DNA of 64,000 nucleotides, taken from contig NZ_LZDS01000002.1 in NCBI RefSeq assembly GCF_001678755.1, forward strand, positions 35,812-99,811, read 5' to 3'. The stretch comes from Acinetobacter gandensis (lineage in GTDB: Bacteria; Pseudomonadota; Gammaproteobacteria; Pseudomonadales; Moraxellaceae). This document shows positions 1 to 64,000 of this stretch, in pieces. Position 1 is the stretch's first letter. Each line of letters opens with the position of its first letter. The notes below the pieces were generated by a model. It was not told the DNA's origin, did no database searches, and saw only the letters and a list, made by a program, of their open reading frames with translations. The position numbers were made by a program, and so were the translations under genes.

Positions 1-130
1 GGCGAGTAAGTAAAATTCGTGGATTTTCTTCGTGGGTGATCGCAATTAACACAGCCGCATGCGCAGGTTGAATACGTTTTGAAAACCGTAAACTTTGCTG
101 CAATTGCTGTGTCAATAATCTGGCTTCCAT
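1..130 (-). CDS. Nudix hydrolase, CoA pyrophosphatase-like (partial)
   Basis: Only the first 43 codons are inside the window; the gene continues past position 1. The start is the ATG at 128-130 on the minus strand. The visible N-terminus has a Gln-rich helix (LLTQQLQQS) followed by a beta strand reading AAVLIAITHEENPRILLTR. This is typical of the beginning of NudL/YeaB-type Nudix hydrolases, which cleave CoA and CoA derivatives. The Nudix box itself lies outside the window, so the assignment rests on the N-terminal pattern only. It is divergent from the Nudix gene at 251. Confidence 0.5.
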   Translation of the reverse strand, partial: MEARLLTQQLQQSLRFSKRIQPAHAAVLIAITHEENPRILLTR

Positions 131-250
131 CCACTTCACCACCTTGTTTTTATCATTTCCTCATCATAGCTGAATTTTGTTTAGGCTGGTTAGAAATGAT
201 GCCAAAGTTCTAATTTTCAGTTATTCTGACGTTTAACTTTATCATTGACG

Positions 251-805
251 ATGAATATGAACTTTTGCACAAACTGCGGACAGAAAACCAAAGAAGCAAT
301 TCCACTTGGTGATCATCAATTACGTCGTATTTGTACCGCATGCGGTTTTATTCATTATGTCAATCCTAAAGTGATTTGTGGTGCGCTCGCCATTTGGGAA
401 AATAAAGTTTTACTTTGCCGTCGCGCTATTGAGCCACGCTATGGACTATGGACACTTCCCGCTGGTTATATGGAATTGTATGAGACCATGGAGCAAGGTG
501 CAGCACGTGAAACCCGTGAAGAGGCTGAAGCCGAAGTAGATATTCAACAACTTTACTGTATGTACAATATTCCGCGGATTGGACAAATTTACGCACTTTT
601 CAAATCAAATTTAGTGAATGGTGAGTTTGGTGCAGGTGATGAAACGATCGAATCTCGCCTATTTACCGAAGAAGAAATACCTTGGGATGATTTAGCCTTC
701 CCAAGTGTAGAAAGAACCCTTAGACATTACTTTGAAGACCGAAAAACCGATCAGTTTGAGATGCATTTAGAAACCTTAGGTACGCGCCTTGACCATACAG
801 GCTAA
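251..805 (+). CDS. Nudix hydrolase with N-terminal zinc ribbon
   Basis: A protein of about 184 residues. It begins with a zinc ribbon of two Cys pairs (CTNCG and CTACG) as in NADH pyrophosphatase-like Nudix enzymes, followed by a Nudix domain. The Nudix box begins at GYMELYE and continues to REtrEE, so the metal-binding glutamates are present. The glycine normally near the end of the box is replaced by Glu. Family members hydrolyse nucleoside diphosphates linked to another moiety, such as ADP-ribose or NADH; the substrate here cannot be read from sequence. A TTG at 245 is in frame, but the ATG at 251 (MNMNFC) is the more likely start. It is followed by a bidirectional terminator shared with the convergent filF-like gene. 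Confidence 0.8.
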   Translation: MNMNFCTNCGQKTKEAIPLGDHQLRRICTACGFIHYVNPKVICGALAIWENKVLLCRRAIEPRYGLWTLPAGYMELYETMEQGAARETREEAEAEVDIQQLYCMYNIPRIGQIYALFKSNLVNGEFGAGDETIESRLFTEEEIPWDDLAFPSVERTLRHYFEDRKTDQFEMHLETLGTRLDHTG

Positions 806-828
806 TGCTTTTAGATTTTATAGTCGTT

Positions 829-857
829 AAAAAAGCCCATCATTGATGGGCTTTTTT
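829..857. terminator. Bidirectional rho-independent terminator
   Basis: An inverted repeat (AAGCCCATCA / TGATGGGCTT) is flanked by A-runs on the left and T-runs on the right. It sits between the convergent Nudix gene and the filF-like gene and can serve both strands. Confidence 0.85.
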
Positions 858-861
858 ATTG

Positions 862-2889
862 TTATTTTTTCTTCACGCTATAACATTGTGCAAGTGAAAT
901 TGAAATCTCCCCACCGCTCAACTTAGCAATTTCCTTCGCTTCAGCATCGGAGTCATTTTGCTTGCTATAAACATTCGTAAAGCTGGCCAAACTATTAGCC
1001 CATTTCACTTTCTGATTATCAGAATCCGTCAAACTAATTGCAGGCTTGGTGCCAGCATCAGCGGCAACTAATTTTTCCAATTGAACCAAAGCACCGCCCA
1101 CAGTCATTGATGTATTGTCCGAAGTTTTCACACTTGAGTTCATACCAATCAAAGCACCGTCCAAAATACCAAAGAACTGATCCGCTAAGATCATTCGAAT
1201 AGAAATCGTGTTTGGATTAACCCCACCAATTTTGGTAAAAGTTCTTGAAACAGTTCCTATTCGATACTGCTGAACTTGCTTTTGATCTTTCATTAGAAAT
1301 TTATCTAGCACATCGCCATCCGCATTAGTGCTATTACAGCCATCAGCACTTGTCGATAAATCCACATCAGTAAGCGGTTTCGTCAACGCATTTGCTGCAA
1401 CACCCGCAGGAATATTGGTACGAATATCGCCATTTCGGTCTATAACAACGCCTAATTTCACCGATTTAATACTGGTATCAGTGAACTTAAATGATAAATC
1501 CGCATAAAGTGGGAAAATATAGTTTTCACCAGTTGCGACATTATTAATCGATTTAAAGACAGATTTATCCAAATAAGACACTGGATAAAGTTTATAAAGA
1601 TCTAGAGTCCCTTTATATTTGGTACCACTAATGGTCTGATCCCATGTCCCCAATCTTTCTTTGTCTATTTCAGTCGGCGTATAGGTTTCAGATAACCCCA
1701 TTAATGTTTTGTAAAGATTTCCTGCAGTGCCGATCACCATTTTGTCTGCAAGCAGCGTTCCCTTACGTACAATCAGCGGATCTGAGCCTGTTTGATCTAC
1801 ATCAAATTTAAAACCAAGATTACGATTTTTATCAATAGATTTAGTTAATGGATCTATCCAGTTATCCTGTGCCGTCGCGGTCATACGAACGGGGCGAACT
1901 TGAGTCAACAACTGCATATTGGTCGTGCCAATCGTAGATAAATTTTTATCTACTTTCCCACGCCATTGTAGCCCACTACCAAAAGTCATACCTTGGCGAT
2001 CCGTCATTAACATGAAATGACCAAATAAGTTAATTTTTTCCTTGTCGGTCAGTTCACAAACATCTTTATCACAGCCGACTAAACCGTTTGAACCACTAAT
2101 TGCAGAAATGGCTTGTTCAGCGGTTGAAAATAATGCAAATTCAGGCTGGAATACCGCTGCTGTTGAAATATTCATTAGCTTTTGGACGACTGTAAAAGCA
2201 TCCGCATTACTGATATCTGCTAATTTAAGCCAAGGTGTAAATAAAGCATTAAACTCATCATCACTATGTGCAGCTGTTTTAAAGTCATTTGTTTCAAGCG
2301 ATGTACTAATGCTATCGAGTCCCTTACGATCATTATCAGTGATTAACACGGATTGAATATCGGTTGGACTGGTAATTCTATTGTTTTTCAAACCAATTGC
2401 TTGAATCACTTTAACAAAACGCATTGCAACTTTAACAGTCTCATCATTTGGATTTAAGCTCGAAGCAGGTGTTCCAGTAATACCTGCTGCGATGTCTAAT
2501 AAAGTTAAGCGTGGTGGTGAGGTACTACTCGCGACATTAGATAAAGTACTTAACTTGACTGAACCTAATTTGATTTCCTTATCATTCTCACCACGTATGG
2601 AGAATGTCACTGTGTCACCGAGTTTACATGCACCTGTAGACACCCCTTCTTTATCGTCAAAAAGGGTCACAAATCGATTTTTAGAATCACTTGAACACAG
2701 AAAATTAATCCCATCTACTGGATAATCTAGAACGAACTCAACACAATTTTCTGAGTTACTTTTACAGCTTCCATTTTCTGTACTTTCATCATATTTTTCT
2801 GGAATAACATTTGCACTTTCTCCACCACAACCTGAAAGTGCGGCAAATAATGCAGTAAGTGCAAAAGGTAAAATAAGTTTATTTTTCAT
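862..2889 (-). CDS. filF: FilF-like surface lipoprotein
   Basis: 675 residues. The N-terminus is a lipoprotein signal with lipobox LSGC (Cys about residue 21), followed by Gly/Glu/Ser-rich sequence, so it is expected to be lipid-anchored in the outer membrane. The rest is Thr/Ser/Asn-rich and probably beta-rich, with several Cys early in the mature protein (SCKSNSENC, FLCSS, GACK) that could form disulfides. It is the last gene of a six-gene minus-strand operon whose order and products match the filA-filF cluster annotated in Acinetobacter, where filF is called a putative pilus assembly protein. I recognise it mainly by position and composition. No enzymatic motif is visible. It lies 24 bases after filE and ends at a bidirectional terminator. 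Confidence 0.65.
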   Translation of the reverse strand: MKNKLILPFALTALFAALSGCGGESANVIPEKYDESTENGSCKSNSENCVEFVLDYPVDGINFLCSSDSKNRFVTLFDDKEGVSTGACKLGDTVTFSIRGENDKEIKLGSVKLSTLSNVASSTSPPRLTLLDIAAGITGTPASSLNPNDETVKVAMRFVKVIQAIGLKNNRITSPTDIQSVLITDNDRKGLDSISTSLETNDFKTAAHSDDEFNALFTPWLKLADISNADAFTVVQKLMNISTAAVFQPEFALFSTAEQAISAISGSNGLVGCDKDVCELTDKEKINLFGHFMLMTDRQGMTFGSGLQWRGKVDKNLSTIGTTNMQLLTQVRPVRMTATAQDNWIDPLTKSIDKNRNLGFKFDVDQTGSDPLIVRKGTLLADKMVIGTAGNLYKTLMGLSETYTPTEIDKERLGTWDQTISGTKYKGTLDLYKLYPVSYLDKSVFKSINNVATGENYIFPLYADLSFKFTDTSIKSVKLGVVIDRNGDIRTNIPAGVAANALTKPLTDVDLSTSADGCNSTNADGDVLDKFLMKDQKQVQQYRIGTVSRTFTKIGGVNPNTISIRMILADQFFGILDGALIGMNSSVKTSDNTSMTVGGALVQLEKLVAADAGTKPAISLTDSDNQKVKWANSLASFTNVYSKQNDSDAEAKEIAKLSGGEISISLAQCYSVKKK

Positions 2890-2913
2890 CCTGATTCTCT
2901 TTTTATTTTGACC

Positions 2914-4188
2914 TTAACGGATCGCAATGAGTTTAAGCTGTCCATGATTTATTAATGCTTTATCTTCAACATCAATTGCCGATGCAAGTGGTGTTAATAA
3001 TAGGTATTCACTTCCTTTTGGCACATGTATAACACCTTCAATTTTTTCGTGTCGTAATACATCTGCTTGAAGATTGTTATTTTTATAACCACCTGTACCT
3101 TCCAGAACACAGCCTCTAGCATCTAAAAAAACCACAAATGGCCAATAAAAGGTAGGTTCATTTTGCCTTGAAGCAAAAGAGTTAATTTGAATATTTTGTA
3201 TTGAATTTGCGACTTTCACGACTTCAAAATCAAACTGATCAGTCAATGGTGCTCGTGGCCAAACGTTAACTTCAGAAAAACTTTCTAAGCTCTTGGCTTT
3301 TTTGATTTTATTTCCGCTAAAACATTGTTGGCCTAAACCTGAAATTGTATCTGCTTGTGACACACGATAATAAGATTGAGACAATACAATTGGGCCGGTA
3401 TCTGCTTGATCTTTCTTTTTAAACATTGAGCTAAGCACAGACTTACTGACACCTTTTTCACGCTCAATCGTTTGCATTCGAGTAGCACCCATTTTTCTAT
3501 CAATGACCCCTTCTGGCATTGTATAGAAGCGTTTTTTACCTTCTAAATTAAATTCTTTACCTTCAAGATATTCATTATTAACGTACTCTTGGCCATCAAT
3601 AATGGTAATGCCTGATTGAGCCTGTTGCTGAATCTTTCCAACGGCACTAGTTTCTGAATTTTGACCAACTGATGTCGATACATTTTCTGATTGCTTACTT
3701 ATTTTAGGGTTGGATAACGTAACATCTCTATTTAGCGTATCAACATTTAAATCAATAGGTTTATCTTGTTTCTTAGGAATTCCTGACTTCGGATTAGAAA
3801 CAATATTCTGTTGTTGATGACTAACACTTGTTTCAATAGTTTTTCTTGTATCTAAATGATCAGTATCCGATTTATTAACAGAAGCAGAAGCAGAAGCAGA
3901 AGCAGAAGCAGAAGCAGAAGCATTATTAATTGATTTTGGTAAAACAATCTTATCTTCAACCTGCTCGAGATTGTTTTTCTGAGCATCAATTTGAGCTGGA
4001 ACAGAAATTTGTTCTGATTTATTCAGCTTTTCTTCTTTCGGTTTATTTTGCACAATCGGATCAGGTCTTTGCACAACCATAGGCCGACCATCCGGCCCAA
4101 TAATTGTATGAAAGGTCCCAGCATTTACATAAGATACCTGTGCTACGCTGAGCACAAGTATCGATCTAACAAATAAATTCCTTTTCAT
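2914..4188 (-). CDS. filE: FilE-like secreted protein with Ala-Ser repeat
   Basis: 424 residues with a Sec-type signal peptide (about 1-23) followed by GTFHTIIGPDGRPMVVQRPD. The first half is low-complexity, rich in Ser, Lys, Gln and Asn, and includes an Ala-Ser repeat encoded by seven perfect copies of a hexanucleotide. The C-terminal ~150 residues look globular, with strands and two Cys (GQQCFSG, RGCVLEG). It matches the position of filE in the Acinetobacter fil operon (annotated as putative pilus assembly protein). It is 13 bases downstream of filD and 24 upstream of filF. The role is unknown; a periplasmic or cell-surface assembly factor is the simplest reading. Confidence 0.65.
   Translation of the reverse strand: MKRNLFVRSILVLSVAQVSYVNAGTFHTIIGPDGRPMVVQRPDPIVQNKPKEEKLNKSEQISVPAQIDAQKNNLEQVEDKIVLPKSINNASASASASASASASVNKSDTDHLDTRKTIETSVSHQQQNIVSNPKSGIPKKQDKPIDLNVDTLNRDVTLSNPKISKQSENVSTSVGQNSETSAVGKIQQQAQSGITIIDGQEYVNNEYLEGKEFNLEGKKRFYTMPEGVIDRKMGATRMQTIEREKGVSKSVLSSMFKKKDQADTGPIVLSQSYYRVSQADTISGLGQQCFSGNKIKKAKSLESFSEVNVWPRAPLTDQFDFEVVKVANSIQNIQINSFASRQNEPTFYWPFVVFLDARGCVLEGTGGYKNNNLQADVLRHEKIEGVIHVPKGSEYLLLTPLASAIDVEDKALINHGQLKLIAIR
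3881..3922. repeat. Hexanucleotide tandem repeat (GAAGCA)x7 inside filE
   Basis: Seven exact 6-base copies. On the coding (minus) strand they encode alternating Ala-Ser. Because six bases are two codons, changes in copy number would alter linker length without shifting the frame. Confidence 0.95.
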
Positions 4189-4201
4189 TCGTTATTCTTT
4201 C

Positions 4202-5866
4202 CTACCAACGGGTGCGGTAATTCAAACCTAAAATTGTAATTTTAGTAGCTGTTTGCACATTTAACCCTGCGTAAGGATTTAATAATAGATTATTTACACC
4301 CGTTTGGTTGGCTAAACTACTTGTATTGGCAGGAATGTTATCTCTACTTCTCAAGAAGCCAATCGACAAATCAAGATCTGTATCTGAATCAAATTGATAG
4401 CCCACGCCTAAACCAAACAACTGTGCATTGTTAATGGGTACCATCGTATTGCGCTTACCATCCGGAATCGAACTTGTACGTGGCTCATAACCGGCACGGA
4501 GTTTTAAACGATCCGTTGCTGAATACTCAATACCAATTCCCCAACTCCACGGCGATGTAAACCCCATTGGTAAAGCTAGAGAACTATCTGTGACATCCGA
4601 AGATAAGAGTTTCGCAATTTTTAAAGCAGAAATGGTACGGTCAAATTCAAAACGGAATTTGTCCCAAGCAGCATAGTCCGTCCAACCCACATCAAAATTC
4701 ACCTGTAAATCAGGCATGATTTTATATTTGATACCTGCTTGAACATGCTGTGGATATTCAAAATCCATCGAAACTAAACCAGATTCACTCGCAGGTACTG
4801 AACTTGGAAAACCTAAAATCGCAGCAAGAATCTGTCCCGTTGGTGAAGACATTAACCCATTAATAAGCTCGCGTGGAGCTTTGGCATTATCAACACGATA
4901 GTTACCTTTTAAGCGCATTTTTGCAGCACTTTGGTAAACTAAACCAAAACTAAAATCTTCACGTGGTTCCCAAAGTACACCTAAGTTATAACTTGGACTC
5001 AACGACTGTTCCAAAGCAATTTGCATTTGTCCAAAACGGCCAAATGGGTTCATGCCTTCTTCGGTATTACACATCCCTAATAACAGAATGTCCGTAATAA
5101 TGTCGGAATTTTCTTTAAATGGCGTACAAACAACCTCATCAATCATTCGTAACATACCAATTAACTCATTGGGAAAACGTAGATCCGTCTTCAAACCAAT
5201 GGCTTGGTACGACATTCCAACCCCACCACCAATAGATAGCTCATCACTTACTTGATAAGCGATGGTCGGCGATAGATAAGTAACACGCTCAAGGGCAACT
5301 TGCTGCCCCATATAATTACCAGCATTACCATTTTCAGCACCAAAACCCGCAATTAATGGTGCATATACAGCAGATGCAAATGTAAATTTTGAACCAGGTG
5401 GGTTATAAGCAATACCAGCTGTCGGTGCAGCTACGGGTTGATTTGCACCTAAGTCCACCATTTTCTTCAAAAACGGTACGTAAAGGCTGACGTATTCAGC
5501 TTCACTCGTGACCTTATCTTTAAAATCTGTACAAATGTCCGCTGCTATTTCAGGCCCATCTTTACAAACCAATGGGTCATCCGAATAACCAAAAACATTG
5601 TAACCTTCAGGAACAGTGAACTCACGTTGAATATCGAAATTTGCAACAATACCCTGCACATCCGTTTGCAAACCCTGAATTTTAGTCAGCGCCGCAGGGT
5701 TAAAGTGCACAGCACTAATGCCTGGTGGATCTGCTGTTACTGCATTCCCCAAAGAAAGCGAACGTGCATCTACAGATAAGTTTGTCCCCAATTGTGCAAA
5801 TGCAGCACTTGAACAGCCCGTTAATATAATCGCGCTAACGAGTGGGCTGAGTCGAATCTTATTCAT
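4202..5866 (-). CDS. filD: FilD-like outer-membrane protein, OMPP1/FadL/TodX family
   Basis: 554 residues with an N-terminal signal (about 1-24, ending SSAAFA). The mature start, with SLGNAVTADPPGISAVHFNPAAL, is the typical FadL/OMPP1 hatch motif (NPAAL). The remainder is a long series of amphipathic strands of an outer-membrane barrel ending in an aromatic strand (NYRTRW). FadL-type barrels move hydrophobic compounds across the outer membrane. In the fil operon the substrate is unknown. Four Cys occur in an extracellular-loop-like region (CKDGPEIAADIC and CTPFKEN...LGMC). It is 12 bases after filC and 13 before filE, so surely cotranscribed. Confidence 0.8.
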   Translation of the reverse strand: MNKIRLSPLVSAIILTGCSSAAFAQLGTNLSVDARSLSLGNAVTADPPGISAVHFNPAALTKIQGLQTDVQGIVANFDIQREFTVPEGYNVFGYSDDPLVCKDGPEIAADICTDFKDKVTSEAEYVSLYVPFLKKMVDLGANQPVAAPTAGIAYNPPGSKFTFASAVYAPLIAGFGAENGNAGNYMGQQVALERVTYLSPTIAYQVSDELSIGGGVGMSYQAIGLKTDLRFPNELIGMLRMIDEVVCTPFKENSDIITDILLLGMCNTEEGMNPFGRFGQMQIALEQSLSPSYNLGVLWEPREDFSFGLVYQSAAKMRLKGNYRVDNAKAPRELINGLMSSPTGQILAAILGFPSSVPASESGLVSMDFEYPQHVQAGIKYKIMPDLQVNFDVGWTDYAAWDKFRFEFDRTISALKIAKLLSSDVTDSSLALPMGFTSPWSWGIGIEYSATDRLKLRAGYEPRTSSIPDGKRNTMVPINNAQLFGLGVGYQFDSDTDLDLSIGFLRSRDNIPANTSSLANQTGVNNLLLNPYAGLNVQTATKITILGLNYRTRW

Positions 5867-5878
5867 ACGACCACCCTA

Positions 5879-7069
5879 TTAACGAAGCTTCTTACCGAAG
5901 CCTAAAATATCTAATGGGAACGAAAGACCGAGACTTACATCTGGTGCGTCCTCAGTTAAACCTAAACCAACCGTGCCATTTACAATGGTTTCAGGTGAAA
6001 CACGTACACCTAATGAAATGGCTAAAGTTGAGCTAGTTTGGTCAGCTGGAGAATATGACTCCCCTGAACTATATGTAAATTCAGAACCAGTATTGAAACT
6101 TTGTTGATAAGACATCGTCATAGAAACATCATAGTTAAATGAATATGCAAAACCGAATGCAAATCCACCACTAATTCCAGGCTCAAATTCTTCTATAAAT
6201 CTTGAACCACGACGCTGGTTTAAGCCTGTTTCTTTAAAACCATAATTTGCTGATACAGAAGCAAAGAGCACTACCGGATCAATATACTTACGTGTACTCG
6301 CACCAACCCCTGCCGAATAATATCCTTTACCTGTTGCCAAATCGCTTGTTGCATTAATCTCATATGGACTATCCCCTGTTTTTGTCGATAAATTACCAAA
6401 CAAAATTAGAGGTAAACGACCTTGTTTCAGTGGAAATGGTTCCCAACGAGCGCCTAGAGAAATATCTCCAAGACCCGCGGTTGAGGTGTCTTTAAGTAAA
6501 TCAGTTTTCGCAACTAAAGGTAGGGATGCTGTAAACGTTAAGTTATCCATCACGCCATACTGAACAGTAAAGGTGTTCGTCATGGAGTGCGTTGCATTTT
6601 CCTGTACACGCAATTGGTATAGCTGACCTTCAGCCATTTCCATATCAAGTTGTGTATCACGATAGTATGTATAATCAATATCGTAATAACTCGATATCTC
6701 ACCTTTCTTGATTAATGAATATTGACGCTCATTCGATGTAAAAACTTCTTGTAAATTAGTTTCTTGACTGGCATCACCAGCTTGTTGTTGAAGTGCAGTT
6801 GATGCTTGTTCCGTGGTTGATTTCGCTTCTGGCTCAGCAGCAATAGCTGGTTCCTCAACTTCTTCATACTCACCAATTGCAGTTTCGGGTTCTGTTTGCT
6901 GAGCATTCGCTATTTGTGGCATATTCGCCTGTGACGAATCTGCTACTGCTTCCTCTTGCTCAACCGTATCGTATTCACCGAGACTGGGCTCATCAGCAGC
7001 ATATGCTACGCCCATCACAACTTGAATACTTACTGCCAATAAAGTTTTGTTCATCCATGTACGGTTCAT
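5879..7069 (-). CDS. filC: FilC-like outer-membrane beta-barrel with acidic N-terminal linker
   Basis: About 396 residues from the ATG at 7069 (an in-frame ATG lies at 7084; GGGATGGAAT upstream favours the inner start). A signal peptide (ends VAYA) is followed by ~100 residues rich in Glu, Gln and Ala. These include a duplicated motif, LGEYDTVEQEE and IGEYEEVEEPA. The C-terminal ~280 residues alternate in amphipathic strands with Gly/aromatic patterning typical of an outer-membrane barrel of the transporter/MetA-pathway type. A barrel preceded by a coiled or disordered periplasmic extension recalls FapF, the amyloid secretion pore of Pseudomonas, but this is an analogy from architecture and not a detected homology. 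Confidence 0.65.
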   Translation of the reverse strand: MNRTWMNKTLLAVSIQVVMGVAYAADEPSLGEYDTVEQEEAVADSSQANMPQIANAQQTEPETAIGEYEEVEEPAIAAEPEAKSTTEQASTALQQQAGDASQETNLQEVFTSNERQYSLIKKGEISSYYDIDYTYYRDTQLDMEMAEGQLYQLRVQENATHSMTNTFTVQYGVMDNLTFTASLPLVAKTDLLKDTSTAGLGDISLGARWEPFPLKQGRLPLILFGNLSTKTGDSPYEINATSDLATGKGYYSAGVGASTRKYIDPVVLFASVSANYGFKETGLNQRRGSRFIEEFEPGISGGFAFGFAYSFNYDVSMTMSYQQSFNTGSEFTYSSGESYSPADQTSSTLAISLGVRVSPETIVNGTVGLGLTEDAPDVSLGLSFPLDILGFGKKLR

Positions 7070-7132
7070 ATTCCATCCCACCATTTTTTATTTTTTTAAT
7101 TCCATAACTCATTTAAACTTCATACAAAATAG

Positions 7133-7972
7133 CTATTTATTTTTATAGTAAAGTCGTAAGAAGTTATAATTCGATTGCCCATAATTTTCAGAATTTTCGT
7201 TTCTATTCTTATCTAAACGAATTGTTGAAGCTTTATCTGCAATTTTTTCCATATATTGTTGTGGATACTGGGCATTAACAAAAGCAAATCGATTCACAGT
7301 CGCGTCATCAACATGCCTTAAATCTGCGTCCTGAATCGCTAATAAGTTTTTACGTTGTTCTGGAACAACATTAATTAAAAATAATGTGTTGTTTTCCCAA
7401 ACTTCTTTAAATCTCGTCTCGTCAAAACTGATGTTTCCTAATGCTGGATCTGCGACATACACGCGTCCATTTTTATACCCCTTAAAAACAACAAAGTGTT
7501 TAAATCCAGCATAGGAAATTGGCACAATTGCAGGTTGACCTTGTTTAACTAAATCAGAAAACTCGCCTTTATACCCGCCACTTTCTAATCCCACTGCCGC
7601 AACGAAACGTTTCATGTCTAATAGTGAAAAACTACGACGTTCTACAATTTTTTCTGTTTCACCAAATTTCAGTAAGCCATTCATGACTTGCTGTTCTGTC
7701 AATGTTGTACCTACATTGACATAGCCATTTAATAAAGTAGTGAGTGCAGCTGATCCACAACTGTAGTCATAGGCTTGTCGAACAATTCCTCGGAATTGGT
7801 CTTCAATTGCTGGTTTAATTTTGATTTGCTCACGGTGCATCCGTGTAAAGGAATCATTACGTGAGTCTAGGGTTTCAGTATAATGAACTGTCCCCACTGG
7901 CTTTTCTTTTAGATCTAATGACTCTTTGGCAAAGTAATACATCAATGCCGAGCCTACTGCTATCTCTAACAT
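7133..7972 (-). CDS. filB: FilB-like C39-family papain-like cysteine peptidase
   Basis: 279 residues. The first ~20 residues are hydrophobic and may be an inner-membrane signal or anchor. A C39 peptidase core follows: Gln66 (RQAYDYSCG, oxyanion position), catalytic Cys72, His159 (FKHFVVF) and Asp175 (VYVADPALG), all in the expected order, so the enzyme looks active. C39 peptidases usually cut leader peptides after a Gly-Gly motif in ABC exporters; stand-alone versions occur in surface-fibre operons, such as fapD in the Fap system. It sits 161 bases after the filA terminator and 63 before filC. The natural substrate is not evident; FilA or FilE are candidates by context. Confidence 0.75.
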   Translation of the reverse strand: MLEIAVGSALMYYFAKESLDLKEKPVGTVHYTETLDSRNDSFTRMHREQIKIKPAIEDQFRGIVRQAYDYSCGSAALTTLLNGYVNVGTTLTEQQVMNGLLKFGETEKIVERRSFSLLDMKRFVAAVGLESGGYKGEFSDLVKQGQPAIVPISYAGFKHFVVFKGYKNGRVYVADPALGNISFDETRFKEVWENNTLFLINVVPEQRKNLLAIQDADLRHVDDATVNRFAFVNAQYPQQYMEKIADKASTIRLDKNRNENSENYGQSNYNFLRLYYKNK

Positions 7973-8114
7973 ATCTTCAAACTTTTAGTTATCGGCAATG
8001 ATGTGCCTTTTTTCATTATTTTTAGAGCATAAGCTCTACTTCCATGTAATATGCAAGATACCTTTTTTTTTATAAAAAAACAGTATTTTTTTCACATTTT
8101 TATATTTTTTTGTT

Positions 8115-8150
8115 AAAAAAAAAACGCGTGTTATACACGCGTTTTTTTTT
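8115..8150 (-). terminator. Terminator or attenuator between filA and filB
   Basis: A strong hairpin (AAAACGCGTG / CACGCGTTTT) with A/T runs on both sides lies seven bases after the filA stop codon. On the minus strand it ends in a long U-run. It probably stops most transcripts after filA and lets a fraction read through into filB-F, unless filB has its own promoter in the 180-base gap. Confidence 0.85.
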
Positions 8151-8156
8151 GAAGGA

Positions 8157-9170
8157 TTAGTGTCCAGATACTGTAATTACAGAACCAGGTACAAATTGAC
8201 CTTGAGCAGGACTGTAATAGGTACGTAAACCCTGAACTTCGATATCGCCAATTGATGCTGCTGCAGCACTACCTAAATGAACACCTTTAACATAAGTATC
8301 AATACCCTTAGCATCATCATTTACAATTCGTAGGAAACCATTACCTGTGGTAGCTGAAGCGCCATATACAGAAATAGCTGATTTTAGATCCAAATCTTTA
8401 GAATCCGTATTCGCTACCTTGATACTATCGATTAGAATTTCACCCGCCACACCAGTCACACCTTTAGTTGAACTATCCAAGATGCCAAGATCGGTGATTT
8501 CCAATCCACCCTGCATTACAGAGTTTAGTTTAATCATCGCGCCTTGTGGTGCTGCACCGAGTTGAACGTTAGCAGACATGATGCCTGTTTTAATACCAAG
8601 TCCTGATAAAATTGCATTGTAATTTGAACTATCACCGCCACGACGAATCGCTGAATTCGCTGTAGCTGTACCTTGAGTACCTGATGCAGTTACACCAATT
8701 TCACCAATATGAATTTCAAGGCCTGATACTTGAGCAGCAACGTTAATAAATGCACCACCTTTAGCAGCAGTACCAGCATCTGTATCAATTACCAAGTCAG
8801 CTAAATTATGTGTATCAAGTAAATATGCTCCACCATCTTTATAGTTCGCACCGACGAAAACACCAAAGTCAGCAGAAGAAATTTTTGAACCATCAGTTAA
8901 TGTGATTTCTTTTGCATTCGCCGCATCAGTAGTACCTTGAATAACAATCGCACCAGCTGTCGAAGTACCACCTAATGCTGTATTACTCAAACCATCATTA
9001 TCATGTACAAATAATTTATCAACAGTAACTTTAGAAATTCCAAGACCAATACTTAAACCGTCTTGACCAGTGGTTGAGCTAAGCGCTGCATCATCCATTG
9101 CTTGCATAGCCATAGCATTAGCGCTAAATGCGATTGAAGAAACTAAAGCTAATTTAGTGAACTTTTTCAT
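8157..9170 (-). CDS. filA: FilA-like secreted surface protein (DUF6160-type)
   Basis: 337 residues: a signal peptide (MKKFTKLALVSSIAFSANAMA) then MDDAALSSTTGQDGLSIGL, the motif found near the N-terminus of DUF6160/FilA-type proteins. The mature chain is rich in Gly, Ala, Thr, Ser and Asp, has no Cys and no membrane helix, and has repeated short beta-like segments ending in Gly/Asp turns. It is the first gene of the operon, with a good Shine-Dalgarno (GGGAGAG) before the ATG at 9170, and is cut off from the rest by a terminator. That is the arrangement expected for the abundant structural subunit of a surface fibre. Fibre formation is an inference; the name follows Acinetobacter annotation. 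Confidence 0.7.
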   Translation of the reverse strand: MKKFTKLALVSSIAFSANAMAMQAMDDAALSSTTGQDGLSIGLGISKVTVDKLFVHDNDGLSNTALGGTSTAGAIVIQGTTDAANAKEITLTDGSKISSADFGVFVGANYKDGGAYLLDTHNLADLVIDTDAGTAAKGGAFINVAAQVSGLEIHIGEIGVTASGTQGTATANSAIRRGGDSSNYNAILSGLGIKTGIMSANVQLGAAPQGAMIKLNSVMQGGLEITDLGILDSSTKGVTGVAGEILIDSIKVANTDSKDLDLKSAISVYGASATTGNGFLRIVNDDAKGIDTYVKGVHLGSAAAASIGDIEVQGLRTYYSPAQGQFVPGSVITVSGH

Positions 9171-9425
9171 ACTTTACTCTCCCAAGAGTATTTATTTTTT
9201 TGATTGTCAACCACTCGATGTTTTACGCTGCATATTTATTTTGTGGCAACGTTTACACCATTTCCTTGAGTAGCTTGCTCGCACGATTAAATTATATCCA
9301 ATGAAGCAATTGATCAACTGTTGTTGGTCGCAATCTATTTCTTACCGACAAACGGTATTTTCAAGTAAAACAAATGAGGAATGTTATAAACTATTCTTTG
9401 GTCTTTTATTGATGTATAGCTGTAG
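9171..9425. other. Divergent filA / pabB intergenic region
   Basis: 255 bases holding the promoters of both divergent genes. A TTGACA (minus strand, 9206-9211) lies close to filA, but no convincing -10 at normal spacing was found, so I do not place the start of transcription. No RNA gene was seen. Confidence 0.4.
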
Positions 9426-10766
9426 ATGTCTCTATCCTCAACTTACAAAAAATTTATTTTTAAACATGATATTAGTGTTAATAAAATATTAAAATTTTTT
9501 GCAACTCTCCCTCATGTAGTATATCTGCAGAATCAGCAATGCCCGATTATCGGACTCATGCCTACATCTTATGTACAAATAATTAACAGTGAAATTCAAT
9601 CTTTTAAACGTGTTGGCATATCTGAATATATCGCTTCTGTTGAGCACAAAATTTTAAATTTTGAGTTTAATAGCGCTAAAAATAAAAACACGCCTAGTTT
9701 TACAGGGGGTCTTATCGGTTTTGTCAGCTATGACTATGCTGCCAATCAACATACAAAGATAAGTATAAAGGCACAACCGAGTTTATTTTTAGGTGAATTT
9801 AAAAGCTATTTAAAACTAGAATCAACTGGCTGGTATTTTTATAGTCATGAAGATATAGCTGATGATATTTTCAACTATATTTTAAATTTAATTGAGTCAA
9901 ATCAAAGCACATCAGTTTTTGCTTTAACCGCTCCCTGCCAAGCTCGATGGACAAAATCAGAGTACGATTATGCATTCAACTCCGTGCAAGAATATATTAA
10001 AGCTGGCGATTGCTATCAAATTAACTTAACACAGGAATTTACGGCTAAAGCCTATGGCTCTTTAGTAGATACAGCTGATGATTTCTGGAACTTAACCCAA
10101 GCCCCATATTCTGGCTACTTACGCGTGGGTGATTTTGAGTTATTGAGTTGTTCACCAGAATTATTTATTGATTTTCAGGCTGAGCGCAAAATCATTACTA
10201 AGCCTATTAAAGGCACAATGCCACGTCATGCTAATGCTCAGAAAGATGAAGCCTCAAAACAGAGACTTAAACGCTCAGAAAAAGACATGGCTGAAAATGT
10301 CATGATCGTAGATTTGTTGCGAAATGATTTAAGCGTATATGCTGAAACCGGCTCAGTGAAAACACCAAAATTATTTGATATAGAAAGTTTCAATCAAGTC
10401 CACCATATGGTGAGTGAAATTACAGCGATATTAAAACCGGATGTTAACCCATTAAATGTTTTAATGTCGGCTTTACCTGGCGGATCAATTACTGGTGCAC
10501 CTAAAATTCGTGCCATGCAAATTATTGAAGAACTTGAAGCTGCTCCACGCGGAGCATATTGTGGATCATTAGGTTACTTTAATCATGACGGTACAGGTTG
10601 TTGGAATATTTTGATCCGTTCTATTCAAAAATATCAAGAAGATGTTTCGTTGTGGGCTGGTGGTGGGATTACGATTGCTTCGGACTGTGATGCTGAATAT
10701 CAAGAGTGCTTTGATAAAGTCGAAGCGATGTTAGATTTACTCAACACTTGGTATACGCCTGAGTAA
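9426..10766 (+). CDS. pabB: Aminodeoxychorismate synthase component I
   Basis: 446 residues. PabB combines chorismate with ammonia from PabA to make 4-amino-4-deoxychorismate for folate synthesis. The chorismate-binding domain fills the C-terminal two thirds: SCSPELF (about 241), KPIKGTMPR (about 259-267), GSITGAPKIRAMQIIEELE and the final WAGGGI...AEYQE(C)FDK. The Lys of PIKGT (about 262) is the residue that marks PabB; anthranilate synthase TrpE has Ala there. The N-terminal ~160 residues are less conserved, as is usual. The ATG at 9426 is in frame. It is transcribed alone and ends in a strong terminator. Confidence 0.9.
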   Translation: MSLSSTYKKFIFKHDISVNKILKFFATLPHVVYLQNQQCPIIGLMPTSYVQIINSEIQSFKRVGISEYIASVEHKILNFEFNSAKNKNTPSFTGGLIGFVSYDYAANQHTKISIKAQPSLFLGEFKSYLKLESTGWYFYSHEDIADDIFNYILNLIESNQSTSVFALTAPCQARWTKSEYDYAFNSVQEYIKAGDCYQINLTQEFTAKAYGSLVDTADDFWNLTQAPYSGYLRVGDFELLSCSPELFIDFQAERKIITKPIKGTMPRHANAQKDEASKQRLKRSEKDMAENVMIVDLLRNDLSVYAETGSVKTPKLFDIESFNQVHHMVSEITAILKPDVNPLNVLMSALPGGSITGAPKIRAMQIIEELEAAPRGAYCGSLGYFNHDGTGCWNILIRSIQKYQEDVSLWAGGGITIASDCDAEYQECFDKVEAMLDLLNTWYTPE

Positions 10767-10768
10767 AT

Positions 10769-10798
10769 AAAAAAGCGACTCGATTGAGTCGCTTTTTT
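10769..10798 (+). terminator. pabB terminator
   Basis: AAAGCGACTC / GAGTCGCTTT stem with a T-run, four bases after the pabB stop codon. Confidence 0.9.
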
Positions 10799-10800
10799 AT

Positions 10801-10935
10801 CAATCTCCCCCTTGCGAAGCAGTGCTTCTCACCTTTTCCAAAGGAGGGAACTTCCGATTTTTAACCTATGGGAAGCCCCTCTTTCATAAAGATGGGAATT
10901 CCTCCCTTTTATAAAGGGAGGTTAGGAGGGATTAA
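10801..10935. repeat. Intergenic palindromic repeat element
   Basis: The gap between convergent pabB and hisC is filled with C/T- then G/A-rich sequence, ending in a perfect 9-bp inverted repeat around TAT (10901-10921) followed by GTTAGGAGGG. A related but shorter palindrome (TTCCCTTTGAGAAAGGGAA) lies before dnaK at 29517-29535. This looks like a dispersed intergenic repeat of the genome; I cannot count copies from one window. Confidence 0.5.
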
Positions 10936-12030
10936 TTATGCCAAAATATCGTTTTTCAACGTATCCACTAAACGCTGGTTTTGCTCATCTGTACCAATGG
11001 TAATACGAAGATACTGATTAATACGTGGCTTGTTAAAGTAACGTACAATAATGCCACGCTCACGTAATTCAGCCGCAAGTTCACCTGCATCTTTCGTTGG
11101 TAGCGTTGCGAAAATGAAGTTTGCAGCAGAAGGTAAAACCTTAAAACCAAGCTCAGAAAGCTGGGCAACCAATTTGTCACGACTTGCAATGACTTTAGCA
11201 TTTTGTGCTTCAAAGTATGCTTGATCTTCAAATGACGCTACTGCTGCTGCAATTGCAAAACGATCCATTGGATATGAGTTAAAGCTGTTTTTCACTGCTT
11301 CAAGCGCAGCAATTAAATGTGTCTGAGCAATAGCAAAACCAACACGCAACCCTGCTAATGAACGTGATTTAGAAGTGGTTTGACATACCACCAAGTTTTC
11401 ATATTTTTCGACCAATGCCACCGCAGATTCAGCACCAAAGTCAACATAGGCTTCATCAATGACCACAACTGAGTTCGGATTGGCTTGTAGTACTTCTTCA
11501 ATAGCAGACAAACCAAGTGCAATACTGGTTGGTGCATTTGGGTTGGTAATAATAATGCCGCCATTTGGCTGCTTATAATCATCCACCACAATTTCAAAGT
11601 TGTCGTTGAGCGGTAAAATTTTAGTGTTGGCCGCAATACCAAAGAACTGACTATAAACAGGATAGAAACTATAGGTAATATCTGGGTAAAGCACTGGCAG
11701 TTCTTGTACAAAAAATGCTTTGAAGATGTGTGCTAAAACTTCATCAGAACCATTACCCACAAATACGTGTTCAACAGGCACATTTTGCTGTTTAGCAATC
11801 GCTTGTTTCAGTTCAGTCGCATCAGGATCTGGATAAAGACGTAGTACATCCGCTGAGTTTGCTAACACCTTTTGTACCGCTTCCACCACTTTTGGTGACG
11901 GTGGATACGGATTTTCATTGGTATTGAGTTTTAAAATATTTTGGATTTTTGGTTGCTCACCCGGTGTGTACGGTTCCAACTCACGTACTTCAGGGCTCCA
12001 AAAACGCATTTGTTCATTTGTAATAGACAT
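10936..12030 (-). CDS. hisC: Histidinol-phosphate aminotransferase
   Basis: A PLP-dependent class I/II aminotransferase of histidine synthesis, converting imidazole acetol phosphate to histidinol phosphate with glutamate as donor. Visible marks are [12 protein letters not shown] near the N-terminus, GNGSDE in the PLP-phosphate region, [17 protein letters not shown] (Asp/Tyr contacting PLP), the Schiff-base lysine in [15 protein letters not shown], and a C-terminal RITIGT. An in-frame TTG lies at 12072, but that position is inside the upstream hisD terminator, so the ATG at 12030 ([11 protein letters not shown], 364 residues) is preferred. It lies downstream of hisD but beyond a terminator, which suggests either read-through or its own promoter. 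Confidence 0.92.
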
Positions 12031-12054
12031 TTTTTTCAATCTCGAATTTGGTCT

Positions 12055-12080
12055 CAAAAAAGGGCTGATCAATCAGCCCC
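12055..12080 (-). terminator. hisD terminator
   Basis: Minus-strand hairpin GGGCTGAT / ATCAGCCC followed by a U-run (A-run at 12056-12061 on the plus strand). It separates hisD from hisC and argues against a start codon for hisC at 12072. Confidence 0.85.
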
Positions 12081-12101
12081 CTTGTAATCTTTTAAAGAAA
12101 C

Positions 12102-13391
12102 TTACTGATAACGGTAACGTGCAGAACGTGCATGCGCATCTAAGTTTTCTTGTTGTGCCAAAATATCAGCCGTTTTTGCTAGTGTTTTCACACCATTTTC
12201 CGAGCACATAATTAAGCTTGAACGCTTTTGGAAATCATATACACCCAATGGAGATGAAAAACGTGCTGTACCGGATGTTGGCAACACATGGTTTGGACCT
12301 GCACAGTAATCACCGATGGCTTCAGGCGTGTAACGTCCCATGAAAATTGCACCCGCATGACGAATATCTTCCGCCATTGCTTCTGCTTCATCTAAACACA
12401 ACATTAAGTGTTCAGGTGCAACTTGGTTAATCAACTCTGCACCCTCAGCACGGTCTTTCACCAAAACCAATGCACCACGGTTTTCAATTGAAGTACGAGC
12501 AATCTCAGCTTTAGGTAATGCTTCTAAGTGTTTTTCAATCCATTCACCCACCGCATTTAACAAGTCTTCATCTGGTGTAATGAAAACAGCTTGTGCAACA
12601 GTATCATGCTCAGCTTGTGACAATAAGTCCATTGCTAACCATTCAGCATTGTTTTCGCCTTCAGCATAAACCAAAATTTCCGAAGGACCGGCAATCATAT
12701 CAATACCAACCTGACCAAATACCGCACGTTTTGCCGCAGCAACAAAACGGTTACCTGGTCCAGTAATCTTATCAACACGCGGAATCGTTTCAGTACCATA
12801 AGCAAGTGCTGCAACCGCTTGTGCACCACCAATAGTAAATACGCGATGTACACCTGCTAAATAAGCAGCCGCTAACACCAATGGGTTTAAGTCGCCATTT
12901 GGTGCAGGTACAACCATAATAATTTCAGCAACACCCGCAACATGCGCAGGAACAGCATTCATCAATACTGATGAAGGATACGATGCTAAGCCGCCAGGTA
13001 CATAAATACCCACGCGGTCAAGCGGTGTAACTTTTTGACCTAAGGTATTACCCAAAGCATCCACATACGTCCAACCATCTTGCTTTTGTGCTTGATGGAA
13101 CTCACGTACACGATTTGCTGCAAGTTCTAATGCTTCACGCACTTCTGTGCTTAAACCTTCAAAAGCGGCTTTGAGTTGTTCTTGTGTCAGTTCAAGTTCA
13201 GAGAATTGATGCGCTGGATGTCGATCGAACTGTTGTGTGAGTTTTAGAACATGAGCATCACCATGCTGACGTACGTCTGCAATGATTTGATCTACGGTTT
13301 TTAAAAGTTCTGGGTCACTCACTGTCTCAAAAGCCAACAAATCAGCAAAGATTTGTTTGAAATTTTGATCTTGAGTCGATAAACGTCGCAT
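12102..13391 (-). CDS. hisD: Histidinol dehydrogenase
   Basis: Catalyses the last two oxidations of histidine synthesis (histidinol to histidine, two NAD per turnover) with one zinc ion. Recognised by [10 protein letters not shown], the long DKITGPGN(R)FVAAAKR motif, [13 protein letters not shown], the zinc-site LLSQAEHD, and NRGALVLV / APEHLML / [10 protein letters not shown](T)ARF towards the C-terminus. The open frame reaches a GTG at 13445, but the ATG at 13391 ([11 protein letters not shown]) gives 429 residues, the normal size for the family. It is in the his cluster with hisG upstream and hisC downstream on the same strand. Confidence 0.93.
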
Positions 13392-13543
13392 CAATTTATC
13401 CACAATGAAAATAAAGGGAAGCTTTAGTTTACCTGTTTTATCCACTTTTGTCGGTAGCTAGTGCCGAGTATCAACATGAATTTTATTGGAAATAGCATTT
13501 GGTTAAATTGATAAATTAATTAACACATTCAAATTCTTAAAAA

Positions 13544-13568
13544 TAAAAAAACCGCCCTTATGGACGGT
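13544..13568 (-). terminator. hisG terminator
   Basis: ACCGCCC / GGACGGT stem (one mismatch) followed on the minus strand by a U-run. It lies just after the hisG stop codon. Confidence 0.75.
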
Positions 13569-13587
13569 CTTCTAAAGATAAAGCAAA

Positions 13588-15548
<1,961 letters not shown>

Positions 15549-15551
15549 TTA

Positions 15552-15803
15552 TTAAGCTCCGAATAAGCTTGCTTTGCGCCATTCTTCTTTGGTCATTGCG
15601 CGTATAGTTACTGCGTGTACTTCACCGCTGGCAATGTAGGAGTTCAAAGGTGCATAAACAGATTGTTGACGAGCAACTGGACGCTTACCTTCAAATTGAT
15701 CATCGACAATACGTAGATCAAATTTGCCGCCCTGCCCACTTACTGCAACTTCAGCTTCTGGAAACGCAGCTTTTAAAATATCAGTGAGCTGTTCACTATT
15801 CAT
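15552..15803 (-). CDS. ibaG: BolA-family protein IbaG
   Basis: 83 residues from the ATG at 15803 (a GTG one codon upstream is also open). A small class II KH-like BolA fold: DILKAAFPEAEVAVSG, then FDLRIVDDQFEGKRPVARQQSVYAPLNSYI and GEVHAVTIRAMTKEEW. The conserved His in HAVTIRA is a candidate ligand when BolA proteins bind monothiol glutaredoxin with a [2Fe-2S] cluster. IbaG is typically encoded just before murA, as here. The role is in iron-sulfur trafficking or acid resistance in other bacteria; not tested here. Confidence 0.88.
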   Translation of the reverse strand: MNSEQLTDILKAAFPEAEVAVSGQGGKFDLRIVDDQFEGKRPVARQQSVYAPLNSYIASGEVHAVTIRAMTKEEWRKASLFGA

Positions 15804-15894
15804 CACAAGACCCCATATAGGACTAACGGTGTAAAACCCGTCATTTTACTATAAATCTAAAAAATAATTCATTAGTCACATACATTATATATAT

Positions 15895-15926
15895 AAAAAA
15901 AGAGGTTATAAAAAACCTCTTTTTAC
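15895..15926 (-). terminator. hpf terminator
   Basis: AAAAAGAGGTT / AACCTCTTTTT hairpin just downstream of the hpf stop codon on the minus strand. It isolates rpoN-hpf from ibaG-murA-hisG. Confidence 0.85.
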
Positions 15927-15937
15927 ATTTTTATGTA

Positions 15938-16270
15938 TTATGCCGTTAGAGGCACATAGATCAACTGCATTTTTCGATGCTTATCGAGCTGCTTTTTCAA
16001 TTTTTCAGAGAGCTTCTTAATAGAGGTATACATATCATCCGCACAGGCCTGGGCAAAAAACTCTGTCCCAGGTAAACGTATAATAGCTTCTGCAATGTGA
16101 TTATCACTACCTTTTTTTGAACGTTTATCGATTTGATGATCTTTGGATAATTTCACCTGCATACTATTTACTTGATCCAAATGCTTTGTCATTTCAGCAA
16201 ACTTTATTCTTATGTTTTCTTCTATTGCTGGCGTAATTGTTAAATGATGACCACGAATTGTTATTTGCAT
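15938..16270 (-). CDS. hpf: Ribosome hibernation-promoting factor, short form
   Basis: 110 residues from the ATG at 16270 (MQITIRGHHLTITPAIEENI). The frame extends upstream to 16318, but family alignment favours the inner start. The sigma-54 modulation / S30EA ribosome-binding fold is clear: MQITIRGHHLTITPAIEENIR, then SDNHIAEAIIRLPGTEFFAQ and DDMYTSIKKLSEKLKKQLDKHR. It lacks the C-terminal dimerisation domain of long HPF. Binds idle 30S or 100S ribosomes in stationary phase. It is directly downstream of rpoN as in many proteobacteria. Confidence 0.9.
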   Translation of the reverse strand: MQITIRGHHLTITPAIEENIRIKFAEMTKHLDQVNSMQVKLSKDHQIDKRSKKGSDNHIAEAIIRLPGTEFFAQACADDMYTSIKKLSEKLKKQLDKHRKMQLIYVPLTA

Positions 16271-16385
16271 AGCACTATTCCTCGTCTCGTTAAGGTTTGA
16301 AAGTTCAGGGCAAAACATCCTGCGCTATTGCAACATCCAAATTTTAAAGCATCAGAACATTTCAACCATTCCTAAAATAAAAGAT

Positions 16386-16409
16386 GTTCATTATTTCGTC
16401 ATAATGAAC
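16386..16409 (-). other. Hairpin between rpoN and hpf
   Basis: Perfect 9-bp stem GTTCATTAT / ATAATGAAC with loop TTCGTC, followed on the minus strand by ATCTTTTATTTT. It is either a weak terminator after rpoN or an mRNA processing or attenuation site ahead of hpf. Confidence 0.6.
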
Positions 16410-16434
16410 CTCTAGAATAGTCTGATTTTAAAAA

Positions 16435-17889
16435 TTAGATCAATACTTTTCGCTCAGATGACGATGGAATATGTAACGATTCACGATACTTGGCCACAGT
16501 ACGTCGTGCCACATCAATCCCTTCTGCATTTAACATCACAGCAATTGCATTATCTGACAAAGGTTTACGAGTATTTTCTTCTGCAATCATTTTTTTAATT
16601 TTTGCACGAATAGCAGTCGATGACGCTTCACCGCCTGTAGATGTACCAACATGGCTAGAAAAGAAATATTTCAATTCAAATAAACCACGTGGTGTCAGCA
16701 TATACTTATTTGTAGTGACGCGAGACACTGTAGATTCGTGCAATTCAACTTCCTCTGCAATATCACGTAAGACTAACGGACGCATAGCCTCAGGGCCTTG
16801 TTCAAAAAAAGCACGTTGATGCTCAACAATACACGTTGCAACTTTCAGTAAGGTTTTGTGTCGTTCATCAATGCTTTTAATGAAATTCTTAGCTTCTAGC
16901 ATTTGATTACGTAAATACTGATTATCATCACTCTGATCTGCGCGCTTAATCATATTTGCGTAGAAAGAATTTACACGAAGTTTTGGCATTACATCTGGGT
17001 TGAGTTGCACTAACCAGTGTTCATTTTTCTTTAACACAACAACATCTGGAATTTGATAATCAGACTCTTTATCTTCAAATTCTTGACCAGGATGCGCTTT
17101 CAATGTTTTTAATAAAGAAATTGCTAATTTTAATTGTTCTGTATTTAAACCTGTTTGTTTAATTAATTTCGGCAATTCATTACTAATCAAAAGCTCATAA
17201 TTCTGTAAGAGTACCAAAGCATCCTTTCGACACGGTATATTTTCAGGCAATGTTTGTACTTGTACCATCAAACATTCCGCTAAGTTTCTTGCCCCTACAC
17301 CCACGGGATCTAAGCGCTGAATATGTTTAAGTACAACCAACACTTCATCGTCTTCGACTTCTTCTTCATAGTCCATAGATTCTAAAAGATGTTGAACGGA
17401 TTGTGTAATCTCTTGAATTTCGCAATCTAGAAAGCCTTTTGCATCTAATGAATCAATAATGCAATGTGCGATTAATTTATCGACAAGTGAAAAGTGAAGT
17501 AAATTTACCTGTTCAATTAAATGTGCTTGTAAACTTTGATGCCCTTGACGATTATCTTCCCGCTCTTCAAATTCTGCAGCACCTAAACTTGTTGGCTGAT
17601 GTGTATAAACATCATCCCATTCTGTATCTACAGGTAATTCATCTGGCAAATGGTCAGCATTGAGTTCATTTGTTAAATCTTTACTCTCTCTTTCTTGTTC
17701 TTGTAAATTATTTAAGCTTTCAACTGAATTTTGCTCTTCAATTTTTTCCAATAAAGGGTTGCTATCTAATTGGATCTGAATTTCTTGCTCCAGCTCCAGA
17801 CTTGATAATTGTAATAAACGAATAGCTTGTTGCAACTGTGGTGTTAATGACAGGGAATTGGCAACTCTTAACCCCATAGCAAGTTTCAT
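16435..17889 (-). CDS. rpoN: RNA polymerase sigma-54 factor
   Basis: 484 residues. Region I is Gln/Leu-rich (LSLTPQLQQAIRLLQLSSLELEQEI), which contacts activator ATPases. An acidic region II follows (LQEQERESKDLTNELNADHLP). The core-binding region and the helix-turn-helix are in the second half (LRDIAEEVELHESTVSRVTTNKYMLTPRG). The RpoN box is present as ARRTVAKYRESLHIPSSSERK, which recognises the -24 promoter element. It heads the rpoN-hpf unit. The only oddity is a strongly acidic stretch (MDYEEEVEDDEVLVVL) in the middle. Confidence 0.95.
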   Translation of the reverse strand: MKLAMGLRVANSLSLTPQLQQAIRLLQLSSLELEQEIQIQLDSNPLLEKIEEQNSVESLNNLQEQERESKDLTNELNADHLPDELPVDTEWDDVYTHQPTSLGAAEFEEREDNRQGHQSLQAHLIEQVNLLHFSLVDKLIAHCIIDSLDAKGFLDCEIQEITQSVQHLLESMDYEEEVEDDEVLVVLKHIQRLDPVGVGARNLAECLMVQVQTLPENIPCRKDALVLLQNYELLISNELPKLIKQTGLNTEQLKLAISLLKTLKAHPGQEFEDKESDYQIPDVVVLKKNEHWLVQLNPDVMPKLRVNSFYANMIKRADQSDDNQYLRNQMLEAKNFIKSIDERHKTLLKVATCIVEHQRAFFEQGPEAMRPLVLRDIAEEVELHESTVSRVTTNKYMLTPRGLFELKYFFSSHVGTSTGGEASSTAIRAKIKKMIAEENTRKPLSDNAIAVMLNAEGIDVARRTVAKYRESLHIPSSSERKVLI

Positions 17890-18252
17890 TAATTACATCC
17901 CTCTTATGAACCGCACTTTATAAGCAATTTTTATGCCGTTTTATTTTTTATAACATAAATAACTATTCAAAACTCATTTTTTTGTATTTTTTCTATTCTT
18001 TTTATTTATATACATAATTATAAATTTAAAATTTCACCTTCATTTATAAATACTTAAATTTATCATCAGTTTAACTCCTTGATGAAGATATAACAATCCA
18101 CCAAATTTTAGAAAAACCTTTTTATCACCCTACACTCGAAGAAGGTTTAAGAACGGCTTTGAAACATGCAAGAAGGCAGCTGAGTTCCTGATTCCTAGGT
18201 GAAATAAGGCTTTGGTTTTCATTTTTTGATTTTTTTATCATTTTTAAGGCAT
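17890..18252. other. AT-rich intergenic region between rpoN and the rRNA operon end
   Basis: About 360 bases, very AT-rich next to rpoN, presumably carrying its promoter. A 65-codon minus-strand open frame that enters the rRNA terminator is not credible as a gene. I see no other feature. Confidence 0.5.
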
Positions 18253-18291
18253 AAAAAAATCCCCCTATCTCATAAGAGTTAGGGGGATTTT
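18253..18291 (-). terminator. rRNA operon terminator
   Basis: Inverted repeat ATCCCCCTA / TAGGGGGAT with a U-run on the minus strand, eight bases past the 3' end of 5S rRNA. Confidence 0.9.
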
Positions 18292-18299
18292 GAATAATG

Positions 18300-18415
18300 A
18301 GCTGGCGATGACTTACTCTCACATGGGTAACCCCACACTACCATCAGCGCTAAGAGGTTTCACTTCTGAGTTCGGGAAGGGATCAGGTGGTTCACTCTTG
18401 CTATTGTCGCCAGCA
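18300..18415 (-). rRNA. rrf: 5S ribosomal RNA
   Basis: Reverse-complement begins with GCTGGCGACAATAGC and ends with a complementary GTCATCGCCAGC. Inside are the conserved CCGAACTCAGAAGTGAAAC loop and the GATGGTAGTGTGGGG segment. Length of about 115 bases is right; the ends are set by the terminal stem and may be off by a base or two. Confidence 0.95.
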
Positions 18416-18615
18416 CAACTGTTATGGATACTTACTGAGGTCTTCTCTCAGAGCAGTGCTCTTCGTGCCTTAGCTTTCAACCAAATAGAGTACATTAACA
18501 GATTATTTGAGTTGCATTTTATGTTCTAGCGTATTCTGAATCAAGTATTTCAAGACCGTTTGGTCTTTAATGAATCAATTTCAGCTCACTGCTTACGCAG
18601 TTCGTACAACAACTG

Positions 18616-18632
18616 TTTGGGTGTTGTATAGT

Positions 18633-18635
<3 letters not shown>
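18616..18635 (-). other. 23S processing stem, 3' arm
   Basis: GTTGTATAGTCAAG here is the exact complement of CTTGACTATACAAC at 21516-21529 at the other end of 23S, and pairing can extend through TTTGGG / CCCAAA. These arms form the precursor stem cleaved by RNase III. Confidence 0.8.
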
Positions 18636-21515
<2,880 letters not shown>

Positions 21516-21522
<7 letters not shown>

Positions 21523-21540
21523 ACAACCCCAAACAGTCGT
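21516..21540 (-). other. 23S processing stem, 5' arm
   Basis: Complement of the arm at 18616-18635; the pair encloses mature 23S rRNA. Confidence 0.8.
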
Positions 21541-21974
21541 TAATCCCTACAAGTAGGATTAGCAACAGATCAACTAACAAGTTAGTCAATCATACAGTTG
21601 GCGTCTGTGCACTTAAGCACTGTACAGCTTCAATTAGATTCATATACCAAAACGCTTGATTCAGTTAATCGCTAGTAACTCATTCTTTCTTTCGATTGAA
21701 TGAGTATGAACAATTTATTTCAACTCAAATATATTCTGTTAATGATTTTTCTAGCCTTCGTCGGACTGCATTACTGTGATAAATCACAGAGATTATCAAG
21801 TGGTGCGTATCTTAACGCTTCTACTTGTTAATCTCTAGGATCTAAGCACTTGATCGCTTAGGAACTAAACAACATCGCAACCGTATGATCATATACTGCG
21901 CGAAGCGTAGCTTCTTGCTTAAATTTCAAGGAAAATCCTTAAAGCAGTGCTTTAAGTTTTCTTGTCTTGAAATT
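21523..21974 (-). other. Transcribed spacer between tRNA-Ala and 23S
   Basis: About 450 bases of internal transcribed spacer. Apart from the 23S processing arm, it has no open frame or additional tRNA that I could see. Confidence 0.7.
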
Positions 21975-22050
21975 TGGTGGAGACTAGGAGAGTCGAACTC
22001 CTGACCTCCTGCGTGCAAAGCAGGCGCTCTACCAACTAAGCTAAGTCCCC
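21975..22050 (-). tRNA. tRNA-Ala (TGC anticodon)
   Basis: 76 bases. Acceptor stem GGGGACT / AGTCTCC with encoded CCA, anticodon loop TTTGCAC in the stem CCTGC / GCAGG, and T-loop GTTCGACTC. It lies in the 16S-23S spacer as is standard. Confidence 0.97.
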
Positions 22051-22098
22051 AGCTTATCAATAAGTCAATGTTTCTGATTTTCCGTACTTCGTCAGTAG

Positions 22099-22175
<77 letters not shown>

Positions 22176-22189
22176 TCAGATACATCGTC

Positions 22190-22204
22190 ATGAAGAACAA
22201 CTTG
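22190..22204 (-). other. 16S processing stem, 3' arm
   Basis: ATGAAGAACAACTTG is the exact reverse complement of the sequence at 23912-23926 upstream of 16S; together they enclose mature 16S rRNA. Confidence 0.8.
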
Positions 22205-22237
22205 TTGTGGATTCTTACCAGTCGTCAAGTCTTTCGT

Positions 22238-23773
<1,536 letters not shown>

Positions 23774-23911
23774 TTAAAATCAATAGTAGCTTAAAGGCTA
23801 CCAATCTTGGCTCATCAATTTTCTGACATTAATTTCTCAAATAAACTTCGAGTAATTTCTACCATCAATCAATGAAAATAATTTCGACTGATCAACTAGT
23901 AAAAATCCACA

Positions 23912-23926
23912 CAAGTTGTTCTTCAT
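23912..23926 (-). other. 16S processing stem, 5' arm
   Basis: CAAGTTGTTCTTCAT, complementary to 22190-22204. Confidence 0.8.
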
Positions 23927-24043
23927 AATCTCTTAATGATCTTTCTAATACCTCGTCAGTATTAGATGCTGGACTTCAATAAACTTAACAACTCAACGCT
24001 TCGCGTTTCGTTCGTTTCCGTCTATCTCGTCGGTATGGGGGTC

Positions 24044-24071
24044 ATTATAGGGCAATTTCTTACACACGCAA
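24044..24071 (-). promoter_or_regulatory. rRNA operon promoter
   Basis: On the minus strand a TTGCGT -35 (24066-24071), a 16-base spacer and a perfect TATAAT -10 (24044-24049) are followed by a run of C residues, about 270 bases upstream of 16S. The 16-base spacer is common in rRNA promoters. No other convincing promoter was found in the leader. Confidence 0.75.
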
Positions 24072-24152
24072 GTGCTTTTCACTCACAAGAATCACGACTG
24101 TTTTATTTTTATGCACCAATATGGTTCAGAATAAATGCAAAACGCAAATAAA

Positions 24153-24181
24153 CACATGATATTTATAAAAAATATCATGTG
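24153..24181. terminator. Hairpin downstream of the cyclophilin gene
   Basis: CACATGATATTT / AAATATCATGTG stem, AT-rich, between the ends of the cyclophilin gene and the rRNA promoter region. Probable terminator for the minus-strand cyclophilin gene, although the U-run is short. Confidence 0.55.
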
Positions 24182-24205
24182 AAATTATTTTTTAAACTTA
24201 TGAGC

Positions 24206-24775
24206 TTATTTCTTTACTTCTGCTGTTTTAATGGTCACCGATTGGATAACCACAGGTGTAGTCGGTACATTTTGATGCATTCCGTAGTTTGCAGTCGGTA
24301 CTTTTACGATTTTATCGACCACATCCATGCCTTTTGTCACTTTACCGAAAACAGCATAGCCAGCATTCATTGCACTTTTATTAAGGAAGTCATTGTTTGC
24401 TACATTAATAAAAAATTGGCTACTTGCTGAATCCGGGTGATTCATGCGGGCCATTGCCAATGTTCCTCGGCTATTTGCCAATCCGTTATACGATTCATTT
24501 TTAATGCTTGGCTTATTGGGTTTTTCAACCATCTTGGCATCCATACCTCCACCTTGAATCATAAAGCCAGGAATAACGCGATGGAAAATAGTGCCGTTAT
24601 AGAAGTTATCTTTGACATAGGCTTCAAAGTTCTTGGCAGAAATTGGCGCTTTATCATTAAATAACTCAATCTCAATATTGCCTTGACTGGTCTTCATTTC
24701 AACCAATGTATTTGCAGCCATGCTACTCATACTTATCGTAGCTACTATCATTGCCATAAAAGCGTTCTTTAACAT
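24206..24775 (-). CDS. Periplasmic peptidyl-prolyl cis-trans isomerase, cyclophilin type
   Basis: 189 residues with a signal peptide (about 1-21, ending SMAA). Cyclophilin fold: [24 protein letters not shown], then [20 protein letters not shown] with the catalytic Arg and Phe, [30 protein letters not shown], and [18 protein letters not shown]. It should catalyse proline isomerisation during folding of exported proteins, like PpiA. The last residues are Lys-rich. Transcribed alone, divergent from the ADC-like gene at 24876. Confidence 0.92.
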
Positions 24776-24875
24776 TTGTTAACTCTTCTGAATTAAGTCG
24801 AACTTGTGATTGACTGTATATTAGTCTTTGATGATTAAAAAGTAGTTCATACTATTATTAAAACGAGAAAAAACG

Positions 24876-25547
24876 ATGACGCAGATCATTTCGACAAATA
24901 CATCACTTGAGCATCTACCGCCTTGGCATTTAGATGGGGACGCTTTTATTTTGAATTATTGGGTTTCTCCTTCCTTTATACGTGCAGCACAAGATTTTCG
25001 TTTGGCGCCCTCACCCATCGGGCGAGTGGTACAAGTTTTATTAGTCCGCTACAAACACTCCCCGGTTGGTCCTTATGATGAACTGCTCATTCTGGATCAT
25101 CCTTTAATGAGTAAGCGCCGACTCAGCTCGATTCCTAAAATTTATGTATCTACTCAAATTTCTGTTGATCATGGACAAGCCTTATGGGGTATTCCTAAAG
25201 AGTTGGCAAAATTTGAATGGCAGCAACATGCGCAAGAAATCGTATGTAGCATTAAAGTCCAACAACATGAAATGCGTATTCGCTTAACTAAAACTAGACG
25301 TCTACGTTCTTTCTATATTAATAGTCATCATCTACCTGCTTCTCTTCTAGAAATACGACAAGCGTGGCAAGGTCGGCGTTACCAATTTTCACCACAGTTC
25401 CGTGGACATTTATCCAAACTAATAAATGCTGAATGGGAGAATACCCATGCTCTGTTTCCAGACTTTTCTCAAGCGCGCTATTTACAAAGCTTTTATGTTC
25501 CTCAATTTCATTTGGTCTTTCCTGAAGCGAGCATTCAAACCAAATAA
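24876..25547 (+). CDS. Acetoacetate decarboxylase-like domain protein
   Basis: 223 residues. The pattern PPWHLDGDAFILNYWV, then SPIGRVVQVLLVRYKHSPVGPYDELLIL, PKIYVSTQISVDHGQALWGIPKELAKFEW fits the acetoacetate decarboxylase-like (ADC) superfamily, in which the Schiff-base lysine sits in the G-x-P-K segment. Proteins of this size often act in unknown reactions and not on acetoacetate, and I cannot assign a substrate. No signal peptide. Preceded by A/G-rich sequence; it ends before a long palindrome. Confidence 0.65.
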   Translation: MTQIISTNTSLEHLPPWHLDGDAFILNYWVSPSFIRAAQDFRLAPSPIGRVVQVLLVRYKHSPVGPYDELLILDHPLMSKRRLSSIPKIYVSTQISVDHGQALWGIPKELAKFEWQQHAQEIVCSIKVQQHEMRIRLTKTRRLRSFYINSHHLPASLLEIRQAWQGRRYQFSPQFRGHLSKLINAEWENTHALFPDFSQARYLQSFYVPQFHLVFPEASIQTK

Positions 25548-25584
25548 TTTAACCTTTCAATGGATAGCTTATTTAAATGTATAA

Positions 25585-25614
25585 AAGGTATGGTTTCACG
25601 TGAAACCATACCTT
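25585..25614. terminator. 30-bp perfect palindrome: bidirectional terminator containing a parS-like site
   Basis: A perfect 15+15 inverted repeat between two convergent genes, flanked by A-rich and T-rich sequence, so it can terminate both. Its centre (25592-25607) reads GGTTTCACGTGAAACC, whose inner 14 bases equal the conserved core of bacterial parS centromere sites (TGTTTCACGTGAAACA). Confidence 0.85.
25592..25607. promoter_or_regulatory. parS: parS-like ParB-binding site
   Basis: 14 of 16 bases match the canonical parS palindrome, and the two differences are the outermost, least conserved bases. It lies about 21 kb from oriC, inside the origin-proximal domain where parS sites occur. It doubles as a terminator palindrome. 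Confidence 0.6.
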
Positions 25615-25646
25615 CTTTTATATTGATCATTTAATTTGTGAAGTTC

Positions 25647-26717
25647 TTAGCTACGCTTATCCCAAAATTTGCGGAATTTAGAACTAAACTCAATGACATA
25701 TTTTTTAGCACGATGTGACACAGGGGTTAAATTAACAAAACCATGCGTTTGATCCGTATATTCTTCATAAAAAACTTTAATGCCTTGCTGACGTAATTTA
25801 TGTGAATAAATCTCACCCTCGTCATGCAATACGTCATGCCCAGCCGTCAAAATATAGGCTGGTGCAATACCTGCAACTTTGCCATAGGTAGGGGAAATTA
25901 AAGGATCATCCAAAGCTACATCTTGCTGTTGTTGATATAATGCTGTAACCGTATCAATATCTTGTTCCGTTAATACCAAACCATCTTTATATGCAAAGAA
26001 CGAAGGATGGCGGCTCTTAAAATCCACAACTGGATAAATTAATAACTGGGCTTGTGGCGCAAAAGCTTTTTTCACACTACGCTGCGCAACCACTGTGGCA
26101 ATATTTCCGCCTGCACTGTCACCGGCAACTGCAATTCGATTTTTAAGAATTTTAAATTGGGTGCGATTTTGATATGCCCATGCTAATGCATCTTCACAAA
26201 TTTGAATAAGATGTGCAGGGCTCGCTTCAGGTGTTAACGGATAATCAATACTTAGCACTTGTGCTTTGGCATGTACAGCTAATAAACGGCAAACTTCATC
26301 ATGTGTGTCCAAACTGCCCACCACAAAACCACCACCATGATAAAACACGATCATCGGTAATTTTTTATTTGGTGCTGGATGATAATGTCGGGCGAATACC
26401 GTACCGCTTTGTAAGGGAAGACGTAAGTCTTGAACCAATTTCACTGCTGTAGGCTTTGTTTTAATCGACTCCATTTGCAATTCAAACTGCTTACGTGACT
26501 TCTCATAGTCCATCGTTATGAAGCCAGACTTACCTTGTTTGAGTTGCGCCGCCATCATGCATTTTACCAGCGGATCAAGCTGCGGAAAGATATAAGGATA
26601 GTCGAGTTTTTTCGCAAGACTCTCTTTGGCAAAATTCGGTAAACGATCCAACAAACGTGCAGCAGTCCCCTGCCCTTTATCTTTCAAGTTTTTTAATGAT
26701 TCATTCAAAGCAAACAT
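25647..26717 (-). CDS. Alpha/beta hydrolase, hormone-sensitive-lipase-type esterase
   Basis: About 356 residues. The oxyanion motif HGGGFVVGSLDTHD, the nucleophile elbow GDSAGGN, and the late Asp/His pair (TAGHDVLHDEGEIYS and YTDQTHGFVNL) identify an HSL-family (family IV) carboxylesterase or lipase. No signal peptide, so probably cytoplasmic. An ATG lies at 26738, but the ATG at 26717 has a better Shine-Dalgarno (AAAGGA) and begins MFALNESLKNLK. Convergent with the ADC-like gene across the palindromic terminator. Confidence 0.85.
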   Translation of the reverse strand: MFALNESLKNLKDKGQGTAARLLDRLPNFAKESLAKKLDYPYIFPQLDPLVKCMMAAQLKQGKSGFITMDYEKSRKQFELQMESIKTKPTAVKLVQDLRLPLQSGTVFARHYHPAPNKKLPMIVFYHGGGFVVGSLDTHDEVCRLLAVHAKAQVLSIDYPLTPEASPAHLIQICEDALAWAYQNRTQFKILKNRIAVAGDSAGGNIATVVAQRSVKKAFAPQAQLLIYPVVDFKSRHPSFFAYKDGLVLTEQDIDTVTALYQQQQDVALDDPLISPTYGKVAGIAPAYILTAGHDVLHDEGEIYSHKLRQQGIKVFYEEYTDQTHGFVNLTPVSHRAKKYVIEFSSKFRKFWDKRS

Positions 26718-26917
26718 GCCAAATCCTTTCGTTATCATTCTTCATACTTTCTACATGTTTTGGTCAAATGTGACCATATTCACATACAAGTCCAAACATC
26801 GATATACATAGCGTAGCCGTAGTTAAGCTAATCTTCTTTTATCAGGTTGTCATTGACAATTTACCAAATTTTCACGGGTTGATTTTGCAAACCCACTTTA
26901 GATAAAGGATACCGACC

Positions 26918-27478
26918 ATGGCTAAGAAAATAATTGTTCTGTCCTTGGCGACAGCTTTTTTGGCTGTAGGCTGTGTGGCATTTCCTGAAGATGGCTATTA
27001 CGATGGCCGCTACGATCAGCGTTATGATCAACGCTACGACCGTGGTTATGATTATCGGACTGATCGCCGTTATGATTCACGTTATGAACAAGACCGTCGT
27101 GCTTGGGAACGACAGCAACAACAACGTAATCGTCTTGAGTTAGAACGTAAAAAACAGCAACTTGAGCAGCGTAAGTGGGAACAAAATCGTAAAAATCAGC
27201 AAGATTGGGAACGTCGTAAAAACGAAATCGAACGTCAACGCGCAGAACAACAACGTAAACGTGTTGAAGATGAACGTCGCCAACGTAATGAGCAAAACCG
27301 CCATAAAGCCCAGCAAGAACGGCAGCGTATTGAGCAGCAACGCAATAAAGCAGCAGATGAGCGTAAGAAACGTGCAGAACAATACCGTAAAGAGCGAGAC
27401 AAAGACATCAAAAAGGTTTCTGACCAACAACGTAAAATTGCTGAACAACGACGTCACAATTGGGAAAATCGCCGTTAA
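26918..27478 (+). CDS. Arg/Gln-rich coiled-coil lipoprotein
   Basis: 186 residues. Lipoprotein signal with lipobox LAVGC (Cys about residue 19). The mature part opens with a Tyr/Asp/Arg repeat (YDQRYDQRYDRGYDYRTDRRYDSRYEQ) and continues as a long, highly charged Arg/Gln/Glu/Lys helix, almost certainly a coiled coil, ending in NWENRR. No Cys except the lipid anchor. I know no function for it. A good Shine-Dalgarno (AAAGGA) precedes the ATG. Confidence 0.75.
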   Translation: MAKKIIVLSLATAFLAVGCVAFPEDGYYDGRYDQRYDQRYDRGYDYRTDRRYDSRYEQDRRAWERQQQQRNRLELERKKQQLEQRKWEQNRKNQQDWERRKNEIERQRAEQQRKRVEDERRQRNEQNRHKAQQERQRIEQQRNKAADERKKRAEQYRKERDKDIKKVSDQQRKIAEQRRHNWENRR

Positions 27479-27502
27479 CAGATAAAATCAACATCTATAT
27501 AG

Positions 27503-27533
27503 AAAAGCTCATACGACGTCATGGGCTTTTTTT
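27503..27533 (+). terminator. Terminator after the coiled-coil lipoprotein
   Basis: AAAAGCTCAT / ATGGGCTTTT stem (with a G-U pair) followed by TTTTTTTC. Confidence 0.7.
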
Positions 27534-27592
27534 CTTGTGCACGTGAATCAAGTACGACCATTCAAATCAATTTATCAATAACAACGAACATA

Positions 27593-27635
27593 GAATAAAA
27601 AATAGACAGAAGAGGCATCCTATCTCCTGTCTATT
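27593..27635 (-). terminator. Terminator of the small lipoprotein
   Basis: AATAGACAG / CTGTCTATT stem followed by a U-run on the minus strand, 45 bases after the stop codon at 27680. Confidence 0.75.
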
Positions 27636-27679
27636 CTTGTGCTGAACTGGACATATATCATTCATTCAGCAAATTTGAA

Positions 27680-27925
27680 TTACTCCTGACCTGTTGGCTG
27701 TTGTGCAGCAGGTGCCGCTGGTACAGATTGTACTTCTACCCCTTGAGCTGAAGGATCAGCTTGAACAACTGCACCCGTTTGTTCTGTCGATATTTGTGCT
27801 TCTGCACCTGTGACTTGTTGTGCAGTTTCAGGAGACTCCACAGCTTCTTGCGAACTACAACCCACTGCAAGACCAGCAACACCCATCACAGCAAGTAGTA
27901 AAAGACCGGTTTTTTTCATCATCAT
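27680..27925 (-). CDS. Small lipoprotein
   Basis: 81 residues. Signal MKKTGLLLLAVMGVAGLAVGCSSQ with lipobox LAVGC. The mature ~57 residues are Gln/Ala/Glu/Pro-rich, with low complexity and no fold that I recognise. The ATG could be any of the first three Met codons. Transcribed alone with its own terminator. Function unknown. Confidence 0.7.
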   Translation of the reverse strand: MMMKKTGLLLLAVMGVAGLAVGCSSQEAVESPETAQQVTGAEAQISTEQTGAVVQADPSAQGVEVQSVPAAPAAQQPTGQE

Positions 27926-28257
27926 TTTTTCCTTAATGAATTAAGTCAGTAAAATACATAAAGCGCATAACTCAACTTTACCCCCGACATCATGGGAAAT
28001 TATTTTGTGAAGTTCTCACCTTGTGAGTTGTAGTTTTTACGAGCGGGAGTACAAGTTATGCAATTTTTTATTAATTGTTTAAAAGGCGAAGTATATAAAA
28101 GATAAAGCGCAGACCTGTATCTCAGCACATTGTTATTCATGCGTTTTTAAACTAAATTACGGCCTTTTGAAGTAAGCTGACAGAATTTATAAATAAATAG
28201 AAAAGCCACAAAAATTGCAGCTCAGTTACCTAATGTATTGATTTGAAATATTTTGAA

Positions 28258-28289
28258 CAAAAAAAAGCCTGCTTATGAGAGAAGCAGGC
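28258..28289 (-). terminator. Orphan minus-strand terminator
   Basis: GCCTGCTT / AAGCAGGC stem with a U-run on the minus strand. No gene ends here. Confidence 0.75.
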
Positions 28290-28439
28290 CATGAAAAACA
28301 CATTCTAAAATATAGAAGAAACTACAGCGATAGAATCTGAAAACAATAATAGGGTTTCATTAATATTTTGAGAAATACTTTATAAAACTGATATTAAGAG
28401 TTTTTATGTATAAATATTAACCAGTATAGTATTTGGGCA

Positions 28440-28590
28440 AAAAAAAATGCCGATTCTTGGGGGATCGGCATAAAAAAAATATTTTTTTAAATTGGTGGTA
28501 GTCACCATATCCCTCTCTCCAGTAGATATGGTCACTTCCAATGTAGGCATTATCTTCGTTCTTCAGCTGAATGAGAAAACGTTAAAATTC
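28440..28590 (-). ncRNA. Candidate small RNA ending at an orphan terminator
   Basis: On the minus strand, ATGCCGAT / ATCGGCAT followed by nine U residues (28440-28471) is a strong terminator. Upstream of it are a hairpin (28501-28533) and a possible promoter, TTAAGA, 17 bases, TATATA, near 28598-28626. The predicted transcript would be about 150 bases. A short stop-to-stop frame without ATG also runs here but looks accidental. Confidence 0.4.
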
Positions 28591-28735
28591 ATCGTATATA
28601 TTCACGATTCCGATTATTCTTAAGATTACCATTCAAATCAATAATTTATAAATTCATAATTTATCGTAGATTTTTTTCATTTTTCCGCTTCTTATCATTT
28701 ATTAGATAAAAAATCGCAATTAATCGTGTACTTCG

Positions 28736-28763
28736 CTTGAATTTTTTACCCTTGCCCCGATTT
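28736..28763 (+). promoter_or_regulatory. Heat-shock (sigma-32-type) promoter of grpE
   Basis: CTTGAAT, 12 bases, CCCCGATTT closely follows the sigma-32 consensus (CTTGAAA, 11-17 bases, CCCCATnT), about 110 bases ahead of grpE. Confidence 0.65.
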
Positions 28764-28872
28764 CTTGTATTAATCATGAATTCAAAACGCATGGCAGTTT
28801 GCTTTGATGTTGTTTGAACGCATAGCTATAAGGACTGACATGTTTAAGAACCCATTTAAACGGAGTAAATCA

Positions 28873-29418
28873 ATGGCGACTGAGCAAAACCAAGAAGCTC
28901 AAGATCTTCAACCCGAGCAAGCAACAGAACAACAAGCCGCTCAAGCTGAAACTGAGCAAGCTGAAGTTACCGTTGAATCTTTGCAAGAACAGATTGCTCA
29001 GCTTGAAGGTGACTTAAAGCTAGAAAAAGCACGCACAGCAAATGCAGTGTACGAAGCACAAAAAAGTGTTGAACGCATCCAACGTGAGTCTGAAAAACAT
29101 AAAGACACCGTTTTAGAAAAGTTTGCGAAACAACTCTTGGATTCTGTCGATAACCTTGAACGTGCAATTGCAGCTGTCGGCGACGAAAAATCAGCATTGT
29201 CTGAAGGTGTTGAACTGACGCTTAAATCGTTATTAACAACACTTGAAAAATTTGGTGTGGTTGCTGTTGATACAGCAAACGGTTTCAACGCTGACTTACA
29301 TCAAGCTGTCGGTATCGACCCAAATGCAAAAGCCAACGAAATTGGCACAGTATTACAAAAGGGCTATAGCCTAAATGGTCGTTTATTACGTCCAGCAATG
29401 GTTATGGTTGGCGCATAA
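28873..29418 (+). CDS. grpE: Nucleotide exchange factor for DnaK
   Basis: About 181 residues from ATG 28873 ([12 protein letters not shown]), preceded by GGAG at good spacing. In-frame ATGs at 28807 and 28840 are also open; the latter has AAGGA upstream. GrpE frees ADP from DnaK. Visible: an acidic, Gln-rich disordered N-terminus, a long helix ([37 protein letters not shown]), then [16 protein letters not shown], the beta-wing start (LHQAVG) and the family signature ending [17 protein letters not shown]. It is directly upstream of dnaK, and both carry heat-shock-like promoters. Confidence 0.93.
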
Positions 29419-29462
29419 GACCAAGAAATTCGAGAGTTTTTGAAAAATTTTCCAGAAAATTA

Positions 29463-29490
29463 CTTGAAAATTTTTGATTGGCTCTCATAT
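29463..29490 (+). promoter_or_regulatory. Heat-shock (sigma-32-type) promoter of dnaK
   Basis: CTTGAAA, 13 bases, TCTCATAT in the grpE-dnaK gap matches the sigma-32 pattern well, so dnaK may be expressed both from grpE read-through and its own promoter. Confidence 0.55.
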
Positions 29491-29516
29491 CGGATAACAA
29501 GTAAATCCCTTTTTAT

Positions 29517-29535
29517 TTCCCTTTGAGAAAGGGAA
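29517..29535. repeat. Short intergenic palindrome
   Basis: TTCCCTTTGAGAAAGGGAA, a relative of the palindrome at 10901-10921; it lies in the untranslated leader of dnaK. Confidence 0.5.
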
Positions 29536-29573
29536 GAATTTGGGAATAAAAGAATTTTAGAGGAAACATCCAA

Positions 29574-31517
29574 ATGGCGAAAATCATTGGTATTGACTTA
29601 GGTACAACTAACTCTTGCGTAGCAGTACTTGAAGGCGACAAAGTTAAAGTAATTGACAACGCTGAAGGCGCACGTACAACTCCATCTATTATTGCGTATA
29701 AAGATGGCGAAATCCTTGTAGGTCAATCTGCGAAACGTCAAGCAGTAACCAACCCTAAAAACACATTGTTCGCGATCAAACGTTTGATCGGTCGTAAGTA
29801 CCAAGACCAAGCGGTTCAAAAAGACATCGGTCTTGTACCTTACAAAATTATCCAAGCAGACAATGGCGATGCTTGGGTTGATGTAAACGATAAGAAACTT
29901 GCGCCACAGCAAATCTCTGCTGAAATCTTGAAAAAGATGAAAAAAACAGCTGAAGATTACCTAGGCGAAACAGTAACTGAAGCAGTTATTACTGTTCCTG
30001 CTTACTTCAACGATGCGCAGCGTCAAGCAACTAAAGATGCAGGTAAAATTGCAGGTTTAGAAGTTAAACGTATCATCAACGAACCAACTGCAGCTGCACT
30101 TGCGTTCGGTATGGACAAAAAAGAAGGCGACCGTAAAGTTGCTGTATACGACTTGGGTGGTGGTACTTTCGACGTATCAATCATTGAAATCGCTGACCTT
30201 GATGGCGACCAACAAATCGAAGTATTGTCTACAAACGGTGATACATTCCTTGGTGGTGAAGACTTTGATAACGCGTTAATTGAATTCTTAGTTGAAGAAT
30301 TTAAGAAAGAGCAAAGCGTAAACTTGAAACAAGATCCGCTTGCACTTCAACGTTTAAAAGAAGCTGCTGAAAAAGCAAAAATCGAGCTTTCTTCTTCGAA
30401 TGCAACAGAAATCAACCTTCCATACATCACAGCAGATGCGACTGGTCCTAAACACTTAGTGATCAATGTGACTCGCTCTAAACTTGAAGGTTTGGTTGCT
30501 GACTTGGTTGCTCGTACAATTGAACCATGTAAGATTGCACTCAAAGATGCAGGTCTTTCAACCTCTGACATCTCTGACGTAATCTTGGTCGGTGGTCAGT
30601 CTCGTATGCCACTTGTACAACAAAAAGTACAAGAGTTCTTCGGACGTGAACCACGTAAAGACGTGAACCCAGATGAAGCTGTAGCAATGGGTGCTGCGAT
30701 TCAAGGTGCTGTACTTTCAGGTGACAAAACTGACGTACTTCTTCTTGACGTTACGCCGTTGACACTTGGTATCGAAACTATGGGTGGCGTGTTAACAGCG
30801 ATCATCGAGAAAAACACCACGATTCCTGCGAAGAAATCTCAAGTGTTCTCAACTGCTGCTGACAACCAACCTGCTGTAGACATTTCTGTGTTCCAAGGTG
30901 AACGTAAAATGGCGCAGCAAAACAAATTGTTAGGTAACTTCCAATTAGGCGACATCCCACCTGCTCCACGTGGTGTGCCACAAATTGAAGTATCCTTCGA
31001 CATCAACGCTGACGGTATCTTGAAAGTATCTGCGAAAGATAAGAGCACTGGTAAAGAGCAATCAATCCAGATTAAAGCAAACTCAGGTTTGTCTGATGCT
31101 GAAATCGAAGCAATGATCAAAGATGCTGAAGCGAATGCTGAAGAAGATCGTAAATTTGAAGAGTTAGCGAAAGCACGTAACGAAGCTGATGCACTTGTAT
31201 CTTCTGCTCAAAAAGCAGTTAAAGATTTGGGCGAACAAGTGACTGCAGACGAAAAAACTGCAATTGAAACTGCAACAGCTGAACTTGAAGCTTCTACCAA
31301 AGAAAATGACGTAGAAGACATCAAAGCGAAAACTGAAGCACTTCAAAACATTATTATGCCGATCACTCAACGTGCATATGAAGCAGCTCAAGGTCAAGGT
31401 GGCGCTGAAGGTTTTGATCCGAATGCATTCCAAGGTGGCGATGCCGGTCAATCTCAAAAAGCGGACGATGGCGTAGTTGATGCTGAGTTCACTGAAGTTA
31501 AAGATGACAAAAAATAA
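29574..31517 (+). CDS. dnaK: Hsp70 chaperone DnaK
   Basis: 647 residues. ATPase domain with [13 protein letters not shown] (phosphate 1), [14 protein letters not shown] (phosphate 2) and [11 protein letters not shown]; the linker [14 protein letters not shown]; a substrate-binding domain and a helical lid ending in a Gly/Gln-rich tail ([14 protein letters not shown]) and [12 protein letters not shown]. All as expected for the general cytoplasmic folding chaperone. Starts at ATG 29574 after GAGGAAAC. No dnaJ follows; the next plus-strand gene is a metalloprotease beyond a terminator, so dnaJ must lie elsewhere. Confidence 0.97.
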
Positions 31518-31534
31518 TTTGTCGCTTTAAATCA

Positions 31535-31563
31535 AAAAACCGCGCGCAAGCGCGGTTTTTTTT
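31535..31563 (+). terminator. dnaK terminator
   Basis: ACCGCG / CGCGGT stem with a long T-run right after dnaK. Confidence 0.9.
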
Positions 31564-31693
31564 ATGCTATTCATTCAACAAGTTTAATGAAGACAACGGA
31601 TAAGATTAAAAAGCTAATTCAAATAAAAGCTGAGTTCCCAATTGATTAGACTTCAGCTACATTATTAAAAAAATAAAGACTTCATACTACGCC

Positions 31694-32605
31694 ATGCGTT
31701 TTATATATATTCTAGTATTTGTACTGATGAGCCTGTTTTGGGTTGTTCAAACTCAAAACCATCCGCAACTTCGCTTCAATTCGGCTTGGGATCGGATCAC
31801 TCACCCTTTCGACACACGATTACGTTTTCGTGTCAGCGATGTCGACCCACGTTTTGGTTTAAGTCAGACAGAGGTCATTCAGCTGAGTAAAGAAGCAATG
31901 GAAATTTGGCATCAAGGCACCAATAAAGATTTTTTTGTGTATGACCCCAAGGCAAAACTAACCATTCGCTTAATTTATGATAATCGACAAGACCATTACA
32001 ACGCTTATAAAAAAGCACAGCAAAAGCTAAATAAAGAAAAACAACAAAATGATTTACATGCAGAAAATTTATCAAACTCACGACAATCATTAGCACAGCA
32101 AGAGGCTCAACTACGCTCCCGACAAGTCATGCTACATGCTGAAGCTGCTCGACTTAAACAGGAATATGCAAGTTGGAGTCGCATAGAGCAACGCCATGGT
32201 GAGAATTTACAACGCATTCAGCAACAGCTCATCAGTGTTCGAGATCAAGCTGCACAACTAGACCATGAAATTGATGCGTTCAATCAACAAAATAACGAAT
32301 TCAATCTACAAGTCTCCAGCTTTAATCAAAAGATTGATCAATACAATGCTGGTGTGATCCAAGCCAGTCAGCGTTTCCCTGCCCGAGAGTTTCACAAAGG
32401 CGTCTTTATGGGAGATCAAATCCAGATCTATCAATTTGATGCCGAAGCAGATTTACGTCTTACACTCGCGCATGAATTAGGCCATGCATTAGGCTTAGGC
32501 CATCATCAAGACCCCGCGGCCCTAATGTATCCTATTTTGGGTGCTCAACAATTGGAAGGTTTTAAATTAATGCCTGCTGACCAAACACTGCTTTATTATC
32601 GTTAA
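31694..32605 (+). CDS. Matrixin-type zinc metalloprotease with coiled-coil insert
   Basis: 303 residues. The N-terminal hydrophobic stretch (about 1-20) is a signal anchor or signal peptide. The C-terminal part has the metzincin zinc motif HELGHALGLGH (about residue 259) with a Met-turn-like ALMYP nine residues on, as in matrixins. In between (about 100-210) is a Gln/Lys/Glu/Arg-rich helical segment with heptad character, unusual for a matrixin and suggesting an extended periplasmic domain. Substrate unknown. Transcribed alone. Confidence 0.8.
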   Translation: MRFIYILVFVLMSLFWVVQTQNHPQLRFNSAWDRITHPFDTRLRFRVSDVDPRFGLSQTEVIQLSKEAMEIWHQGTNKDFFVYDPKAKLTIRLIYDNRQDHYNAYKKAQQKLNKEKQQNDLHAENLSNSRQSLAQQEAQLRSRQVMLHAEAARLKQEYASWSRIEQRHGENLQRIQQQLISVRDQAAQLDHEIDAFNQQNNEFNLQVSSFNQKIDQYNAGVIQASQRFPAREFHKGVFMGDQIQIYQFDAEADLRLTLAHELGHALGLGHHQDPAALMYPILGAQQLEGFKLMPADQTLLYYR

Positions 32606-32736
32606 TCTTTCAAACGTAATAAAAATCCCATACATTTTATAAGCCTATATAGGCTTTCTTAAACAAAAAACCGTCATTTCATGTTATTGTGATTGTGCAA
32701 TAATTTCTTATTTATAACCCATCCGTGGAGAGCAAT

Positions 32737-33102
32737 GTGAGTTACTACCATATCTTAATTGAAGTGAATGACCACATCAGCACGATTGAACAAACTCGCG
32801 ATATTGAACTATTTGATATCACTGAAATTCAACCTTATCTCCATTCAGTGCTTTTACCCTATTTTAACGAGCAACTGATTGAACTTGAGGATGATAATCT
32901 TGAGTTTAAAGATGTGTTACATCTCAAAGTAAAGCAAACTTTATTACCTATTAATGACCTGATTGAAGAAGAACAACGCCTGCTACCAAGTGATACGGAT
33001 ATTACGATTTCAGCTTATGAAATTTTTAATAATCATGAATTAAGTCAAGATGTGACTACTGTTATTTTAGATGTACTTGAAGCGTTAAAGTTTGAAGCTT
33101 AA
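32737..33102 (+). CDS. Conserved hypothetical acidic protein
   Basis: About 121 residues from the GTG at 32737 (another GTG at 32725 is in frame; the Shine-Dalgarno GGAGAG fits the later one). Sequence YYHILIEVNDHISTIEQTRDIELFDI and LLPYFNEQLIELEDDNLEF, acidic, no membrane segments, no Cys, no motif I recognise. It precedes a terminator and is convergent with erpA. I do not know its function. Confidence 0.65.
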   Translation: MSYYHILIEVNDHISTIEQTRDIELFDITEIQPYLHSVLLPYFNEQLIELEDDNLEFKDVLHLKVKQTLLPINDLIEEEQRLLPSDTDITISAYEIFNNHELSQDVTTVILDVLEALKFEA

Positions 33103-33118
33103 GCCTTTGCTTAGACAT

Positions 33119-33147
33119 TAAAAAAGCCCTCACAAGAGGGCTTTTTT
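33119..33147. terminator. Bidirectional terminator
   Basis: AAAAAAGCCCTC / GAGGGCTTTTTT stem shared by the hypothetical gene at 32737 and the convergent erpA. Confidence 0.85.
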
Positions 33148-33168
33148 ATGGCTCATCAGATCAATCCG

Positions 33169-33504
33169 TTAGATTGAGAATGATGATCCGCAACCACAGG
33201 TCGTTGTTGCATTCGGGTTTTGTACTACAAAACGAGAACCTTCTAAACCCTCAAGATAATCAACAACTGAACCAACGAGATACTGATAGCTAAGTGAATC
33301 GACTAACATTTTCACATCATCATTCACAAATTCAGCATCATCTTCATTTTGGCTTTCTGCGAAATTAAAACCATAAGAGAAACCTGAGCAACCACCACCT
33401 GTTACATATACACGTAACATTAGGTCTTGGTTACCTTCACTGTCACGCAATTGGCGTACTTTATTGGCAGCGTTGTCAGTCAGCACAAGTGCTTGAGCAT
33501 TCAT
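33169..33504 (-). CDS. erpA: Iron-sulfur cluster insertion protein ErpA
   Basis: 111 residues of A-type iron-sulfur carrier: [35 protein letters not shown] with the first Cys, then the C-terminal CGCG pair ([11 protein letters not shown]). The three cysteines that hold the cluster are present. ErpA delivers [Fe-S] to enzymes such as those of isoprenoid synthesis. The length and C-terminus fit ErpA better than IscA. Confidence 0.92.
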
Positions 33505-33639
33505 GATGGATTCCTCTGAGTCATTTGGATGTCTTTAAAAAAGAAAAGACCATATTTCAAGTATAACATACTCAATATATGGTCAGTCTTGGCAGTTTAA
33601 AGTTAAATCAGAGTATTTTTATCAAGATTTACTTTTAGC

Positions 33640-34647
33640 TTATTTAAAGTTCTCATCATGTAATGCACATTCGAAGTTTTTCGGATCTTGTTTACAACGG
33701 AATTGCCACAAAAGTTTCATCATGCGTTTGTCATAAATACCGCGCTTGGTTAAATCAATACGCGCATCACGCATCATTTTCTGATAGCCAGCTCGATCCG
33801 CTGCTGGTACATCCATCCAATATTTGGTCGGAATTTCAGACTTCATTTTACCCAAAATGGTAAATGCTCGTGGCAATTGTGTTTTCACCCAATCACGTGA
33901 TTTTTGGCCATATCCTGCTGGGAACTTATCTGGGCGGATAATAATATTTCCAGTCACTTGTAGAATTGGATAATTCACAATTGCGCCCTTCGAACCCAAA
34001 CCTTTATGTAATTCTAGGGGTTTGAATACTGCAGCAGGTGCACCAATAATATCGACTTGACCATTATTAAACTTCGCACCAAAGTTGGTGACATCTGCAC
34101 TCACCGCTTGAGCGCCTACTTGCTGCACCATAATTTTTTGCGCATCGTCATAATCTAGTACGGCAATTTTTTTACCTGCGGCCTTCGCCACAGTATTAAT
34201 ACTGCGGTCATTTACCAATAAATAGGCGTCACCTACAGGGATCACACCTGCAACTTCATAACGCCCTTGCACCATACTTTTAGCAAAAGTTGGATTCGCG
34301 AGACCTTGCATGACTTTAACTGCAAGTTTTAAGTCTGGTATTGCACCAATTGCATCTAAAGATCCGGTAAAAGCGTTAAATTGGCGACCACGCATGCCCG
34401 TGACACTGATCCCGTCGCACTTTCCGGCTTTAAAATCTTCAGCAATCACCGCTTCATTTTGACCAACGCGCAATTCAATATCCGCGCCCCAGTTTTTTGC
34501 CGCTAATTGGTAATCTTTCATTAAGGCAAATACATCACCATTTTTACCAACAAGGTCAAAAACACAAACCACTTGTTTTGCCTGTGTGAGACCAGATATC
34601 GCCATGAGCACAGCACTCGCGGCCAATGCTTTTGTCCATTGTTTCAT
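33640..34647 (-). CDS. Periplasmic DUF6091-type protein, copy 1 of 3 (AdeT-like)
   Basis: 335 residues with a signal peptide (about 1-23). Mature sequence starts KQVVCVFDLVGKNGD, a two-lobe solute-binding-protein pattern with Cys residues at the start (VCVFDL), middle (GKCDG) and C-terminus (FRCKQDPKNFEC) that could form disulfides. The family is annotated either as a putative solute-binding protein (DUF6091) or as AdeT, implicated in aminoglycoside resistance; the pump role is unproven to my knowledge. It is the most divergent of the three tandem copies. No permease gene is adjacent. Confidence 0.7.
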   Translation of the reverse strand: MKQWTKALAASAVLMAISGLTQAKQVVCVFDLVGKNGDVFALMKDYQLAAKNWGADIELRVGQNEAVIAEDFKAGKCDGISVTGMRGRQFNAFTGSLDAIGAIPDLKLAVKVMQGLANPTFAKSMVQGRYEVAGVIPVGDAYLLVNDRSINTVAKAAGKKIAVLDYDDAQKIMVQQVGAQAVSADVTNFGAKFNNGQVDIIGAPAAVFKPLELHKGLGSKGAIVNYPILQVTGNIIIRPDKFPAGYGQKSRDWVKTQLPRAFTILGKMKSEIPTKYWMDVPAADRAGYQKMMRDARIDLTKRGIYDKRMMKLLWQFRCKQDPKNFECALHDENFK

Positions 34648-34813
34648 ACTGACTTTCCTTGTGTATTCACTATTTTTATTTTGAGTGAAATGCTTTTTTT
34701 AATTCGTACTCAATGGCTTAGCTTCATCTTTTAGTTTTAGCTAGAGACCAATTTCATTCAAGATTACCTGAATTTTTGATACACTCAATGGCTAGAATGA
34801 CCAGCAAATATGC

Positions 34814-34844
34814 AAAAAAAGCCTGGATCATTCCAGGCTTTTTT
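34814..34844 (-). terminator. Terminator after AdeT-like copy 2
   Basis: AAAAAAAGCCTGG / CCAGGCTTTTTT stem. It lies between copies 1 and 2, so each copy probably has its own transcript. Confidence 0.85.
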
Positions 34845-34858
34845 CATTATAAATCAGC

Positions 34859-35869
34859 TTATTCGCCGCCAAGAGAACATTCAAAATTCGCTTTATCGAC
34901 AGAACAACGTGCTTTTTTCAGCACAGACATCATAGACGCATCATAAATTCCACGCTTAGTCATATCCATACGACCTTCACGTAATAATTTTTGATATTTG
35001 GTCTTATTTTCAGCACTTAAATTCATTTTGTATTTTGCAGGAATACCACCTTCTAGACGGTTAATCATCGCAATACTCTTTGGTAAGTGTTTCACAAACC
35101 AATCACGTGATTTCTGACCAAAACCTGCTGGGAATTGATCTGGACGAATAATAAAGTCCGCAGTGACTTGTAGAACTGGGAAGTTAAACATCGCACCATT
35201 TGTACCTAGACCTTTATAAATTTCTAAAGGTTTGTATGCATATGCTGGTGCACCCACCATATCTACCTGACCATTATTAAATTTAGCCACAAAGTTTGAT
35301 ACATCAGAAATTACCGCTTGTGCGCCCACACGCTGCACCATAATTTTTTGCGCATCGTCATAACCCAATACTGCAAACTTTTTACCTGCAGCTTTTTCAA
35401 TTGAGTCAATTTTTTTATCACGAACAAAAATAAATGCTGAACCTAAAGGTGCAATACCAGCAACTTCATATTTTTTACCGCCTAGGTTGCTCACCATTTT
35501 TGCTGCATTACGCTTATCTAGAGCAAAGGTAATTGCGCGTTGTGCGATCGCATTACTTGGTGCACCACCAAGTGCGTCAATTGAACCTGCAAATTTATTG
35601 TATTGACGAGCACGCATAGCGGTCATAAATACGCCATCACATTTACCCGCTTTAAAGTCATTGTCTGCAACCGCTTCATCCTGACGCGGAATTAGATTAA
35701 TTTCTGCACCCCAGCCTTTTGCTGCCAGTGCCCACTCTTGAGCCATTTGATATGACTCACCTGACTTACCTAATAAGTCAAATACACAGATATCTACTGC
35801 TGCGGCTTGTGCTGAACCAGCAAAACCAATTGCAGCAAATGTAGCCAAGGATAGGAGTGTTTTTTTCAT
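34859..35869 (-). CDS. Periplasmic DUF6091-type protein, copy 2 of 3 (AdeT-like)
   Basis: 336 residues, signal peptide ending AQAAA. Very similar in layout to copies 1 and 3: VDICVFDLLGKSGESYQMAQEW, GKCDGVFMTAMRARQYNKFAGSIDALGG, KFNNGQVDMVGAPAYAYKPLEI and the two C-terminal Cys. Its mature core is closer to copy 3 than to copy 1. Followed by a strong terminator, so independently transcribed. The binding target is unknown. Confidence 0.7.
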   Translation of the reverse strand: MKKTLLSLATFAAIGFAGSAQAAAVDICVFDLLGKSGESYQMAQEWALAAKGWGAEINLIPRQDEAVADNDFKAGKCDGVFMTAMRARQYNKFAGSIDALGGAPSNAIAQRAITFALDKRNAAKMVSNLGGKKYEVAGIAPLGSAFIFVRDKKIDSIEKAAGKKFAVLGYDDAQKIMVQRVGAQAVISDVSNFVAKFNNGQVDMVGAPAYAYKPLEIYKGLGTNGAMFNFPVLQVTADFIIRPDQFPAGFGQKSRDWFVKHLPKSIAMINRLEGGIPAKYKMNLSAENKTKYQKLLREGRMDMTKRGIYDASMMSVLKKARCSVDKANFECSLGGE

Positions 35870-36126
35870 TGTATTGTCCTTTCAAATCTTTTTATGCTTC
35901 AGGGTGTCCCTACATAAAAGCGATATTAAGCAAGTTAATTTAAAAAAAATAGAGCATTTACTCCATTTATTTCGGTCATTTTGGCATATTCTGCATTTTT
36001 GTGATGCTTATCACTTTTATGGCAATACTAAATTTTATTCATTATCATTGCGTTATAAAAATGCATGCTTGTTTTTTCACTTGCAATTTTTTCATGAAAT
36101 TTTACAAAGAAATACAAGAAAATTGC

Positions 36127-37131
36127 TTATTCACCCGAAACAGAACACTCAAAATTGGTTCTTTCAATGGTGCAACGCGCTTTTTTAAGTACCGTCATCA
36201 TGGTGGAGTCGTAAATCCCTTGACGGGTCAAATCCATTCGGCCATCACGTAATATTTTTTGATATTTGACCCGATCTTCTTTACTTAAATTCATCTTATA
36301 TTTCGCAGGAATCTCGGCTTCCATGCGTTTCACCATGGCAAAGCTTTTTGGCAGTTGTTTGACAAACCAAAGACGCGACTGCTCAGAAAATTGATCTGGA
36401 AATTTGCTGCTCCGAATCACTAAATCAGCAGTCACATTCACCACAGGGAAATTTACCATGGCGCCTTTTGTTCCTAAACCTTTATGTAGTTCTAAAGGTT
36501 TGAAGGCATAGGCTGGTGCAGCAACAATTTCAACTTCACCTTGATTAAATTTGCGGATGAAATTTGAAATTTCAGACATCACTGGAACTGCCCCAACACG
36601 ATTGACCATTACTTTTTGTGCATAGTCATAATGTAAAACAGCGAATTTTTTGCCTTCAGCTTTTTCCAATGTATTAATATTTTTGTCTCGGACAAAAATA
36701 TATGCTGAACCAATTTGACCGATACCAGCCACCTCATAACTGTCTTTACCAGCATTAGTCACCAGTCGTTTGGCATTACGCTTATCCAATACATAACTAA
36801 TCGCTTTCTGGGCAATTTCATTATTGGGCACCCCGCCAATAGCATCGATTGATCCTGCAAATTTATTGTAGGCCCTTGCGCGCATAGATGTCATATAAAA
36901 AGCATCACATAAGCCGTCTTTAAAATCTTTATCCACTTTTGACTCGTCTTGATAAGCCAAAAGCTGAACTTGAGCACCCCAAGCTCGACTGGCGAGTGAC
37001 CATTCTTCCATTAATTTGTAGGATTCACCCGCTTTGCCTAATAAATCAAACACACATACTTTTTGATTTGCATAACTTTGTGTGCTCAGCAATACAGATA
37101 CAGCAGATAAAATCAAAAATCCTTTTCTCAT
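36127..37131 (-). CDS. Periplasmic DUF6091-type protein, copy 3 of 3 (AdeT-like)
   Basis: 334 residues, signal peptide ending QSYA. Motifs as in copy 2: QKVCVFDLLGKAGESYKLMEEW, DGLCDAFYMTSMRARAYNKFAGSIDAIGG, AAPAYAFKPLELHKGLGTKGAMVNFPV and a C-terminal ARCTIERTNFEC. Where copies 1 and 2 keep DDAQKIMVQ, this one has DYAQKVMVN, so the site may have diverged. A 257-base AT-rich gap separates it from copy 2. Confidence 0.7.
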   Translation of the reverse strand: MRKGFLILSAVSVLLSTQSYANQKVCVFDLLGKAGESYKLMEEWSLASRAWGAQVQLLAYQDESKVDKDFKDGLCDAFYMTSMRARAYNKFAGSIDAIGGVPNNEIAQKAISYVLDKRNAKRLVTNAGKDSYEVAGIGQIGSAYIFVRDKNINTLEKAEGKKFAVLHYDYAQKVMVNRVGAVPVMSEISNFIRKFNQGEVEIVAAPAYAFKPLELHKGLGTKGAMVNFPVVNVTADLVIRSSKFPDQFSEQSRLWFVKQLPKSFAMVKRMEAEIPAKYKMNLSKEDRVKYQKILRDGRMDLTRQGIYDSTMMTVLKKARCTIERTNFECSVSGE

Positions 37132-37326
37132 TATCCCATTCCCATATATTCTTATTTATTCATTAAAAACAAATATTTGAAACAATTTTAAATTTTTAGT
37201 GCATTTTGAATATACATAAATGAGTATAACGTGTCACATTTTTTCAGATGGTTGCGATGCTTTGTTTTTTCTTTTGCATAGCCATCTATTAGAATAGCCG
37301 CATATTCTTCTTGTTTAGATAGTTCA

Positions 37327-39264
37327 ATGATTCAGTTAGACCAGCTTTCCATACGTCGCGGTGGACGTGTTTTATTTGAAAAGGCATCCATGCAGTTGCA
37401 TCCAGGCTGGAAAATTGGCCTAACCGGTGTCAATGGTGCAGGTAAATCCACTCTTTTTTCTGCGCTGTTAGGTGGAATGGAATCTGATGGTGGTTCACTC
37501 ACCCGTCCAGCAGTATGGACTGTGGCACATATGGCGCAAGAAATTAAAGCGCTCGATATGAAAGCCATCGATTTTGTCCTTTCAGGCGATGAAGAATACT
37601 GGGACATTCAACACAAACTTGAACACCCAGAAAATTTAAAAGATGAAGAGTTGGCACATTTATATGGCCGCTTTGATGAAATTCATGGCTATACCGCGCC
37701 ATCAAAAGCCTCTCAATTAATGGCTGGCCTGGGCTTTTTCGAACACCAATCTCAACTGAATGTCTCAAGTTTTTCTGGTGGTTGGCGTATGCGTTTAAAT
37801 CTTGCACGTACGCTGATGAGTCGTTCAGATTTACTCTTACTCGATGAACCTACTAACCACTTAGACTTAGATGCAATTTTATGGTTGGAAGACTGGTTGA
37901 AAGCCTATGAAGGGACACTGGTTTTAATTTCACATGACCGTGATTTCCTTGATGCCATTACTGATCATATTCTTCATATTGAAAATCAAGAATTAACCTT
38001 ATATACAGGTAATTATTCAACTTTTGAACGTACACGCTCAGAACGCTTAGCACAACAACAACAAGCTTATGAGAAGCAGCTCGAAACACGTGCTCATTTA
38101 CAAAAGTTTATTGACCGCTTTAAAGCCAAAGCCACCAAAGCTAAACAGGCGCAAAGCCGAATCAAACAGTTAGAGCGTATGCAGGAATTATCTGCAGCAC
38201 ATGTCGATACTCCGTTTACCTTTAGTTTCCGTGAACCTACAAAGATGAGCTCACCGCTCTTGCAAATGGAACATGCGGACATTGGCTATGGTGACAAACT
38301 CATTGTGACCAACGTTAATCTACAAATTACGCCAAGCAGCCGAATTGGTTTATTAGGCATGAACGGTGCTGGTAAATCGACGCTGATCAAATCATTGGTG
38401 GCGGATTTAAAATTATTACAAGGTACTCGCAAAGCATCAGAATTACTAAATATCGGTTATTTTGCCCAACATCAAATGGATGCATTGGATGGTAATGCCA
38501 GCCCGATGCTGCAATTGTCACGTATCGCCGATAAAAAAATCAGTGAAGCATCGCTACGTTCCTTCTTGGGTAGTTTTGGTTTTAGTGGCGAACGTATGGA
38601 CACCCCAAGTGAAGGTTTCTCTGGTGGTGAACGTGCTCGTTTAGCCTTGGCACTGATTGTATGGCAACGTCCAAACGTGCTGATTCTGGATGAACCAACC
38701 AACCACTTAGATTTAGATATGCGTCACGCCCTGACCATGGCACTACAAGACTTTGAAGGTGCAGTTGTACTGGTATCACATGAACGTCAATTAATTGCCA
38801 GTGTTTGTGATGAACTGCTGTTGGTACATAATGGAAAATGTCGTGAATTTGATGGTGACTTGGTGGCTTATGCAGACTGGCTACGTCAAGCACGCATCGA
38901 CATGATGAAAAATGGCCAACAAATTGCAGCACCGATTCAATCTCAAGTTGAAGTAAAGCCAAGCATTTCAAAAGTGGATAAGGAAGCGCAGCGTAAAGAA
39001 GCTGCACGTAAACGTGAGCTGACCCGCCCTATCCGTAAAAATATTGAAAAAAATGAAATGCAAATTGGCAAAATTCAACCACGCTTAATGGAAATTGAGA
39101 GTTTGCTTGGCGATACCGCTTTATATGAAGCCAATCGCAAAGATGATCTGCTTAAACTCATGAATGAGCAAACTGAGTTGAAAGCAAAACTAGAAACCAT
39201 TGAAGAGCAAATGCTTGAATTAATGATGGAATTAGAGGAAATGGAAAGCAGTTTTGAAGCTTAA
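37327..39264 (+). CDS. ABC-F family ATPase, YheS-like
   Basis: 645 residues with two ABC domains and no membrane segment. Domain 1: GVNGAGKSTL, SFSGGWRMRLNLARTL, LLLLDEPTNHLDLDA. Domain 2: GMNGAGKSTL, GFSGGERARLALAL, LILDEPTNHLD. The linker is the ABC-F signature (RFKAKATKAKQAQSRIKQLERM) and the C-terminus is a charged coiled coil. ABC-F proteins act on ribosomes at the tRNA exit site to relieve stalling. The sequence matches the YheS branch more than EttA, Uup or YbiT, by the pattern of the first domain and linker. The cellular role of YheS is less well defined. Confidence 0.85.
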   Translation: MIQLDQLSIRRGGRVLFEKASMQLHPGWKIGLTGVNGAGKSTLFSALLGGMESDGGSLTRPAVWTVAHMAQEIKALDMKAIDFVLSGDEEYWDIQHKLEHPENLKDEELAHLYGRFDEIHGYTAPSKASQLMAGLGFFEHQSQLNVSSFSGGWRMRLNLARTLMSRSDLLLLDEPTNHLDLDAILWLEDWLKAYEGTLVLISHDRDFLDAITDHILHIENQELTLYTGNYSTFERTRSERLAQQQQAYEKQLETRAHLQKFIDRFKAKATKAKQAQSRIKQLERMQELSAAHVDTPFTFSFREPTKMSSPLLQMEHADIGYGDKLIVTNVNLQITPSSRIGLLGMNGAGKSTLIKSLVADLKLLQGTRKASELLNIGYFAQHQMDALDGNASPMLQLSRIADKKISEASLRSFLGSFGFSGERMDTPSEGFSGGERARLALALIVWQRPNVLILDEPTNHLDLDMRHALTMALQDFEGAVVLVSHERQLIASVCDELLLVHNGKCREFDGDLVAYADWLRQARIDMMKNGQQIAAPIQSQVEVKPSISKVDKEAQRKEAARKRELTRPIRKNIEKNEMQIGKIQPRLMEIESLLGDTALYEANRKDDLLKLMNEQTELKAKLETIEEQMLELMMELEEMESSFEA

Positions 39265-39759
39265 AAGCTGTTCTTTCAACCCTGAGCGGCATTATTAAGT
39301 AATTCTTATCCATCGCTCAAAAATAAATCACCGTGAGAATTCAATGTTCCACGGTGATTTTTAAATTCTACTAAACAAGCAATGTTTCACATTAATTACT
39401 CTGTATCTTTCAGATAAATGAAATCTTTGTAAAACCTAGAAACCCAAATAAAAAGTGTCAAAGCGACATAAATAAATTCAAAACAGCATGATTTACAGCT
39501 CACATACGGCACAAGATATCCACAGCAGAACTTTTAAATTCAAATTCCTAATTTTAAATTCATAAAACCATTTTAAATTCAAAAAATAAAATACAGGCAT
39601 TGTGGATAAATAAATTTGATATTTATTATCCACAATTATAATCAAACACCATTTTTATCGCTATTATATGTGAATATTCACACGACTTATCCACATTGGT
39701 AAAAGTTTTTTTAACTTTATCTTCTTAAATTTCTAGGTTTTTTATTTATTTTTTTCACT
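39265..39759. other. oriC-like intergenic module with DnaA boxes
   Basis: 495 AT-rich bases without a gene. It has three perfect 9-mer DnaA boxes: TGTGGATAA at 39601-39609, TTATCCACA at 39626-39634 and 39687-39695. Near matches lie at 39516-39524 (ATATCCACA) and 39674-39682 (ATATTCACA). A block of TTTTAAATTC repeats (39532-39580) lies on one side, one of which is a 15-base exact match to the AT-rich block of oriC at 46943-46957. Confidence 0.7.
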
Positions 39760-40131
39760 TTAACCAGCCGAATGTGCTGCTTTACTGGCTTTTAAAAAAC
39801 GTAATTCTTGTATTTTCCAGCCTTGATGAAAATGCCAAATTTCTTGAATCTGCTGTTGATTTTCAGTCAAACCAATCAAAATTTTGCACTCTGTTTGATC
39901 GCGATTAAACTCGTATTCCTCAAACTCAACATCGGGTTTTTTCGGTTTCCACACGCCATTATTGACCGCATGTGCAATACGCTCATAACGTACATAATTC
40001 GTTTCCACCCGACCTTCTTGCTCGTATACCACTTTAAAATGCTCATCTTCATACTCAGCCAACACTGCATAATTGCCGGTAAAAAATGCATTCACCCAAA
40101 TGTCTCGAATGTGTTCAAGTTGATTGTCCAT
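39760..40131 (-). CDS. Conserved hypothetical protein, possibly NTF2-like
   Basis: 123 residues. MDNQLEHIRDIWVNAFFTGNYAVLAEYEDEHFKVVYEQEGRVETN resembles the N-terminal helix and strand of NTF2/SnoaL-like small folds, and the C-terminal QQIQEIWHFHQGWKIQELRFLK the long strands. Only weak pattern recognition supports this. No motif gives a reaction. It is a single gene downstream of gyrB on the same strand, beyond a terminator, with no signal peptide. Confidence 0.5.
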   Translation of the reverse strand: MDNQLEHIRDIWVNAFFTGNYAVLAEYEDEHFKVVYEQEGRVETNYVRYERIAHAVNNGVWKPKKPDVEFEEYEFNRDQTECKILIGLTENQQQIQEIWHFHQGWKIQELRFLKASKAAHSAG

Positions 40132-40252
40132 AGCTGACAGACCTCTTATATTGTTGGATATTCGCTTAATTTAGACAGCTTAGCAGCAGAATAAGTCAAT
40201 TTTATAAAACACAATTCGATGATAATTTAACCACCATAAATCACAATAGCAT

Positions 40253-40281
40253 AAAAAAAAGCACTCCAAGGAGTGCTTTTT
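40253..40281 (-). terminator. gyrB terminator
   Basis: AGCACTCC / GGAGTGCT stem followed by a U-run on the minus strand. Confidence 0.85.
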
Positions 40282-40301
40282 CTGATTATTCTGTAATCGA
40301 A

Positions 40302-42779
<2,478 letters not shown>

Positions 42780-42813
42780 CTAGTGAAAAATAGGTCTATC
42801 CAAAGGTGGTATT

Positions 42814-43896
42814 TCATTGCACAACAGCCTGAACCGTACCATTTTCAACTTTGAATAATTGATAAGAAATAGATAAATCATGTAAGTGTTTTTGCACTGA
42901 ATCATGGTCTAAAGTGGTAATAAAAACTTGACTACCAAGATGGCTTAAACGCTCAATTAATCGCTGTTGTGCGGTTAAATCTAATTCTGCTGTCAGATCA
43001 TCCAATAATACCACAGTTTCCTTATTACAGGCATGTAGCATTGAAATCTGTGACAGTTTTAAAGCCATGATCAGTAACTTTTTTTGCCCGCGAGATAACA
43101 CAACATCAGCGTCTCCCATCGGGGTTTTTAAGCGTAAATCTGCACGGTGTGGACCATATTCTGTATACCCCCTCTCACAATCTTTATAATGCTGATTAGT
43201 CAGATCATTCAGCAAGCCTGTTTCTGCATGAAAGCCAGCTGTGTACTCTAGCGTCACTGATAGATCCGGCAATAAAACTTTCAAGTCTTGCTCAAAATGT
43301 TTGACCCATTGCTCAACAACATGACTGCGCTGTGCATGCAATATTTCGCCGTAATCACTGAGCATAATGTTCCACGGCTCTAGGTCTGACAAACTCAAAT
43401 TTCGACGCGACTTCAACAAACTATTTCGTTGCTTTAACGCACGCGCATAATATTGCCATGCATGGTAAAACTCCGGTTCCACGTGGAACATTAACCAGTC
43501 TAAAAGTTGCCGTCTGGGCTTTGCACCATGATCTATGATATCGGTACTTTGTGGGTCAATCAGTTGTAAGGGTAGCAATTTAGCAAGTTGCCCTTGCGTA
43601 CCAATTAAATCACCATTGACTTTAATCAACTGTTCGCCGGACTGCATTTTTTGCATACCAATACGTTCAGAGGCGGATTGTGCAAACACCACTGCGTCAG
43701 GACTGTTATTTTGAATATAATTTTTAGGGATATGCGTCCGGAAAGAACGCCCCGTCGCTAGCAAATGAATGGCTTCTAAAACCGATGTTTTTCCTGAGCC
43801 ATTTTGCCCATAAAAGACATTAAACGGCTGCAACCCAGAGAGTGCAACCGTCTTTAAATTTCGAACACGTTCTACATGTAAACGCGTGATATGCAT
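42814..43896 (-). CDS. recF: DNA repair and recombination protein RecF
   Basis: 360 residues. SMC-like ATPase head: [16 protein letters not shown] (Walker A, about residue 30), [17 protein letters not shown] (signature), [12 protein letters not shown] (Walker B). Works with RecO and RecR to load RecA at gaps. It lies between dnaN and gyrB, as usual near oriC. A parS-like sequence is embedded in its coding sequence at 43475-43490. Confidence 0.93.
43475..43490. promoter_or_regulatory. parS: parS-like ParB-binding site inside recF
   Basis: GGTTCCACGTGGAACA matches the parS palindrome TGTTCCACGTGGAACA at 15 of 16 positions. Inside coding sequence, 3 kb from oriC. Confidence 0.65.
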
Positions 43897-43920
43897 ATTA
43901 AAAAGAGACTTTAGCCTAAA

Positions 43921-45069
43921 TTACACACGCATTGGCATCACAACATAAGTTTGATCTTGTTGTTGTGGATCTTGTACCAATACGGATTGATTTGCTTCTG
44001 TCATCGTCATCGAAACATCATCACCATCGAGTACATTCAATACTTCAAGCAAGTACTGTGCATTGAATGACATTTCCATTGGCATATCTGCATATTGAAT
44101 AGCCAAATCTTCAACTGCTTCATCTTGTTCAGGGTTATTTGCACGCAATTGCAAGGTATCCGCATCAAATTTCAGGAATACACCACGTAATTTTTCATTA
44201 CTCAAAATTGCAACACGTTGTAGCGATTGCTTGAAAACATCATGCGCAATACGCACATTTTTATCACCACCACGCGGAATCACACGGCGATAATCAGGGA
44301 ATTTACCATCAATTAACTTAGTCGTGAAACGCACGGTAATGTCGCCTTGTTCTTTGTCACGACTCGCAATGGTAATCGTTACATTTAACAATTCACGACC
44401 GATCAACAACGATAATTGCTCATCTTCAACACTTAATAAACGCTGTAATTCACCCACTGCTTTACGTGGAACAATCGCTTGCATAGCTTGAGTTGCATTC
44501 GAGCTTGCTGCTGTTTCACACATCGCTAAACGGTGGCCATCTGTAGTGACTGCACGCAATTGATTTTCGTCAATTTCAAGTAAAGTACCAGTTAGATAAA
44601 AACGTACATCTTGTACTGCCATCGCAAATGAAGTTTTTTCAAATAAGCGTTTGAGCTCACGCTGTGTTACAGCAACTTGTGTACCTTGCGTGTTTTCAGT
44701 GGTCAGCAATGGATAATCTTCAGCAGGCAAAGTACCCAATACAAAACGGCTGTTACCTGATTTTAAAATACAGCGCTGATCTTCAGTGATTTGTAAATCA
44801 ATCAATGCCGCTGAAGGCAATGATTTACAGATATCCATAAGTTTACGCGCAGGAACTGTCGTAACCCCAGCTTGTAAACATGCACCGTCTGCCAGCGGTG
44901 TGCTCGCAACCAATTCTACTTCTAGGTCAGAACCTGTAATGGTCAATGCCTGCTCAGTGACCTGCACTTTGACATTGGATAAAATATTTAAGGTATGGCG
45001 ACGCTCAACCGCTCCTACGACATGTGACAGAACATTCAGTAAGCTTTCTTTCGCGATTTTTAAACGCAC
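43921..45069 (-). CDS. dnaN: DNA polymerase III beta sliding clamp
   Basis: 382 residues, three tandem clamp domains. Recognised by the N-terminal MRLKIAKESLLNVLSHVVGAVERRHTLNILSNV, TDGHRLA in the middle domain, FPDYRRVIPRG, and the C-terminal VVMPMRV. The ring tethers polymerase and other factors to DNA. Placed 24 bases upstream of recF and 107 downstream of dnaA on the same strand. Confidence 0.97.
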   Translation of the reverse strand: MRLKIAKESLLNVLSHVVGAVERRHTLNILSNVKVQVTEQALTITGSDLEVELVASTPLADGACLQAGVTTVPARKLMDICKSLPSAALIDLQITEDQRCILKSGNSRFVLGTLPAEDYPLLTTENTQGTQVAVTQRELKRLFEKTSFAMAVQDVRFYLTGTLLEIDENQLRAVTTDGHRLAMCETAASSNATQAMQAIVPRKAVGELQRLLSVEDEQLSLLIGRELLNVTITIASRDKEQGDITVRFTTKLIDGKFPDYRRVIPRGGDKNVRIAHDVFKQSLQRVAILSNEKLRGVFLKFDADTLQLRANNPEQDEAVEDLAIQYADMPMEMSFNAQYLLEVLNVLDGDDVSMTMTEANQSVLVQDPQQQDQTYVVMPMRV

Positions 45070-45176
45070 AATACATTCCTCTAAAACTGAAGACAGAAAA
45101 GATAAATTAATTTTTTAGCAGTGTACTATGCGGCAGAATATACCGCATTGCAAGAACAGAATTTGAACGAAAAAGC

Positions 45177-46562
45177 TTAACTTTGCAGCAGGCGCTGTAA
45201 GTTCTTATAGTCCTCATTGAAGATCGGATCTTCCTCACGAAGACTCTGCACTTTTTCACAAGCATGCATCACGGTACTGTGGTCACGATTACCAAATGCC
45301 ATACCAATTTCAGGGAAGCTATCCCCTGTTAACTCACGTGCAAGCCCCATGGCCAATTGACGTGGCCGCGCATAGATACGGGTACGTTTTGGACCAACTA
45401 TTTCCTTGAGCGGAATACGGAAATATTCACTTACGACACGCTGAATATTTTCAGTGCTGATGGTACGCGCACGAATTGCCAACACATCTTTTAAAGATTC
45501 GCGTACCACATCTAGATCGATCGGTGTTCCTTTAAAACGTGAAATTGCAACGACTTTATTTAATGCACCTTCCAACTCACGAACATTTGCTACCACTTGC
45601 TGAGCAATAAATAACGCACAGTTACGTGGTAATTCTACGTCATTGCTTTCGGCTTTTTTCAACAGAATTTCAATACGGGTTTCAATATCAGGAGGTTCCA
45701 CACCTACCGACAAGCCCCAAGAAAAACGTGAAACCAAACGTGGATCGAGTTCCGTTAGTTCTTTCGGATAACGATCCGAAGTCAAAATAATTTGTTTAGA
45801 TTCATCTAACAAGGCGTTAAACGTATAAAAGAACTCAACCAAACTGGCTTCTTTCCCAGCCAATAAGTGGATGTCATCAACCAAGAGCAAGTCTAATGAA
45901 CGACAGTTTTTCTTGAATTCTTCCACTTTGCCTTGCTGCAGTGAGCTGACAAAATCTTGCACAAAACTTTCAGCCGTCATATACATGACCCGTGCATTCG
46001 GTTTGGCCTGTAATAATGCATTACCCACTGCTTGCATTAAGTGGGTTTTACCTAAACCTGTCGGCCCATACAAAAATAAGGGATTATGTTGTGAAGCACC
46101 GGGTTGTGTAAGTACTTTACGACAGGTTTCCGCGGCCATTTGGTTAGAGCGACCTTCCACGAACAGTGAAAAAGTAAATAACGGATTGAGTTGACGCTTA
46201 CGGCTATTTTTTGAAGAGCTCTCGTCTTTTTCTTTTTTAGGACGTGATGGAGCAACAGGTGCTGGCGATTGTTCCAGGGCTGCAGTCGTGGTTGCCGGTT
46301 GCTCAGATGCAGAAAGAATTGCACCAGGCCGAGAGTCGACAAGAATTTCAACTTTACGCACCCGACCTTCAGATAACTGTTCCGCTAATATTGAAATCAG
46401 TTCTAAATGGTGCTCTTGAATATAACGTGTCCAATATGGATTGGGTGCATACAGACGTAAGGTATCGCCTGCATCTTCTGCGACCAGTGGGCGTATCCAC
46501 ATTGTATAGACATTTCCTGAAAGCTCTTGTCGCAAGCGAGTTAAGCAGTCTGTCCAAAGCAT
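45177..46562 (-). CDS. dnaA: Chromosomal replication initiator DnaA
   Basis: 461 residues. Domain I (1-~80), a variable Ala/Pro/Ser/Lys-rich domain II (about 81-122), AAA+ domain III (GPTGLGKTH at about 166, DDIHLLAGK, sensor segments), and domain IV with the DnaA-box-binding signature DHSTVMHACEKV. Binds the 9-mer boxes upstream (oriC) and opens the AT-rich region. The ATG at 46562 begins MLWTDCLTRLRQELSG. Gene order with dnaN, recF and gyrB is classical. Confidence 0.97.
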   Translation of the reverse strand: MLWTDCLTRLRQELSGNVYTMWIRPLVAEDAGDTLRLYAPNPYWTRYIQEHHLELISILAEQLSEGRVRKVEILVDSRPGAILSASEQPATTTAALEQSPAPVAPSRPKKEKDESSSKNSRKRQLNPLFTFSLFVEGRSNQMAAETCRKVLTQPGASQHNPLFLYGPTGLGKTHLMQAVGNALLQAKPNARVMYMTAESFVQDFVSSLQQGKVEEFKKNCRSLDLLLVDDIHLLAGKEASLVEFFYTFNALLDESKQIILTSDRYPKELTELDPRLVSRFSWGLSVGVEPPDIETRIEILLKKAESNDVELPRNCALFIAQQVVANVRELEGALNKVVAISRFKGTPIDLDVVRESLKDVLAIRARTISTENIQRVVSEYFRIPLKEIVGPKRTRIYARPRQLAMGLARELTGDSFPEIGMAFGNRDHSTVMHACEKVQSLREEDPIFNEDYKNLQRLLQS

Positions 46563-46619
46563 GTGAAACCCCTATTTCAGTCCATTGTACGAAAAAATTG
46601 TTCAGCCACCGCTAAGCGG

Positions 46620-47010
46620 GCAGCCATTCTAACCATCTTATCCACATCTGTCATGGTTAATTCAGTCTAAATTGCTCAAAAAAGCGCAATTCAGCTTTAA
46701 ATTTAAAATATAACCCATGTGTGGATAAGTTTATCCGCAAGCTGTGGATAAAATATATTACAAAGTTATCCACAAACTGTCAAAATTATAAAAACATGGT
46801 TATTCACAACATAAGATATTGTTTTAATAATTAAAAAATAGCTTTTCCACAGAAAATATCAACACTAATAGTAATAAATTTAAATTTTAAAATTTGAATT
46901 TATATATTAGCTCGATCATTTTTGGGGATAACTCCAATCTTGTTTTAAATTCAAATTTAAATTCTTTACAACAAGGTAATACCTAGCAGCTTGTGGATAA
47001 ATTTGTGAGT
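46620..47010. other. oriC: Chromosomal replication origin oriC
   Basis: Between dnaA and rpmH. DnaA boxes: TTATCCACA 46638-46646 (+), TGTGGATAA 46720-46728 (-), TTATCCGCA 46731-46739 (+), TGTGGATAA 46743-46751 (-), TTATCCACA 46766-46774 (+), TTATTCACA 46800-46808 (+), TTTTCCACA 46843-46851 (+), TGTGGATAA 46992-47000 (-). A very AT-rich stretch (46860-46970, with TTTAAATTTAAAATTTGAATT-like sequence) fits the unwinding element. The gene context (dnaA on one side, rpmH on the other) is the standard one. Exact limits are estimated. Confidence 0.9.
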
Positions 47011-47151
47011 AAACTTGCTGATAACTTAAATATTAAATATATACAATGCTTTAGTTTGTGGGTATTTATTATTTTTCTGAAAAACCTTTTTTGAATCTTT
47101 ATTTATCTTGATATAACACAGCCTCGATTTTGAAAGAAAGATTGTTTTTCA

Positions 47152-47180
47152 TTGACAGCTCAAGCAATGAGCACTAAAAT
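47152..47180 (+). promoter_or_regulatory. rpmH-rnpA promoter
   Basis: Perfect TTGACA -35 (47152-47157), 17-base spacer, TAAAAT -10 (47175-47180), about 39 bases before the rpmH start codon. Confidence 0.85.
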
Positions 47181-47218
47181 CGCGAACCTTTACTGAAAGA
47201 TCATTTTGGAGTTTCACT

Positions 47219-47353
47219 ATGAAACGTACTTTCCAACCTTCTGAGTTGAAACGTAAACGCGTTCACGGTTTCCGTGCTCGTATGGCGACTAAAGCTGGCC
47301 GTCAAGTTCTAGCGCGTCGTCGTGCAAAAGGTCGTCACAGCTTAACTGTTTAA
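47219..47353 (+). CDS. rpmH: 50S ribosomal protein L34
   Basis: 44 residues, [18 protein letters not shown] then [21 protein letters not shown], the near-invariant L34 sequence, strongly basic. First gene of the rpmH-rnpA-yidD-yidC-mnmE series; the Shine-Dalgarno is GGAG. The ribosomal protein packs into 23S rRNA. Confidence 0.97.
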
Positions 47354-47384
47354 TTTCAGTTAAGACTGTAAAGACTTGGGTGTT

Positions 47385-47777
47385 ATGACTACACTTTACG
47401 GCTATAGCACAGATGTGCGAATACACTGTGCTGCCGATTATAAAAGTGTCTTCGATGGTGCGCTTTTTAAAGTGCATCAGCCCCACTTCTTATTTCTTGC
47501 CAAAATTTCCGAACAGCCTAAAAGCCGTTTGGGTATTGTTGTTGCTAAGAAAAAAGTGCGTCGTGCACATGAAAGAAATAGAGTAAAACGACTTGCACGC
47601 GAAAGTTTTCGCCTGCATCAACAGCAGTCAAATGTATTAGATATTGTCATTATGCCGAAAATGGGTATAGAGGCGGTACCGAATGCAGAGTTGCATCAGC
47701 AATTACAATTTGCTTGGCAAAAATTACAACGCCTTGCAAATAAGCATAAAAAAATAGCTACCTCCCCACAAGCGTAG
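47385..47777 (+). CDS. rnpA: Ribonuclease P protein component
   Basis: About 130 residues from ATG 47385 (an in-frame TTG lies at 47376). Binds RNase P RNA for tRNA 5' processing. Typical motifs: [45 protein letters not shown] (the RNR motif), then LDIVIMPK. The C-terminal tail is Lys-rich. Follows rpmH by 31 bases and precedes yidD. Confidence 0.9.
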
Positions 47778-47786
47778 AGATGGCCA

Positions 47787-48107
47787 ATGGTTCGTATACT
47801 GCATTGGTTAATCCGTTTCTATCAGATTGCGATTAGTCCTTTACTGGGCCCCCGCTGTCGTTATATTCCAACATGTTCTCAATATTCCTTGGAAGCAGTC
47901 CATCAACATGGAGCTGTACGTGGTGTGTGTCTGGCTGTTAAGCGTATTTGCCGCTGTCATCCTTGGGGCGGTTCGGGTTACGATCCTGTTCCTTTAAAAG
48001 CAATTCGTTTTATTTCATTTCAGCAAATAGATTCTCAAACGCATCACGTTGCTGTACCCTTTCGTGATCGTTTAATGAACCAAAATCACTCTAACCACTT
48101 GGGGTAA
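47787..48107 (+). CDS. yidD: Membrane protein insertion efficiency factor YidD
   Basis: 106 residues. [35 protein letters not shown] is the family signature, with three conserved Cys and an amphipathic N-terminus. [13 protein letters not shown] completes it. Assists YidC. It is 9 bases after rnpA and 5 bases before yidC, as in most bacteria. The C-terminal ~30 residues are variable. Confidence 0.93.
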
Positions 48108-48112
48108 TACAT

Positions 48113-49876
48113 ATGCAACAATGGGCCAGGATTGCAATTCTAGGGGCCATGTTTGTTGTCGCATATTTGCTCATTTTGGCTTGGCAGAAAGATTATGGAA
48201 ATGCGGAACAAAAACCTCAGCAAAATGCTGCGGTGGTATCGCATGAAGTATCTGCCGATTTACCAAATGGCCAGACAGCAACAGCTGCTTCAGATGTGCC
48301 GCAAGCAAATAATGCTGCTACGCAACAAACCACAGATGCCACTGCACCTGTTAGTCAACAGCTAATTTCAGTACAAACTGACCTTTACCATTTTTGGATT
48401 AGTCCAAAAGGTGGTGATATTGTTCGTGTTGAATTACTTAATCACGACAAGAACAAAGACAGCGATGAACCGTTTGTTATGCTCGAAAGCGATGCTAAAC
48501 GAACTTACGTTGCACAGTCTGGCTTGATCGGTCTCAATGGCCCAGACAGTAATCCGAAAGGTCGTCCAAGTTATGAGATTGAAAAATCATCTTATACAAT
48601 GAACGATGCGAAAGCGGTTAAAGCTAAAGATGGTCAAACAGCTAAAGTTCTTTCAGTACCAATGGTTTATAAAACAGCAGATGGCGTAGAAGTAATCAAA
48701 ACTTTCAGCTTTACTGAAGGTAAATACCCTGTTGTTGTAAATCATAAAATTGTGAACCGCAGTGCGCAGAACTGGCAGGGTCAGATGTTTGGTCAGCTGA
48801 AACGCGACAACTCTGAAGATCCAGGTAAGTCTGACCAAGGTATTTTCACATTGGGTACATTCCTAGGTGGTGCATGGGGTTCGCCTGATGAACATTACAA
48901 CAAACTGAAATTTGCGAACTTCAATGAAGAAAAATTGAATGTTGAAGCAACTGGTGGTTGGGTTGCAATGGTTCAGCATTACTTCGTGAGTGCATGGGTT
49001 CCAGGTGAAATTAAACTGACACAAAATGGTCAGCCATACGCAGCAAAACTTGAGTCACGTAAATCTACAGATGACATGAACATTATTGGTTTCACGTCAC
49101 CTGCGATTAATGTACCAGCAGGTACTGTGGCAGAAGTGGATGCAACCTTCTATTCAGGTCCAAAAATCCAATCTGAACTCAAAGATTTGGCGGTTGGTTT
49201 AAACCAAACTGTGGATTATGGTTGGTTATGGCCAATTGCGAAGCTACTGTTCTTAGGCTTGCAGTTCTTCCATGGTTTAGTTGGTAACTGGGGTTGGGCA
49301 ATTATTTTATTGACCATCTTAGTAAAATTGATTCTTTGGCCGTTGTCGTCTAAGAGCTACCGCTCAATGGCGAAAATGCGTGTGATTGCACCAGAAATGC
49401 AACGTATGAAAGAAGAGTTCGGTGAAGACCGTATGCGCTTCTCTCAAGAAATGATGGCACTGTACAAACGTGAACAAGTCAACCCACTTGCGGGCTGTTT
49501 ACCATTGTTACTACAAATGCCAATCTTCCTTGCATTGTATTGGGTATTGATGGAGTCTGTTGAACTTCGTCATGCACCTTGGTTGCTTTGGATTCAAGAT
49601 TTGTCGGCAATGGACCCTTGGTTTATTCTGCCGTTGTTAATGGGCGCGACGATGTTCATTCAACAAATGTTGAACCCACAACCTGCCGATCCAATGCAGG
49701 CAAAAGTGTTCCGCATTATGCCGATCATTTTCACAGTATTTATGTTGTTCTTCCCTGCTGGCCTTGTGCTGTACTGGATTGTCAACAACAGTATCACTAT
49801 CCTTCAACAAGGTATGATTAACAAATCTGTTGAAAAAGAACGTGCAAAACGTGATGAAGCGACTCCAGTAAACTAA
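48113..49876 (+). CDS. yidC: Membrane protein insertase YidC
   Basis: 587 residues. An N-terminal transmembrane helix (about 7-25), a low-complexity linker, the large periplasmic P1 domain, and then the conserved five-helix core from about residue 380 (WLWPIAKLLFLGLQFFHGLVGNWGWAIILLTILVKLI, with the coiled-coil loop). The Gram-negative length is right. Inserts and folds inner-membrane proteins alone or with Sec. Final tail is Lys/Arg-rich. Confidence 0.96.
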   Translation: MQQWARIAILGAMFVVAYLLILAWQKDYGNAEQKPQQNAAVVSHEVSADLPNGQTATAASDVPQANNAATQQTTDATAPVSQQLISVQTDLYHFWISPKGGDIVRVELLNHDKNKDSDEPFVMLESDAKRTYVAQSGLIGLNGPDSNPKGRPSYEIEKSSYTMNDAKAVKAKDGQTAKVLSVPMVYKTADGVEVIKTFSFTEGKYPVVVNHKIVNRSAQNWQGQMFGQLKRDNSEDPGKSDQGIFTLGTFLGGAWGSPDEHYNKLKFANFNEEKLNVEATGGWVAMVQHYFVSAWVPGEIKLTQNGQPYAAKLESRKSTDDMNIIGFTSPAINVPAGTVAEVDATFYSGPKIQSELKDLAVGLNQTVDYGWLWPIAKLLFLGLQFFHGLVGNWGWAIILLTILVKLILWPLSSKSYRSMAKMRVIAPEMQRMKEEFGEDRMRFSQEMMALYKREQVNPLAGCLPLLLQMPIFLALYWVLMESVELRHAPWLLWIQDLSAMDPWFILPLLMGATMFIQQMLNPQPADPMQAKVFRIMPIIFTVFMLFFPAGLVLYWIVNNSITILQQGMINKSVEKERAKRDEATPVN

Positions 49877-49896
49877 GTCTTGCTGATTAGCTGAAT

Positions 49897-49932
49897 AAAT
49901 CCGCTTAAGATGGTAATCTTAGGCGGATTTTT
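49897..49932 (+). terminator. yidC terminator
   Basis: AATCCGC-TTAAGAT / ATCTTA-GGCGGATT stem with a T-run, between yidC and mnmE. Confidence 0.8.
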
Positions 49933-49968
49933 CTTTGTCTGATGTTTGAGAATTTTTAGGTGAATTAT

Positions 49969-51324
49969 ATGCAAAACCGAACCACGATCGCAGCAATTGC
50001 CACCCCTCCAGGTCGTGGTGGTGTCGGAGTGATTCGCCTATCTGGTCCGAAGTCTTATGCGATTGCTGAGGCACTGACGCAGCAACCATTACCTAAAGCA
50101 CGTTATGCAGGCTTTCGAAAGTTTAATGACGCATCAGGCGAAATTATGGATGAAGGTTTGGTGCTTTGCTTCCCGAATCCACATTCATTTACGGGTGAGG
50201 ATGTGGTGGAATTGCAAGGCCATGGCGGCCCTGTGATTCAGAATGCGCTGTTAGCACGCTTGCTTGAATTAGGTGCAATTGCTGCCAAAGCGGGTGAGTT
50301 TTCCATGCGCGCTTTCGAAAATGGCAAGATGGATTTGGTGCAAGCTGAAGCAATTGCAGACTTAATTGATGCAACATCTCAAGCCGCTGCACGTTCTGCG
50401 GTGCGTTCACTACAGGGGGCATTTTCTACCAAGGTGAATGCAGTACTTGAGCAACTGATTCATTTACGTCTACATGTAGAAGCTGCGATTGATTTTCCTG
50501 AAGAAGAAATCGACTTTTTGGCAGATGGTAAGATTTTGAACCTACTTGATGGTGTCGCAAACGCTGTCACTCAAGTACAACAATCTGCGCGTCAAGGTCA
50601 GTTATTACGTGAAGGTTTACAGGTGGTGATTGCAGGAAAGCCCAACGCCGGTAAATCATCACTGTTAAATGCTTTGGCGGGTATTGATCGTGCCATTGTA
50701 ACGGATATTGCGGGTACTACACGCGATGTACTGCATGAGAAAATTAGCTTAAATGGTTTACCTATTACTCTGACAGATACCGCAGGCTTACGTGAAACAG
50801 GCGATGTGGTGGAAAAAGAAGGGATACGTCGCGCCATTCAAGAAATTGAACAAGCTGACCTGTTACTTTTGGTCTATGACTTAAGCCAAGGTGAAGATCC
50901 TCTGCAATTGGCGCAGGCATATTTTGCTGATCACATCGAACCAAAACGCTTAATGCTTATTGGAAACAAATGTGATTTAACAGGTTCACAAGCTGAAATC
51001 ACCGATTTCCAAGGTTTTCGTCATATCACTGTCTCAGCGAAACAAGAAACCGGTGTTCAGGCGCTCATAGATGCGATTACAGCGCATGCTGGCTTCCAAC
51101 CAGAAGAAGATACCTTTATTGCGCGTACACGCCATTTAGACGCAATGAAGCGCACTCAGCTATATCTTGCTGAAGCACGTGAACAATTGGTGGTATATAA
51201 CGCAGGTGAATTGGTCGCGGAGTCTTTGCGTTTAGCACAGAATGCGCTTGGCGAAATTACCGGTGATTTTAGCGCAGATGATTTGTTGGGTAAGATTTTT
51301 GGATCATTCTGTATTGGAAAGTAA
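49969..51324 (+). CDS. mnmE: tRNA U34 modification GTPase MnmE
   Basis: About 451 residues from ATG 49969 (MQNRTTIAAIATPPGRGGVGVIRLSG); a GTG three codons upstream is also open. N-terminal folate-binding domain, helical domain, inserted Ras-like G domain (GKPNAGKSSLLNAL, DTAGLRET, NKCD), and the C-terminal CIGK whose Cys is needed for the reaction. With MnmG it makes 5-carboxymethylaminomethyl-U34 in tRNAs. The final 18 bases double as the integration site of the element to its right. Confidence 0.96.
   Translation: MQNRTTIAAIATPPGRGGVGVIRLSGPKSYAIAEALTQQPLPKARYAGFRKFNDASGEIMDEGLVLCFPNPHSFTGEDVVELQGHGGPVIQNALLARLLELGAIAAKAGEFSMRAFENGKMDLVQAEAIADLIDATSQAAARSAVRSLQGAFSTKVNAVLEQLIHLRLHVEAAIDFPEEEIDFLADGKILNLLDGVANAVTQVQQSARQGQLLREGLQVVIAGKPNAGKSSLLNALAGIDRAIVTDIAGTTRDVLHEKISLNGLPITLTDTAGLRETGDVVEKEGIRRAIQEIEQADLLLLVYDLSQGEDPLQLAQAYFADHIEPKRLMLIGNKCDLTGSQAEITDFQGFRHITVSAKQETGVQALIDAITAHAGFQPEEDTFIARTRHLDAMKRTQLYLAEAREQLVVYNAGELVAESLRLAQNALGEITGDFSADDLLGKIFGSFCIGK
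51307..51324 (+). other. attL: Attachment site at the 3' end of mnmE (left junction of the island)
   Basis: TTCTGTATTGGAAAGTAA ends at the mnmE stop. It agrees with the 18-base core I recall for SGI1-type islands (TTCTGTATTGGKAAGTAA), which insert at the 3' end of trmE/mnmE. The integrase gene starts 205 bases later. The partner copy (attR) is not in the window. Confidence 0.75.
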
Positions 51325-51469
51325 TTTCAATTTAAGTCAATATTCCAATAAGTTCCAATAAATTACTATATGAATTAAATAGCATTAAGTTTTAATAACT
51401 TAGTGCTTTTTTATTGCCTTATTATTCTTCCAATATGTTCAATATGCTCAACTGGTGCTATGATTTTTT

Positions 51470-51523
51470 AGTCACTAAGGAGTCACAGACTTTAATGTGA
51501 CTATATTTTTTTATATGGTGACT
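51470..51523. repeat. GTGACT repeat set before the integrase
   Basis: AGTCAC at 51470-51475 and 51481-51486, then its complement orientation GTGACT at 51497-51502 and 51518-51523, with ~10-20 base spacing. Possible integrase arm sites or a binding site of an excision factor. GTGACTATA also occurs at 53081-53089. Confidence 0.55.
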
Positions 51524-51528
51524 AGGTT

Positions 51529-52764
51529 ATGGCACAAGCAAAAAAGATACTTTTTTCTACTGACAGAGAAATTAAAAGTCTCAAAGCCGGTGAAAAGAGA
51601 TATACAGCTAAGGATGCATTAGCGAATGGCTTGTTCCTGGATATAACAACGACTGGTGTTAAGTCGTGGTGGTATCGTTACTCTTTAAATGGAAAACAGG
51701 AAAGACTGGTTATAGGTCGTTATCCAGATTTGTCATTGAAAGATGCTAGGCAGGTTCGAGATGAGTCTGCATCATTGGTGGCCAAAGGTATTTCACCAAA
51801 GCAGAAGAAAAATAAAGTCAGCAGTACCTTATTTAGTGACTACGGTGAACGCTATCTAAATGAGGTCATCAAAAAAGACCGTAAAGACCCTTACAACATG
51901 ATTTTATGTCTGAACAATGACATTTACCCAATAATGGGCCACATCCCTTTAGATCAAATCAGCATTGAAGATGTACGCCGTACAATATGGCGTAAAAAAG
52001 AACAGGGATATGATGCAGCAGCTAACCAAGTCAGAGGCTTGTTAAAGCGCATGTTTGATTATGCAATGACTTTGGGCCTTGTACCCTATAACCCTGTTTT
52101 GGCTATCCCATCACGGCACGTACACAAAGCTAAGCCTAGAGATAGATATTTAAATACAAATGAAATCCGTACTTATTACACCACCCTCTTAAATTCAAGA
52201 ATCTACCGGCCTAGAAAGCTGGGCCTTTTGCTGTCATTACTGACGTTGGTTAGGAAGTCAGAGTTATTAAGAGCCAAGTGGGAACATGTGGACTTTGATA
52301 GTCGTATGTGGCTTATTCCAGAAACAAAGGCAGATAGCATGACAGGCCATAGCCGTGAAATGGTCGTCTATATGTCAGACCAAGTTATAGAGCTATTTAA
52401 GGAATTAAAAACGATTGCTGGTGATGAGCCTTATGTTTTTGTAGGTAGGAAGTCAGGTACACATATTAGCCACAACGCTTTTAATACGGCGCAAAAGGCA
52501 GCATTGGCTTTAACAGATATACCCGACTTCACCGTTCACGATTTGCGCCGTACAGCAAGCACCCATTTAAATGAGCAAGGTTTTAATAGTGATGCAATCG
52601 AGGCTTGTTTAAACCATACGGCGAAAGGTGTTAGAGGCGTATATAACAAAGCAAAATATGAGAAGGAACGTATAGAGATGATGCAAAAGTGGAGTAATTT
52701 TATTTTTGATGTGATTTATGAGCCGAACGTAATATTTTTTAACCAAAATAGAAAGATTGGCTGA
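51529..52764 (+). CDS. int: Tyrosine-type integrase of the P4 family
   Basis: 411 residues. An N-terminal arm-type DNA-binding domain (AP2/DUF4102 type, KAGEKRYTAKDALANGLFLDI ... SLKDARQVRDESASLVAKG), a core-binding domain and a catalytic domain with VRKSELLRAKWEHVD (first Arg), HDLRRTASTHL (His about 337, second Arg) and a Tyr near residue 371 in VYNKAKYEKER. All catalytic residues are present. Likely carries out integration into the mnmE 3' end. Upstream GTGACT repeats may be its arm sites. Confidence 0.9.
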   Translation: MAQAKKILFSTDREIKSLKAGEKRYTAKDALANGLFLDITTTGVKSWWYRYSLNGKQERLVIGRYPDLSLKDARQVRDESASLVAKGISPKQKKNKVSSTLFSDYGERYLNEVIKKDRKDPYNMILCLNNDIYPIMGHIPLDQISIEDVRRTIWRKKEQGYDAAANQVRGLLKRMFDYAMTLGLVPYNPVLAIPSRHVHKAKPRDRYLNTNEIRTYYTTLLNSRIYRPRKLGLLLSLLTLVRKSELLRAKWEHVDFDSRMWLIPETKADSMTGHSREMVVYMSDQVIELFKELKTIAGDEPYVFVGRKSGTHISHNAFNTAQKAALALTDIPDFTVHDLRRTASTHLNEQGFNSDAIEACLNHTAKGVRGVYNKAKYEKERIEMMQKWSNFIFDVIYEPNVIFFNQNRKIG

Positions 52765-52929
52765 ATAGTTGAAAATTACTAATTATTTGTGTTTCTTTGC
52801 CTATGAAATAGCCAATTTAGGGGGATATTGGGGAACAGTAAATTTTTTAGCTGTGTTAAGGTTCGAAAAATTGAAAAGAAGAACAATGTGTTCAAAGGAA
52901 TACAGCAACTTTTCAATTTTTAAAAGCGA

Positions 52930-52962
52930 AAAAGACCAAGTACGCCAATACTTGATCTTTTT
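52930..52962 (+). terminator. int terminator
   Basis: AAAGACCAAGTA / TACTTGATCTTT stem (one mismatch) with a T-run. Confidence 0.7.
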
Positions 52963-53080
52963 TGTGTAGCAGGTGGTTTAGGTAACGCCAATTACCCAAA
53001 AAAGCCATCATTTTTTTAATCTTGCCGTTGTGGGCACAAAACTAGGAGAACCTAGAATGTAAAAGCAAAGATTATAGGGA

Positions 53081-53118
53081 GTGACTATAAAATTATAGTC
53101 ACGGCTATAATATTATAG
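53081..53118. promoter_or_regulatory. Tandem operator-like palindromes CTATAA-N2-TTATAG
   Basis: CTATAAAATTATAG at 53085-53098, itself inside the 22-base near-palindrome GTGACTATAA...TTATAGTCAC, and CTATAATATTATAG at 53105-53118. Their centres are exactly 20 bases apart, two helical turns. A third copy, CTATAATTTTATAG, lies at 57203-57216 near the repeat-rich region. Probably bound by a regulator of the element. Confidence 0.6.
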
Positions 53119-53319
53119 GTTTTGTAGCTATTCAGCAAATTGTGGTCCTTTAAATTTCTCTTTTATTTATGTAATTGGGAAGGGAGCGCATATCTTTGCT
53201 ATTTTCATTAGTTTTAATACTTTAATATTTATACTGTTTTAATCCTCCCTTTTTATTCTTGCTCCATTCTTTCCTTCCTAGTTTGTGTTTAGGCATTTCC
53301 ATATTTGGAGAATGTTTAG

Positions 53320-53550
53320 ATGACATCATCTAATAAAAATATAGTTCAGCGTTTAATTCGCCGTAAAGAGGTCCAGGAAAAGACCGGTTTAGGCGTGTCC
53401 TCAATTTATGCTTTGATGAAAGAAGGGCTTTTCCCTAAATGCATTAATCTTTCTGAGCGCCGGGTGGCCTGGGTTGAGTCCGAGGTGGATGAGTGGGTAT
53501 CTGAGCGTATTGCTTGTCATAGAGATAACAACAAGAAAGAAGGTATCTAA
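53320..53550 (+). CDS. alpA: AlpA-family DNA-binding regulator
   Basis: 76 residues. An excisionase/AlpA-like helix-turn-helix: IRRKEVQEKTGLGVSSIYALMKEGLFPKCINLSERRVAWVESEVDEWVSERI. In coliphage-related elements AlpA turns on integrase or excision genes. It begins a tight gene series (53320-56407), where the later genes overlap by four to eight bases. The ATG has no strong Shine-Dalgarno but is the only good start. Confidence 0.85.
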   Translation: MTSSNKNIVQRLIRRKEVQEKTGLGVSSIYALMKEGLFPKCINLSERRVAWVESEVDEWVSERIACHRDNNKKEGI

Positions 53551-53552
53551 CC

Positions 53553-53762
53553 ATGAGTACAGATACCTTAATTCTAAATTATTTAAAACAGGGTAATTCA
53601 ATTACTCAATTTGAAGCGATAGAGCTATTTCGCTGTTATCGCTTGAGTGCTGTTATTCATCGGCTTCGTGGTGCTGGATATCAAATTAAATCACATCGGC
53701 AACCTAATACGAATGGCGGTGGGGCTTTTTCCAGATATGAGCTAGATGAGGTGCTTGTATGA
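53553..53762 (+). CDS. Small winged-helix-type DNA-binding protein
   Basis: 69 residues, two bases after alpA. ITQFEAIELFRCYRLSAVIHRLRGAGYQIKSHRQ is a helix-turn-helix of the type seen in small proteins of phage and island replication modules. Ends with RYELDEV. Overlaps the next gene by four bases (ATGA). The partner DNA is unknown. Confidence 0.7.
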   Translation: MSTDTLILNYLKQGNSITQFEAIELFRCYRLSAVIHRLRGAGYQIKSHRQPNTNGGGAFSRYELDEVLV

Positions 53763-53986
53763 AGGGCATTTCTATAAACACATTTAAGACATGTTTAGTC
53801 GTGGGTATAACCTTTTTTATTGCTGTTTGCTGTGGGCGTTCAGCTTATGGGGAAGTTGTATTTATGAATATGGCCATCCCTACTACATTTCGTTTTTACA
53901 GCGTTCAGAAAATAGCTGTACCTACGGTGTGTCCTATTAACACTTGTTTTTCAAAACTTAATTGTTCTGGGGAAAATAATGTCTAA
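53759..53986 (+). CDS. Hypothetical small protein with one membrane segment
   Basis: 75 residues. Hydrophobic segment FKTCLVVGITFFIAVCCG (about residues 9-26) followed by a 45-residue tail with three Cys (VCPINTCF, NCS). It could be a signal peptide or membrane anchor. Overlaps the preceding gene by 4 bases and the next by 8, which supports that it is translated. No known family. Confidence 0.45.
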   Translation: MKGISINTFKTCLVVGITFFIAVCCGRSAYGEVVFMNMAIPTTFRFYSVQKIAVPTVCPINTCFSKLNCSGENNV

Positions 53987-54284
53987 TCAAAGCAATTCTA
54001 TGCAAGATATTTTAGTCAAAGTTTATAGTGTTAAAGATATGCATGATTTGGCATCGTTGGCTGAGTGCGATATGCAATGGATGAATACAGCGATAGAGCA
54101 TGTAAAAAAAGAACTTAAAAAACTATTGGATGAATGCGTAGTTCCAGGCCATCAATTGTCAGAGTTAATGACCCATTTAGATATGTATGAGTACATAGCA
54201 TTAAGCCGTTTAGGCCATTATTCGGATAAAGCTATGGAATATGGAGCAGAAACAGACGCAAATAAAAAGGCAGAATCATTGTGA
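53979..54284 (+). CDS. Hypothetical helical protein
   Basis: 101 residues, mostly predicted helix (MQWMNTAIEHVKKELKKLLDE), no recognised domain, no membrane segment. Overlaps the upstream gene by 8 bases and the downstream one by 4, so it is part of the DUF3987 operon. Function unknown. Confidence 0.55.
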   Translation: MSNQSNSMQDILVKVYSVKDMHDLASLAECDMQWMNTAIEHVKKELKKLLDECVVPGHQLSELMTHLDMYEYIALSRLGHYSDKAMEYGAETDANKKAESL

Positions 54285-56407
54285 GTGAAACTGCCTTAAA
54301 GGAACCAAATAATCCTACAGAGATATTAGAGCATTGTTTATCTTTAAATCCTAGTGATGGAGAATATTCGAAGCATCCTATTATTCAGCGTTTTGGCAGT
54401 CCATTACAGCCGATCTATGTTGACCAATGCAATGTAGACATTGACGGCATTGAGTACGATAGTCCTTTGATTCTGCCTATTTATAACGGCCAATTAGAGC
54501 TTGTTCAATGTGCTGTATTACAAGATAAACAGCGTGTATCTGTCACCCCTGATGGTTTAGCTAATGGCTTTGCAAAGTATGGGGATTTTGACCCAGCTAA
54601 GCCTGTCATTATTACTTATGGCCTGGAAGCATTCTTTAAAGTGGCTCAGGCAGGTTACGCCGTGGCTTTGGTGCTATTGCCTAACCTATGCAGTAAACAT
54701 CAAACAGAACTTAAGCCGTTTGATTTCGAGCAAATCCAGTTTGTGATTAATCAGCTATCACAGGTGGGTTATAAGCAACTTTACTTACCTGTCAGACCTG
54801 AACATATCCAGCTTGAAGCCTTCCAAAGCCTTGAGAAAAATACGGCAGTTCGATTGCTGAATCAGCATATCGTGATTGATGAGCAAGGGGGTAAAAGTGA
54901 GTGTCTGATCGAGCTGTATAAAGAAGATGCCTCGGAAGAAGTTGCCATTTTCTTGGATGAATCTATTAAGCGTTTACCAACTCTTAACCAATGGGCGGAA
55001 TTGTTGCCATTAGCACCAATGGAAACATTACCAAATACACCTTATCCAATTCATGCCCTACCACCACTGGCAAGAGAGGCAGTTATTGCTATTGCTGAGC
55101 ATGTACAAGCCCCTATTGCAATGTCTGCTCAATGTGTCATTGGTGCAATGTCCCATATTGCCCAAGTCCATGTAAATGCACCACATCCATTTAATACTCA
55201 AGGTGAACCATGCAGCCTGTATTTGTTGACCGAAGGGCAAAGCGGAAGTCGTAAAAGTACAAGCCGAAATATGGCAGATAAAGCCATTATTCAGTATGAA
55301 CGTAAACAGTATGAGCAATACCGCCGTGACCTTGAACAATGGAAAAGTGGCCAGGCGTCATTAAATAAAAAGGAGCGTGAAGCATATTGCGCTGAAAATC
55401 CCCCACCCCATGACCCAAGTACGCTTTACAGTGATATTACCCTTGAATCTATTACCGGGCTGTATGTGGATGGTGTACTCAATAATGCCTCCATCTCTAG
55501 TGATGAAGCTGGTCAATTTTTTGGTGGTTACACCATGAAAGGTGACACACGTACCCAGGCCATTGGTGGATATGCCAAGTTATTTGATGATGGTTTTGTG
55601 GAGCGTACTCGGTCTAAGTCTAATTTAAATGGTAGTGGTCGAGCTTATGATGTGCGATTAACCTTTAATCTTCAGGGGCAGCATGAAGTTTTAGCTGATG
55701 CGCTCAAGGACCCAGTACTAAGAGGACAAGGCTTTTTACCGAGATTCATTTTAACCATTCCTGAAAACTTGGCTGGAACACGTCTGCAAGATGCTATTTA
55801 CCGATCTAAGAATGCCGATCATGACCATAGATTGATTGCCTACTGGACACGGTGCGAATATTTGCTTGATGACTGCCCAAGACCACAAGGAGAGCAAGAA
55901 CTTCACAATGGGCGCTACGTCATTCCTATGAATGATGAAGCAAGGGAAATAGATGCTTCGTTCTACAACATGTTTGAGGAACTACAAGGCAAAGGTAAAC
56001 GCTATGAATACCTACAGGCGTTTGCCAGTCGCGCTAGTCAATTAGCACGGCGTTTGGCTACTGTATTCGCTTATTTTGAGGGTTTACAGTGGATTGATGC
56101 CAAGACATTAACAGGAGCTTGTGAGGTCATCAAGCACTCACTGAATGAATGGGCCATGTATGCAGATATTGAGGTTAAAACTGAAAGTGATGCAGAAAAG
56201 TTGAGTAAATGGCTTATTCGGAAATGTGTGGAGTTAAAGACAAGCCGTATTTCTAAAACGCTTGCTATGAAAGGTGCGCCATCACATCTAAGAAAGGCAA
56301 AAGCATTTAACCCATGCTTAAATGAATTAATTGAATTTAATCATGCTCGATTAGTAACTATCAGTAAAGCCGCATACATTGAACTCAACCCTTTATTGCT
56401 AGAATAA
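54281..56407 (+). CDS. DUF3987-type protein with P-loop; probable replication protein
   Basis: 708 residues. The N-terminal ~200 residues look like a degenerate primase/TOPRIM-type region (CNVDIDGIEYDSPLILPIYNGQLELVQCAVLQDKQ, then a VIITYGLEAFFKVAQAGYAVALV segment). A central DUF3987 part follows, with a P-loop at about 318-327 (EGQSGSRKST) and DEAGQFFGGYTMKGDTRTQ, FDDGFVERTRS. Such proteins occur beside integrases and AlpA in islands and satellites, where they are believed to act in replication initiation. The gene immediately precedes a repeat-rich region with iterons that could be its origin. Confidence 0.75.
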   Translation: MSETALKEPNNPTEILEHCLSLNPSDGEYSKHPIIQRFGSPLQPIYVDQCNVDIDGIEYDSPLILPIYNGQLELVQCAVLQDKQRVSVTPDGLANGFAKYGDFDPAKPVIITYGLEAFFKVAQAGYAVALVLLPNLCSKHQTELKPFDFEQIQFVINQLSQVGYKQLYLPVRPEHIQLEAFQSLEKNTAVRLLNQHIVIDEQGGKSECLIELYKEDASEEVAIFLDESIKRLPTLNQWAELLPLAPMETLPNTPYPIHALPPLAREAVIAIAEHVQAPIAMSAQCVIGAMSHIAQVHVNAPHPFNTQGEPCSLYLLTEGQSGSRKSTSRNMADKAIIQYERKQYEQYRRDLEQWKSGQASLNKKEREAYCAENPPPHDPSTLYSDITLESITGLYVDGVLNNASISSDEAGQFFGGYTMKGDTRTQAIGGYAKLFDDGFVERTRSKSNLNGSGRAYDVRLTFNLQGQHEVLADALKDPVLRGQGFLPRFILTIPENLAGTRLQDAIYRSKNADHDHRLIAYWTRCEYLLDDCPRPQGEQELHNGRYVIPMNDEAREIDASFYNMFEELQGKGKRYEYLQAFASRASQLARRLATVFAYFEGLQWIDAKTLTGACEVIKHSLNEWAMYADIEVKTESDAEKLSKWLIRKCVELKTSRISKTLAMKGAPSHLRKAKAFNPCLNELIEFNHARLVTISKAAYIELNPLLLE

Positions 56408-56499
56408 CTGCGTTTTTGCGATTTTAGCGTATATCCCTTGCTATAGAAGGGTTTAAGAATCACAAAGGCTTGCGATAGTGCTGCGATTGGTTGCGATTC
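56404..56499. repeat. Left ~95 bp inverted repeat with TGCGAT iterons
   Basis: Nearly matches, in inverse orientation, 57834-57931. The best-kept part is the 20-base TATCCCTTGCTATAGAAGGG at 56432-56451 (partner 57883-57902). TGCGAT iterons at 56417, 56471, 56482 and 56492, the last three at 10-11 base spacing. Confidence 0.85.
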
Positions 56500-56693
56500 C
56501 TTTGTGATTGATACAAGGAATCGCAAAATTGCAAACTATGGGGTATGGCGTTGCGATACTAAAAACCTTGATACATAAGGGCTATAAGAGAAAAACGCAA
56601 AGTCGCAAGGTTTCTAGGTAAATACCTAAAATTAAATTACAAAAAAGGCGAATTCTAAACATAATTATTCCCATATTTTGGGAGGGGATGGAT

Positions 56694-56969
56694 GTAAAAA
56701 AGATACTGGCCTGGCCTAATTATGGAGATTCATTTTTAGTAATTATTCATTCCGTTCATAGTGCCAAATTTATGTTTTTTTACAAAAATATGAAATGCCG
56801 CTTATTGAAGAAGTTAAGATAAAATTATTATTAATTTCAAGAATATATTTGGATTTTTAGAGTGTAAAAAAGGCGTAATTAAACCCGGAAAGCGGCATAC
56901 CGGTTTTCCCGAAAGGTCTGGTTGAAAAAGTCGCCTATAAAAATATAAATATAGTCGTATAGCTGAGTT
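56694..56969. repeat. Direct repeat DR1 (~275 bp)
   Basis: Shares long, clearly aligned blocks with 57314-57594: AGATACTGGCCTGGCCTAAT, the CATTCCGTTCATAGTGCCAA block, and the GGCATACCGG and TCGCCTATAAAAATATAAA blocks. A long-range ATGCCGCTT / AAGCGGCAT pairing is possible within DR1. In DR2 it is shortened to ATGCCG / CGGCAT. Confidence 0.85.
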
Positions 56970-57029
56970 TTCATACTGCATTTTAATGAGATAATTTGAA
57001 ATAAATCAGATTTACTATTTATAAAAATG

Positions 57030-57190
57030 TAATGTGCAAAACACATGTTTTGAGAGGCGTAAAAAAGCACCTCTCATCGGGGTGAAGCCCGATTATGAAG
57101 TGCCTTTTATATTTTTACTTAGCCATAAATGGTCAAGTAAAAAAGACGGCTCAAGATCGGGGGAAAGCCCGACTTGGTAGAGCCATTTAT
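57030..57190 (+). ncRNA. Candidate structured RNA: string of hairpins with two related ones
   Basis: Hairpins at 57032-57046 (ATGTG / CACAT), 57051-57076 (TGAGAGG / CCTCTCA), 57067-57103 (A), 57112-57143 (TTTTTACTT...AAGTAAAAA with inner CCAT / ATGG) and 57148-57184 (B). A and B have the same apical pattern, ATCGGGG(N2)AAGCCCGA, over different outer stems (GCAC / GTGC versus GGCTC / GAGCC). The layout invites comparison with C4-like antisense RNAs of phage P1/P4 immunity. Strand and ends are not proven. Confidence 0.45.
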
Positions 57191-57313
57191 TAAAAAAGAT
57201 AACTATAATTTTATAGGTTGTCAACTTGAAGCATGACCTATTGGGAATGGATATTCTGAGAGAGGTAAGTCAATGCCAAACATAAATAATGAAATATTCC
57301 GTACTTGTTGGCT

Positions 57314-57594
57314 GTAGAAAATAGATACTGGCCTGGCCTAATTATAGAGATTCATTTTTAGTGATTACTCATTCCGTTCATAGTGCCAAATTTATGCTAT
57401 TTTTTACAAAAATATGAAATGCCGCTTATTGAGGTGAAAAATTAAAAAAATAATTTATTACAATAGGATATGAGGTTTTTAGAGTGTAAAAAAAGCGTCA
57501 TTAAACGCAAAAATCGGCATACCGGATTTTACCGAAAGCATCCTTGAAAAGTCGCCTATAAAAATATAAACATAGTCTTATAACTTAGTTTTTT
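57314..57594. repeat. Direct repeat DR2 (~275 bp)
   Basis: Second copy of DR1, same orientation, about 620 bases on. Differences are scattered, so the duplication is old. The part corresponding to the CCGG hairpin of DR1 changed while the flanks did not. Confidence 0.85.
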
Positions 57595-57595
57595 T

Positions 57596-57642
57596 ACTCA
57601 TTTACTCATTTACTCATTTACTCATTTACTCATTTACTCATT
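57596..57642. repeat. 8-base tandem repeat (ACTCATTT)x6
   Basis: ACTCA at 57596, 57604, 57612, 57620, 57628 and 57636, exactly 8 bases apart. Copy number is likely to vary between strains. Confidence 0.9.
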
Positions 57643-57689
57643 ATGGAATTGAGGCAATCAGAGTGAATAAATTATAATTTATTTTAAAT

Positions 57690-57778
57690 GTTGCCTTTGT
57701 TGCCCAGGCCCCAAAAAGGAGGCAACAGTCTGGAACTCAGTTATATCAAGTATGTTGCCTGTGTTGCCCTTGTTGCCT
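57690..57778. repeat. GTTGCC repeat cluster
   Basis: Five GTTGCC and one GGCAAC within about 90 bases. No gene. Possibly protein-binding iterons. Confidence 0.6.
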
Positions 57779-57833
57779 CTAAAAAATAGATAATCTGAGA
57801 GGGTTTAATAGACTTAAACCAATACAAATGCAT

Positions 57834-57931
57834 GAATCGCAACTAATCGCAGCGTTATCGCAAGCCGTTTGTGATTATAAGGCCCTTCTATAGCAAGGGA
57901 TACAGGATAAAATCGCAGAATCGCAGCTATT
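57834..57931. repeat. Right ~95 bp inverted repeat with ATCGCA iterons
   Basis: Inverted partner of 56404-56499. ATCGCA at 57836, 57846, 57857, 57912 and 57920 (complement of TGCGAT). Confidence 0.85.
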
Positions 57932-58128
57932 TCAAAGGGAATTGAAAAAATTAAATGAAAACCATAACTATGAATGTAATAGGTCTGGCATTAAAAAATA
58001 TTTACTTAACAAATGGATGGATTGCGTACCAGAAAATACAAAGATACTAAGAGCAATGAAAAGGCTGTGATAGAGATTAGGATAAATATTAACTAATTGA
58101 TATTAAAGGTTTTAAAATAGTTTTCATT

Positions 58129-58243
58129 TTTGACATTTTCTTTGACATTTTCTTTGACATTTTCTTTGACATTTTTATTAGAAAAAATTGACTAAATCTA
58201 TGATATACAATATTAATATATTGACATTACCTTTGACATTTTT
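58129..58243. repeat. 12-base tandem repeats TTTGACATTTTC upstream of fic
   Basis: Four contiguous copies at 58129-58176 (the last ends in T) and two more spread at 58220-58243. Each contains a TTGACATT sequence resembling a -35 hexamer. Probable operator array for the Fic gene or its neighbour. Confidence 0.8.
58188..58216 (+). promoter_or_regulatory. Candidate promoter of the Fic gene
   Basis: TTGACT (58188-58193), 17 bases, TATTAA (58211-58216), 39 bases before the ATG. It is embedded in the TTGACATT repeat array, so a repressor that binds the repeats would block it. Confidence 0.4.
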
Positions 58244-58254
58244 CCTGACAAAAT

Positions 58255-59445
58255 ATGCCTGAACATAGTAAAACGTGGATAGATGATACGACTTTAAGAG
58301 TAATGACATATAAGTCAGGCTCTTTTACTTTTCAATTAGGTCTAGATCTTAAGCAGATTCAGGCAATGCTTGATCGTGTTAACGATTCACAAAAACGTTT
58401 TAATAAGACCCCTAGCCTTCCTTTAATTATTGATCAAGTTCAAGATAAAGTATTGGCTAGTAGTATTTATAGTACGAACACGATTGAAGGTGGACAGTTC
58501 ACAGAACAAGAAACAGCGAATATCCTAAAACAAGACCCTAAAACTATTCAAAAATCAGAAGAAAGACGACTTACTAATTTAAAAGAATCAATTGAATGGA
58601 TAAAAAAATTTAGTTCAAAAAAATTACTGCCGGTGAACGGTAAAATTTTTGAACTCTCTACTATGTTTCAATTACATACACTTGTATCTCAGAATCTTGC
58701 AGAACAGCACAATCCTGCAGGGCAACTGAGAAATAATCAGCCTACTCAAAAGACTATTGTAGGTAATGATGTACATGGTGGGACATATAGACCACCAAAA
58801 TGTATCGAAGATATTGAATACCTTATTCAAGCTTGGGCAGAGTGGTTGAATAACCCTGCCATCATTAATCAGCCTTCAATTGTTAGGGCATGCTTGGCTC
58901 ACTATTACTTTGAATTGATTCATCCGTTTTGGGATGGCAATGGACGTACTGGGCGTCTAATTGAAATGTTTATTCTTGAACAATCCGGTTATAGATTTAG
59001 CTCATCTGCTATTTGGAAATATTACCAGACCAATATTCATGAATATTTTGCTCTCTTCAATCAATGTAGAAAACAAGCCGAAAAGAAAGTAGACAACCCT
59101 AACCAGCTTTTTGTCGAGTTTGTACTTAATGGGATGTTTGAAACAATTGAATATCTGCATGATGAAAGTAATAGATTGATTAGCTTCTTGCTTTATCAAA
59201 CAGCATTGAATCAAGCTAAGTTCAGTAAACACATTTCAGATCGTCAATTCAATTTGATTCATAATTTGATGAGAGCGATTGGAGAAAATGACAAGCATTT
59301 TTCTAAGGCTGATATATATCGTATGCCCCAAATTCAGGCTTTATATAACGGAAAAGTTGAGAGAACTTTTTATAGAGATATAGATAAGCTGATTACCCTA
59401 GAGTTTTTGTCTGAGCAAGATGGATTAATCTTTATAGGTGAGTAA
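58255..59445 (+). CDS. Fic-domain protein, class II type
   Basis: 396 residues. Fic motif HPFWDGNGRTGR at about 223-234 with catalytic His; an inhibitory motif of class II type, TNTIEG at about 74-79, in the N-terminal helix. The C-terminal ~80 residues look like a winged helix (KADIYRMPQIQALY...TFYRDIDKLITLEFLSEQDG). Fic enzymes usually transfer AMP from ATP to target hydroxyl groups; the inhibition helix normally holds them off. No antitoxin gene is adjacent. Cytoplasmic. Repeats upstream suggest tight control. Confidence 0.85.
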   Translation: MPEHSKTWIDDTTLRVMTYKSGSFTFQLGLDLKQIQAMLDRVNDSQKRFNKTPSLPLIIDQVQDKVLASSIYSTNTIEGGQFTEQETANILKQDPKTIQKSEERRLTNLKESIEWIKKFSSKKLLPVNGKIFELSTMFQLHTLVSQNLAEQHNPAGQLRNNQPTQKTIVGNDVHGGTYRPPKCIEDIEYLIQAWAEWLNNPAIINQPSIVRACLAHYYFELIHPFWDGNGRTGRLIEMFILEQSGYRFSSSAIWKYYQTNIHEYFALFNQCRKQAEKKVDNPNQLFVEFVLNGMFETIEYLHDESNRLISFLLYQTALNQAKFSKHISDRQFNLIHNLMRAIGENDKHFSKADIYRMPQIQALYNGKVERTFYRDIDKLITLEFLSEQDGLIFIGE

Positions 59446-59470
59446 TGAAAAGTCTTATATAGCCTCCTAC

Positions 59471-59494
59471 ACAGGGGGCTTTCTATTACCTAAA
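59471..59494 (+). terminator. Terminator after the Fic gene
   Basis: AGCCTCCT / AGGGGGCT stem followed by TTTCT. Stops the Fic transcript before the restriction-modification gene. Confidence 0.65.
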
Positions 59495-59635
59495 ACTCAA
59501 TATAGTTCTATTTTTTCAATAATTGATTGAAATTTAAAACAAATTAAAGAACCTTTATAAATTATAGTTTTTATATACGGCATTCAGTAGAATCCATTGT
59601 ATTCAATAAGACATTATTTATGGGTTTGGGGACTT

Positions 59636-62600
59636 ATGTCTGCTTTTTTTGACTTAATTAATACATATAGAACTACAGCAAAATCAGAACGAGAAAAAGG
59701 AACTTACTTCGAGCTACTTTGTATTAAGTATTTTGAGAATGAGCCGGCATATGCTGATTTGTTTACCAAAGTTCAACCCTATACTGAATGGGCAAAGGAA
59801 CAAGGTTTAACAGGTAAAGATACCGGTATTGATTTAGTCGCTACAGACAAAGACGGCGGCTTTTGTGCGATTCAATGCAAACTCTATGATGCCGATCGTA
59901 AAGTCTCAAAGTCTGAGATAGACAGTTTCTTATCCGCAGCTTCTAAGACCTATTTTAAAAGTCGCATTATTGTCAGTACTACGAATGAATGGTCACAAAA
60001 TGCTTTAGACACTTTAGAAAACCAGGACCCACCGGTTACTAAAATTGATCTTGCAACTTTAGCCAACAGTGTAATTGATTGGGCTAAGTTTTTAGAAAAA
60101 AAAGAAGTCGTTTTTAAACCTAAGAAGCAATTACGTCCTCATCAAAGTGCAGCACTGACGAATGTCAAAATTGGTCTATATGACCAAAAACTAGATCGTG
60201 GCAAGCTCATCATGGCTTGTGGTACTGGTAAGACTTTCACCAGTCTTAAAATTGCAGAAGAGTGTGCTGGAAAAGGTAAGCGAGTCCTATTTCTTGTTCC
60301 AAGTTTATCCCTACTCTCTCAAACCCTCACAGAATGGACCCAGGAGTCCACTACGCCACTTCATAGCTATGCGGTATGCTCAGATACTGAAGTGGGTAAG
60401 AAGGCAAATAAGAGCGCTATAGATGCCGTAACTACCCTTGCTCATGAATTACAGTACCCTGCGACCACAGATGCAGAAAAGCTTGCTGGAAATGTAGAGA
60501 AACATCACGATTCAGAACATATGACTGTGGTGTTTTCGACCTATCACTCAATTAATACGGTGAGTGATGCTCAAAATAACGAAGGGATGGCTGAGTTTGA
60601 TTTAATTATCTGTGATGAGGCACACCGTACTACGGGCTCCACCCATGACAGCGAAGATGATTCTAACTTTGTTAAAATTCATGATTCTGGTTTTATCTTA
60701 GGTAAGAAACGCCTATATATGACGGCGACACCTCGTATCTTTTCAGATGATGTGAAATCTAACGCCAGTGAATTCACATTATTCTCGATGGATGATGAGA
60801 AACTTTTTGGTGAAACCCTCTATACCATTAACTTTTCTGAAGCAGTAAAACTTGGCCTGCTGGTTGACTATAAGGTCATTGTTTTAACAGTAGACTCAGA
60901 TACCATTATTGACAAAATTGGTGCAACGATAACTGAGAATGCCGATATTGTTGTTGATGATGCAGCACGTATTGTTGGGTGTTGGAAGGCATTATCGAAG
61001 CAAGGTATTCATGCTGATGTAGAGGAAGATACTGCTCCTATGCAGCGTGCATTAGCATTCTGTCAGGTGATTGAACAATCAGAAAAAGCACGTACTCATC
61101 AAGTAAGTTCTAAAAATATTGCCAATATTTTCCAGACTGTTGTTGAAGCTTATCAAACCGCTGAACAGAATGAAGGGAATGAAATTTCACATCATTTGGT
61201 TTGTGAAGCACAGCACGTAGATGGCGGTATGGGGGCTTCACAAAAGGAAGAGAAGTTAAATTGGCTGAAAGCAACGCCTGAACCAGTTTTTGATGAAAAT
61301 GATCAAGCTCGCCCTATTTGCCGTATCTTAAGTAATGTACGTTGCTTATCTGAAGGTGTTGATGTACCTGCTTTGGATTCAGTTTTATTCTTGACTCCAC
61401 GTAATTCACAAGTTGATGTAGTTCAGTCTGTAGGACGGGTAATGCGTCTGGCACCGAATAAAAAACGTGGCTACGTAATTTTACCTGTAGTGATTCCACC
61501 AGGCGTTGATCCAAATAAAGCATTAGATGACAACAAGACTTATAAGGTCGTTTGGCAGGTATTAAATGCCCTACGCTCTCATGATGACCGCTTTGATGCC
61601 ATGATTAATAAAATGGACTTAACTGGCATTGATAACTCCAAGATGGAAGTGATTGCCATCACCAATAAGGTTGCAGCCAAAGCACAAAAGAAAGCAGCCG
61701 GAAAAGGCGGTACAAGTATTGGTACTGCTACTAAGAAAGGTAAGAAAACTGAAGAAGATAATGCTCAACACTCGTTTAGTTTTGAATCGGGTGAAATTGA
61801 GCGTGCTATTGTCGCTAAAGTAGTTCAAAAAGTGGGTAATCGTCATCACTGGGAAGATTGGGCCAATGATATTTCCAAAATTGCTCAAACCCATATCAAG
61901 CTCATTACCGAAATTTTGCAACGTCCTGAATGCGACAAAGAACGTGCAGTATTTGAAGAGTTCGCAATTGAGATTCGAGATGACTTAAATAATGCTGTAT
62001 CTGATGCTGAAATTATTGAAATGTTGGCACAGCATTTAATTACCAAACCAGTATTTGATGCCTTATTTGATGAATACAGCTTTGCTAAGCACAACCCGAT
62101 GGCTGTGGCAATGCAAAAGGTGTTAGATGTACTCGATCAACATCAAATTGATAGTGAAACTCAGGCATTAGAACGTTTCTATGAAAGTGTAAAAATGCGT
62201 GCAGCAGGCATTGATAGTGCTGAAGGTAAACAGAAGATTATTGTTGAGTTATATGACAAGTTTTTCCGTAATGCCTTCCCTCGTATGACTGAGCGTTTAG
62301 GTATTGTTTACACGCCTGTAGAAGTAGTCGATTTCATTTTGCACAGTGTCAATGATGTACTGAAACAAGAGTTTGGTAAGAGCATTACCGACAAAGGCGT
62401 GCATGTAATAGACCCGTTCACGGGGACCGGCACATTTATTACCCGTTTGATTCAGAGCGGTTTAATTCCACAAGATCAGCTCGTTTATAAATATAAAAAT
62501 GAGCTTCATGCCAATGAGCTGGTATTACTCGCTTACTACATTGCTGCGATTAACATTGAAGCTGTTTATCATAGTTACATTATTGATGATTACACGCCGT

Positions 62601-63764
62601 TTGAAGGTATTTGTTTAACCGATACCTTCCAGATGTATGAAAAAGAAGACTTGGTAGATCAAGTTCTTGTTGATAATAGTGCACGTCGTAAACGTCAAAA
62701 GGCGCTCGATATTCAGGTCATCATTGGCAATCCACCTTATTCTATCGGTCAAAAATCAGAAAATGATGCAAATGCAAATATTGAATATGCTTTTTTAAAC
62801 TCGAGAATTGCTAGTACTTATGTTGCAAAATCGAATGCAACCTTATCTAAAGGTATGTATGACTCCTATATTTTAGCAATTAGATGGGCAAGTGATCGTA
62901 TTGCAACTCAAGGTGTGATTGGTTTTGTAACTAATGCAGGCTTTGTAGATGCAAATACAGCAGATGGCTTGCGTAAATGTTTAGCAGAAGAATTTAGCAG
63001 TCTGTATATCTTCCATTTACGTGGTAATCAACGTACTTCCGGTGAAAAATCACGTCAAGAAGGTGGGAAAATCTTTGGGAGTGGTAGTCGTGCGCCTATT
63101 GCGATTTCAATCTTAGTGAAGAATCCTAATGCCGATCAACAAGGGCAAATCTATTTTCATGATATTGGTGACTACTTGAGTCGTGAAGAAAAGCTCGAGA
63201 AGATTAGTGAGTTTAAAAGCTTGCAAGGAATTACGGCGGCTAACGATTGGGTAAAAATCAACCCTGATGAGCATGGTGATTGGCTGAATCAACGTGATGA
63301 TAGTTTTGAAAAATATTTGCCATTAGGGGTTAAGGATACTGCCAACTCAGCTATATTTCCCATCTATTCACAAGGAATATTAACAAGTCGAGATGCTTGG
63401 TGTTTGAACTTTTCTAAAGAGAAATTAAAAAACAATATAAATGTGACAATCGATTTTTATAATACCGAACGTTTACGGTTACAAGCATTGTCGCAATGGT
63501 CAGACAAAGATATAAATTATGATTCTTCTAAAATTAGTTGGTCTCGAGCATTTAGAAATGACCTAAGCAAAGGTAGAGCTAAACATTTCAATGAGGAAAG
63601 TATGCGTTCAATACTTTATAGACCGTTTACAAAAATGAATGTTTACTTTGACAAGAATCTCAATGAAATGCCTTCTAGAAATTCGTTAATTTTTCCGAAT
63701 GATATGGTAAGTAATTTAACAATTAATTGCTTAGGGAAAGGCGAATCCAAAGAGTTTAGTATTT
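59636..63764 (+). pseudogene. Type ISP restriction-modification enzyme, C-terminus cut by an IS1-family element
   Basis: From ATG 59636 (MSAFFDLIN, Shine-Dalgarno GGGGA) the frame runs ~1,376 native residues, then 63765 onward is IS sequence. Domains (counted from an upstream TTG at 59597): Mrr-like nuclease with Asp79 and QCK93-95; DEAD-type helicase with ACGTGKT about 207, DEAH about 340, and QSVGRVMR about 610; a linker; then an N6-adenine methyltransferase with DPFTGTGTF about 939 and NPPY about 1045. The single-chain nuclease-helicase-methyltransferase layout matches Type ISP enzymes (LlaGI/LlaBIII, ~1,570 residues). The cut falls in the C-terminal target-recognition domain, so sequence specificity is probably lost. 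Confidence 0.85.
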
Positions 63765-64000
63765 GGTGGTGTATCAGAAAGTATGCTGAGTTAATAAAGG
63801 AGAGTGACAGCCGAAGCAAGATGATATATTTGAGGTTATGAAGACACAAATACAGATCAATTGCCCCGACTGTCACAGTCCCAGTTTAAAGAAAAACGGC
63901 AAAAAAAGCTATGGCAAGCAGAACTATCAATGTAAGGACTGCAAACGCCAGTTTATTGGCGATCATGCCCTAACTTATAACGGCTGTCACTCTAGAATAG
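63765..64000 (+). mobile_element. IS1-family insertion sequence, left end
   Basis: The break in the restriction-modification gene at 63765 is where the sequence becomes GGTGGTGTATC, which fits an IS1-type terminal repeat start (GGTGATG in IS1), followed by an insA-type gene. The right end and target duplication are outside the window. Confidence 0.75.
63838..64000 (+). CDS. insA: IS1-family transposase first frame, InsA-like (partial)
   Basis: At least 54 residues, MKTQIQINCPDCHSPSLKKNGKKSYGKQNYQCKDCKRQF, a zinc-ribbon with CPDC and CKDC pairs typical of InsA in IS1 elements. The ATG overlaps the stop of the broken gene. The rest of the gene and the insB frame lie beyond position 64000. Confidence 0.85.
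   Translation, partial: MKTQIQINCPDCHSPSLKKNGKKSYGKQNYQCKDCKRQFIGDHALTYNGCHSRI

What the first reader, a model, noticed from the sequence alone, without database searches (positions are those of the whole stretch)
57030..57190. Hairpin string with two related GC-rich hairpins: candidate immunity-type antisense RNA
Two hairpins share the apical ATCGGGG..AAGCCCGA but differ in outer stem, and a third, symmetric hairpin sits between. The element otherwise resembles P4-type satellites. In P1/P4 phages, C4-type RNAs silence replication or antirepressor genes. A new two-member C4-like system is possible. I could not find the complementary target by eye.
Basis: inference. Interest (0 to 1): 0.8.

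Follow-up and report, generated by a model that had tools for sequence, protein, structure and literature searches.

The report
Orphan twin RNA hairpins, not C4
An island in an Acinetobacter genome carries a string of three predicted hairpins, two of them alike, that likely makes one or two short RNAs which would act as regulators; the string does not match the known C4 immunity RNA, which many related islands carry in another place and which was not found in this island.

Summary
The hairpins are real: three stems within 57061-57186, two sharing ATCGGG..CCCGA, folding better than all 200 shuffles on either strand. They read best on the minus strand, where both related hairpins are followed by six U and the first lies just below a TTGACA-17-TATCTT promoter-like site. 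They are not C4: no Rfam family matches at E<=5, and a C4 model from related islands gives 4.3-4.6 bits there, against 97-103 bits for C4 of such islands. C4 lies elsewhere in relatives: 17 of 29 loci carry it upstream of the replication-type operon, with loops complementary to their own leader. This island keeps a related small gene at that place, but no C4 was found. The hairpins sit in an insert between the likely origin and the cargo, found in none of 174 other genus genomes. One loop matches the ribosome-binding site of that gene over 7 nt (4 of 239 starts reach this), but energy tests do not support it. Small-RNA locus is my first reading; a plain terminator pair is close behind.

The parts
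57146..57186 (-). Hairpin 1 (outer stem GGCTC/GAGCC, loop CUUUCC)
   Evidence: fold -17.6 kcal/mol, z -4.0; sequence
57139..57144 (-). Run of six U after hairpin 1
   Evidence: sequence
57112..57143 (-). Symmetric middle hairpin; it would take up the U run of hairpin 1 in a longer transcript
   Evidence: fold z -3.2, 2 of 200 shuffles as good
57064..57106 (-). Hairpin 2 (loop CUUCAC), related to hairpin 1 in its apical half
   Evidence: fold -21.6 kcal/mol, z -5.2
57061..57066 (-). Run of six U after hairpin 2
   Evidence: sequence
57196..57224 (-). Promoter-like site TTGACA-17-TATCTT, 10 of 12 matches, 9 nt before hairpin 1
   Evidence: 8 sites found in the region, 8.5 expected; chance of one this good in a given 20-nt slot of this strand about 0.008
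56651..56977 (.). Direct repeat copy A beside the hairpins, role unknown
   Evidence: alignment
57272..57598 (.). Direct repeat copy B
   Evidence: alignment
56403..56637 (+). Origin-like region with GCGAT-type repeats, shared with related islands; its role as origin is inferred
   Evidence: 76-78% identity to L003 and L004
57834..57931 (-). Inverted copy of the left arm of the origin-like region
53969..53975 (+). GGGGAAA in the ribosome-binding site of the small gene; exact complement of UUUCCCC in hairpin 1; possible target, weakly supported
   Evidence: against:
53979..54284 (+). Small gene at the place where related islands have their C4-preceded small gene
   Evidence: blastp to the small gene of L009: 36%, E 1e-21; 5 of 16 such genes at E<1e-3
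53763..53978 (+). Leader where related islands carry C4; none found here

Best explanation
The string consists of two related predicted hairpins, each followed by six U on the minus strand, and a third between them, in an insert found in none of the other genomes searched, and it likely is a small-RNA locus whose C-rich loops would pair with ribosome-binding sites, possibly that of the first gene of the island's replication-type operon. Shown by calls or sequence: the inverted repeats and their fold energies, the shared apical halves, the U runs, the place of the promoter-like site, the lack of a C4 match in the hairpins and in the leader, and the lack of relatives. Inferred, untested: transcription from about 57188, a short RNA ending after hairpin 1 and a longer one of about 130 nt ending after hairpin 2. 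Weakly inferred: pairing of UUUCCCC in hairpin 1 with GGGGAAA before the gene at 53979. I put a small RNA at about 0.4 and this particular target at about 0.15.
For: Fold z -7.1 on the minus strand with minimum-energy and centroid structures identical. Six U after both related hairpins. TTGACA-17-TATCTT 9 nt before hairpin 1; chance for that slot about 0.008. No open reading frame of 60 aa or more on the minus strand between 57220 and 58254 that would need a terminator. UUUCCCC is complementary to the ribosome-binding site at 53969-53975: 1 of 48 starts in the window reaches 7 nt, 4 of 239 with 12 more stretches of the same genome; shuffled loops reach it in 81 of 20000.
Against: No RNA data. 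Promoter-like sites in the region as a whole are no more than expected (8 against 8.5), and the terminator scan there lists neither hairpin. No relatives, so no covariation test is possible. Target: predicted net gain only -1.6 kcal/mol, less than at the start at 54281 (-5.1); whole-RNA duplex energy ranks 53979 at 173 of 285 for hairpin 1 and 268 of 285 for hairpin 2; loop duplex energy ranks 11 of 239 for hairpin 1 and 57 of 239 for hairpin 2. The promoter-like sequence before hairpin 2 is poor and not listed by the scan.
Confidence: 0.38

Rival explanations
1. The hairpins are ordinary intrinsic terminators, a duplicated pair that separates the replication-type module from the cargo, with no regulatory RNA.
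For: Strong stems with U runs on the minus strand; hairpin 2 is also followed by a U-rich stretch on the plus strand, downstream of the DUF3987 gene. Hairpins with U runs occur after the DUF3987 gene in 17 of 23 related loci scanned, of unrelated sequence by eye. A terminator-like AAGCCCGAT/ATCGGGCTT stem occurs elsewhere in the same genome.
Against: No minus-strand gene to terminate; a promoter-like site lies right before hairpin 1; stems have internal loops and bulges.
Confidence: 0.35
2. The string acts as DNA: single-strand hairpins used in replication next to the origin-like region.
For: It lies between the origin-like region and an inverted copy of its left arm, next to a remnant of a single-strand-binding protein gene.
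Against: Related islands with the origin-like region lack the insert; U runs and promoter-like site fit RNA better.
Confidence: 0.12
3. The plus strand is used: the hairpins form a leader that controls a short reading frame at 57273.
For: Frame MPNINNEIFRTCWL with a purine-rich site before it; plus-strand ACCTCTC at 57069 is complementary to GAGAGGT at 57260.
Against: Only 14 codons; the plus-strand centroid and minimum-energy folds disagree; 7-nt matches are common in this stretch (11 pairs of 7 or more).
Confidence: 0.06
4. A true, diverged C4 antisense RNA.
For: The sub-threshold alignments of the C4 model place both hairpins on the C4 outer stem.
Against: 4.3-4.6 bits; both inner arms missing; nothing in Rfam at E<=5; opposite strand and different place from C4 in relatives.
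Confidence: 0.02

Closest known systems
C4 antisense RNA (Rfam RF01695; Group 1 sRNAs of A. baumannii, PMC5320573)
   Same: Short structured RNA of P4/P1-type elements; supposed to cover a ribosome-binding site.
   Different: No match; single hairpins instead of three stems; minus strand, downstream of the DUF3987 gene instead of in the leader.
Intrinsic (Rho-independent) terminators
   Same: G+C-rich hairpin followed by U run on the minus strand.
   Different: Two in tandem with related apical halves, internal loops, own promoter-like site, no gene to terminate.
STAXI motif (Rfam RF01728)
   Same: Tandem structured repeats near integrase and single-strand-binding protein genes, at times near C4 (PMC2864571, passages).
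   Different: No match on this contig even at E<=10; the 4 hits in the genome are below the cut-off and on other contigs.

Membership tests
C4 antisense RNA (RF01695) | match to the covariance model | tested here: not met
   No Rfam match at E<=5 in 56400-58260; family-specific model 4.3-4.6 bits
C4 antisense RNA (RF01695) | outer stem with two inner hairpins | tested here: not met
   Each unit folds as one hairpin
C4 antisense RNA (RF01695) | two loops complementary to the leader of a nearby gene | tested here: inconclusive
   One loop matches the 53979 ribosome-binding site over 7 nt, the other has 4 nt; energies unsupportive
C4 antisense RNA (RF01695) | processing by RNase P at the outer stem | not testable with these tools
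   needs RNA
Intrinsic terminator | G+C-rich stem followed by U run | tested here: inconclusive
   Sequence and folds fit for both on the minus strand; one search lists hairpin 2 only, neither
Intrinsic terminator | transcription ends there | not testable with these tools
   needs RNA
STAXI motif (RF01728) | match to the covariance model | tested here: not met
P4-type integrative island (the setting) | tyrosine integrase, AlpA regulator, replication-type gene | tested here: met
   Phage_integrase, Phage_AlpA and DUF3987 over their cut-offs; the replication role of DUF3987 is inferred
P4-type integrative island (the setting) | use of a helper phage's capsid | not tested
   the contig ends inside the island

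The most novel reading that the evidence does not exclude
The island has lost the C4 immunity RNA that its relatives carry and has replaced it, from unrelated sequence, by a pair of minimal minus-strand hairpin RNAs, one of whose loops closes the ribosome-binding site of the same gene: a non-homologous replacement of a phage-type RNA immunity switch.
Probability: 0.12. Interest if true: 0.65.

Novelty: new member of a known kind. Interest (0 to 1): 0.35.

Why it matters
It shows that a plausible C4 call made from hairpins alone was misplaced, and it leads to where C4 lies in these islands. In 17 related loci the C4 loops are complementary to their own leader far better than to leaders of other islands, and among 18 distinct C4 RNAs taken from all over the genus, 15 have their best downstream match at the ribosome-binding site of the next gene. 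The passages I read of the 2016 A. baumannii RNA paper (PMC5320573) leave the targets of these abundant RNAs open, so that question becomes directly testable. If this island really swapped C4 for other hairpin RNAs, it would be a natural experiment in replacing an RNA immunity switch.

Tried and rejected
Rejected: C4 membership; STAXI; REP-type genome-wide repeats (the hairpin model finds only these two copies in the own genome); a conserved reading frame in the two direct repeats (short frames in both copies, none alike by eye); structured RNA in the direct repeats (z -0.5 for each copy; a model of them finds only the own genome among 175).

Led nowhere: weak DNA matches of the insert in 14 other genus genomes are short A+T-rich or microsatellite matches. 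The hairpin model gave one further hit, E 0.006, among 390 genomes of the order, as chance would give. In a relaxed plasmid search only matches at E about 7 appeared in the 20 of 42 rows shown. Whole-RNA duplex energies against 285 start candidates did not favour the proposed target; they ignore the cost of opening the hairpins.

Not done: other strains of this species could not be searched (one genome per species). The two C4 RNAs elsewhere in this genome (C27) could act on this island in trans; my script's motif did not find them in their loci, so this was not tested. Supplements of papers were not read.

Full report
Setting. The window is C2:35812-99811 of a genome of genus Acinetobacter. 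The genus follows from G122, 'same genus', whose contig C1 has the length of NZ_SJNT01000001.1, Acinetobacter sp. ANC 4910. Next to a gene that I recognise from memory as mnmE (49960-51324) lies an island: integrase 51529-52764, AlpA 53320-53550, a winged-helix protein 53553-53762, a small gene 53979-54284, a DUF3987 gene 54281-56407, 1.85 kb without genes of 100 aa or more, a Fic protein 58255-59445 and a type ISP restriction enzyme from 59636. The window ends with the contig, so the island is incomplete.

The two related hairpins and the symmetric one between them are present, and the stretch folds better than all 200 shuffles on both strands. The shared apical pattern occurs twice in 64 kb and never in 100 shuffles. 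The cleaner reading is the minus strand: three hairpins side by side, minimum-energy and centroid structures identical, z -7.1; both related hairpins are followed by six U; TTGACA-17-TATCTT ends 9 nt before the first. On the plus strand the two related hairpins pair with each other in the best fold. Cautions: promoter-like sites in the whole region are as many as expected (8 against 8.5), and that tool's terminator scan lists neither hairpin, only a stem in direct repeat B; my own scan lists hairpin 2 only. The chance of a promoter-like site this good in the given 20-nt slot of that strand is about 0.008, from 2000 random sequences.

It is not C4. Rfam gives nothing at E<=5 for 56400-58260. 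I aligned 14 C4 RNAs from related islands (6 of 29 pairs have double changes) and built a model. It scores 100-103 bits on three further loci (L022, L029, L031) and 97-103 bits on five named loci, of which L032, L033 and L036 are the same places as the training sequences L003, L004 and L008, and L040 the same as L029. It gives 29 bits for L065, one of two C4 RNAs of another type elsewhere in this genome, and does not list the other, L064, at E<=0.01. On the two hairpins it gives 4.6 and 4.3 bits, at most 6.1 anywhere in 56600-57850.

Where C4 lies in relatives. Relatives of the DUF3987 protein occur in 50 of 175 genus genomes, this one included. Of 29 related loci held (L003-L031), 17 carry C4: 14 of 20 and 3 of the other 9. 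L015 and L018 begin inside the gene, and some other flanks may be too short to include it. Over all 17, loop a' matches the own downstream leader over 7.71 nt on average against 5.32 for leaders of other islands and 5.29 for reversed loops; loop b' 6.94 against 4.21 and 4.53. Upstream the values are 7.35 against 5.05 (a') and 6.76 against 4.37 (b'); L024 has no upstream sequence and counts as 0; L004, L007, L022 and L024 reach only 5-6 nt for a' downstream. This is the arrangement that I know from memory as seqA/seqB/seqC of phage P4.

The window lacks it. The leader gives no C4 at E<=5 in Rfam, 3.2 bits at the homologous place and at most 6.9 anywhere in 53500-54100, and no such complementarity, while L005 as a positive control shows it. 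The small gene at 53979 resembles that of L009 (36%, E 1e-21) and of L005, L014, L012 and L007, 5 of 16 small genes at E<1e-3; the others are unrelated. So this island most likely lost C4 (inferred).

The hairpins are private. The 171-base stretch matches only the own genome among 175, as do a tolerant pattern and a model of the two hairpins; 390 genomes of the order gave one chance-level extra hit. Plasmids and phages gave none at E<=1e-5, viral contigs none with the strict pattern. In relatives the part after the origin-like region runs on into other cargo or a single-strand-binding protein gene (five named loci with full gene ends, L032-L036, and L011 read by eye). Here an insert of about 1.2 kb (56640-57833) lies between that region and an inverted copy of its left arm, followed by a remnant of the single-strand-binding protein gene at 58015-58080. 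It holds two direct repeats of about 330 bp around the hairpins, found in no other of 175 genomes by model.

Mechanism. I favour a minus-strand small-RNA locus, by a small margin. UUUCCCC in and beside the loop of hairpin 1 is the exact complement of GGGGAAA before the gene at 53979. It is the only one of 48 starts in the window to reach 7 nt; with 12 more stretches of this genome, 4 of 239 do, this one included. Shuffled loops reach it in 81 of 20000. Against: predicted net gain -1.6 kcal/mol, less than at the start at 54281 (-5.1); rank 173 of 285 by whole-RNA duplex energy and 11 of 239 by loop duplex energy; hairpin 2 has only 4 nt. Two hairpins were tried, so the hint is weak. A plain terminator pair is nearly as likely.

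Literature. PMC5320573: passages read, including most of the abstract; it describes 21 C4-related Group 1 RNAs in AB5075 and leaves targets open in what I read. PMC2864571: passages read. Other papers were seen as listings only. No search named this hairpin string, so I make no claim about print beyond these calls.

A wider result in passing. C4 reaches the cut-off in 144 of 173 genus genomes. For the 30 loci returned there (18 distinct C4 sequences; L222 is the same place as L025) the inner loops match their own downstream leader over 8.44 nt against 6.27 for swapped leaders, and upstream 9.28 against 7.47. In 15 of 18 the best downstream match lies at the ribosome-binding site of the next gene (L219 and L225 reach only its first G; misses L216, L230, L231) (sites judged by eye).

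Noticed in passing
L003-L014, L022-L026, L029, L031 (17 loci): C4 RNA upstream of a small gene before the DUF3987 gene; both loops are complementary to the own leader upstream and downstream, much better than to leaders of other islands: likely action on the own operon as in phage P4.
   Followed up: yes
L204-L233: In 15 of 18 distinct Acinetobacter C4 RNAs the best downstream match of the inner loops lies at the ribosome-binding site of the next gene; C4 occurs in 144 of 173 genus genomes.
   Followed up: partly
window 56403-56637 and 57834-57931: Origin-like region with GCGAT-type repeats, and an inverted second copy of its left arm 1.3 kb on; possibly two origins or a composite island.
   Followed up: partly
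window 58015-58080: Remnant of the 3' part of a single-strand-binding protein gene that L011 carries at the same place.
   Followed up: partly
window 56651-56977 and 57272-57598: Two direct repeats of about 330 bp with unknown role; in copy A the minus strand has ATGCCGCTT and, 95 nt on, its complement AAGCGGCAT.
   Followed up: partly
window 57599-57640 and 58130-58181: Microsatellites (ACTCATTT units; TTGACATTTTCT units) before the Fic gene.
   Followed up: no
window 57255-57317: Plus-strand frame MPNINNEIFRTCWL with a purine-rich site, like the start of the C4-preceded small genes (MPNxNN).
   Followed up: partly
own genome C27:207666-207747 and C27:67081-67160 (L064, L065): Two C4 RNAs over the Rfam cut-off elsewhere in this genome; whether they could act on this island was not tested.
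   Followed up: no
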